Below are positions 1 to 35,056 of a stretch of DNA of 35,056 bases, one piece after another. The stretch is taken from NCBI GenBank assembly GCA_009392515.1, contig VFGE01000026.1, forward strand, positions 66,322-101,377. The letters are read 5' to 3'. The translations under genes and the position numbers were made by a program. This stretch comes from SAR202 cluster bacterium (lineage in GTDB: Bacteria; Chloroflexota; Dehalococcoidia; Lucifugimonadales; UBA6952). How positions within the stretch are numbered: position 1 is the stretch's first letter; each line of letters begins with the position of its first letter. Below the pieces are notes generated by a model that was given only the letters and a program-made list of their open reading frames with translations, had not been told where the DNA came from and did not search any database.

Positions 1-292
1 TTCTAAAACCGCCCAAATCACTTCTAGGGAAAAAACCTTTGTTTGAGAGAACTGCATACATGCCAGGGCTTGCATGTCCTTTACTTAATATAAACCGATC
101 TCTATTTTTATCATTTGGGTTTCTTGGATCAATATTAAGTATTGAATTATACAAGGTAATCAGGATTTCTAATTCTGAAAGAGAACCTCCTGCATGGCCG
201 CTATTAACGTTGGTTATCATCATTAATATGTCGCGCCGCAAATTTGAGGATACTTTTTTTAAATCAACATTTTGGTTATTGTTATTTGTCAT
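1..292 (-). CDS. Transketolase N-terminal subunit, partial (3' end outside window)
   Basis: This is the first 97 codons of a minus-strand gene that runs off the left edge. The translation starts MTNNNQNVDLKKV and holds the thiamine-diphosphate transketolase signature NSGHAGGSLSELE (about residues 30-42) and DRFILSKGHASPGMYAVL (about 66-83). This is the amino-terminal half of transketolase, which in many bacteria and archaea is split into two genes. The ATG at 292 has an AAGGAG ribosome-binding site 9 bases upstream. The enzyme moves two-carbon units in the non-oxidative pentose phosphate pathway. The C-terminal subunit gene, expected next downstream, would lie outside the window. Identification rests on recognised motifs; a full-length single-chain transketolase cannot be excluded from this fragment. 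Confidence 0.88.
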   Translation of the reverse strand, partial: MTNNNNQNVDLKKVSSNLRRDILMMITNVNSGHAGGSLSELEILITLYNSILNIDPRNPNDKNRDRFILSKGHASPGMYAVLSNKGFFPRSDLGGFR

Positions 293-321
293 GGAATGTT
301 GCTCCTTACATCAGCCCAGAT

Positions 322-330
322 ATTATAACA
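322..330 (-). promoter_or_regulatory. Extended -10 promoter for the transketolase gene
   Basis: Read on the minus strand this is TGTTATAAT, a perfect extended -10 element (TG, one base, TATAAT). It implies transcription starting near 315 and a leader of about 23 bases that carries the AAGGAG site. No good -35 lies 17 bases upstream. The same nonamer recurs upstream of two other minus-strand genes in this window. Confidence 0.65.
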
Positions 331-381
331 ATCATTTTTTTAATGTTCTACTAATTATGTTGTAAATTTAATGATTTATAG

Positions 382-408
382 TTTACTATTAGCGCCAAAG
401 TTTATACT
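382..408 (+). promoter_or_regulatory. Possible promoter of the MFS transporter gene
   Basis: TATACT at 403-408 matches a -10 box. A weak TTTACT at 382-387 lies 15 bases upstream. The predicted start near 415 leaves only a short leader before the TTG codon at 427. The -35 is poor, so this is tentative. Confidence 0.35.
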
Positions 409-426
409 TATTGAGATGAATGTGAT

Positions 427-1665
427 TTGAATTTTCATAAAAATATCTTTTATGGTTGGTACGTTGCATTTGCAGCTTTTCTACTCGGAAGTCTTTCATA
501 TGGTTTTGGAGTTGTAAGTTTTGGCGTGTTTTTAGGCGCGATGACAACAAGTTTGGGATGGAGCTCTGGATTACTTTCTGGTATATATGTTGCTGGTAGG
601 TTATTAGGTTTATTAGTTAATCCAATTGTTGGTTTTACTCTAGATAAACATGGCCCCAAAAAAATCATATTTTTAGGAGTTATTTTAGTATTTTTAGGTT
701 CAATATTTGTATTTTATACTACGAACTTCTGGTTTTTTTTCATTATTTATTCATTATTTATTAGCGTGGGTTTTATTTGCTTGGGGCATACTGTTTCTGA
801 CAGTACTGTTTCTAAATGGTTTATAACAAAACGTAACAGAGCTATGGCTATTTCTACTATGGGTTTATCGTTTGGTGGAATCGTAATACCTATACCTGTT
901 TCACTTGTTATAGAACAATATGGTTGGCAGTCTGGATGGTTAGTAGTTGGTGTTAGTGTTTTAATCTTAGGTTCTTTTGCAGGATTCATTATGTATAAGG
1001 ACCCTGAATCTATTGGTCTTTTACCTGACGGTAAAAATGCTAATTCTTTAAAAAACACACAAGATAACACAGGTATCTCTGAAGAAATAAACTTTTCATT
1101 AACTGATTCAGCTAAACATCGTGCCTTTTGGTATATTGCAATCGGTACTACTTTAGCTGGAACTGCTATTAATGGAGTAAATATCCATTTAATCTCTTAT
1201 TTATATCATTTTGGTTTAACATTAAGTCAGTCTGCGATATTACTCAGTTCATTATATTTTATATCAACTATAGCTAAGCCAATGTGGGCTGTAATAAATG
1301 AAAAACTACCTACTAGATATTGTTTATCATTATGTTATTTAGGTGGAGGTATTGGTCTTTTATTATTATTAATAGCTAATACAATTGCAGGTATAATTGT
1401 ATTTGTTTTTGTTTATGGTTTAACTAGAGGTGCGCAATCATTTATGTCTGCTCTAATTTGGCCAGATTATTTTGGAAGAGAACATATAGGTTCAATTAGA
1501 GGGACTGTTACAAGTATGGGAATAATAGCATCGGCTGGAGGGCCTTTGTTGGCAGGAGTGTTATTTGATGTTTTCGGGTCTTATAATATTCCGTTTCTAA
1601 TATTTGTTATATTTTTTTTCATCTCAAGTTTTTTTATATTAATAGCTAAAAAGCCAACTATTTAG
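427..1665 (+). CDS. Major facilitator superfamily transporter
   Basis: The 412-residue protein is almost wholly hydrophobic, with about twelve predicted membrane spans in two six-helix halves joined by a polar loop around residues 200-235. It begins FYGWYVAFAAFLLGSLSYGFG and has a loop 2-3 basic motif (DKHGPKK), resembling the monocarboxylate/oxalate-formate type of MFS permease. It should sit in the inner membrane and move a small organic acid or similar solute. The substrate cannot be read from sequence. The start is a TTG at 427: an in-frame stop lies at 412-414, no ATG occurs near the N terminus, and no clear ribosome-binding site precedes it. The amidohydrolase gene follows after 2-8 bases, so the pair is probably cotranscribed and may import and process one compound. 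Confidence 0.85.
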   Translation: MNFHKNIFYGWYVAFAAFLLGSLSYGFGVVSFGVFLGAMTTSLGWSSGLLSGIYVAGRLLGLLVNPIVGFTLDKHGPKKIIFLGVILVFLGSIFVFYTTNFWFFFIIYSLFISVGFICLGHTVSDSTVSKWFITKRNRAMAISTMGLSFGGIVIPIPVSLVIEQYGWQSGWLVVGVSVLILGSFAGFIMYKDPESIGLLPDGKNANSLKNTQDNTGISEEINFSLTDSAKHRAFWYIAIGTTLAGTAINGVNIHLISYLYHFGLTLSQSAILLSSLYFISTIAKPMWAVINEKLPTRYCLSLCYLGGGIGLLLLLIANTIAGIIVFVFVYGLTRGAQSFMSALIWPDYFGREHIGSIRGTVTSMGIIASAGGPLLAGVLFDVFGSYNIPFLIFVIFFFISSFFILIAKKPTI

Positions 1666-1673
1666 GGATGATA

Positions 1674-2531
1674 ATGAATTCTTCAATTATTGTAGATAGC
1701 CATACACATATTCTTCCATCATATGTTGATACCAAAAGAGAAAGATTTTTAGATACAGACAAGACTTTTAAGGAGTTGTTCAGTAATGGCGAAAAAATTG
1801 CCAAGGTCGAAGAATTAATAAATAGTATGGATCAAAATAATATTGATACCTCTATAGTGCTCGGTTTTGGATGGAATGACATTGAACTTGCTCGTCGTTG
1901 TAATGAATATATAATCGAATCATATATTAAATACCCTAAGAGAATTATACCATTTTGTTCTGTAAATCCTAATTGGGGAGACTATGCTATAGATCAAATA
2001 TCTGAATATTTACCATATGGTTTAGCAGGTATTGGAGAATTGCATCCATCCTCACAAGAATTTAATTTGGATGATCCTAAATTAGCTCCTTTTTGGGATA
2101 CATTAATCAAATATAAATTGCCATTAACATTGCATGCATCTGAACCTGTTGGCCATAGTTACACAGGTAAAGGAGACGTTTCTCTGTTGAAATTAACGGA
2201 TTTTATCACAAATAATCCACAGTTAAAAATTATATGCGCTCATTGGGGAGGAGGGTTGTTATTTTATAATTTGATGCCAGAAATCCATTCAATTTTAACG
2301 AATACTTATTTCGATACTGCTACTTCAAATTATTTGTATGATGATTCTATTTTTTCTATAGGGCCACAATTAATAACACCAGATAAGATTATTTTTGGAT
2401 CAGATTATCCTATTATTACCCAAAAGAAAGTTTTAAAAAGTTTGGTTTCGAAAATTAAAGATAAGACCATACAAGAGAATATATTAGGAAGAAATATAAA
2501 AAATATACTGAAAAACATAAATAAGATATAA
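1674..2531 (+). CDS. Metal-dependent amidohydrolase (amidohydrolase-2 / ACMSD-like family)
   Basis: The product (285 residues from the ATG at 1674) has the TIM-barrel amidohydrolase layout. A DSHTHIL metal-binding motif lies at the N terminus (His10 and His12), a HASEP histidine follows strand 5, then ICAHWGGG, and a GSDYP aspartate near the C terminus. Members of this family hydrolyse or decarboxylate small carboxylated substrates. The ATG at 1668 is also in frame, but the AGGG at 1664-1667 touches it, while its distance from 1674 is suitable for ribosome binding, so 1674 is preferred. The gene directly follows the MFS transporter. The true substrate is unknown. Confidence 0.82.
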   Translation: MNSSIIVDSHTHILPSYVDTKRERFLDTDKTFKELFSNGEKIAKVEELINSMDQNNIDTSIVLGFGWNDIELARRCNEYIIESYIKYPKRIIPFCSVNPNWGDYAIDQISEYLPYGLAGIGELHPSSQEFNLDDPKLAPFWDTLIKYKLPLTLHASEPVGHSYTGKGDVSLLKLTDFITNNPQLKIICAHWGGGLLFYNLMPEIHSILTNTYFDTATSNYLYDDSIFSIGPQLITPDKIIFGSDYPIITQKKVLKSLVSKIKDKTIQENILGRNIKNILKNINKI

Positions 2532-2601
2532 GATATATCTATAAAAACCAATCAAAATTTCGATTAATGTTGGTAATGTTCTACTATTTTTAGTAAAATC
2601 G

Positions 2602-2630
2602 TTGACTTTTTGTAGACTATCAACTACTAT
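2602..2630 (+). promoter_or_regulatory. Promoter of the small zinc-ribbon gene
   Basis: TTGACT (2602-2607), a 17-base spacer and TACTAT (2625-2630) form a sigma-70-type promoter. Transcription would start near 2637, which rules out a coding start at 2631 and supports the ATG at 2682. The 70 bases before it, after the amidohydrolase, show no clear terminator. Confidence 0.65.
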
Positions 2631-2681
2631 TTGTTTAATGTAGATATTTGTCTGCAGCTAGATGAGTGTGGAGGAAAAATT

Positions 2682-2903
2682 ATGTTAAACACAGAAGCAC
2701 AACCTTTCCCTAAGTGTCCTCAATGTGATGGAGTATTAGTACCATTATCTGACTTTGGTAGCCAAGGGGCTTCAATACTGTATAAAGCATGGGTTTGTAC
2801 ATCAGTTCCAAATTGCAATATGAATATTAAGATTAGGAATGGCGATGTTATAATTAATGAGCCAATAATGGATGGTTCTGGATACGCCCCACGAGCTAGA
2901 TAA
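2682..2903 (+). CDS. Small zinc-ribbon-like protein
   Basis: The 73-residue protein has two cysteine pairs, Cys12/Cys15 (CPQC) and Cys39/Cys45, in the arrangement expected for a zinc ribbon, followed by a short beta-rich stretch (NMNIKIRNGDVII) and a tail ending GYAPRAR. I do not recognise a named family. The start at 2682 has a GGAGG site seven bases upstream and lies about 45 bases after a good promoter. It appears to be a free-standing monocistronic gene between the amidohydrolase and the sortase. A nucleic-acid or protein binding role is possible but only inferred from the fold. Confidence 0.72.
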   Translation: MLNTEAQPFPKCPQCDGVLVPLSDFGSQGASILYKAWVCTSVPNCNMNIKIRNGDVIINEPIMDGSGYAPRAR

Positions 2904-2930
2904 AATTATCATATCTATTAATTAATACTG

Positions 2931-2936
2931 TATAAT
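2931..2936 (+). promoter_or_regulatory. -10 box placing transcription start on the sortase ATG
   Basis: A perfect TATAAT ends six bases before the ATG at 2943. Standard spacing puts the first transcribed base at or within a base of the A of the start codon, so the sortase mRNA may be leaderless. No ribosome-binding site is present and no strong -35 is seen. Confidence 0.5.
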
Positions 2937-2942
2937 TACAGT

Positions 2943-3836
2943 ATGAATTCTTTATTTAATTTTGCCAGCAGATATAAATCTCGTAGTATATTGTTATATA
3001 CTTTGTTATTTATGGGTTTATTTTTGGTTTTTATTACAATTGTTTTTTTGATTTATCGTTCTCAAGCAAGTATTCAATTGTCCAAATTAAATTACGATAC
3101 TACAATTTCTGAAAATAATTTATCAAATACAACTCCTTCTGAAGTAACAACTAAAAACCCGGTAACTACTTTGCCTATCGATCCTAATGGATTACCAGAA
3201 TCTAATTCTCTTATTCAGTATAACTCTCCCTCGCAATATAGTATGTTTCCTTCAAAAGCTTCTCCAACCAATTGGGATTTATACTTGGGAAAAGAAGCAT
3301 TATCTCTTCCGAAAGATAATATTGATTTGGAATATTATGATAAATGGACTTCATTTTATCTAGACAAAAAATTTCTTGTTGACGGGATATCGAAATTGAA
3401 CAAAATTTATATTCCATCTATATCTGTTGATTCACCTCTTGAAGGGTTGGAAATAAAGGATGTTGGTAATTCTAAGGAGTATGAAACTCCAGATAAAATT
3501 GTTGGTTATATTCCTTCAACAATACAATCGGACAAAAAGAATATATGGTTTTTTGGTCATTTGGAAAGCCCTTTACATAGAGAAGGGTCTGTATTTAATA
3601 AACTTCCTGAAATACCAGATCTATTAAGAGCTGGTGAAGATGTATTTGTATATTTTGATGACGAATTCTTTATGTATAAATATAAAGTAATTTCTTCTTT
3701 AGTTATCCACGAAGATGAGTTGAATTTATATGACTCAGATAGATATTCGTTGACTTTAGTAACATGTGTTCCTAAATGGGTATATGACCATAGATTAGTT
3801 CTAACTGCAGAATTATATTCATATGCTGTAAAATGA
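2943..3836 (+). CDS. Sortase family transpeptidase, membrane anchored
   Basis: The 297-residue protein has a short basic N terminus, one membrane span (about residues 15-38), a polar Ser/Thr/Pro-rich linker to about residue 140 and a C-terminal sortase domain. The catalytic triad of the family is visible: His206 (FFGHLES), Cys275 (TLVTC) and Arg284 (DHRLVL). Sortases cut a sorting signal in surface proteins and join them to a wall or surface acceptor outside the membrane. No sortase substrate with a recognisable sorting signal is encoded in the window, and the gene stands alone between two promoters, so its partners must lie elsewhere. The subclass was not determined. Confidence 0.85.
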   Translation: MNSLFNFASRYKSRSILLYTLLFMGLFLVFITIVFLIYRSQASIQLSKLNYDTTISENNLSNTTPSEVTTKNPVTTLPIDPNGLPESNSLIQYNSPSQYSMFPSKASPTNWDLYLGKEALSLPKDNIDLEYYDKWTSFYLDKKFLVDGISKLNKIYIPSISVDSPLEGLEIKDVGNSKEYETPDKIVGYIPSTIQSDKKNIWFFGHLESPLHREGSVFNKLPEIPDLLRAGEDVFVYFDDEFFMYKYKVISSLVIHEDELNLYDSDRYSLTLVTCVPKWVYDHRLVLTAELYSYAVK

Positions 3837-3852
3837 TATTTATTTTCTTAAC

Positions 3853-3881
3853 TTGACACTCTATATATCTAAACCTATACT
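3853..3881 (+). promoter_or_regulatory. Strong promoter of the trpS-trp operon
   Basis: TTGACA (3853-3858), exactly 17 bases, then TATACT (3876-3881). It predicts transcription from about 3888, just before the T-box leader. Confidence 0.8.
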
Positions 3882-3889
3882 TCAGATAA

Positions 3890-4143
3890 AATTGAATAAC
3901 TAAATGCAATGAAGAGGATTAGTACATTTTTGGCTAGGTACAGAGAGCTGGAGTTGCTGAGAACCAGCACCAAAAGCGAGGATGGAATGGACCTTGGAGC
4001 AGTACTTCAGAACATTACAGTATGAAGTATCGGTTAAGCACCGTTATAAGCTTGATTAATCTGATTGATCAATGAGTGGCTATATAAGCAATTAGGGTGG
4101 CAACGCGGTTTCCCGTCCCTTGTAAAGGGGATGGGATTTTTTT
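3890..4143 (+). promoter_or_regulatory. T-box riboswitch, tryptophan-specific (TGG specifier)
   Basis: This untranslated leader has the marks of a T-box that reads tRNA charging. An AGAGAG motif lies in Stem I (3942-3947). The specifier context GAATGGACC has the tryptophan codon TGG at 3988-3990. A small stem CGGT-TAAGC-ACCG follows, then the T-box sequence AGGGTGGCAACGCGG at 4094-4108, then a terminator. The bulge TGGC (4098-4101) can pair with a tRNA ending GCCA, which fits the G discriminator usual for bacterial tRNA-Trp. Uncharged tRNA-Trp should stabilise the antiterminator and allow readthrough into trpS and the trp genes. It accounts for most of the 320 bases between the sortase and trpS. 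Confidence 0.93.
4112..4143 (+). terminator. Regulated intrinsic terminator of the Trp T-box
   Basis: CCCGTCCC (4112-4119) pairs with GGGATGGG (4128-4135) across a short loop and is followed by seven or eight T. The 5' arm overlaps the region that would pair in the antiterminator form. Confidence 0.9.
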
Positions 4144-4157
4144 ATGAAAGAGAGAAT

Positions 4158-5162
4158 ATGAAAAAGAGAATTTTAACTGGTATAAGACCAACAGGAAAGT
4201 TACATTTAGGACATTATGTGGGAGCCTTGGAAAATTGGATTCGCCTTCAAGAAGAGTACGATTGTTTTTTTCTCATCGCTGATTATCAAGCATTAGGTGA
4301 CCATATTGATGAAATGGAGAACATAAAAATAGCAGTTCGCGACGTAGTTTTAGACTGGTTAAGTGTAGGTCTAGATCCAATCAAATCTACATTTGTTGTA
4401 CAAAGTTATGTTCCGGAGCACGCTGAACTTGCTATGCTTCTTTCAATGCTGACCCCATTAGGAATGCTGGAACGAAACCCCACATTAAAATCAGAAAGAG
4501 AAAGAATATCAAATACAAGCTTATCAGTTGGGTTTTATACTTACCCAGTAAGTCAAGTTGCTGATATTCTTCTTCCTAAAGCTGATTTGGTCCCAGTTGG
4601 AGAAGATCAGTTGCCACATATTGAAATGACGAGAGAGATTGCTAGAAGGTTTAATAATAGATATGGAAATGTTTTTCCTGAGCCTGATAGTTTAGTTGGG
4701 CGAGTATCTCGTTTGTTGGGCACAGACGGACAATCTAAAATGAGTAAAAGTATAGGAAATGTTATTTATTTATCTGACGATCCTGATACTGTAAGTAAAA
4801 AAATTATGTCTATGTATACTGATCCTACTAGATTAAGAGCCACTGATCCAGGTCATGTTGAAGGGAATCCTGTCTTTCAATATCATGATGCTTTTAATAC
4901 TGATACAGCAGAAGTTAATGATCTTAAGGATCGTTATTTACAAGGTAAAGTGGGAGATGTTGAAGTTAAACAAAAACTCATATTGGCGATTAACAAATTT
5001 CTAGATCCAATAAGAGAAAGACGCTCCAAGTATGAAAATGATATAAATTTTGTTGATGAATGTATCAATGAGGGTTCAGCAAAAGGTAAAATAACTGCTG
5101 CAAAAACTATGTCGGAAGTTCGAGAAAAAATGGGTTTAAATTATGTATCATCCAACAATTGA
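4158..5162 (+). CDS. trpS: Tryptophanyl-tRNA synthetase
   Basis: The 334-residue class I aminoacyl-tRNA synthetase charges tRNA-Trp. Both ATP-binding signatures are visible: HLGH at residues 16-19 (the HIGH motif) within [13 protein letters not shown], and KMSKS at 194-198. Length is normal for bacterial TrpRS. The reading frame is open upstream to 4065, but that part lies inside the T-box terminator; the ATG at 4158 gives the usual N terminus MKKRILTG. A five-codon ORF at 4144-4161 overlaps the start. trpS is the first gene after the T-box, and trpE begins inside its last codons, so charging and synthesis of tryptophan appear to be controlled together. Confidence 0.95.
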
Positions 5163-6606
5163 AAGTGTAAAAAATATAGCAAATCAAGGTTATAATTTGA
5201 TTCCGATATATCGTGAAATCAATGCTGATCTTGATACTCCGGTTTCTGTATATTTAAAAATTGCAAGAGATAAATATTCCTTTTTATTAGAAAGTGTTGA
5301 AGGTGGGGAACGACAAGCTCGTTTTAGTTTTATTGGTTGTGACCCATACAAAGTTATTGAAACAGGGAAGGGAACAGATAATGGCGAAGTTGACCCTTTA
5401 AATTTGATTGAATCTGAATTAGGGCAATATAATGCCTATCCATCAGAAGATTTACCTCGATTTTTAGGCGGGGCAGTTGGTTACTTGTCTTATGATACTA
5501 TACGTTATTTTGAACCAAGAATTAATTTGCCAGATTTCGATCCCATTGGTATACCTGAGTCAATATTGCTGTTAACAGATACTGTTATTGTTTTTGACCA
5601 TATAAGACATGTTATTAAAGTTGTTTCACATGTTAGAACTGAAGGGGATATTCAAGAAAATTATAATGAAGCTGTAAACAAAATTGAAGTAATTATAAAA
5701 GATTTGTCTAAGTCGCTATCAGTTTATAATGATAATCATGATAAAAATCTTCAATTTGTCTCAGAAACAAAAGTTAATTTTGAATTACCAGAATATTCTA
5801 AAATTATTGAAAAATGTAGAGATTATATTATAGCTGGCGATGTGATTCAGGTTGTAGTTTCTAAAAGGACTTCCAAAACAACACAAGCTCATCCTTTCAA
5901 TATTTATCGATCATTGCGAAAATTAAATCCTTCACCATATATGTATTATCTTAATTTCGGTGAATTCAATATAATTGGAGCCTCCCCAGAGGCTTTAGTT
6001 AGAGTAGAAGATAGATATATCTATAGTTACCCATTAGCTGGAACAAGCCCTCGAGGTGATACGAAGGAACAAGACAATGAATTAGAAAAGAAGCTATTAG
6101 CAGATCAAAAAGAGAGAGCTGAACATATTATGTTAGTAGATTTAGCTCGTAACGATGTTGGAAGAGTAGCCCAAACAGGTTCTGTAGAGGTAGTAGACTT
6201 GATGAGAATAGTTAAATATTCTCATGTTATGCATATTGAATCAGAAGTTAGAGGAATATTAAGAGACGATTGTACGATTTATGATGCTCTTCGGTCTTGT
6301 CTCCCTGCGGGAACACTATCTGGAGCCCCCAAAGTTAGGGCAATGGAAATTATATATGAAATGGAAAATGCAAAACGTGGCCCATATGGTGGGGCAATTG
6401 GATATTTTAGTTTTAATGGGAATATGGATACTGCAATACCAATTCGAACAATAGTATATAAGGATAATACTGCATATATCCAAGCTGGTGGTGGAATAGT
6501 TTTTGATAGTGAACCTGAATCAGAATATCAAGAAACTATCAATAAAGCCTCTGCCCCCTTAAGAGCAATTGAACACGCTGATGAATTTGATCAATATACA
6601 AATTAA
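5143..6606 (+). CDS. trpE: Anthranilate synthase component I
   Basis: The 487-residue aminase subunit converts chorismate to anthranilate using ammonia supplied by TrpG. Conserved features of the chorismate-binding domain are visible: [47 protein letters not shown] and [17 protein letters not shown]. The start ATG at 5143 lies within trpS, a 20-base overlap that suggests translational coupling; no later in-frame ATG would keep the conserved N-terminal region. It is the second gene of the T-box-controlled operon. Confidence 0.95.
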
Positions 6607-6631
6607 TTATCCATTGTTGGAGATATAAATC

Positions 6632-7201
6632 ATGATAGCTTTAATTGATAACTATGATAGCTTTACATACAACTTATACCAATACATATTGGAGATAAGG
6701 CCTGATGTTCAAGTTTTCAGAAATGATAAAGTTTCTTTAGAAGATATAATTGAATTAGATCCTTCTCATCTCATCATATCTCCTGGCCCATGTACCCCGT
6801 TAGAAGCAGGTGTTTCTGTGGATATTATACAAGAATTATCACAACATATTCCTACCCTTGGTGTATGTTTAGGACATCAATGTATCGGTCATGTATTTGG
6901 GGCCAAGGTGTCTTATGCCGGAGAAATAAAACATGGTAAAACTTCTGCAATTCACCATGATGGAAATGGTCTTTTTAATGGCATTCCTTCACCTTTTCAA
7001 GGAATAAGATACCATTCACTTGCTGTGGAAAAAGATACAATACCAGAAGAATTAGTCGTTACTGCTTGGACAGAGAATGATTTAGTTATGGGGTTACGCC
7101 ACAAAAAATATCCTATTGAAGGAGTGCAGTTTCATCCAGAATCAATAATGACTGAATATGGTAAACAGATCATAAATAATTTTTTTGAAAAATATAAATG
7201 A
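6632..7201 (+). CDS. trpG: Anthranilate synthase component II (glutamine amidotransferase)
   Basis: The 189-residue class I glutamine amidotransferase delivers ammonia to TrpE. The catalytic triad is seen as Cys79 (GVCLGHQ), His168 and Glu170 (QFHPES), with the oxyanion region SPGPCTP near residue 50. Because many bacteria share this subunit with folate synthesis, it could also serve PabB, but its place between trpE and trpD argues for tryptophan. A GGAG lies about ten bases before the ATG. Confidence 0.95.
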   Translation: MIALIDNYDSFTYNLYQYILEIRPDVQVFRNDKVSLEDIIELDPSHLIISPGPCTPLEAGVSVDIIQELSQHIPTLGVCLGHQCIGHVFGAKVSYAGEIKHGKTSAIHHDGNGLFNGIPSPFQGIRYHSLAVEKDTIPEELVVTAWTENDLVMGLRHKKYPIEGVQFHPESIMTEYGKQIINNFFEKYK

Positions 7202-7222
7202 TTTAGTTAATGGAGAATAAAT

Positions 7223-8239
7223 ATGTTGAATAATAGTATAGAAAAACTCATCCTAGGCAAAGATTTAAGTATTGAAGAATCTAAAACTAGCATGGATTTT
7301 ATAATGGATGGGCAGGCTACTTCATCTCAAATCGCTGCTTTTTTAGTTTCTCTTAGAATCAAAGGGGAAACTGTAGAAGAAATAACAGGGATGGCTACAT
7401 CTATGCGTAATAATTCTTTAACAGTTCCAAATTCATCTTATTTAGTTGACACCTGTGGAACTGGAGGTGATGGATTTGGTACAATTAATGCTTCAACTAT
7501 TTCGGCGATAATAGCTGCATCTGGAGGGGTTAAAGTAGCGAAACATGGTAATAGAGCCGCTTCTAGTAAAAGTGGTAGCGCAGATGTTTTAGAAGGTCTC
7601 GGTGTAGTTATTGATTTGTCTCCTGATTTAGTAGCACGATCAATAGAAAAAACAAACTTTGGATTTATGTTTGCTCAAACTTTTCATCCTGCAATGAGAC
7701 ATGTTGGTCCAACTAGAAGAGAACTCGGTATAAGAACAGTGTTTAATTTTTTGGGGCCATTAACTAATCCTGCAAAAGCAAATGCTCAAGTCCTTGGGGT
7801 TTCTGATCCATCGATTGGAGTTAAAATGGCAAATGTACTCAAATCCTTTAATATTGAACACGCTTTAATAGTCCATGGTTTAGAGGGTTTAGATGAAATT
7901 TCTGTGTGTGGGCCTACTCAAATTTGGGAAGTTACAAAAGAAGGAATAAAAGATTATCAAGTTACTCCCGAAGAATTTGGAATGAAACGATACGACATTA
8001 AAGACCTTTTAGGGGGGGAAATTAATGACAATGTAAACATGTTTCGAGAAATAATTCAAGGCAATGGATCAGCTGTGGACTTTGTAGTTTTAAATGCTGC
8101 TTCAGTTTTATATGTTGGTAATAAAGTCGAATCTATTTCTGAAGGTGTTAACTTAGCCAGAGAGTTAATCGTAGACGGATTGGTAGTTTCAAAATTGGAA
8201 GAGATAATAGAAACAACTCAAAGTTTAAAATCTTTATAG
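7223..8239 (+). CDS. trpD: Anthranilate phosphoribosyltransferase
   Basis: The 338-residue enzyme transfers the phosphoribosyl group of PRPP to anthranilate. The glycine-rich PRPP loop DTCGTGGDG (about residues 76-84), the KHGNRAASSKSGSADVLE motif and the anthranilate-binding HPAMRHVGPTRRELG region are all present. TrpD is separate from TrpG here, not fused as in enteric bacteria. A GGAG precedes the ATG at 7223 with good spacing. Confidence 0.95.
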   Translation: MLNNSIEKLILGKDLSIEESKTSMDFIMDGQATSSQIAAFLVSLRIKGETVEEITGMATSMRNNSLTVPNSSYLVDTCGTGGDGFGTINASTISAIIAASGGVKVAKHGNRAASSKSGSADVLEGLGVVIDLSPDLVARSIEKTNFGFMFAQTFHPAMRHVGPTRRELGIRTVFNFLGPLTNPAKANAQVLGVSDPSIGVKMANVLKSFNIEHALIVHGLEGLDEISVCGPTQIWEVTKEGIKDYQVTPEEFGMKRYDIKDLLGGEINDNVNMFREIIQGNGSAVDFVVLNAASVLYVGNKVESISEGVNLARELIVDGLVVSKLEEIIETTQSLKSL

Positions 8240-8245
8240 GGATAG

Positions 8246-9052
8246 ATGATGGAAAAACCTTCTATATTAGAGAATATTATATTAGCCAAGGAAAAATATT
8301 TAGATAATCAGAAGCAAATTACTCCCATTGAATTGCTAATTCGAGATATTGAGCAAAATAATATCCCCAAAAACTTTTCAGGTTCACTTATGGGTGATAG
8401 TGTTATGCTTATTGCAGAAATGAAGAAAGCTTCACCTTCAAAAGGGATTATTTCTGAAAAATATGATCCTAAAGAAATAGCATTAAAATATTCAGAAGCT
8501 AATGTGGCAGCTATATCCATTTTAACAGATATAGATTTTTTTCAAGGGGATATTTCTCATCTTTCTGATGTTAGCTCTCTGCTAAAAACAACTAGTATTC
8601 CAATATTCCGCAAAGATTTTATCATCGACGAATATCAGATTTACGAATCTAGAAAGCATGGTGCTGACTCTTTGTTACTAATGGTGTCTGTTTTGGACCC
8701 ATTCAAGTTGAAGGAATTAATTGAATTATGCAATCAATTATGGATACAGCCTCTAGTGGAAATTCATAATAAAGAAGAATTACAAATAGCTTTAGACTCA
8801 GGTGCAGATATTATAGGTATAAATCATAGAAATCTACATGATTTTTCAATGGATATGAATTTAGTTGAAAAATTAATGCCAAAAATCCCTAACGGGAAAA
8901 TTGTAATTGCGGAGAGTGGTATTGATTCTTATGAGGATATTAAAAGAATGAAAAGTTTAGGTGTAAATGCTGTTTTAGTAGGGGAATCTATTATGCGTGC
9001 TAAAAATATAAGTATGAAGATTAATGAAATGATGGGAATAAATGAAAGTTAA
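8246..9052 (+). CDS. trpC: Indole-3-glycerol phosphate synthase
   Basis: The 268-residue TIM-barrel enzyme makes indole-3-glycerol phosphate from the ribulose intermediate. Conserved stretches are IAEMKKASPSKG (catalytic lysine region), FRKDFIIDEYQI, GINHRNL and ESGI near the C terminus. Two adjacent ATG codons (8246, 8249) could start translation; the upstream AGGG fits either. The gene begins six bases after trpD and overlaps trpF by 11 bases. Confidence 0.95.
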   Translation: MMEKPSILENIILAKEKYLDNQKQITPIELLIRDIEQNNIPKNFSGSLMGDSVMLIAEMKKASPSKGIISEKYDPKEIALKYSEANVAAISILTDIDFFQGDISHLSDVSSLLKTTSIPIFRKDFIIDEYQIYESRKHGADSLLLMVSVLDPFKLKELIELCNQLWIQPLVEIHNKEELQIALDSGADIIGINHRNLHDFSMDMNLVEKLMPKIPNGKIVIAESGIDSYEDIKRMKSLGVNAVLVGESIMRAKNISMKINEMMGINES

Positions 9053-9683
9053 AATTTGCGGTGTAAGAGATGTAAAATCTGCTTTAGTTTGCGAAAGTTT
9101 CTCTGCTGATTTTATTGGCCTGAATTTTGTTCCTAATGTACATAGAGAAATTGATATTGCATCAGCAATTGAAATTTCAAATTCTATGACCTTCATAAAT
9201 AAAGTGGGAGTATTTGCTGACCAACCTATAGAGTACGTTATATCCATAATTAATCAATGTGGTTTAGATTATGCTCAATTAAGTGGTAATGAAAGCCTAG
9301 AATATTGTATGCAGGTGGGGCTACCAATTATCAAATCACTTAAAATAGATACAAATTCAAATATTAAAACTATTAAGAGAAAGATTTTTCCAATAATAGA
9401 TAGTTTAATAAACAACAATGTGATACCGCTTATAGAATCATCTGTTCCTGGTTTTTATGGGGGGACTGGTACACAAATATCTTTAGATATTGCTAAAGAA
9501 ATTGCAGAAAACTTTGATATAATTCTTGCTGGTGGATTAACACCATTAAATGTCAAAAGTATGGTAGATTATATTAACCCTTGGGGTGTGGATGTTGCTA
9601 GTGGTGTCGAATCTGAGAAAAAGCAAACTCCAGATAAAATTATACAATTTATTTCAAATGCAAAGAATGGTGATAATGAATAA
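9042..9683 (+). CDS. trpF: Phosphoribosylanthranilate isomerase
   Basis: The 213-residue TIM-barrel isomerase carries the general base Cys6 in KICG and the phosphate-binding GGTG (141-143) and LAGGL motifs. The usual general-acid aspartate in the FLLD-type motif is replaced by glutamate: the sequence reads [10 protein letters not shown], with Glu132 at that position. A separate trpF gene, rather than a trpC-trpF fusion, is normal outside enteric bacteria. It overlaps trpC by 11 bases and trpB by 8 bases. Function is very likely kept, since Glu can also donate a proton, but the substitution is noted below. Confidence 0.9.
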
Positions 9684-10869
9684 GGATTCTAAAATATTAT
9701 GGCCAAATGATAAAGGTAGGTTTGGAGAGTTTGGAGGTAGATATGTACCTGAAACACTTATTCCAGCTCTTGATGAATTACTTGAATCATATGAAAAAAT
9801 TAAAACAGATAAGGGTTTTATCAAAGAGTTTTCTACATTATTAGAATATTTTGTTGGTCGACCAACTCCTTTGTATTTTGCTGAAAATCTAACCAAATAT
9901 TTTAAAGGACCAAAAATATATCTAAAAAGAGAAGATCTATCTCATACTGGCGCCCATAAAATCAACAATGCAATAGGTCAGGCACTTCTAGCAAAAAAAA
10001 TGGGAAAAACTCGTATAATCGCTGAGACTGGGGCTGGTCAACACGGAGTCGCAACAGCTACTGTTTGTGCGAAATTAGGTTTAGAATGCCATGTTTACAT
10101 GGGATCTATAGATATTGAAAGGCAAAATCCAAATGTTCGTAGAATGGAATTATTAGGGGCAAATATTATTTCAGTCAGTAGTGGAACCAAAACCCTCAAA
10201 GACGCTATAAATGAAGCAATACGAGATTGGGTTAGTAATGTAGATACCACACACTATTTAATTGGAAGTGCTATAGGCCCACATCCATATCCTGTTATCG
10301 TTCGTGATTTCCAGTCAGTAATTGGAGCAGAAGTCAGAGAGCAAAGTCTAAAACAATTAGGAACATTACCAAGTGCAGTTATAGCGTGTGTAGGAGGTGG
10401 CAGTAATGCAATTGGTATATTTTACCCTTTTATCAATGATTTAGATGTTAAATTAATTGGTGTTGAAGCTGGAGGTAAAGGTGAAAATACTGACGCTACT
10501 GCCGCAACATTAGTTAAAGGAACACCAGGGGTACTCCATGGGACATATACTTATTTATTACAGGATAATTATGGACAAATTCAAGAAACTCATAGCGTTT
10601 CAGCAGGTTTAGATTATCCGGGAGTAGGACCAGAACATGCATATTTGAAAGATACAGAACGAGCTAAATACGTTTCGGCTGATGATCAAATGGCTATTGA
10701 TGGATTCAAACTATTGTGTTCAACCGAAGGCATTATCCCTGCGTTAGAACCTGCACATGTTATAGGATATTTACCTCACATTATCAAGGATTTCTCATCC
10801 AAAGATATTATGGTTATAGGTCTAAGTGGTAGGGGGGATAAGGACCTCGATACTGTTTTATCTTTATAA
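9676..10869 (+). CDS. trpB: Tryptophan synthase beta chain
   Basis: The 397-residue PLP enzyme joins indole and serine. Lys95 in [10 protein letters not shown] binds the cofactor, Glu117 (AETGAGQHG) is the catalytic acid, and [10 protein letters not shown] binds the PLP phosphate. The sequence is of the standard TrpB1 type that normally works with TrpA. The frame is open upstream to 9586, but the ATG at 9676, overlapping the trpF stop, gives the usual N terminus and length. No trpA gene follows; 184 non-coding bases separate it from the next gene. Confidence 0.95.
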
Positions 10870-10974
10870 ACATTCCCTTATCTTATAGCTTTTTCTTATT
10901 GAATTATTTCAACTATGTTTAATTTATGAGTTTATTTTGCAAATCTTAGGAATGATTCTTATTCTCAATTATAA

Positions 10975-11005
10975 TTGACATTTACAATGAAGATTGGTAA
11001 TTAAT
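10975..11005 (+). promoter_or_regulatory. Possible promoter of the MBL-fold gene
   Basis: A perfect TTGACA lies at 10975-10980. The best -10 candidate, ATTAAT at 11000-11005, is weak and 19 bases away. The rest of the 184-base gap after trpB is AT-rich, with no clear terminator and no trace of trpA. Confidence 0.35.
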
Positions 11006-11053
11006 GAGACAACTTTATATGAAAATCCTTAAAGTGGAGGAGAAGGAGTACAT

Positions 11054-11743
11054 ATGTCTAGTAATGCAACAATTGGTCAAGTAGAAGTTACTCGATACAT
11101 TCAATCAACCGTTAAATTTAACTCAGGGAATACTACAATTTGGGTCGATCCATTTGGTTTAAACGATGATCTTATTGGAGGGGATAAAGCTGATATTATA
11201 CTTTTAACTCATGAACATGGTGACCACTTTAATTTAGATGCCATTAATGCTGTTTCTAAAGAAGGTACTATCTTGGTTTGTAACAATAGTGGTATTGAGC
11301 AAAAAATTAGAGGGAATGTTAGTAGTGAATTGATAGTTATGAAAGAAGGTGATAAAAATCTTGTCTCTGGAATAAATGTTGAGGCTGTTGCAGGGTACAA
11401 TGATTTCCATCCACGCAATAATGGCCATGATAGTTTTAATATTGGGTTTATATTTGAATTTGGTGGAGCTAGAATATTAAATGCTGGAGATACTGATTTA
11501 ATTGAAGAATTTGCTGCAATGTCACCATTAGATTTAGCATTACTACCAATCGGAAACGCTGGTTATACTATGGATGAGGCTGACGCTGCTAAGGCGGTAA
11601 ATGAAATGTTAAAGCCTGGAGCTGTTATTCCAGTACATTATGGATTTGCTACTGGAGGAGATCCAGAGAAATTCAAGTCATTAATTAATTCTGGAATTAA
11701 TGTAGAAATATTAGATCCATTAAATCCAATGAAAGCAGGATAA
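11054..11743 (+). CDS. MBL-fold metal-dependent hydrolase (UlaG-like/UPF0173 type)
   Basis: The 229-residue protein has the metallo-beta-lactamase fold: the metal motif HEHGDH at residues 53-58, a later histidine in the GYNDFHP region, the aspartate in NAGDTD and a C-terminal histidine in PVHYG. Its short single-domain form resembles the family containing L-ascorbate-6-phosphate lactonase and UPF0173 hydrolases. The exact substrate is not predictable. A strong GGAGGAGAAGGAG ribosome-binding region precedes the ATG. It sits behind the trp operon but has its own possible promoter and its own terminator. Confidence 0.85.
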   Translation: MSSNATIGQVEVTRYIQSTVKFNSGNTTIWVDPFGLNDDLIGGDKADIILLTHEHGDHFNLDAINAVSKEGTILVCNNSGIEQKIRGNVSSELIVMKEGDKNLVSGINVEAVAGYNDFHPRNNGHDSFNIGFIFEFGGARILNAGDTDLIEEFAAMSPLDLALLPIGNAGYTMDEADAAKAVNEMLKPGAVIPVHYGFATGGDPEKFKSLINSGINVEILDPLNPMKAG

Positions 11744-11750
11744 ATCAACT

Positions 11751-11783
11751 AAAAAGAGCCATAAATTTATGGCTCTTTTTTTT
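11751..11783. terminator. Bidirectional intrinsic terminator
   Basis: AAAAGAGCCATAAA and TTTATGGCTCTTTT form a perfect 14-base inverted repeat, with a T run on the plus strand and its mirror on the minus strand. It lies between the convergent ends of the MBL hydrolase gene and the MaoC-like gene and overlaps the latter's stop codon. Confidence 0.92.
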
Positions 11784-12216
11784 AATCTCTAATTGGAAGT
11801 TCTACTGTTGCTGTACCAGGTGTAGTCTTGTCACCCTTACTATTTTCTAACCATATATCACAGTCTAAAAGATGATGATTTCCATCTTTGTATTTTTTTG
11901 TCACAATACCTTTACAAATCAAGTCCTCATTTGGTACATCCATGGCTCTATACTGGCAACTTAGTTTTCTTAACATTCCTGTTTCACCAATCCAGTCAGT
12001 CATTAATTGTCCTAACCAAGCATTTTTTAATGCTCCGTGTATTATTATTCCTGGAAGGTTGTTATTTTTTGCAAATTCTACGTCATAATGAATTTGATAA
12101 AAATCTCCAGATGCTCCAGCGTATTTTACTAAAAGTTGGCTACTAGCATTTTTAGGGAGCGGTGTAACTTCAGAAGCTTCTTCAACATCATCCCAGTATA
12201 AAGTTTCTTTTGACAT
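11782..12216 (-). CDS. MaoC-type hydratase/dehydratase, catalytic subunit (HadB-like)
   Basis: This is a 144-residue hot-dog-fold protein. The hydratase motif is visible as SGDFYQIHYD with catalytic-type Asp38 and His43, followed by GIIIHGALK. In the mycobacterial HadAB enzymes, HadB carries this Asp/His pair and the partner HadA lacks it; the adjacent upstream gene looks like that partner. Together they probably hydrate or dehydrate a (3R)-hydroxyacyl thioester in fatty-acid or related acyl metabolism. AAGGAG precedes the start. It is the last gene of the minus-strand group and ends in a terminator. Confidence 0.82.
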   Translation of the reverse strand: MSKETLYWDDVEEASEVTPLPKNASSQLLVKYAGASGDFYQIHYDVEFAKNNNLPGIIIHGALKNAWLGQLMTDWIGETGMLRKLSCQYRAMDVPNEDLICKGIVTKKYKDGNHHLLDCDIWLENSKGDKTTPGTATVELPIRD

Positions 12217-12236
12217 AATTATTCTCCTTAATTGTT

Positions 12237-12692
12237 TTAGTAACTAATACCGTTAGTTTTTTGCGTGGCTACAATTTGACCTAATTGATTTTCATATCTT
12301 GTCTCTCTTGTAATGATGATCATCTTTCCTAATCGGCCTTCGCGTTCTACTACATCTGCTAATTTAATAGTGACAGTAATTCTATCACCCGGTCGTATGG
12401 GTTCGAAAAATTCCCAGTCGCTACCAGCGTCTAAATTCCGTGTAAATGGACTTTCTGCTGTTTCTGGCAATGATCCAGGCCGAAGGGCACGGTAAAAAGT
12501 AGGAGGGGCAATAATGCCACCGTATTTTGAATTTCGTGCCTTTATTTCGTCGCTATATATTGGGTTTTCATCACCTATTGCTTCAGCAAATCTTGCTATG
12601 TGACCTTTTTCGATTTCATAAGTTATTGGATCAGATTCTACACCAATAGCGTTGCGTAATGATTCAGGGATTATAGTATTTTCATCTGGCAT
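12237..12692 (-). CDS. MaoC-type dehydratase, non-catalytic N-terminal-type subunit (HadA-like)
   Basis: This 151-residue hot-dog protein is of the MaoC N-terminal (FAS1-like dehydratase) type. The equivalent of the hydratase motif reads IGDENPIYSD: the aspartate (Asp41) is present but the catalytic histidine is tyrosine (Tyr46), as expected for the substrate-binding partner in a HadA/HadB heterodimer. It lies 20 bases upstream of the HadB-like gene. An AAGGAAAG site precedes the ATG. The substrate, acyl-CoA or acyl-ACP, is undetermined. Confidence 0.8.
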   Translation of the reverse strand: MPDENTIIPESLRNAIGVESDPITYEIEKGHIARFAEAIGDENPIYSDEIKARNSKYGGIIAPPTFYRALRPGSLPETAESPFTRNLDAGSDWEFFEPIRPGDRITVTIKLADVVEREGRLGKMIIITRETRYENQLGQIVATQKTNGISY

Positions 12693-12737
12693 AATTCTTT
12701 CCTTAATTCTTTATGTAAAAGTAGTATCAGTCTATAC

Positions 12738-13328
12738 CTACTCTTGGTCGAAATCAACGATTTCATTACCGTGTTTTTCAACTGATTGCATAATCGATGC
12801 TCTATTATTTGTCCAGTTATTTTTTTCTAATTCCATATACATGAAGTCGTATCCATATTTCCGTACGGTTTCTATTATAGTAAAACCACACTTTTGGAAA
12901 GACTTTTGGGCTCGTGTATTCCATACAAGAGTATGGAGGTATATTTTATACATACCACGATATGTAAACATATGATCTAATAATCCCACCATGCTATCAA
13001 ACCCATATCCATGATTCCAGTAATCTCTATCTCCAATCATTATTCCTATTTCACATTCTCCCATTAGAGTATTGATGTCATAACACATCATATTTCCAAT
13101 ATGTTTCCCGTCAGTTGTATCAATGGCGAATCTTATAGAATAGGGATTTGAGTAATTTAATTCATACTTATAACCACGAAGGTATTCTTCAAAGGTTTGT
13201 TTTATTGGTCTGGATGCATCTAATCTCGATAACTCTTCATCACATCTCCAAGTATAGTCGTCAAGAGCATCTTCTATAGATTTAGGACGTAAAAGTATTT
13301 TTCCAGAATTAATTATGCCTGATTCCAT
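12738..13328 (-). CDS. GNAT-family N-acetyltransferase (RimJ/RimL-like)
   Basis: The 196-residue protein begins with the ILLRPKSIEDA pattern typical of RimJ/RimL-like acetyltransferases. It carries an acetyl-CoA-binding region around YWNHGYGFDSMVGLLDH and the C-terminal motif NTRAQKSFQKCGF. Such proteins acetylate protein N termini, ribosomal proteins or small molecules; the acceptor here is unknown. Its start overlaps the Nudix stop by one base (TAATG), so the two are probably translated together. Confidence 0.85.
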   Translation of the reverse strand: MESGIINSGKILLRPKSIEDALDDYTWRCDEELSRLDASRPIKQTFEEYLRGYKYELNYSNPYSIRFAIDTTDGKHIGNMMCYDINTLMGECEIGIMIGDRDYWNHGYGFDSMVGLLDHMFTYRGMYKIYLHTLVWNTRAQKSFQKCGFTIIETVRKYGYDFMYMELEKNNWTNNRASIMQSVEKHGNEIVDFDQE

Positions 13329-13756
13329 TATGTTATACTTTCGCTTTCTATAATCCTGCTCACTATATCTGATTCACTTTCAAAGGTTAAAATAGATTTT
13401 GCATATTGTATTTCTATCCATTGTACTGTATCAAATTCATGATCGTGATTTTCCAAATTACCACCAATAATTTCCATAAGGAAAAATGTAACTTCTTTAG
13501 GCAAGTATTTTCCTTCTTGTGGCACCAAATATTCAATAGTTCCAATTGATTTTATTATTTTGCATTGTAACCCAGTTTCTTCTAACACTTCTCTTAAAGC
13601 AGTATTTTCTAAATTTTCACCATTTTCACTTTTACCTTTAGGTAGTGCGTAAAGATTTGTTTTAGTCCTATGGCATATGATAATTTCTCCGCCATTGTTT
13701 TTTCGATATATAACACCACCTGATGCTATAATCTTTTTATTTTGATTGATATCCAT
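13328..13756 (-). CDS. Nudix hydrolase
   Basis: The 142-residue protein contains a complete Nudix box between residues 41 and 63: Gly41, Glu47, then REVLEETGL with Arg55, Glu56, Glu59 and Glu60 binding the metal. Nudix enzymes cleave nucleoside diphosphates linked to another moiety, including oxidised nucleotides and dinucleoside polyphosphates. The N-terminal SGGVIYR stretch is typical of the diadenosine polyphosphate or MutT type, but the substrate is uncertain. No clear ribosome-binding site is seen before the ATG. The HEAT-repeat gene lies 24 bases upstream. Confidence 0.88.
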   Translation of the reverse strand: MDINQNKKIIASGGVIYRKNNGGEIIICHRTKTNLYALPKGKSENGENLENTALREVLEETGLQCKIIKSIGTIEYLVPQEGKYLPKEVTFFLMEIIGGNLENHDHEFDTVQWIEIQYAKSILTFESESDIVSRIIESESIT

Positions 13757-13780
13757 ACTAGTATATTAAAAATAATGTAT

Positions 13781-14677
13781 TTATGATTCAAGGTTTTCTA
13801 ATGCTAATTCTAAAGACTCTTGAATTTCTGGCATGTCGTTTGGTAGGCTTAAAAGCATTTTTTTTGCAATAGGCCCTCCAATTATACCTAATGATTCGAT
13901 AGCACAATTTTGCACTTGGATATCTTCATCATTTAATAATTCTTTTATGTTTGGTAATACTGCTTCATTACCTAATTTACCTAATGCTATAGCTGATTCA
14001 TATCGGATTTCAGGTGAGTCATTATAGGTTTCAGTGATCACAGTATTTAGCCAGTCAACATTATCAGTTTCTCCCATAGCATATACTGCACTAGAGGTAA
14101 GCATTATATTCTGGGAGTTATAGGCTTTTTTGATATAATGATTTATTGATTGGGTGTTAAAACAAGCGGTGGATTCCAGAGTTCTTCTCCATAATTCTGA
14201 GTCCATACTGATATTAGCCAAAACAAAATTTATAGAATTTATGATCTTTTCGGAAATACGACCTGATATTTTTCCGTTTTTTATTAGGTAGCAAAAATTT
14301 CTGAGTAATTTAGATGCCTCGACCCTGACTGATTCTTCTTTGTCTTCTAATAAAATTTTGGATGCTGCATCACCGATACGATAGTCTTCACATTCCCATA
14401 AACCATTAAGAGATTCTTTTCTAATATTTGGGTTTTTGTCGCTTAAAGTAAAATAGAGTATTTCATAGAATTCCAACTCAAAATTTTCTTCTGCGATTTG
14501 ATTAATTTTCTGAATGAGGTTTAATTTATGCAACTCATTCAAAGATTCCCACCATTTCTGGAATTTATCCATTTCTATTGGGTTAATTCCTGAAAGTTCT
14601 GATAAATCATTTTGATCAAATTCTTGTAAAGAGTCTTTGAGAGTATTTAGTTTTAATAGAGTTTCATCAAGTGACAT
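13781..14677 (-). CDS. HEAT-repeat protein
   Basis: The 298-residue, acidic, almost entirely helical protein has no signal peptide. From about residue 75 it holds paired-helix HEAT-like repeats, for example NPNIRKESLNGLWECED, EESVRVEASKLLRN, SPEIRYESAIALGKLG and DIQVQNCAIESLGIIGG. Such proteins are scaffolds for protein-protein contacts or, in the PBS-lyase type, for tetrapyrrole proteins. No enzyme motif is seen, so the role is unknown. It begins the minus-strand group with Nudix, GNAT and the dehydratase pair. A -10-like TATATA ends seven bases before the ATG, suggesting a leaderless mRNA. Confidence 0.8.
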   Translation of the reverse strand: MSLDETLLKLNTLKDSLQEFDQNDLSELSGINPIEMDKFQKWWESLNELHKLNLIQKINQIAEENFELEFYEILYFTLSDKNPNIRKESLNGLWECEDYRIGDAASKILLEDKEESVRVEASKLLRNFCYLIKNGKISGRISEKIINSINFVLANISMDSELWRRTLESTACFNTQSINHYIKKAYNSQNIMLTSSAVYAMGETDNVDWLNTVITETYNDSPEIRYESAIALGKLGNEAVLPNIKELLNDEDIQVQNCAIESLGIIGGPIAKKMLLSLPNDMPEIQESLELALENLES

Positions 14678-14684
14678 TATTTTA

Positions 14685-14712
14685 TATATATAATTTTTAG
14701 GTAATTCTACAA
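14685..14712 (-). promoter_or_regulatory. Promoter giving a possible leaderless HEAT-protein mRNA
   Basis: On the minus strand, TTGTAG (14712-14707), 16 bases and TATATA (14690-14685) precede the ATG by seven bases. The stretch is so AT-rich that other -10 registers are possible. The rest of the 130-base gap to nth shows no clear terminator. Confidence 0.4.
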
Positions 14713-14807
14713 ATACATTGAAGTTGATATATATACTAAACAGTACAAAACCCTTGTTGCAATATGATAATAGCTAATTGAATACATTTGATATGTAATT
14801 GTATATA

Positions 14808-15455
14808 TTATTTTATGTTTACAAAGGACTTTCTATTTGGGTAACATGTTTTACATATTATGCAAGTATTACCTTTACAACCGCGAGCAGTGCAATACTC
14901 CCGCCCATAATAAATAATTTGTAGATGCAATTTGTTCCATGAATCTTTTGGAAATAATAATTTTAAATCTTTTTCAGTTTGTAATACGTTTTTACCATTT
15001 GTTAATCCCCATCTTTGAGCAAGTCTATGAATATGAGTATCAATAGGAAAAGCGGGGTGCCCAAAACCTTGGGACATAATAACGCTGGCTGTCTTATGTC
15101 CAACACCTGGCAATGATTCTAAGTCTTCAAAACTTTCAGGGACTTTACTATTGTATTTTTCGACTAAGATAAAAGAAAGATCCCATATAGCTTTGGACTT
15201 TTTAGGAGCTAATCCACATGGTCGTATGATGCGATATATCTCCTCAACACTTATATTTATCATAGCATCGGGGGTATTAGCTTTGGAAAAAAGTATAGGA
15301 GTAACTTGATTTACTCTTTCGTCTGTGCATTGGGCACTTAATAAAACTGCAATAAGTAGCTCATATTTATTCGAGTGTGATAATGGAATAGGGGTTTTAG
15401 GATATAATTTGTCGAGATAATTAGAAATGAAAACTACTCTGTCTTTTTTATTCAT
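14808..15455 (-). CDS. nth: Endonuclease III (base-excision DNA glycosylase/AP lyase)
   Basis: The 215-residue enzyme removes oxidised pyrimidines and nicks abasic sites. The helix-hairpin-helix motif LPGVGHKTA holds the catalytic Lys121, and the catalytic Asp139 is in PIDTHIHRLA. A C-terminal cysteine cluster for a 4Fe-4S centre is present, but with Cys188, 193, 198, 201 and 204 the spacing differs from the usual C-x6-C-x2-C-x5-C. The gene follows the EVE-domain gene by 18 bases, without an obvious ribosome-binding site. Confidence 0.93.
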   Translation of the reverse strand: MNKKDRVVFISNYLDKLYPKTPIPLSHSNKYELLIAVLLSAQCTDERVNQVTPILFSKANTPDAMINISVEEIYRIIRPCGLAPKKSKAIWDLSFILVEKYNSKVPESFEDLESLPGVGHKTASVIMSQGFGHPAFPIDTHIHRLAQRWGLTNGKNVLQTEKDLKLLFPKDSWNKLHLQIIYYGREYCTARGCKGNTCIICKTCYPNRKSFVNIK

Positions 15456-15473
15456 AATATATTTTTACTTTAA

Positions 15474-15932
15474 TTAAGATTTGAAACTAATGATAATATC
15501 CCATTCTTCTTTTGTGACTGGTTGTACTGATAATCTTTGGTTTTTAAAAAGTACCATATTTTCTAATTCTGGAATTTGTTTTAGTTCTTCAACATGTATA
15601 GGAGTAGTGAATTTTTCTTTAACTTGAATATCAACCATGTACCAGCGAGGATTATCGGGTGAGCTTTTTACATCAAAGTGTATATCATTTTGATCCCATG
15701 CTGTATGGTCTGGGTAAGCCTCTTTTGCTACAGTAACAATTCCTACAATTATTCTTGGTTTTGAATTTGAATAATAGAACAACAGTTCATCACCTAATTG
15801 CATTTTTTGCATATTATTTCGTGCTTGATAATTTCTTACACCATCCCATTCAGCTGTTTGATTGGGTTCATTTTCCAAATCCTCAAATGAGTATTCATTT
15901 GGTTCTGATTTAATTAACCAGTAATTTTTCAC
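15474..15932 (-). CDS. EVE-domain protein (thymocyte nuclear protein 1-like)
   Basis: The 152-residue single-domain protein shows the EVE pattern: WLIKSEPNEYSFEDL at the N terminus, WDGVRNYQARNNMQKMQLGDELLFYYS in the middle and the C-terminal FKNQRLSVQPV. EVE domains belong to the PUA-like fold and bind modified bases in DNA or RNA; some are linked to restriction or RNA modification. The gene starts with GTG at 15932, preceded by GGGAG at good spacing, and is transcribed with nth, which suggests a nucleic-acid maintenance unit. Confidence 0.9.
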   Translation of the reverse strand: MKNYWLIKSEPNEYSFEDLENEPNQTAEWDGVRNYQARNNMQKMQLGDELLFYYSNSKPRIIVGIVTVAKEAYPDHTAWDQNDIHFDVKSSPDNPRWYMVDIQVKEKFTTPIHVEELKQIPELENMVLFKNQRLSVQPVTKEEWDIIISFKS

Positions 15933-15975
15933 AACTTACTCCCTTATCAATTATGCTTTGTGTTAAACTAGTTAT

Positions 15976-15984
15976 ATTATAACA
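15976..15984 (-). promoter_or_regulatory. Extended -10 promoter for the EVE-nth genes
   Basis: TGTTATAAT on the minus strand, a perfect extended -10, predicts a start near 15969 and a leader of about 37 bases. No clear -35 is present. Confidence 0.65.
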
Positions 15985-15989
15985 CTTCA

Positions 15990-16018
15990 TTGTGTTTAGT
16001 TATTTGCTAAGGTATAAT
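15990..16018 (+). promoter_or_regulatory. Promoter of argC
   Basis: TTGTGT (15990-15995), 17 bases and a perfect TATAAT (16013-16018) face away from the EVE promoter. Start is predicted near 16025, about 26 bases before the argC ATG. Confidence 0.6.
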
Positions 16019-16050
16019 CCTTTTTTAATTTTAGTTTGAGTTTAAGTATA

Positions 16051-17097
16051 ATGAAAATTGGAATATTAAATATAACAGGGTATGGTGGAGTTGAATTAGC
16101 GAGATTACTAGCTAATCATCCAGAAGCCGAAATAGTTTCTATTACAGGAAGATCGCTTGCAGGTGAGCATATTTCTGACGTTTTTCCGCAATTAGATTTT
16201 ATGGATATGACTCTCCAAGATGAACTAAGTGGTAGTGTTGATGTTGTCTTTTCAGCCTTACCACAAGTTGCTAGCGCTCAAGCTTGCATGCCACTAATTA
16301 ACCAAGGTGTTAGAGTAATAGATTTCAGTGCTGACTTTAGGCTAAAAGATTCAGATATATACAAACAATGGTATGGCGAAAATCATCCATCACCGGAGTC
16401 ATTAACTAACTCGGTTTATGGTTTGTCTGAAATAAATAATAATCAAATAAAAGGAGCAAACCTAATAGCTAACCCGGGTTGCTATCCAACAAGTGCTTTA
16501 TTGGGACTAGCTCCTTTAATATATGGGGACATGGTCGATACGAATATTATTATAGATAGTAAATCTGGTGTTTCAGGCGCAGGCAGAACTCTAAGTTTGG
16601 GTACTCATTTTTCAGAAGTAAACGAAAGTGTAAATGCTTATGGTTTAGATGGGCATCGTCATCTGCCAGAAATAGTGCAGGAAGTAAATGGGTTTTATCA
16701 AAGAAATAATTTCAACCAGTCTTCTAGGATAACTTTTGTCCCCCACTTAATTCCTATGACAAGAGGTATATTGAGTACTTTATATCTTAATCCAAATCCA
16801 AGTTTCTTGGATTCTATTGAGAATGATCCAGATTTGATTTCTGAAATATATAAAGAATTCTATAATAATTCCAAATTTGTCAAAGTAGCAAAAAAATCTC
16901 CTCAAACAAAGCAAACCCTTGGAAATAATGATTGTATAATTTATCCGACTTTTGATAAACATACCGGTAGAGTAGTTGTAATCAGTGTCATAGACAATCT
17001 TGTCAAAGGTGCCGCTGGCCAAGCTATTCAGAATATGAATATTATGTTTGATTTGCCTGAAGATACAGGCCTTCAAAATATAGCAATATTCCCTTAA
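16051..17097 (+). CDS. argC: N-acetyl-gamma-glutamyl-phosphate reductase
   Basis: The 348-residue NADPH-dependent reductase makes N-acetylglutamate semialdehyde in arginine synthesis. The N-terminal nucleotide-binding loop (GYGGVELARLL), catalytic Cys144 in ANPGCYPTSALLGL, SGVSGAGR and the histidine-containing DGHRHLPEI are present. The frame extends to a TTG at 16036, but the ATG at 16051 gives the standard N terminus MKIGILNITGYGG. It is not followed by other arginine genes; a perfect hairpin and tRNA-Glu come next. No strong ribosome-binding site is visible. Confidence 0.95.
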   Translation: MKIGILNITGYGGVELARLLANHPEAEIVSITGRSLAGEHISDVFPQLDFMDMTLQDELSGSVDVVFSALPQVASAQACMPLINQGVRVIDFSADFRLKDSDIYKQWYGENHPSPESLTNSVYGLSEINNNQIKGANLIANPGCYPTSALLGLAPLIYGDMVDTNIIIDSKSGVSGAGRTLSLGTHFSEVNESVNAYGLDGHRHLPEIVQEVNGFYQRNNFNQSSRITFVPHLIPMTRGILSTLYLNPNPSFLDSIENDPDLISEIYKEFYNNSKFVKVAKKSPQTKQTLGNNDCIIYPTFDKHTGRVVVISVIDNLVKGAAGQAIQNMNIMFDLPEDTGLQNIAIFP

Positions 17098-17104
17098 CAT
17101 TTGC

Positions 17105-17124
17105 ACAGCCTTTTTTAAGGCTGT
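17105..17124. repeat. Perfect hairpin between argC and tRNA-Glu
   Basis: ACAGCCTT-TTTT-AAGGCTGT is an eight-base-pair palindrome seven bases after the argC stop. It has no T run on either strand, so it is a poor intrinsic terminator but may stabilise the argC mRNA end. Its arms repeat the anticodon stem of the tRNA about 60 bases downstream. Confidence 0.75.
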
Positions 17125-17138
17125 AAGATATGATCCAT

Positions 17139-17212
17139 GCCCCTATCGTCTAGAGGCCCAGGACACAGCCCTTTCAAGGCTGAGATCGCGGGTTCGAATC
17201 CCGCTGGGGGCA
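17139..17212 (+). tRNA. tRNA-Glu (anticodon UUC)
   Basis: A full cloverleaf can be drawn. The acceptor stem pairs GCCCCTA with TGGGGGC. The anticodon stem CAGCC/GGCTG encloses the loop CTTTCAA, whose middle TTC reads glutamate codons. The T arm is GCGGG-TTCGAAT-CCCGC. The discriminator is A and the CCA end is not encoded. It ends two bases before the convergent phosphoesterase stop. Confidence 0.96.
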
Positions 17213-17213
17213 T

Positions 17214-17786
17214 TTATACCCTTTTGTATTGATTTATATATTTGAGATAAACTATTTCAGCAGATACTACATTCTCTTTTATATCCAAAATGGCTAAAGT
17301 GCCTAGATCATGTTTTTTGTGTCGTATACCTGGATGCGCCGTACTGCCAGGGTTAACAAACAATTTACCTTGATACCATCCAATATACTCTTCGTGAGTA
17401 TCACTAAAACAAACAACATCTACAGTTTCTCCAAATTTTTGTTCAAGTAAAGAATCTATTGAAGTAGTATTTCTAAATTCGAGGGTGTCTGAAAAAACTA
17501 CGGATGGCCCTGGCCAATTTATATCATGTATCATTCCTATACGTATATCATCGACTTTTATTACTCTTGTTTGTTCAGCTAACCTTTCTCCGATTTCATG
17601 TGGATCCCCATATCCTCTCACAGCCTTTACTGGTGCAATAGTTTCTAAATGGTCCAAAATTCCTAATGTTTCCAAATCTCCACAATGAAGAATTAAATCA
17701 ACTGTTGATAAGATTTGTAATACCTCAATCGGTTGTCCTTTTCCATCTCCTAATTCATGTGTACATCCAACTACACCAATACGCAT
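17214..17786 (-). CDS. Calcineurin-like metallophosphoesterase (YfcE/MJ0936 type) with altered metal site
   Basis: The 190-residue protein has the overall plan of the small YfcE/MJ0936 phosphodiesterases: an N-terminal strand with a D-x-H-type motif, LILHCGD, VRGxxD, an IHD histidine and C-terminal NPGST. Several ligand positions differ from the family. The first motif is GCTH (Cys8 for Asp, His10 kept), GNxD is GYGD (Tyr59 for Asn), and GHTH is SDTH (Asp129 for His, His131 kept); Asp37 and His87 remain. Activity may be altered or lost. The gene converges on tRNA-Glu. A TATACT about 19 bases before the ATG may be its -10. Confidence 0.82.
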   Translation of the reverse strand: MRIGVVGCTHELGDGKGQPIEVLQILSTVDLILHCGDLETLGILDHLETIAPVKAVRGYGDPHEIGERLAEQTRVIKVDDIRIGMIHDINWPGPSVVFSDTLEFRNTTSIDSLLEQKFGETVDVVCFSDTHEEYIGWYQGKLFVNPGSTAHPGIRHKKHDLGTLAILDIKENVVSAEIVYLKYINQYKRV

Positions 17787-17874
17787 AATTCACATCCAAA
17801 ATAATAGTATAATGCCAAACTATAACAAATATAAACTTCTGCTACAATTACCTTCAAGAATAAACCTAACAAAC

Positions 17875-17903
17875 TTGACAGTGAACCTAGTCAGTGTTAT
17901 TAT
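17875..17903 (+). promoter_or_regulatory. Strong promoter of the ilv-leu operon
   Basis: TTGACA (17875-17880), 17 bases and TATTAT (17898-17903), with a TG one base upstream of the -10 making it extended as well. Transcription should start near 17910. Confidence 0.82.
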
Positions 17904-17909
17904 TTTTTT

Positions 17910-18150
17910 TTCACTGCTATGATTGGAAGTAGTAGGGAGATTAAGGCTAAATAGAGAGCTGACGGTAGCTGTAAGTCAGTAGCAAATCCTCCCGAACTCG
18001 TCCATGAGCGGCCAACTTGAAACGATAACATATTAGAGTTGGGGGTGAGCTCCTGAAGATTGCTCATAAAGAGTCTATTTCAATGAAGTAGGAAATAGGG
18101 TGGTAACGCGGGAATATTTGTCTCGTCCCTTATAAGGGGCGGGATTTTTT
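17910..18150 (+). promoter_or_regulatory. T-box riboswitch, leucine-specific (CTC specifier)
   Basis: The leader carries the AGAGAG Stem I motif (17953-17958). The specifier context CCCGAACTCGTCC holds the leucine codon CTC at 17997-17999. The T-box AGGGTGGTAACGCGG is at 18097-18111 and a terminator follows. The bulge TGGT (18101-18104) fits a tRNA ending ACCA, as for leucine tRNAs with discriminator A. Uncharged tRNA-Leu should promote readthrough into ilvBNC-leuACD. This fills the 390-base gap between the phosphoesterase and ilvB, apart from divergent promoters at its left end. Confidence 0.93.
18122..18150 (+). terminator. Regulated intrinsic terminator of the Leu T-box
   Basis: CTCGTCCCTT and AAGGGGCGGG form a hairpin with some G-T pairs, followed by TTTTTT and a further T-rich stretch. 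It lies just after the T-box sequence. Confidence 0.9.
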
Positions 18151-18178
18151 ATTTTAAAGATAATTTTTTGGAGGTATT

Positions 18179-19873
18179 ATGAAGCTTACAGGCGCTCAGA
18201 TGGTATGCGAGAGCCTAATCCGAGAGGGTGTTGATACTATGTTTGGCATACCAGGCGGTGCAATATTGCCTTTGTATCAAACTTTTCATCAGTACCCGCA
18301 ATTAAAACACATACTTGTTCGGCACGAGCAAGGTGCAGCGATGGCTGCAGATGGGTATTATAGAGTAACTGGGAAAGTAGGGGTTGCTATGGCGACCTCA
18401 GGCCCTGGAGCAACCAATTTGGTAACTGGATTAGCTACTGCTCAAATGGATTCTACTGCTGTAGTAGCAATAACAGGCCAAGTATCTAGAGGAGCTATAG
18501 GTAAAGATGCTTTTCAGGAATGTGATATTACAGGAGTAACGCTACCAGTAACTAAACACAATTATTTAGTTATGGATATAAATGATATACCTCGTGTCAT
18601 AAAAGAAGCATTTTATTTAGCTAAATCTGGACGTCCAGGTCCTGTTTTAGTTGATATACCTAAAGATTTATTTACTGAAGAGGCAGAATTTATATATCCA
18701 GAAACTGTTGAAATTCCTGGTTATAACCCTACTCTTGAAGGAAATATGTCTCAAATAAAAAAAGCTGCGTCCTTGATTAATTCAGCAAAAAAACCAGTTA
18801 TTTTATCTGGACATGGCGCAGTTTTATCACGAGCATTTGATGAAGTTAAAGATTTAGCAGAACGAGCTCAAATACCTGTTATTACAACTTTGCTAGGTAT
18901 TAGTTCTTTTCCTGAAACTCACGTCCTTAGTTTAGGTATGCCTGGAATGCATGGTGTTGCCTATGCTAGTATGGCTTTAGATCAGGCTGATTTAATAGTT
19001 AGTTTAGGAGCCAGGTTTGATGATCGTGTTACAGGTAAACTTACTTCCTTTGCTCCTAATGCAAAGATCATACATATAGATATAGATCCTTCTGTAATAG
19101 GACAAAATGTTAGAACACAAGTTCCATTAGTCGGCGATGTGAAAAATGTTTTACAGACACTTATTCCACAGGTTAAGCAAAATAACCATGAAGAATGGGT
19201 ACAACATATTGAAGAAATGAGAATTAACCATCCTTCTCTTCGATTAAAAGAAAAAGAAAACCTAACACAGCAATATATAATCAAGAAAATATCAGACATA
19301 ACTCAAGGTGGCGCAGTAGTTGTAACAGGAGTTGGCCAACATCAAATGTGGACAGCTCAATATTATACTTTTTCACAACCAAATTCATGGGTAACCTCAG
19401 GCGGACTTGGAACTATGGGGTTTGAAGTCCCTGCAGCAATGGGGGCTCAGGTTGGAAAACCTGACTCCGTAGTATGGTCTATTTGTGGAGACGGTGGGTT
19501 TCAAATGACTTTAAGTGACCTTGCGACTATTGTTGAAAATAAATTACCAATTAAATTTGCGATCATGAATAACCATTTTCTAGGAATGGTTAGACAATGG
19601 CAACATTTATTTTACGAAGATACTTTTACAGCAACTGAATATTCCGGCAATCCTGATTTTGTTAAATTAGCAGAAGCGTATGGAATACATTCTTTTAGAG
19701 TGACAGAAAAATCTGAAGTTGATAACGCTATAACTGATGCAATGAAACATGATGGACCTGTATTAATAGACTTTATGGTTGATCATGAAGAAAATGTATA
19801 CCCCATGATTCCACCCGGGGAGAGCGTTCAAGAAATCGTAGAAGAACCTACGGAGGAACCAACGTGGCGATAG
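18179..19873 (+). CDS. ilvB: Acetolactate synthase large subunit
   Basis: The 564-residue ThDP-dependent enzyme makes acetolactate and acetohydroxybutyrate for valine, leucine and isoleucine. Catalytic Glu50 lies in VRHEQGAAMAADGY. The FAD/middle domain follows, and the C-terminal ThDP motif reads GDGGFQMTLSDLATIVENK with LPIKFAIMNN. The biosynthetic rather than catabolic form is indicated by the partner ilvN and by operon context. GGAGG lies seven bases before the ATG. Confidence 0.96.
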   Translation: MKLTGAQMVCESLIREGVDTMFGIPGGAILPLYQTFHQYPQLKHILVRHEQGAAMAADGYYRVTGKVGVAMATSGPGATNLVTGLATAQMDSTAVVAITGQVSRGAIGKDAFQECDITGVTLPVTKHNYLVMDINDIPRVIKEAFYLAKSGRPGPVLVDIPKDLFTEEAEFIYPETVEIPGYNPTLEGNMSQIKKAASLINSAKKPVILSGHGAVLSRAFDEVKDLAERAQIPVITTLLGISSFPETHVLSLGMPGMHGVAYASMALDQADLIVSLGARFDDRVTGKLTSFAPNAKIIHIDIDPSVIGQNVRTQVPLVGDVKNVLQTLIPQVKQNNHEEWVQHIEEMRINHPSLRLKEKENLTQQYIIKKISDITQGGAVVVTGVGQHQMWTAQYYTFSQPNSWVTSGGLGTMGFEVPAAMGAQVGKPDSVVWSICGDGGFQMTLSDLATIVENKLPIKFAIMNNHFLGMVRQWQHLFYEDTFTATEYSGNPDFVKLAEAYGIHSFRVTEKSEVDNAITDAMKHDGPVLIDFMVDHEENVYPMIPPGESVQEIVEEPTEEPTWR

Positions 19874-20430
19874 GTGAGCATACTTTAGTTGCATTAGTTT
19901 TACATCAACCCGGTGTTCTCAATCGAATCTCAGGTATGTTTAGACGTAGGGGGTTTAATATTTCTAGTTTGTCAGTAGGACAAAGTGAATCTGAAGAGTT
20001 AGCTCGTATGACCTTTGTTGTTCAAGGAGATGATGCAATTGTTGAACAGGTTACAAAACAATTATATAAACTTGTTGATGTAGTTCGTGTTACGGATTTA
20101 GACGAAGATAATTCTATTGTGCGAGAAATGGCTCTCGTTAAGGTTTCTTCAACTAATCAGAACAGATCTGAAATCATACAGATAAGTGAAATATTTAGGT
20201 CGAAAATTGTTGACGTTGGTGCAGAAACGGTTGTAATTGAAATTACCGGAGACCAATCTAAGATAAATAGGTTTATTATTTTATTACAACCATTTGGAGT
20301 CAGAGAAGTTATGCGTACAGGGGCAGTTGCCATGTCGAGAGGCACTACTGTAACTGCTCAAATAGATAACAATGTTTCTGGTGCTTCAAGAGTTAATATT
20401 CGTCCAAAAGATTATGATCAAAATTTATAA
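19864..20430 (+). CDS. ilvN: Acetolactate synthase regulatory subunit
   Basis: The 188-residue small subunit begins with an ACT domain (HTLVALVLHQPGVLNRISGMFRRRGFNISSLSVG) that binds valine in this family, followed by a second C-terminal domain. The GTG start at 19864 overlaps ilvB by ten bases and is preceded by GGAGG inside the ilvB 3' end, so the two subunits are probably translationally coupled. Confidence 0.95.
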   Translation: MAIGEHTLVALVLHQPGVLNRISGMFRRRGFNISSLSVGQSESEELARMTFVVQGDDAIVEQVTKQLYKLVDVVRVTDLDEDNSIVREMALVKVSSTNQNRSEIIQISEIFRSKIVDVGAETVVIEITGDQSKINRFIILLQPFGVREVMRTGAVAMSRGTTVTAQIDNNVSGASRVNIRPKDYDQNL

Positions 20431-20452
20431 AATAGAATTAGAGGTGTATTAG

Positions 20453-21454
20453 ATGGCGGCAAAGGTATATTACGATAAAGATGCGGATAGTTCATATATT
20501 GCAGATAAAACTGTTGCAATAATTGGGTATGGTAGCCAAGGACATGCTCATGCTTTAAACATGAAAGACAATGGTGTAAAAGTTATTATTGGGTTGTATG
20601 AAGGAAGTTCAAGTTGGTCAAAAGCTGAAGATGATGGGTTTGAGGTTATGACTACCTCTGAAGCTACAGAAAATGCTGATATTATAATGATGCTCTTACC
20701 TGATACAAGCCAAGCAGAGGTTTTCAAAAATGAAGTAGAACCAAAGCTAACTTCAGGTAAAAGTATTGCTTTTGCTCATGGCTTTACTATTCATTATCAA
20801 ACAATAGTTCCTAATTCAAACATTGACGTTTGGATGATAGCCCCTAAAGCTCCAGGGCATCGAGTTAGGGCAGTTTTTCAACAAGGAAATGGTGTGCCTT
20901 CTCTTATTGCTGTACATCAAGACTATACTGGTAATGCTAAAAATATAGCTCTTGCGTATGCACAGGCTATTGGTTCTATGAGAGCAGGGGTTTTAGAAAC
21001 TACTTTCAAAGAAGAAACAGAGACTGACTTATTTGGGGAACAAGCTGTTTTATGCGGTGGAGTTACCTCATTAGTTCAATCTGCATATGAAACTATGGTT
21101 GAGGCTGGATATCAACCCGAATCAGCATATTTTGAAGTTATGCATGAATTGAAATTAATAGTAGATCTACTTTATGAAGGCGGTATGGAATATATGTGGT
21201 ATTCAGTAAGTGATACAGCTGAATATGGTGGTCTTACAAGAGGCCCAAGAGTAGTTGATGAATCTGTTAAAGAAAATATGAAAAAAGTTATGGAAGAAAT
21301 CCAAAATGGGACGTTTGCTAGAGAATGGATTACTGAAAATGACGAAGGTAGACCAACCTTTCATCGAACAAGAAAAGAAAATGCAAGCCATCCTATTGAA
21401 TCGATAGGTAAAGATCTAAGGGGTATGATGCCATGGCTAAAGGATACCGTTTAA
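20453..21454 (+). CDS. ilvC: Ketol-acid reductoisomerase, class I
   Basis: The 333-residue enzyme isomerises and reduces acetolactate. The Rossmann loop [12 protein letters not shown] (residues 25-36) and the metal-binding [11 protein letters not shown] and helical C-terminal region [13 protein letters not shown] are present, with class I length. The cofactor-specificity loop reads GLYEGSSSW (47-55), with Tyr49 and Glu50 where NADPH enzymes often have Arg and Lys/Pro. This might mean altered NADH/NADPH preference. It lies between ilvN and leuA in the T-box operon. Confidence 0.95.
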
Positions 21455-21487
21455 TTTAATTAGGCAAGGTAGAACAGGGGAGATATT

Positions 21488-23008
21488 ATGACAGATAAAG
21501 TGCTAATACTAGATACAACACTTCGTGACGGTGAACAAGCAGCTGGTGCAGCAATGACAATTGATGAAAAGTTTGAAGTTGCACAACAACTTGACCGACT
21601 GGGTGTAGATATTATCGAAGCTGGTTTCCCCATGAGTTCTCCTGGGGACTTTGCAGCAGTAAAGAAGATTGCAGATGAAATAAGACGACCTATTATAGCT
21701 GCTTTATCTCATGCAAATAATAAAGCTGTTGATAGGACATGGGAAGCAATTAAAGGTGCAGCTCATCCAAGAATTCATATATTTTTGTCAAGCTCTGACA
21801 TTCATATTGCCCACCAACTAAAAAAGAATCGTGAGGAAGTTTTGGCAATGGCAGTAGATAATGTCGCTCGTGCTAAAGGGTATTGCGACGACGTGGAATT
21901 TTCTCCTATGGATGCTACTCGAACTGACCCAGAGTATTTATTTGGGATGCTTGAAGCATGCATAAATGCAGGCGCAACTACTTTAAATATTCCAGATACA
22001 GTTGGTTATGCAGATCCAAGAGAATTTGCAAGATTACTTGTAGACATACAAGAAAAAGTTCCCAATATAGACAAGGCAAGAATTAGTGTGCATTGCCATA
22101 ATGATTTAGGTATGGCTGTGGCTAATAGTTTAGCTGCTGTAAAAGTAGGTGCTCGTCAAGTTGAAGGATGCATTAACGGTATTGGGGAAAGAGCAGGGAA
22201 TGCTGCACTTGAAGAAGTTATTATGGCTCTCCATACTCGTAAAGATTATTATCAAGTCGAACTTAATATAGATCCAACACAGATATATAGGTCTAGTAGA
22301 TTAGTTAGCGATATAACTGGATTCGCTATTCAGCCTAATAAAGCAGTAACGGGTGGAAATGCATTTCGACATGCATCAGGAATACACCAAGATGGATTAC
22401 TCAAAGATCGAACTACTTATGAAATCATGGACCCTCAAATGGTAGGGTGGCCAAGTAGTGAATTAGTTTTAGGTAAACTCAGTGGTAGACATGGTTTAAA
22501 ATCTAGATTAAATGAATTAGGCTACGAACCATCTGATGCAGAATTAAATAGATTATTTGAAGAGTTTAAGTTGCTAGCTGACAAAAAAAGAGAAGTAACT
22601 GATAGAGATTTAGAAGCATTAATGAAGGATCAAAGAAGAAGTTTTGATGAAACTTTTACCTTAGATCAAATTCAAGTTACATGCGGCGATCAAGGTATCC
22701 CGACAGCAACAATTACAGTTACTGGCCCTGACGGAGCTTCTAAAACTGATGCTGCAACAGGAACTGGCCCTGTAGATGCTGTTTATCAAGCTATAAATAG
22801 AGTTATAAATGTAGATAATGAACTAACTGAATTTAGTGTCAAATCTGTTACTGAAGGTATTGATGCTGTGGGTGAAGTAGTTATTAGAATTGTTAGTCAA
22901 GAGGCAGAATACGTCGGTAGAGGTGCAGATACTGATATAATTGTTGCTTCTGCTAAAGCTTATATGAACGCTCTTAATCGACTATTAAGTATTGGTGTTA
23001 CTAACTAG
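21488..23008 (+). CDS. leuA: 2-isopropylmalate synthase
   Basis: The 506-residue enzyme condenses acetyl-CoA with 2-oxoisovalerate. The catalytic TIM barrel has DTTLRDGEQ (9-17) and the metal-binding [21 protein letters not shown] and the C-terminal LeuA dimer/regulatory domain (from about residue 390) follow. Leucine feedback is expected from that domain. Citramalate synthase is a related alternative but is less likely beside leuC and leuD. A GGGGAG site precedes the ATG. Confidence 0.93.
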
Positions 23009-23049
23009 AAAGAATTCTTTGTATTTTCGATAATTTAAGAGAGGGAATC

Positions 23050-24456
23050 ATGGGGAAAACGCTATTTGATAAAATTTGGGATGAACATGTGGTTGTTCAA
23101 GATATAGATAAACCGTCATTGTTGTATATTGATTTACATTTAATTCATGAAGTGACATCACCACAAGCATTTGATGGTCTTCGAGAGAACAATCGAAAAG
23201 TTAGAAGACCAGAACTTACTATTGCTACAGTAGATCATAACGTACCTACCAAAGATAGACACTTACCGATAGCAGACCAAATTTCAAGAACACAAATTGA
23301 GTATTTAGATAGAAATGTTAAAGAATTTGGTATTACCTATTATGGAATGAATAGTGCCGGGCAAGGTATTGTTCATGTGATTGGGCCAGAACAAGGATAT
23401 ACTCAACCAGGCAAAACAATTGTTTGCGGTGACTCTCACACATCTACTCATGGAGCTTTTGGGGCACTAGCCTTTGGTATCGGAACTTCTGAAGTAGAAC
23501 ATGTACTAGCCACACAATGTTTACGTCAAAGCAAACCCAAAACAATGGAAGTTAGAGTAGATGGCACATTGCCTTTTGGGGTTACTGCTAAAGATATAAT
23601 CTTGGGTGTAATAGGTCAAATAGGCGTCGATGGTGCTGTAGGGCATGTTATTGAGTATACAGGTGAGGCAATTCGTTCTTTATCGATGGAAGGCAGAATG
23701 ACTGTTTGTAACATGTCAATTGAAGCTGGAGGTCGAGCAGGAATGATTGCCCCGGACGAAACTACTTATGAATATTTAAAAGGACGGCCTCACTGTCCTA
23801 AAGGAAGAAACTTTGATAAAGCTATTGAAAAATGGGATCAATACAAAAGTGATCCTGATGCTGAATATGATAAAGTAGTTATAATCAATGCTGAAGATTT
23901 AGCTCCTTTTGTAACTTGGGGTACTAACCCAGGGATGGTTGCAAAAGTTACAGACTCTGTACCTGATCCTGATTCTTTTGAATTAGAGAGTCAACAATTA
24001 GCAGGGCAAAAAGCTTTGCAATATATGCAACTAGATGCTGGTACGCCAATAACAGATATATCATTAGATAGGGTGTTTATTGGATCATGTACTAATTCCC
24101 GTATTGAAGACTTACGTGCAGCAGCAGAAGTTGTTAAAGGGTACACTGTAAGTGAAACAGTTAGTGCAATGGTGGTTCCTGGATCATTTAAAGTTAAAGA
24201 GAAAGCTGAAAAAGAAGGATTAGATCGAATATTTAAAGAATCTGGATTTGAATGGCGTGATGCGGGCTGCTCTATGTGTTTAGGAATGAATCCAGATATT
24301 TTATCTCCTGGAGAAAGATGCGCTTCTACTTCAAATAGAAATTTTGAAGGTAGGCAAGGACCAGGTGGTCTTACTCATTTAGTAAGCCCACAAATGGCAG
24401 CAGCAGCTGCAATTCAAGGCACTTTTGTTGATATTAGAGACTGGTCTTTTAAATAA
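23050..24456 (+). CDS. leuC: 3-isopropylmalate dehydratase large subunit
   Basis: The 468-residue aconitase-family subunit carries the three 4Fe-4S cysteines in [10 protein letters not shown] and [11 protein letters not shown], and the substrate-binding [19 protein letters not shown] motif. With LeuD it converts 2- to 3-isopropylmalate. Length matches the bacterial LeuC form. A GAGGGA ribosome-binding site precedes the ATG. The 40-base gap to leuA holds no terminator. Confidence 0.95.
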
Positions 24457-24476
24457 AATAATAAAGGGATATATTC

Positions 24477-25070
24477 ATGGAAAAATATAATAAAACAAAT
24501 GGAAAAGTCCTTCCTTTAGATCGAGCTAATGTGGATACTGATCAAATTATACCTGCAAAGTACTTAAAACGAGTGGAAAAAACAGGATTCGGTCAATATT
24601 TATTCGATGCTTGGCGAAAATTACCAGATGGATCTTTAAACCCAGATTTCATTTTAAATGATGAGCGTTATACTGGGGCAACTATTTTGGTTGCTGGGCC
24701 TAATTTTGGAAGTGGATCTTCGCGAGAACATGCACCGTGGGCTTTAAATGATTATGGCTTTAGAACTATTTTAGCCCCGAGTTTTGCTGATATTTTTAGA
24801 AATAACTGCTTTCAGAATGGGATGTTGCCGATAGTTTTAGATCAAGAAATTATTGATAAGATTATCCAAAAATCTTCGAAAAATCCAGACTACTCATTAA
24901 CAGTAGATCTTGAGAGTGGTGTTATTAGCGATTCTGAAGAATTAACAATTGAATTCACAATTGATTCTTTTAAAAAACACTGCCTGATCGAAGGATTAGA
25001 TGATATTGGTTTGACTTTGTCTGAAGAATCAATGATCAAAAACTTTGAATCGAGACACGTGATAAGTTAG
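24477..25070 (+). CDS. leuD: 3-isopropylmalate dehydratase small subunit
   Basis: The 197-residue swivelling-domain subunit shows DRANVDTDQIIPAKYLK near the N terminus, the GPNFGSGSSREHAPWAL motif and the SFADIFRNNCFQNGMLPI segment of the bacterial LeuD group. It completes the dehydratase with LeuC, 20 bases upstream. It is the last biosynthetic gene of the operon; leuB does not follow. Confidence 0.95.
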   Translation: MEKYNKTNGKVLPLDRANVDTDQIIPAKYLKRVEKTGFGQYLFDAWRKLPDGSLNPDFILNDERYTGATILVAGPNFGSGSSREHAPWALNDYGFRTILAPSFADIFRNNCFQNGMLPIVLDQEIIDKIIQKSSKNPDYSLTVDLESGVISDSEELTIEFTIDSFKKHCLIEGLDDIGLTLSEESMIKNFESRHVIS

Positions 25071-25079
25071 ATTTAGATT

Positions 25080-26249
25080 ATGTCTTTTTCATTTAATATT
25101 GATAGCAATTATGGAAATGCCAGAGCCGGTACGCTGACGGTCGATGGTAATACGATTACAACTCCTGTATTTATGCCTGTTGCTACGAAATCAGCAGTAC
25201 GTACTTTATCTTCAAAAGATTTAATTGACCTCAATTTTGATATTATTTTAAGTAATACCTATCATTTATATTTAACACCTGGAACTGATGTACTTTCAAA
25301 ATTTGCAGGCCTGCATAATTTTATGAAATGGCCTAAATCTATTCTCACTGATAGTGGTGGTTATCAAGTATTTAGCTTAAATAAAAATACTAAAATTAGT
25401 GAAGATGGAGTTGTTTTTAAATCTCATATCGATGGTTCTGCACATTTATTTACACCTGAATCAGTAATGGAAATTCAACAAATTATAGGATCAAATATTG
25501 TTATGCCATTAGATCATTGTATATACTCTGAAGATGATGAATTATCAGTAAGAAACTCAATGCAAAGAACCCATGACTGGTTAGTACGGTCTGTTAAATC
25601 ACATAATAGTTCTAGTAGTGCGTTGTTTGGAATTGTACAAGGAGGGATATATTCTAATTTGCGCAAAGAGTCCTGCCTTTTTGAGGCAGAACTAGACTTG
25701 CCAGGCTATTCTATTGGAGGATTAGCTGTAGGTGAAAATAAATCAACAATGTATAGAATAGTTGAAGAATGCAATGAATATCTTCCTGTAGAAAAACCAA
25801 GATATTTAATGGGAGTCGGCTCTCCGGAAGATTTAGTAACCTGTGTAAGTTTGGGTGTAGACATGTTCGATTGCGTACTGCCTACTAGAATTGCCAGAAA
25901 TGGAGCCATTTTTACTAAAAAGGGCCGAAAGAATATCAAAAAATCCGCGAATAAGTTATTAGATATACCGTTAGAAGATGATTGTATTTGCGAATGTTGC
26001 CAAAATTATTCAACTGGGTATATACATCAATTATTTAAAGTTTCTGAAATTCTTGGTTATCGGTTAGCAACGATTCATAATTTGTTTTTTTTAAAAAAAC
26101 TTATGGGTGATATACGTGAATCTATTTTAAACAATACATTTAATTCTTTTAAAAATGAATTTCTTAGTAATTATCACCCAACAGATGAGATTGCACGAAT
26201 GGCCCAAAAAAAACAATGGCTAGAGAGTAGAAATATTACTCAATATTAG
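25080..26249 (+). CDS. tgt: tRNA-guanine transglycosylase
   Basis: The 389-residue enzyme exchanges guanine 34 for the queuosine precursor in tRNAs with GUN anticodons. Substrate-binding LTDSGGYQVFSL, GIVQGG, GGLAVGE and the nucleophile aspartate in MFDCVLPTRIARNG are visible. The C-terminal zinc site is CICECC followed by a histidine in GYIHQLF. It starts nine bases after leuD without a clear ribosome-binding site, so it may be read through from the leucine operon. Its 3' end overlaps the convergent amidase gene by 14 bases. Confidence 0.93.
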   Translation: MSFSFNIDSNYGNARAGTLTVDGNTITTPVFMPVATKSAVRTLSSKDLIDLNFDIILSNTYHLYLTPGTDVLSKFAGLHNFMKWPKSILTDSGGYQVFSLNKNTKISEDGVVFKSHIDGSAHLFTPESVMEIQQIIGSNIVMPLDHCIYSEDDELSVRNSMQRTHDWLVRSVKSHNSSSSALFGIVQGGIYSNLRKESCLFEAELDLPGYSIGGLAVGENKSTMYRIVEECNEYLPVEKPRYLMGVGSPEDLVTCVSLGVDMFDCVLPTRIARNGAIFTKKGRKNIKKSANKLLDIPLEDDCICECCQNYSTGYIHQLFKVSEILGYRLATIHNLFFLKKLMGDIRESILNNTFNSFKNEFLSNYHPTDEIARMAQKKQWLESRNITQY

Positions 26250-27633
26250 GGTGTTTCTTGTAGAAAGGATTTTCTTGCTCATATGCCCATGCAGCCTGAT
26301 AAATCGTAGATTCATCAAAATAAGGTCCAGCAATTTGGAATCCTAATGGAAGTCCGTTTGTTGCTAATCCTGTAGGGATTGCACAAGCAGGATGTCCAGT
26401 TATATTGAAAACGGTTCGGGCTTGTCTTGGATAAGTTCTAGCTAATGTTTCAGGTTCATCGATTCGACACGCTGCTTCCATACTAGAAGCAGTCATAATT
26501 AAATCGAAATTTTTAAATTGGCTATTGATTTCTTGAGCCAGTTTTATACGGGTTCGCTGTGCACTAACATAATCTTCCCCGTTTATGAAAAGGCCTGGCA
26601 TCAGTCTTGTACGAGTTGCCTTACTGTAATCACCTGGGCGTTCTTTGTACCATTTGTTATGAATCGATAATGCTTCACAGTACATTATTATCGAGTTACA
26701 AGAAGAAAAATGATTTAACGGTGAAACATGAATTTCTTCTACTATAGCACCAAGTTTTTTAAATGTATCGGCTGCATTGTCAATAGCTTTACACATTTCA
26801 TCGTCAGATTTTAAGTCAGTCGTATAGAAATGGCGGATCAATCCTATGCGTAACCCCTTGACTCCTTTTTGTAGAAATTCTGTAAAATCTGGAAGCTTTT
26901 GGTTTTTTTCAGTACTGGGGTCGTTATTATCATAGCCTGCGATAGCATTCAAAAGTATTGCATTATCTTCTACAGTTCTTGTCATCGGGCCAACGTGGTC
27001 AAGAGAGAAACTTAATGGCACTACACCTGCTTTACTCACTCTCCCATATGTCGCTTTCATTCCTACTATTCCACAAGAAGTAGCTGGATTTCTGACGGAC
27101 CCCCCTGTATCGGTGCCTAATGCTGCAGGTATCATTCCACTTGCAACAGCTGAACCAGAGCCACTCGATGAACCTCCTGGGTGATGGTTGATATTCCAGG
27201 GGTTTCTGGCAGGCGGAAATGGAAGATCAAAGGCAGGCCCCCCAATAGCAAATTCATGCAAAGCTAATTTCCCCATTAAAATACCGCCAGAAGAATCTAA
27301 TTTATCACTCACATATGCATTTTTCCGAGGCATATTATCAATTAGTATTTTTGAATGTGCTGTTGTTTCAAATCCGACAACGTCAATAATATCTTTTAGT
27401 CCATAAGGTATACCTGTCAAAGTTCCTAGAGATTTATTTTTAGATATTAGATCTTCTGCTCTTTTTGCATCTGAGATAGCTCTTTCAGGTGTGAATTTTA
27501 TATATGCATTTAATTTAGGATCAAGTTGTTCAGTTCTTGATATTAATGCTTGTGTGTATTCTACAGGAGATAATTCCTTAGCTTGAATTGCTTTAGATGC
27601 CTGTTTGATTGTTAACCAGTGTAGATCATTCAT
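26236..27633 (-). CDS. Amidase-signature family hydrolase (GatA-like)
   Basis: The 465-residue protein has the Ser-cisSer-Lys centre of the amidase signature family: Lys80 in YGLKD, the serines of PGGSSSGSGSAVA (155-157) and nucleophile Ser179 in GTDTGGSVRNPA. The family includes GatA of the tRNA amidotransferase and many free amidases. A GatC-like small protein is encoded just upstream and overlaps it by eight bases, but no gatB is nearby. It could therefore be a stand-alone amidase with a small helper, as in AtzF/AtzG-type pairs. The substrate is unknown. Confidence 0.87.
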   Translation of the reverse strand: MNDLHWLTIKQASKAIQAKELSPVEYTQALISRTEQLDPKLNAYIKFTPERAISDAKRAEDLISKNKSLGTLTGIPYGLKDIIDVVGFETTAHSKILIDNMPRKNAYVSDKLDSSGGILMGKLALHEFAIGGPAFDLPFPPARNPWNINHHPGGSSSGSGSAVASGMIPAALGTDTGGSVRNPATSCGIVGMKATYGRVSKAGVVPLSFSLDHVGPMTRTVEDNAILLNAIAGYDNNDPSTEKNQKLPDFTEFLQKGVKGLRIGLIRHFYTTDLKSDDEMCKAIDNAADTFKKLGAIVEEIHVSPLNHFSSCNSIIMYCEALSIHNKWYKERPGDYSKATRTRLMPGLFINGEDYVSAQRTRIKLAQEINSQFKNFDLIMTASSMEAACRIDEPETLARTYPRQARTVFNITGHPACAIPTGLATNGLPLGFQIAGPYFDESTIYQAAWAYEQENPFYKKHPNIE

Positions 27634-27829
27634 TGTTGTATGTATTTATTTTATTTGGAGTAAAGACATTTGATGGTTCGTCATACATATGATGAGTGTT
27701 TGGAATAGTATCTATTAGGGTTTCAGCTATTTTTTTTGCAGAAATTATTTCATCTGAAAATTTGTCCACAAGTATTTTAAAACCTGATTCCTTAAATTTA
27801 TTAAACAATATTTCTGATTCTGTGCTCAT
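27626..27829 (-). CDS. Small GatC/AtzG-like protein
   Basis: The 66-residue protein is helical with a C-terminal MYDEPSNVFTP segment, resembling the EPxxVFxP tail of GatC-like and AtzG-like (DUF4089) subunits that wrap around amidase partners. The frame is open to 27859, but the ATG at 27829 has an AGGA site at good spacing and clears the end of the MoaD-like gene. Its stop overlaps the amidase start by eight bases, which suggests coupled translation and a complex. The family call rests on the short motif and context only. Confidence 0.6.
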   Translation of the reverse strand: MSTESEILFNKFKESGFKILVDKFSDEIISAKKIAETLIDTIPNTHHMYDEPSNVFTPNKINTYNNE

Positions 27830-27842
27830 ACTATATTCCTTT

Positions 27843-28121
27843 TTATCTCCCACCTGCAACGGCAGGGACGATACTTACCTCATCACCAGATTGGGTTGGT
27901 GTTTTCATTCCTTCTATAAATCGAATATCTTCCCCGTTAAGATAAATATTAACAAAATATCTTAATTCACCATCTTCATCGCATAATCTTTCTTTCATTC
28001 CGTTGTATTCTTCTTCAAGCAAATCAATTAACTCTCCAATATTTTCAGCAGTTACTTCTACTTGATCTAATTCGTTTGTTAATTTCCTTAATGGGCCAGG
28101 GATTCTAACTTTTATACCCAT
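27843..28121 (-). CDS. MoaD/ThiS-like sulfur-carrier protein ending in -GGR
   Basis: The 92-residue ubiquitin-like protein has a MoaD fold pattern (IKVRIPGPLRKLT at the N terminus, NIYLNGEDIRF, then TQSGDEVSIVPAVAGGR). In this family the C-terminal Gly-Gly is turned into a thiocarboxylate that donates sulfur. Here one extra Arg follows the diglycine, so it may need trimming. A frame extension with a TTG exists to 28136, but the ATG at 28121 has a GGAGGGG site eight bases upstream. It lies between the NIL and GatC-like genes. Confidence 0.88.
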   Translation of the reverse strand: MGIKVRIPGPLRKLTNELDQVEVTAENIGELIDLLEEEYNGMKERLCDEDGELRYFVNIYLNGEDIRFIEGMKTPTQSGDEVSIVPAVAGGR

Positions 28122-28147
28122 CGATTTCCCCTCCAATTACGTTTATT

Positions 28148-28405
28148 TTATCCTTCTACTAGTGATTCATTATTTGCATCATCATTTAAGTCATCTACAG
28201 TGACTCCAGATGTTTTTGTCCATTCTAGGCATTTGGCTATTTCATTATCAGGACCGTCAATATCAAGAATAACCCAACCCATTTCTGGTCGAACATCAGC
28301 CCTTCTTATATTTGTTATTACGTTAAATTTTTTAGTAATGCTATATATAATAGGTTCAGTAACTAAATTAGTAGGGAATGTAAATTTTACGCGTTTTACT
28401 GACAT
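28148..28405 (-). CDS. NIL-domain protein
   Basis: The 85-residue protein is a single NIL domain: FTFPTNLVTEPIIYSITKKFNVITNIRRADVRP, then GWVILDIDGPDNEIAKCLEWTKTSGVTVD. NIL domains occur at the C terminus of methionine ABC transporter ATPases and, in some prokaryotes, with proteins of sulfur incorporation into homocysteine. A MoaD-like carrier directly downstream fits a sulfur-related role, but this is inference. GGGAGG precedes the ATG. Confidence 0.85.
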   Translation of the reverse strand: MSVKRVKFTFPTNLVTEPIIYSITKKFNVITNIRRADVRPEMGWVILDIDGPDNEIAKCLEWTKTSGVTVDDLNDDANNESLVEG

Positions 28406-28482
28406 TTTTAATATCCTCCCTTAGAATTTTAGCGTATATAGATACAGTGATGCATCAAATAATAACTAATAATTGTTTAGGG

Positions 28483-28491
28483 ATTATAACA
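28483..28491 (-). promoter_or_regulatory. Extended -10 promoter for the NIL-MoaD-amidase unit
   Basis: TGTTATAAT on the minus strand predicts transcription from about 28476 with a leader of about 70 bases. It directly follows the outer arm of the 16S processing stem, so the rRNA trailer and this promoter abut. Confidence 0.55.
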
Positions 28492-28494
28492 AAA

Positions 28495-28516
28495 ACCTTA
28501 ACAATTTGATAGTGAA
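28495..28516 (-). repeat. 3' arm of the pre-16S processing stem
   Basis: This 22-base segment is the exact reverse complement of 30180-30201 on the other side of the 16S gene. One mismatch further in, six more bases pair (GGAAGG with CCTTCC). In the precursor RNA the two arms would form a stem enclosing the whole 16S, as in RNase III processing stems. Confidence 0.85.
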
Positions 28517-28524
28517 GGGAAGGG

Positions 28525-28630
28525 TTCAGACCATTTAAGGCCTGAAATATAATTCTTTTTTTAACCTGCGTTTATTTTTTAATCTAGTTCCAGGTTGTAA
28601 ACCAAATACTGAAAATCAGTAAAATAAACG
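28525..28630 (-). repeat. Hairpin-rich 16S rRNA trailer
   Basis: Several inverted repeats lie between the 16S 3' end and the processing arm. TTCAGACC/GGCCTGAA is at 28525-28546. CGTTTATTTT (28569-28578) pairs with AAAATAAACG (28621-28630), and inside it lie GGTT-GTA-AACC and TACTGA-AAA-TCAGTA. No T run makes any of them an obvious terminator on the minus strand. Confidence 0.6.
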
Positions 28631-28635
28631 TCGAC

Positions 28636-28658
28636 TTAAGGAATCCATTTAAGGAATC
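28636..28658. repeat. Short tandem repeat beside the 16S 3' end
   Basis: TTAAGGAATC occurs twice with a 13-base period, six bases outside the mature 16S end. Confidence 0.6.
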
Positions 28659-28662
28659 TCCC

Positions 28663-30168
<1,506 letters not shown>

Positions 30169-30179
30169 AAAACCTTCCA

Positions 30180-30201
30180 TTCACTATCAAATTGTTAAGG
30201 T
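30180..30201 (-). repeat. 5' arm of the pre-16S processing stem
   Basis: This segment is perfectly complementary over 22 bases to 28495-28516. It lies about 12 bases upstream of the mature 16S 5' end in the leader RNA. Confidence 0.85.
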
Positions 30202-30216
30202 AAATAGTCTAAAGTC

Positions 30217-30230
30217 TGTTTAAAGAGAAC
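30217..30230 (-). promoter_or_regulatory. Possible boxA antitermination element in the 16S leader
   Basis: On the minus strand GTTCTCTTTAAACA resembles the bacterial rRNA boxA (consensus near TGCTCTTTAACA). It lies between the promoter and the processing arm. The resemblance is partial. The remaining leader holds a seven-base-pair hairpin, CTAAAGA/TCTTTAG (30270-30288). Confidence 0.4.
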
Positions 30231-30298
30231 CTGGCGGATTCTATTATTAAAAAAACAAAAGACAACTATCTAAAGAATTGCTCTTTAGGTAAAAAGCT

Positions 30299-30327
30299 AT
30301 AGTAGTTAATTTAGACATATATGTCAA
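30299..30327 (-). promoter_or_regulatory. rRNA promoter of the solitary 16S gene
   Basis: On the minus strand TTGACA (30327-30322), 17 bases and TACTAT (30304-30299) predict transcription from about 30292, giving a leader of about 120 bases. The remaining 170 bases up to 30500 show only AT-rich sequence with no clear terminator for the translin gene. Confidence 0.78.
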
Positions 30328-30500
30328 GGCTAAACAACAGATTTAATCAAATCTAATGAATTTTGTTATAAATAATACCTTTGGGATCGGATTATTCTAT
30401 AAAAACAGGATCCATTCATGATTAAGCTTTAAGTTCATTCATATACTTTTTTACTAAACTCATGCTAGAGGATACTAATTAATAGATATAAATACATAAT

Positions 30501-31133
30501 TTATAGATGGAGATTTTCGAGCTTGTTTTCCAGTGCTTTTTGTCGTAACGACATTGTGAGATCTCCACGAGTTCTTTCAAGTACTCCTCGTAATTGATCT
30601 ACGGTTCTGCGTAATCCCCCAGTAACTGCTTCTGGATAATCTATTCCTGCAAGCATGCTATATGTTTCATCCATGCATTCCATCCATGTTTCACATGAGT
30701 CTAAATTGTCAGAACGCAAAGCATCCAGAATTGTCCTTCGTAGTTCGCTAGCAGCTTCTGCTATACCATTTAAATATGGGGATATTTGTACACTCAACTC
30801 AATAGCAGTAGGAATTTCCTTATTCGTTAGAAAAGCCAAAGCAACATTAGCTTCAGTAAATTCTTTTTGGGCATCTAGGACGTATCCTGAAGACATTATT
30901 GGTGTGTTTTCAATACTTTCGTTATTGATCTTATCAATAAGTATTTTTGCTTCACTAACTAGTTTTAAGCTTTCATTAAACTCTTTTCGATGAGCATTTT
31001 TTATTGCGGCTGAACATAAGTGAATGATCTGCCGTGTAAGTGGATAAACTGTTTCTCGCTTACTATGGATACTTTCAAGATCTTTCTTGGAAGATTCTAT
31101 ATTGGTTTCGATTGATTTAATTATATTATTCAT
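30501..31133 (-). CDS. Translin-family protein
   Basis: The 210-residue all-helical protein matches the translin/TRAX pattern. An early helix reads RQIIHLCSAAIKNAHRKEF, the middle YLNGIAEAASELRRTILDALR (120-140), and the C-terminal DYPEAVTGGLRRTVDQLRGVLERTRGDL (165-191). Translin and TRAX form the C3PO ribonuclease and nucleic-acid-binding complex in eukaryotes; homologs occur in some archaea and bacteria, with little known function. Acidic residues at 126, 130, 187 and 191 lie where nuclease ligands could be. It is the last gene of the minus-strand group, just before the 16S promoter. An AGAGAAAG site precedes the ATG. Confidence 0.8.
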   Translation of the reverse strand: MNNIIKSIETNIESSKKDLESIHSKRETVYPLTRQIIHLCSAAIKNAHRKEFNESLKLVSEAKILIDKINNESIENTPIMSSGYVLDAQKEFTEANVALAFLTNKEIPTAIELSVQISPYLNGIAEAASELRRTILDALRSDNLDSCETWMECMDETYSMLAGIDYPEAVTGGLRRTVDQLRGVLERTRGDLTMSLRQKALENKLENLHL

Positions 31134-31157
31134 AGTTCTTTCTCTTAGTTTAATTTA

Positions 31158-31820
31158 TTAATTACTGAATCCGTGTATTTTGTCGACAAGTATCTTAGTT
31201 GATTTTTCTGGGTCGTCTGACAAACTTACAGCACTAATTACACAAATACTGTCAGCTCCAGCTTCCAGTACTAGATCGATATTATTTATATTAATTCCTC
31301 CAATTGCAACAATTGGTGGTAAAGGGGATAGTTGTTTTATTTCAGTTAGATAACTTAGAGAAGAAGGCCTTGTGTTAGATTTTGAGTCTGTAGTAAACAT
31401 TGCACCAATTGCAATGTAATCAGCGCCGTCTTTTATCGAAATTTTACTTTCTTCTATATTGTTGTTTGAGGTACCGATAAATTGATTAGGTTGTAGTATT
31501 TTCTTAGAGTATGAATATGGTAAGTCATTTTGACCTATATGGAGCCCATGAGAATCTGAAGCTACAGCCAAGTCTGCATGGTCATTTATTATTAATGCTG
31601 CATTATATTCTTCACAAAGTTTTCTTAATTCAATTGCGATTTTTAATTGTATCCCTTTGTCATTTTGTTTATCCCTCAATTGGATAGCTGTAGTTCCTCC
31701 TGATAGGGTTGCTTTTGCTAATTCGATAATTGAACTGGTTTTCATTATTTCAGGGTCCAAAATAACATAAAGTCCTTTAACTCTATTGACTAAACTTTTA
31801 GTAACGTTTGAATCTTTCAT
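31158..31820 (-). CDS. thiE: Thiamine-phosphate synthase
   Basis: The 220-residue TIM-barrel enzyme joins HMP diphosphate and thiazole phosphate to give thiamine phosphate. Diphosphate- and metal-binding TAIQLRDK, IINDHADLA and GLHIGQNDL are present, and AIGGI near the C terminus binds phosphate. The usual GTSTH segment reads GTSNNN. The expected thiamine diphosphate enzymes (ilvB, transketolase) are nearby, but no other thi gene is. Its start overlaps the FmdB-like gene end by four bases. Confidence 0.92.
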   Translation of the reverse strand: MKDSNVTKSLVNRVKGLYVILDPEIMKTSSIIELAKATLSGGTTAIQLRDKQNDKGIQLKIAIELRKLCEEYNAALIINDHADLAVASDSHGLHIGQNDLPYSYSKKILQPNQFIGTSNNNIEESKISIKDGADYIAIGAMFTTDSKSNTRPSSLSYLTEIKQLSPLPPIVAIGGININNIDLVLEAGADSICVISAVSLSDDPEKSTKILVDKIHGFSN

Positions 31821-32146
31821 AGATCTAATCCTTCGGGTAAAGTTCCTTCTCTTGCAGCATCGATAGATTCTCTTATTGAACTAGGCATTTCCATGTTCCA
31901 GTCTGAGAAGTTTTTTTCTACATTTCTTCCAATATTCCTTGGGTCATCATAAAAGTTTCCAGAACTAGAAGAATTGGTTTCGTGGATTTGTTGAATAGTT
32001 TTTGCAACGGAGAATTTACTTAAAATTCTTGTTAAATTATTAGAAGTGCATTTTTCACATATTGCTGTGATTTTACTATTTATCGAACGAGTGAAAATAC
32101 TCGTAATAGCTGTACAATCCATACATTTATATTCATATATAGGCAT
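31817..32146 (-). CDS. FmdB-family zinc-ribbon protein (first of two)
   Basis: The 109-residue protein starts MPIYEYKCMDC, with cysteine pairs Cys8/Cys11 and Cys30/Cys33, the FmdB/CxxC regulatory zinc ribbon. The remaining part is polar, with a C-terminal helix SSIRESIDAAREGTLPEG. The family is associated with regulation of formamidase or similar genes, without a settled function. It lies between a paralog and thiE. Confidence 0.85.
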   Translation of the reverse strand: MPIYEYKCMDCTAITSIFTRSINSKITAICEKCTSNNLTRILSKFSVAKTIQQIHETNSSSSGNFYDDPRNIGRNVEKNFSDWNMEMPSSIRESIDAAREGTLPEGLDL

Positions 32147-32166
32147 ATTGTTCTCTTAATTTATAA

Positions 32167-32490
32167 TTATTCAGAACTCTGTTTGTTTATTGTTTTACCA
32201 TATTGTTCTAGTTCTTTACCGAAATTATCACCCATATCTTTGCGCATTCCTTTAACCCATTGATTAATGCTGTCTGGATTATTATCGTCTCGATCACTCA
32301 ATGTTTCAAATGAGGGTAAATTCAAACCTGCGTCCCAGGCTGATTTGTGAGAAAATGATGACATTATTCTCTTAAGGTTTTTACTTTCACACGAGGTATT
32401 GCTACATACAAGATTTGGCATTTTGCCATCTCGTACCAAGATACTAAGAATATTATTACAGTCGGAACATCTATATTCGTAAATAGGCAT
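32167..32490 (-). CDS. FmdB-family zinc-ribbon protein (second of two)
   Basis: The 107-residue paralog begins MPIYEYRCSDC with Cys8/Cys11 and Cys29/Cys34. Its second pair is spaced by four rather than two residues. The C-terminal region INQWVKGMRKDMGDNFGKELEQYG is helical and differs from the first copy. It lies 20 bases upstream of that copy, which suggests an old tandem duplication with divergence of the tails. Confidence 0.85.
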   Translation of the reverse strand: MPIYEYRCSDCNNILSILVRDGKMPNLVCSNTSCESKNLKRIMSSFSHKSAWDAGLNLPSFETLSDRDDNNPDSINQWVKGMRKDMGDNFGKELEQYGKTINKQSSE

Positions 32491-32528
32491 AATTAATTAC
32501 GTATTTATATTAGGAGTACATTATATCA

Positions 32529-33140
32529 CTAATTAAAATCTTTAATAGGTGCAAAAGTTTTTCTGTGGATTTTGGTAACACCATTCTCTATTAGTTCACT
32601 TGCGTGTGACTTCGTATAATAACCTTTATGGCTTTTAAAAGTATAATTAGGGAAATATTTATCGTATTTTTCCATCATTTTATCTCTTGCAACCTTAGCA
32701 ATTATGGACGCTGCGGCAATAGATAGCGATATATTATCTCCTTTAATTAATGAAGTCTGATCAATATCAATTTCTGGTATTTCTAAACTGTCGATTAGTA
32801 AGTATTCTGGTTTTGGAGCAAGGTGGTTTATTGCTCTTATCATAGAAAGTTTTGTTGCTGGAACTATACCTATTTGATCAATTTCTTTTGCTGATGAAAT
32901 ACCAATTCCGTAGGTTAAGGCAAATCTTTTTATTAATATACTCAGTGAATTGCGTTTTTTTGAGGTTAATTTTTTACTGTCATTAATCTCTTCATAAAAT
33001 TCGAGGTGTTTGTTTAAATCTAATACTACCGCACCTGAAACTACTGGGCCTGCAATAGTTCCTCTACCTACTTCATCTAATCCTGCTATAAACGTATAAT
33101 TTTGTTTAAATACATCTAATTCAAAATCTAAGGATGGCAT
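32529..33140 (-). CDS. rnhB: Ribonuclease HII
   Basis: The 203-residue enzyme cuts RNA in RNA-DNA hybrids and single ribonucleotides in DNA. The metal-binding Asp22 and Glu23 lie in GLDEVGRGTIAGPVV; the third aspartate is in YLLIDSL, and the SIAAASIIAKVARD segment is typical of type 2 RNase H. It begins five bases after mnmA and is read in the same transcript. Confidence 0.94.
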   Translation of the reverse strand: MPSLDFELDVFKQNYTFIAGLDEVGRGTIAGPVVSGAVVLDLNKHLEFYEEINDSKKLTSKKRNSLSILIKRFALTYGIGISSAKEIDQIGIVPATKLSMIRAINHLAPKPEYLLIDSLEIPEIDIDQTSLIKGDNISLSIAAASIIAKVARDKMMEKYDKYFPNYTFKSHKGYYTKSHASELIENGVTKIHRKTFAPIKDFN

Positions 33141-33145
33141 TTAGA

Positions 33146-34285
33146 TTAACTTTGTTGTTTTACTGTAGAAAGTTGATCAGAATTTGATTTGATTGGTTTA
33201 GTAATTATGCCACCACCAATAAGCTCTTGATTAGTGTATATTGCGCAAATTTGACCTGGAGAAATTGCTCCTTGTAAATCGTCAAAAATTATTTTCGCAC
33301 CAGTTTCAGTAGGCGTAATTGTGGCATTAACTTGAGGTGCTTTATATCTAACCTTTACTGTTACTTTTGTTGGTTTAATTATAGGGGTTCGTACAAAATT
33401 AACATTTGTAATTTCTAGACCTTTATTCAACAGTTGATGTTTTGGACCTACTGTAATTACACCATTCTCAGAATCAATACTGTTGACGTAAAGTGGGGTT
33501 GTAGATGGAGAGGAAGAAGAAATTCCTAAGCCTTTTCTTTGACCAACAGTGAAATTATGTATTCCTTCGTGTGAACCGATTAAATTACCTTTATCATCAT
33601 TTATTATACCGGGCTTTGTTGTAACTTTATCCGCAATAAAATCTCGGTAGTTTCCTGATGGTATAAAACAAATTTCCTGACTGTCGGGTTTGTTTGCAAC
33701 CGGTAATTTGTAATCTGTAGCAATTTTCCTAATTTCTGGTTTTAAATATCCACCAATTGGTAATAGTAAGTTTTGTAATTGGTTTTGTTTTAATGTATGT
33801 AAAACATATGATTGATCTTTACTTTCATCAACACCCTTCAACAAGGCAAATTTGTTATCTATTGTACTTATCTGAGCATAATGACCTGTAGCAATATAAT
33901 CAGCTTCATATGCTATAGCTTTTTGCATTAGGAAATTAAATTTCACTTTATCATTGCAAGCTACGCAAGGATGAGGGGTTTTCCCTTTTTCATATTCTTT
34001 AACAAAATAACCAATCACAAATTGCTGGAACTCTTTTTCAAAATTTAGAAGATAGTGAGGAACACCAAGTATGGAACATACTTCGCGGGCGTCTTCGACA
34101 TCTTCTAATGTACAACAACCATGATTTTGTTTTGTAAGAGAATCATCACCAGTTGTAGGAAATAATCGCATGGTAATTCCTATAACTTCATACCCTTGTT
34201 CTTTAAGAATGACAGCAGCTACAGAGGAATCAACACCTCCACTCATTGCTACTACAACCCTTTGTTTTTTTTCAGTATTTGTCAT
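33146..34285 (-). CDS. mnmA: tRNA-specific 2-thiouridylase
   Basis: The roughly 379-residue ATP-dependent enzyme thiolates uridine 34 of tRNA-Lys, -Glu and -Gln. The PP-loop SGGVDSS (15-21), catalytic cysteines in HPCVACNDKVKF and PDSQEICFIPSGNYRDF, and the C-terminal beta barrel are visible. The frame extends one codon to a TTG at 34288; the ATG at 34285 is preferred. It starts the long minus-strand gene group. No ribosome-binding site is apparent. Its substrate tRNA-Glu(UUC) is also encoded in this window. Confidence 0.95.
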   Translation of the reverse strand: MTNTEKKQRVVVAMSGGVDSSVAAVILKEQGYEVIGITMRLFPTTGDDSLTKQNHGCCTLEDVEDAREVCSILGVPHYLLNFEKEFQQFVIGYFVKEYEKGKTPHPCVACNDKVKFNFLMQKAIAYEADYIATGHYAQISTIDNKFALLKGVDESKDQSYVLHTLKQNQLQNLLLPIGGYLKPEIRKIATDYKLPVANKPDSQEICFIPSGNYRDFIADKVTTKPGIINDDKGNLIGSHEGIHNFTVGQRKGLGISSSSPSTTPLYVNSIDSENGVITVGPKHQLLNKGLEITNVNFVRTPIIKPTKVTVKVRYKAPQVNATITPTETGAKIIFDDLQGAISPGQICAIYTNQELIGGGIITKPIKSNSDQLSTVKQQS

Positions 34286-34353
34286 CAATTCAGATTAACA
34301 TAGTCAGAACACACTATCAATATTAGGCATATGTACTACTATAAATATAGGTG

Positions 34354-34359
34354 TATACT
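34354..34359 (+). promoter_or_regulatory. -10 box of rsfS
   Basis: TATACT predicts a start near 34366 and a leader of about 29 bases before rsfS. The -35 region is not convincing. Confidence 0.4.
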
Positions 34360-34394
34360 ATATGTGTAAATAAAAATACTTAAAACTAAAAATA

Positions 34395-34763
34395 ATGATC
34401 ACACAACCGGATGAAAATATTTTAAAAATAGCCAAAAAAGCAGTAGATATAGCTTCAGACAAACAGGCTACGAATATATTACTTATTGATATTAATGCTG
34501 TAGGGACATTTGCTGATTTTTTTGTTTTTGTTACTGTCGATAATTCACGTTTAATGAATGCATTAATAGATGATTTAAAAGTATCGATTAAGCAAGAAGG
34601 TGCAGAGCTCTTTCGTATTGAAGGGCAAATAGATTCAGGGTGGGTTTTAATGGATTTTGGTAACACTATTGTGCATTTATTTTCTCCAGATACCAGAAAA
34701 TATTACGATCTTGACTCACTTTGGCTAAAACCTCCAGCAAAACAAATCATTAAGATTCAATAA
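34395..34763 (+). CDS. rsfS: Ribosomal silencing factor RsfS
   Basis: The 122-residue protein matches the RsfS/DUF143 family: ADFFVFVTVDNSRLMNALIDDL in the middle and the C-terminal signature FSPDTRKYYDLDSLWL. It binds uL14 on the large ribosomal subunit and blocks subunit joining when nutrients are short. It diverges from mnmA and overlaps the 3' end of the convergent ndk gene by 14 bases. Confidence 0.94.
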   Translation: MITQPDENILKIAKKAVDIASDKQATNILLIDINAVGTFADFFVFVTVDNSRLMNALIDDLKVSIKQEGAELFRIEGQIDSGWVLMDFGNTIVHLFSPDTRKYYDLDSLWLKPPAKQIIKIQ

Positions 34764-35056
34764 CCCATGAAGATATATCTTTGTACTCTTCAAGCAGTTC
34801 TGATTTATCAAAAAATATTCCGAGTTCAGTTTGAGCAGATTCTACTGAATCAGACCCGTGAATAAGGTTTCTACCTATATCAATACCAAAATCACCTCGT
34901 ATTGTCCCTGGATTGGCATCAACTGGGTTTGTTGATCCCATTGTATTTCTTACTACTGCAACGCAATCTTTACCTTGCAAAGCAATTGCAACAATTGGTC
35001 CTGAGGTTATAAATTCGACCAATGGTCCAAAAAATGGTTTATCAACGTGTGCAGAA
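34750..35056 (-). CDS. ndk: Nucleoside diphosphate kinase, partial (5' end outside window)
   Basis: These are the C-terminal 101 residues of a minus-strand gene whose start lies beyond the right edge. The translation reads AHVDKPFFGPLVEFITSGP, then the conserved RNTMGSTNP and the active-site histidine in NLIHGSDSVESAQTEL. The enzyme balances nucleoside triphosphates by phosphohistidine transfer. The TTG at about 35022 is internal to the conserved domain and not a start. Confidence 0.95.
   Translation of the reverse strand, partial: SAHVDKPFFGPLVEFITSGPIVAIALQGKDCVAVVRNTMGSTNPVDANPGTIRGDFGIDIGRNLIHGSDSVESAQTELGIFFDKSELLEEYKDISSWVIES

Follow-up and report, generated by a model that had tools for sequence, protein, structure and literature searches.

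Gram-positive bacteria have trp operons that are controlled by T-boxes. The genes for the two subunits of tryptophan synthase, trpA and trpB, are neighbours in five example genomes, which an excerpted source uses to illustrate how the partners of a complex are kept together (PMC6941341). A study of Sargasso Sea metagenome contigs describes, in the excerpted text, trpA on contigs that hold no further trp genes, trpB and trpA separated by an intervening gene, and trpA adjoined by aro genes (PMC2395257); both the detachment of trpA and its association with aro genes are already published.

We analysed a stretch of 35,056 nucleotides (the window) from the genome of a SAR202 cluster bacterium (G000; order Lucifugimonadales, class Dehalococcoidia). 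The window contains a trp operon on the plus strand with the gene order trpS, E, G, D, C, F, B (4158–10869), downstream of a T-box leader (3900–4123). The initial annotation had described trpE, G, D, C, F and B in this order, as is borne out by the open reading frames (5143–10869, plus strand) and their family matches; trpS and the T-box leader at the start of the operon were absent from it. The first gene, trpS (4158–5162), encodes a tryptophan--tRNA ligase (TIGR00233, 313.6 bits, cut-off 176.75, with the score computed on a longer 365-aa frame); we adopted the ATG at 4158 as its start, and the TTG at 4065 given in the list of open reading frames falls within the T-box. Scores above the cut-off were obtained for trpE (5143–6606; TIGR00564, 565.6 bits, cut-off 517.7), trpG (6632–7201; TIGR00566, 238.5 bits, cut-off 121.05), trpD (7223–8239; TIGR01245, 423.2 bits, cut-off 199.05) and trpC (8246–9052; NF001377, 298.4 bits, cut-off 260). 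Since TIGR00566 covers both trpG and pabA, the identity of trpG was taken from its position in the operon. Position also identifies trpF (9042–9683), which scored 145.6 bits with NF002298 (1–210 of 213 aa), below the 215-bit cut-off. The trpB gene (9676–10869; 397 aa) starts with the ATG at 9676, its first 8 bases being shared with the end of trpF, and the listed GTG at 9586 lies upstream of this ATG. Its translation scored 615.9 bits with TIGR00263 (cut-off 392.45) and 171.1 bits with the TrpB2-type model TIGR01415, under the cut-off of 518.85, indicating that TrpB is of the standard TrpB1 type, as initially annotated.

The 184 bases that follow trpB (10870–11053) contain no trpA, no trpA remnant and no terminator-like site. 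We searched positions 10800–11150 by lenient tblastn with the genome's own TrpA, and used 200 mononucleotide shuffles of the same region as a control. The best match in the real sequence scored 13.9 bits. All 200 shuffles gave matches, the best ten of which scored 18.5–21.2 bits; the E-value limits of the real and shuffled searches were unequal, and the comparison was made on bit scores. With scores under those of the best shuffles, a trpA remnant in the gap is ruled out, in agreement with the initial reading of this interval. The next gene (11054–11743, plus strand) scored 103 bits with NF001911; because this is below the 144-bit cut-off, we refer to it only as a relative of metal-dependent hydrolases. 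A terminator scan placed the terminator-like site nearest downstream of trpB at 11751–11780, past the hydrolase-like gene. A gene with 58% identity to the hydrolase-like gene also lies 3' of trpB in one relative (G030; locus L041, 2850–3539), the only such case among the trpB loci of 29 relatives, some of which are shortened.

A search of the whole genome identified a single TrpA, encoded on the minus strand of another contig (G000:C14:6944–7729; 261 aa, no internal stop). It matches PF00290 with an E-value of 1.7e-84 and scores at the equivalog level with TIGR00262 (279.8 bits, cut-off 102.35, profile positions 1–255 of 256). The initial annotation had proposed that trpA might be elsewhere, lost or replaced; the first of these options holds and the other two fall, so that the absence of trpA from the operon is that of an ordinary relocated gene and not a loss. 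The initial annotation had itself named a trpA elsewhere in the genome as the outcome that would lead to this reading. On C14, trpA belongs to a run of genes on one strand, consisting of trpA, an aroH-type chorismate mutase gene that begins 15 bases past trpA, and genes for DAHP synthase, ribF, tyrS, an aminotransferase whose type was not settled by models, and serA (phosphoglycerate dehydrogenase). Upstream of trpA, apt and a gene weakly resembling HesB run in the opposite direction.

Both subunits retain the catalytic residues that were examined. TrpA keeps catalytic positions E50 (in ELG) and D61 (ADG at 60), which we take to correspond to E49 and D60 of Salmonella TrpA, and TrpB keeps the lysine of GAHKINN and the glutamate of ETGAGQHG. 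Also present are D57 of TrpA and the lysine of TLKDA in TrpB, whose counterparts form an alpha-beta salt bridge in Salmonella; these are the two positions at which the interface was compared. We conclude, with a probability of roughly 0.96, that trpA was not lost, that it persists as an intact single copy elsewhere in the genome, and that its product most likely joins TrpB as the usual alpha-beta tryptophan synthase. TrpA made from the second locus would meet TrpB after translation to form the alpha-beta complex, in which TrpA would convert indole-glycerol phosphate to indole and TrpB would condense indole with serine. The subunits would then be supplied from two transcripts, with the Trp T-box only on the trpS-trpEGDCFB transcript.

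The genome contains one TrpB match at E 1e-30, and a search for a second TrpB found none. A match to a 398-aa PLP enzyme on contig C19 was considered as a second TrpB and rejected, as it scores as a threonine synthase.

The order sample consisted of 40 genomes: that of the window, one other of its genus, and 38 others. TrpA was found in 40/40 and a close TrpB in 39/40. In all 39 genomes with both, trpA is detached from trpB; the two genes are on different contigs in 28 genomes, and on the same contig in 11, at distances of between 42 kb and 1.4 Mb. We read the loci of the best-scoring 30 of the 40 trpA genes. All 30 are without trpB in the 0.8–1.5 kb upstream of trpA, and because this upstream sequence is present and free of trpB, contig breaks are not the cause of the split in these loci. 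The aroH gene lies just downstream of trpA in 29 of the best 30 loci, the exception being L022 (G003), where aroH was not found beside trpA.

These data bear on the suggestion that trpA was lost and that the cell takes up indole from its neighbours, with TrpB working alone. The lack of trpA 3' of trpB is what such a reading would predict; however, the same genome has an intact trpA, as do all 40 in the order sample, and the search for a TrpB2 in G000 found none. Indole salvage is thus unsupported for this genome, and the reading, which we consider exceedingly improbable, is refuted unless C14 is foreign. The assembly is a 62-contig draft with an estimated contamination of 2.84%, which leaves some room for trpA on C14 being a contaminant. 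Against this, G001, from the same genus, carries the two loci as well, and its gene order agrees wherever it was read: its trpA block is 90.3% identical in DNA to that of G000 over 16.2 kb, and its trp operon stretch is 85.7% identical to the window over 10.6 kb, on a contig that stops inside trpB. Because the second genome of the genus has a matching block, a foreign origin of C14 is unlikely; moreover, genomes of the order sample have trpA detached as a rule. We therefore regard contamination as very improbable. The GC content, 0.35 for the window and 0.33 for the trpA contig, likewise fits a single organism.

We also examined the control regions. The leader of the trp operon matches the T-box family (Rfam RF00230) with 131 bits, over the gathering score of 93, and has a terminator-like stem with a T run at 4111–4136 (terminator scan) and a UGG (Trp) specifier ahead of trpS and the trp genes, identifying it as a T-box. 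The specifier was taken from the alignment as the codon following GAA, which we assume to be the rule. Two T-boxes were found in G000, both within the window; the second (17910–18133) has a CUC (Leu) specifier and precedes ilvB, ilvN, ilvC and leuA. A T-box ahead of trpA was considered and rejected: there is none before trpA in G000 or in L061–L062, and in the 20 of 30 order trpA loci scanned at the gathering score, no T-box reads into trpA and the one found points away. Similarly, at least 105 T-boxes are listed for the 40 genomes of the order; three of them lie up to 3 kb upstream of trpA, all on the opposite strand, and no listed T-box at this distance reads into trpA. In one genome (G019), the gene behind the T-box near trpA resembles acetolactate synthase by eye. 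For trpB, at least 7/39 order genes have a same-strand T-box within 12 kb upstream, and for 32/39 none was seen within 12 kb among the T-boxes listed, in a scan limited by contig breaks and an E-value of 0.001.

Six TrpB2-like matches, with 35–40% identity to TrpB, were present in relatives from the order. Five of these have a same-strand T-box 265–633 bases upstream (G030:C25, G013:C2, G022:C1, G038:C136 and G025:C17), a count that excludes matches of 30% and less and in which most members were classed without a TrpB2-model score. These T-boxes would fit tryptophan-responsive control of TrpB2.

The distribution of T-boxes raises the tentative possibility, which we rate as rather unlikely, that the split is adaptive, with trpA placed in another operon so as to put the alpha subunit under a control separate from that of the remaining pathway. 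Consistent with this idea, a Trp T-box precedes trpS-trpEGDCFB and none precedes trpA, the listed T-boxes of the order can be found upstream of trpB and not reading into trpA, and the linkage of trpA to aroH is widespread. On the other hand, shared ancestry by itself accounts for the conservation, and most trpB genes of the order likewise have no listed T-box within 12 kb. An adaptive split is compatible with our preferred explanation, that of an intact, relocated trpA whose product joins TrpB, and both can hold. A fuller version of the idea, which seems unlikely to us, is that selection keeps the subunits in two operons throughout the order, with TrpB under Trp-tRNA sensing and TrpA with chorismate mutase and DAHP synthase; two signals would then set the balance of the subunits, and thereby free indole or flow at the chorismate branch point.

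We extended the comparison to 119 genomes sampled from the class, of which 105 have trpA at E 1e-30. Three arrangements were observed: trpB and trpA adjacent; trpB, usually a CPBP-type protease gene, trpA and aroH in succession (gap); and trpA-aroH away from trpB (detached). Measured between profile matches and not gene ends, trpA and trpB are within 200 bases in 34 of the 105 genomes, 0.2–2.5 kb apart in 25, and further apart or on another contig in 39; the other 7 have no TrpB1 match. The distance from trpA to an aroH gene is no more than 600 bases in 0/34, 21/25, 36/39 and 6/7 of these groups, respectively. Two of the 39 far cases (G049 and G151) lie at contig ends, and trpB-like sequence immediately precedes their trpA; in G136, trpA comes before trpE.

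The proteins encoded between trpB and trpA in the gap arrangement are CPBP/Rce1-like membrane proteases in 6/6 cases scored. Using a profile built from these six proteins, we found a CPBP gene in 18/21 gap, 46/71 detached and 0/33 adjacent loci; where found, it immediately precedes trpA, in the same orientation. For this count and for the tree described below, G151 was relabelled as adjacent and G069 as gap (the copy used has the gap), and the detached label also covers G049 plus six genomes that lack a TrpB1 match. A CPBP gene beside trpA is absent from both genomes of the window's genus (G000 and G001). Loci in which a CPBP/Rce1-like gene immediately precedes trpA, often with trpB on its other side, include L153–L158, L160–L162, L164 and those of other class relatives.

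A simple path to the detached state would be an insertion between trpB and trpA together with joining to aroH, followed by separation; the direction of this path is our suggestion, and the tree does not decide it. In a TrpA tree of 125 rows, 31/33 adjacent-type genes fall in one 34-row branch (SH-aLRT 99). Many inner branches are weak (55/122 drawn open), and the starred branches require no fewer than three changes of label for the adjacent type; for these reasons we do not claim a single origin of the split. The tree lacks 9 of the 40 order trpA genes, and the class rows outside it are G110, G124, G139 and G153 (family already represented), the fragments G113, G123 and G085, and one of the two G069 trpA copies.

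Fourteen class genomes have no trpA at E 1e-30, and six of these (G080, G086, G090, G101, G148 and G149) have no TrpB match better than ~1e-50, only a TrpB2-level match (1e-42 to 1e-50). Four of the six are 95–99% complete. They are possible tryptophan auxotrophs that keep TrpB2, and the question of indole or tryptophan salvage suits these six genomes and not that of the window.

Like the Gram-positive operons, the operon described here has a T-box with a Trp specifier upstream of the trp genes; unlike the Gram-positive T-box trp operons, it is headed by trpS and trpA lies outside it. The case of the window adds to the known examples of dispersed trp genes and recurs throughout the order sample. 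It warns against inferring the loss of a pathway from a single locus, and is otherwise an ordinary operon rearrangement. The aro gene beside trpA in the Sargasso Sea split operons is given, in the excerpted text, as DAHP synthase in three cases, for which that text names no organisms (PMC2395257), whereas here the neighbour of trpA is an aroH-type chorismate mutase gene, followed by that for DAHP synthase, and the arrangement is traced through samples of one order and its class. The enzymes are the same as those of the adjacent pair in the excerpt of PMC6941341, but their genes are split here in every order genome that has both, providing an example of a gene pair for complex partners that stays apart across the order sample, even though trpA and trpB are a textbook pair of genes kept together.
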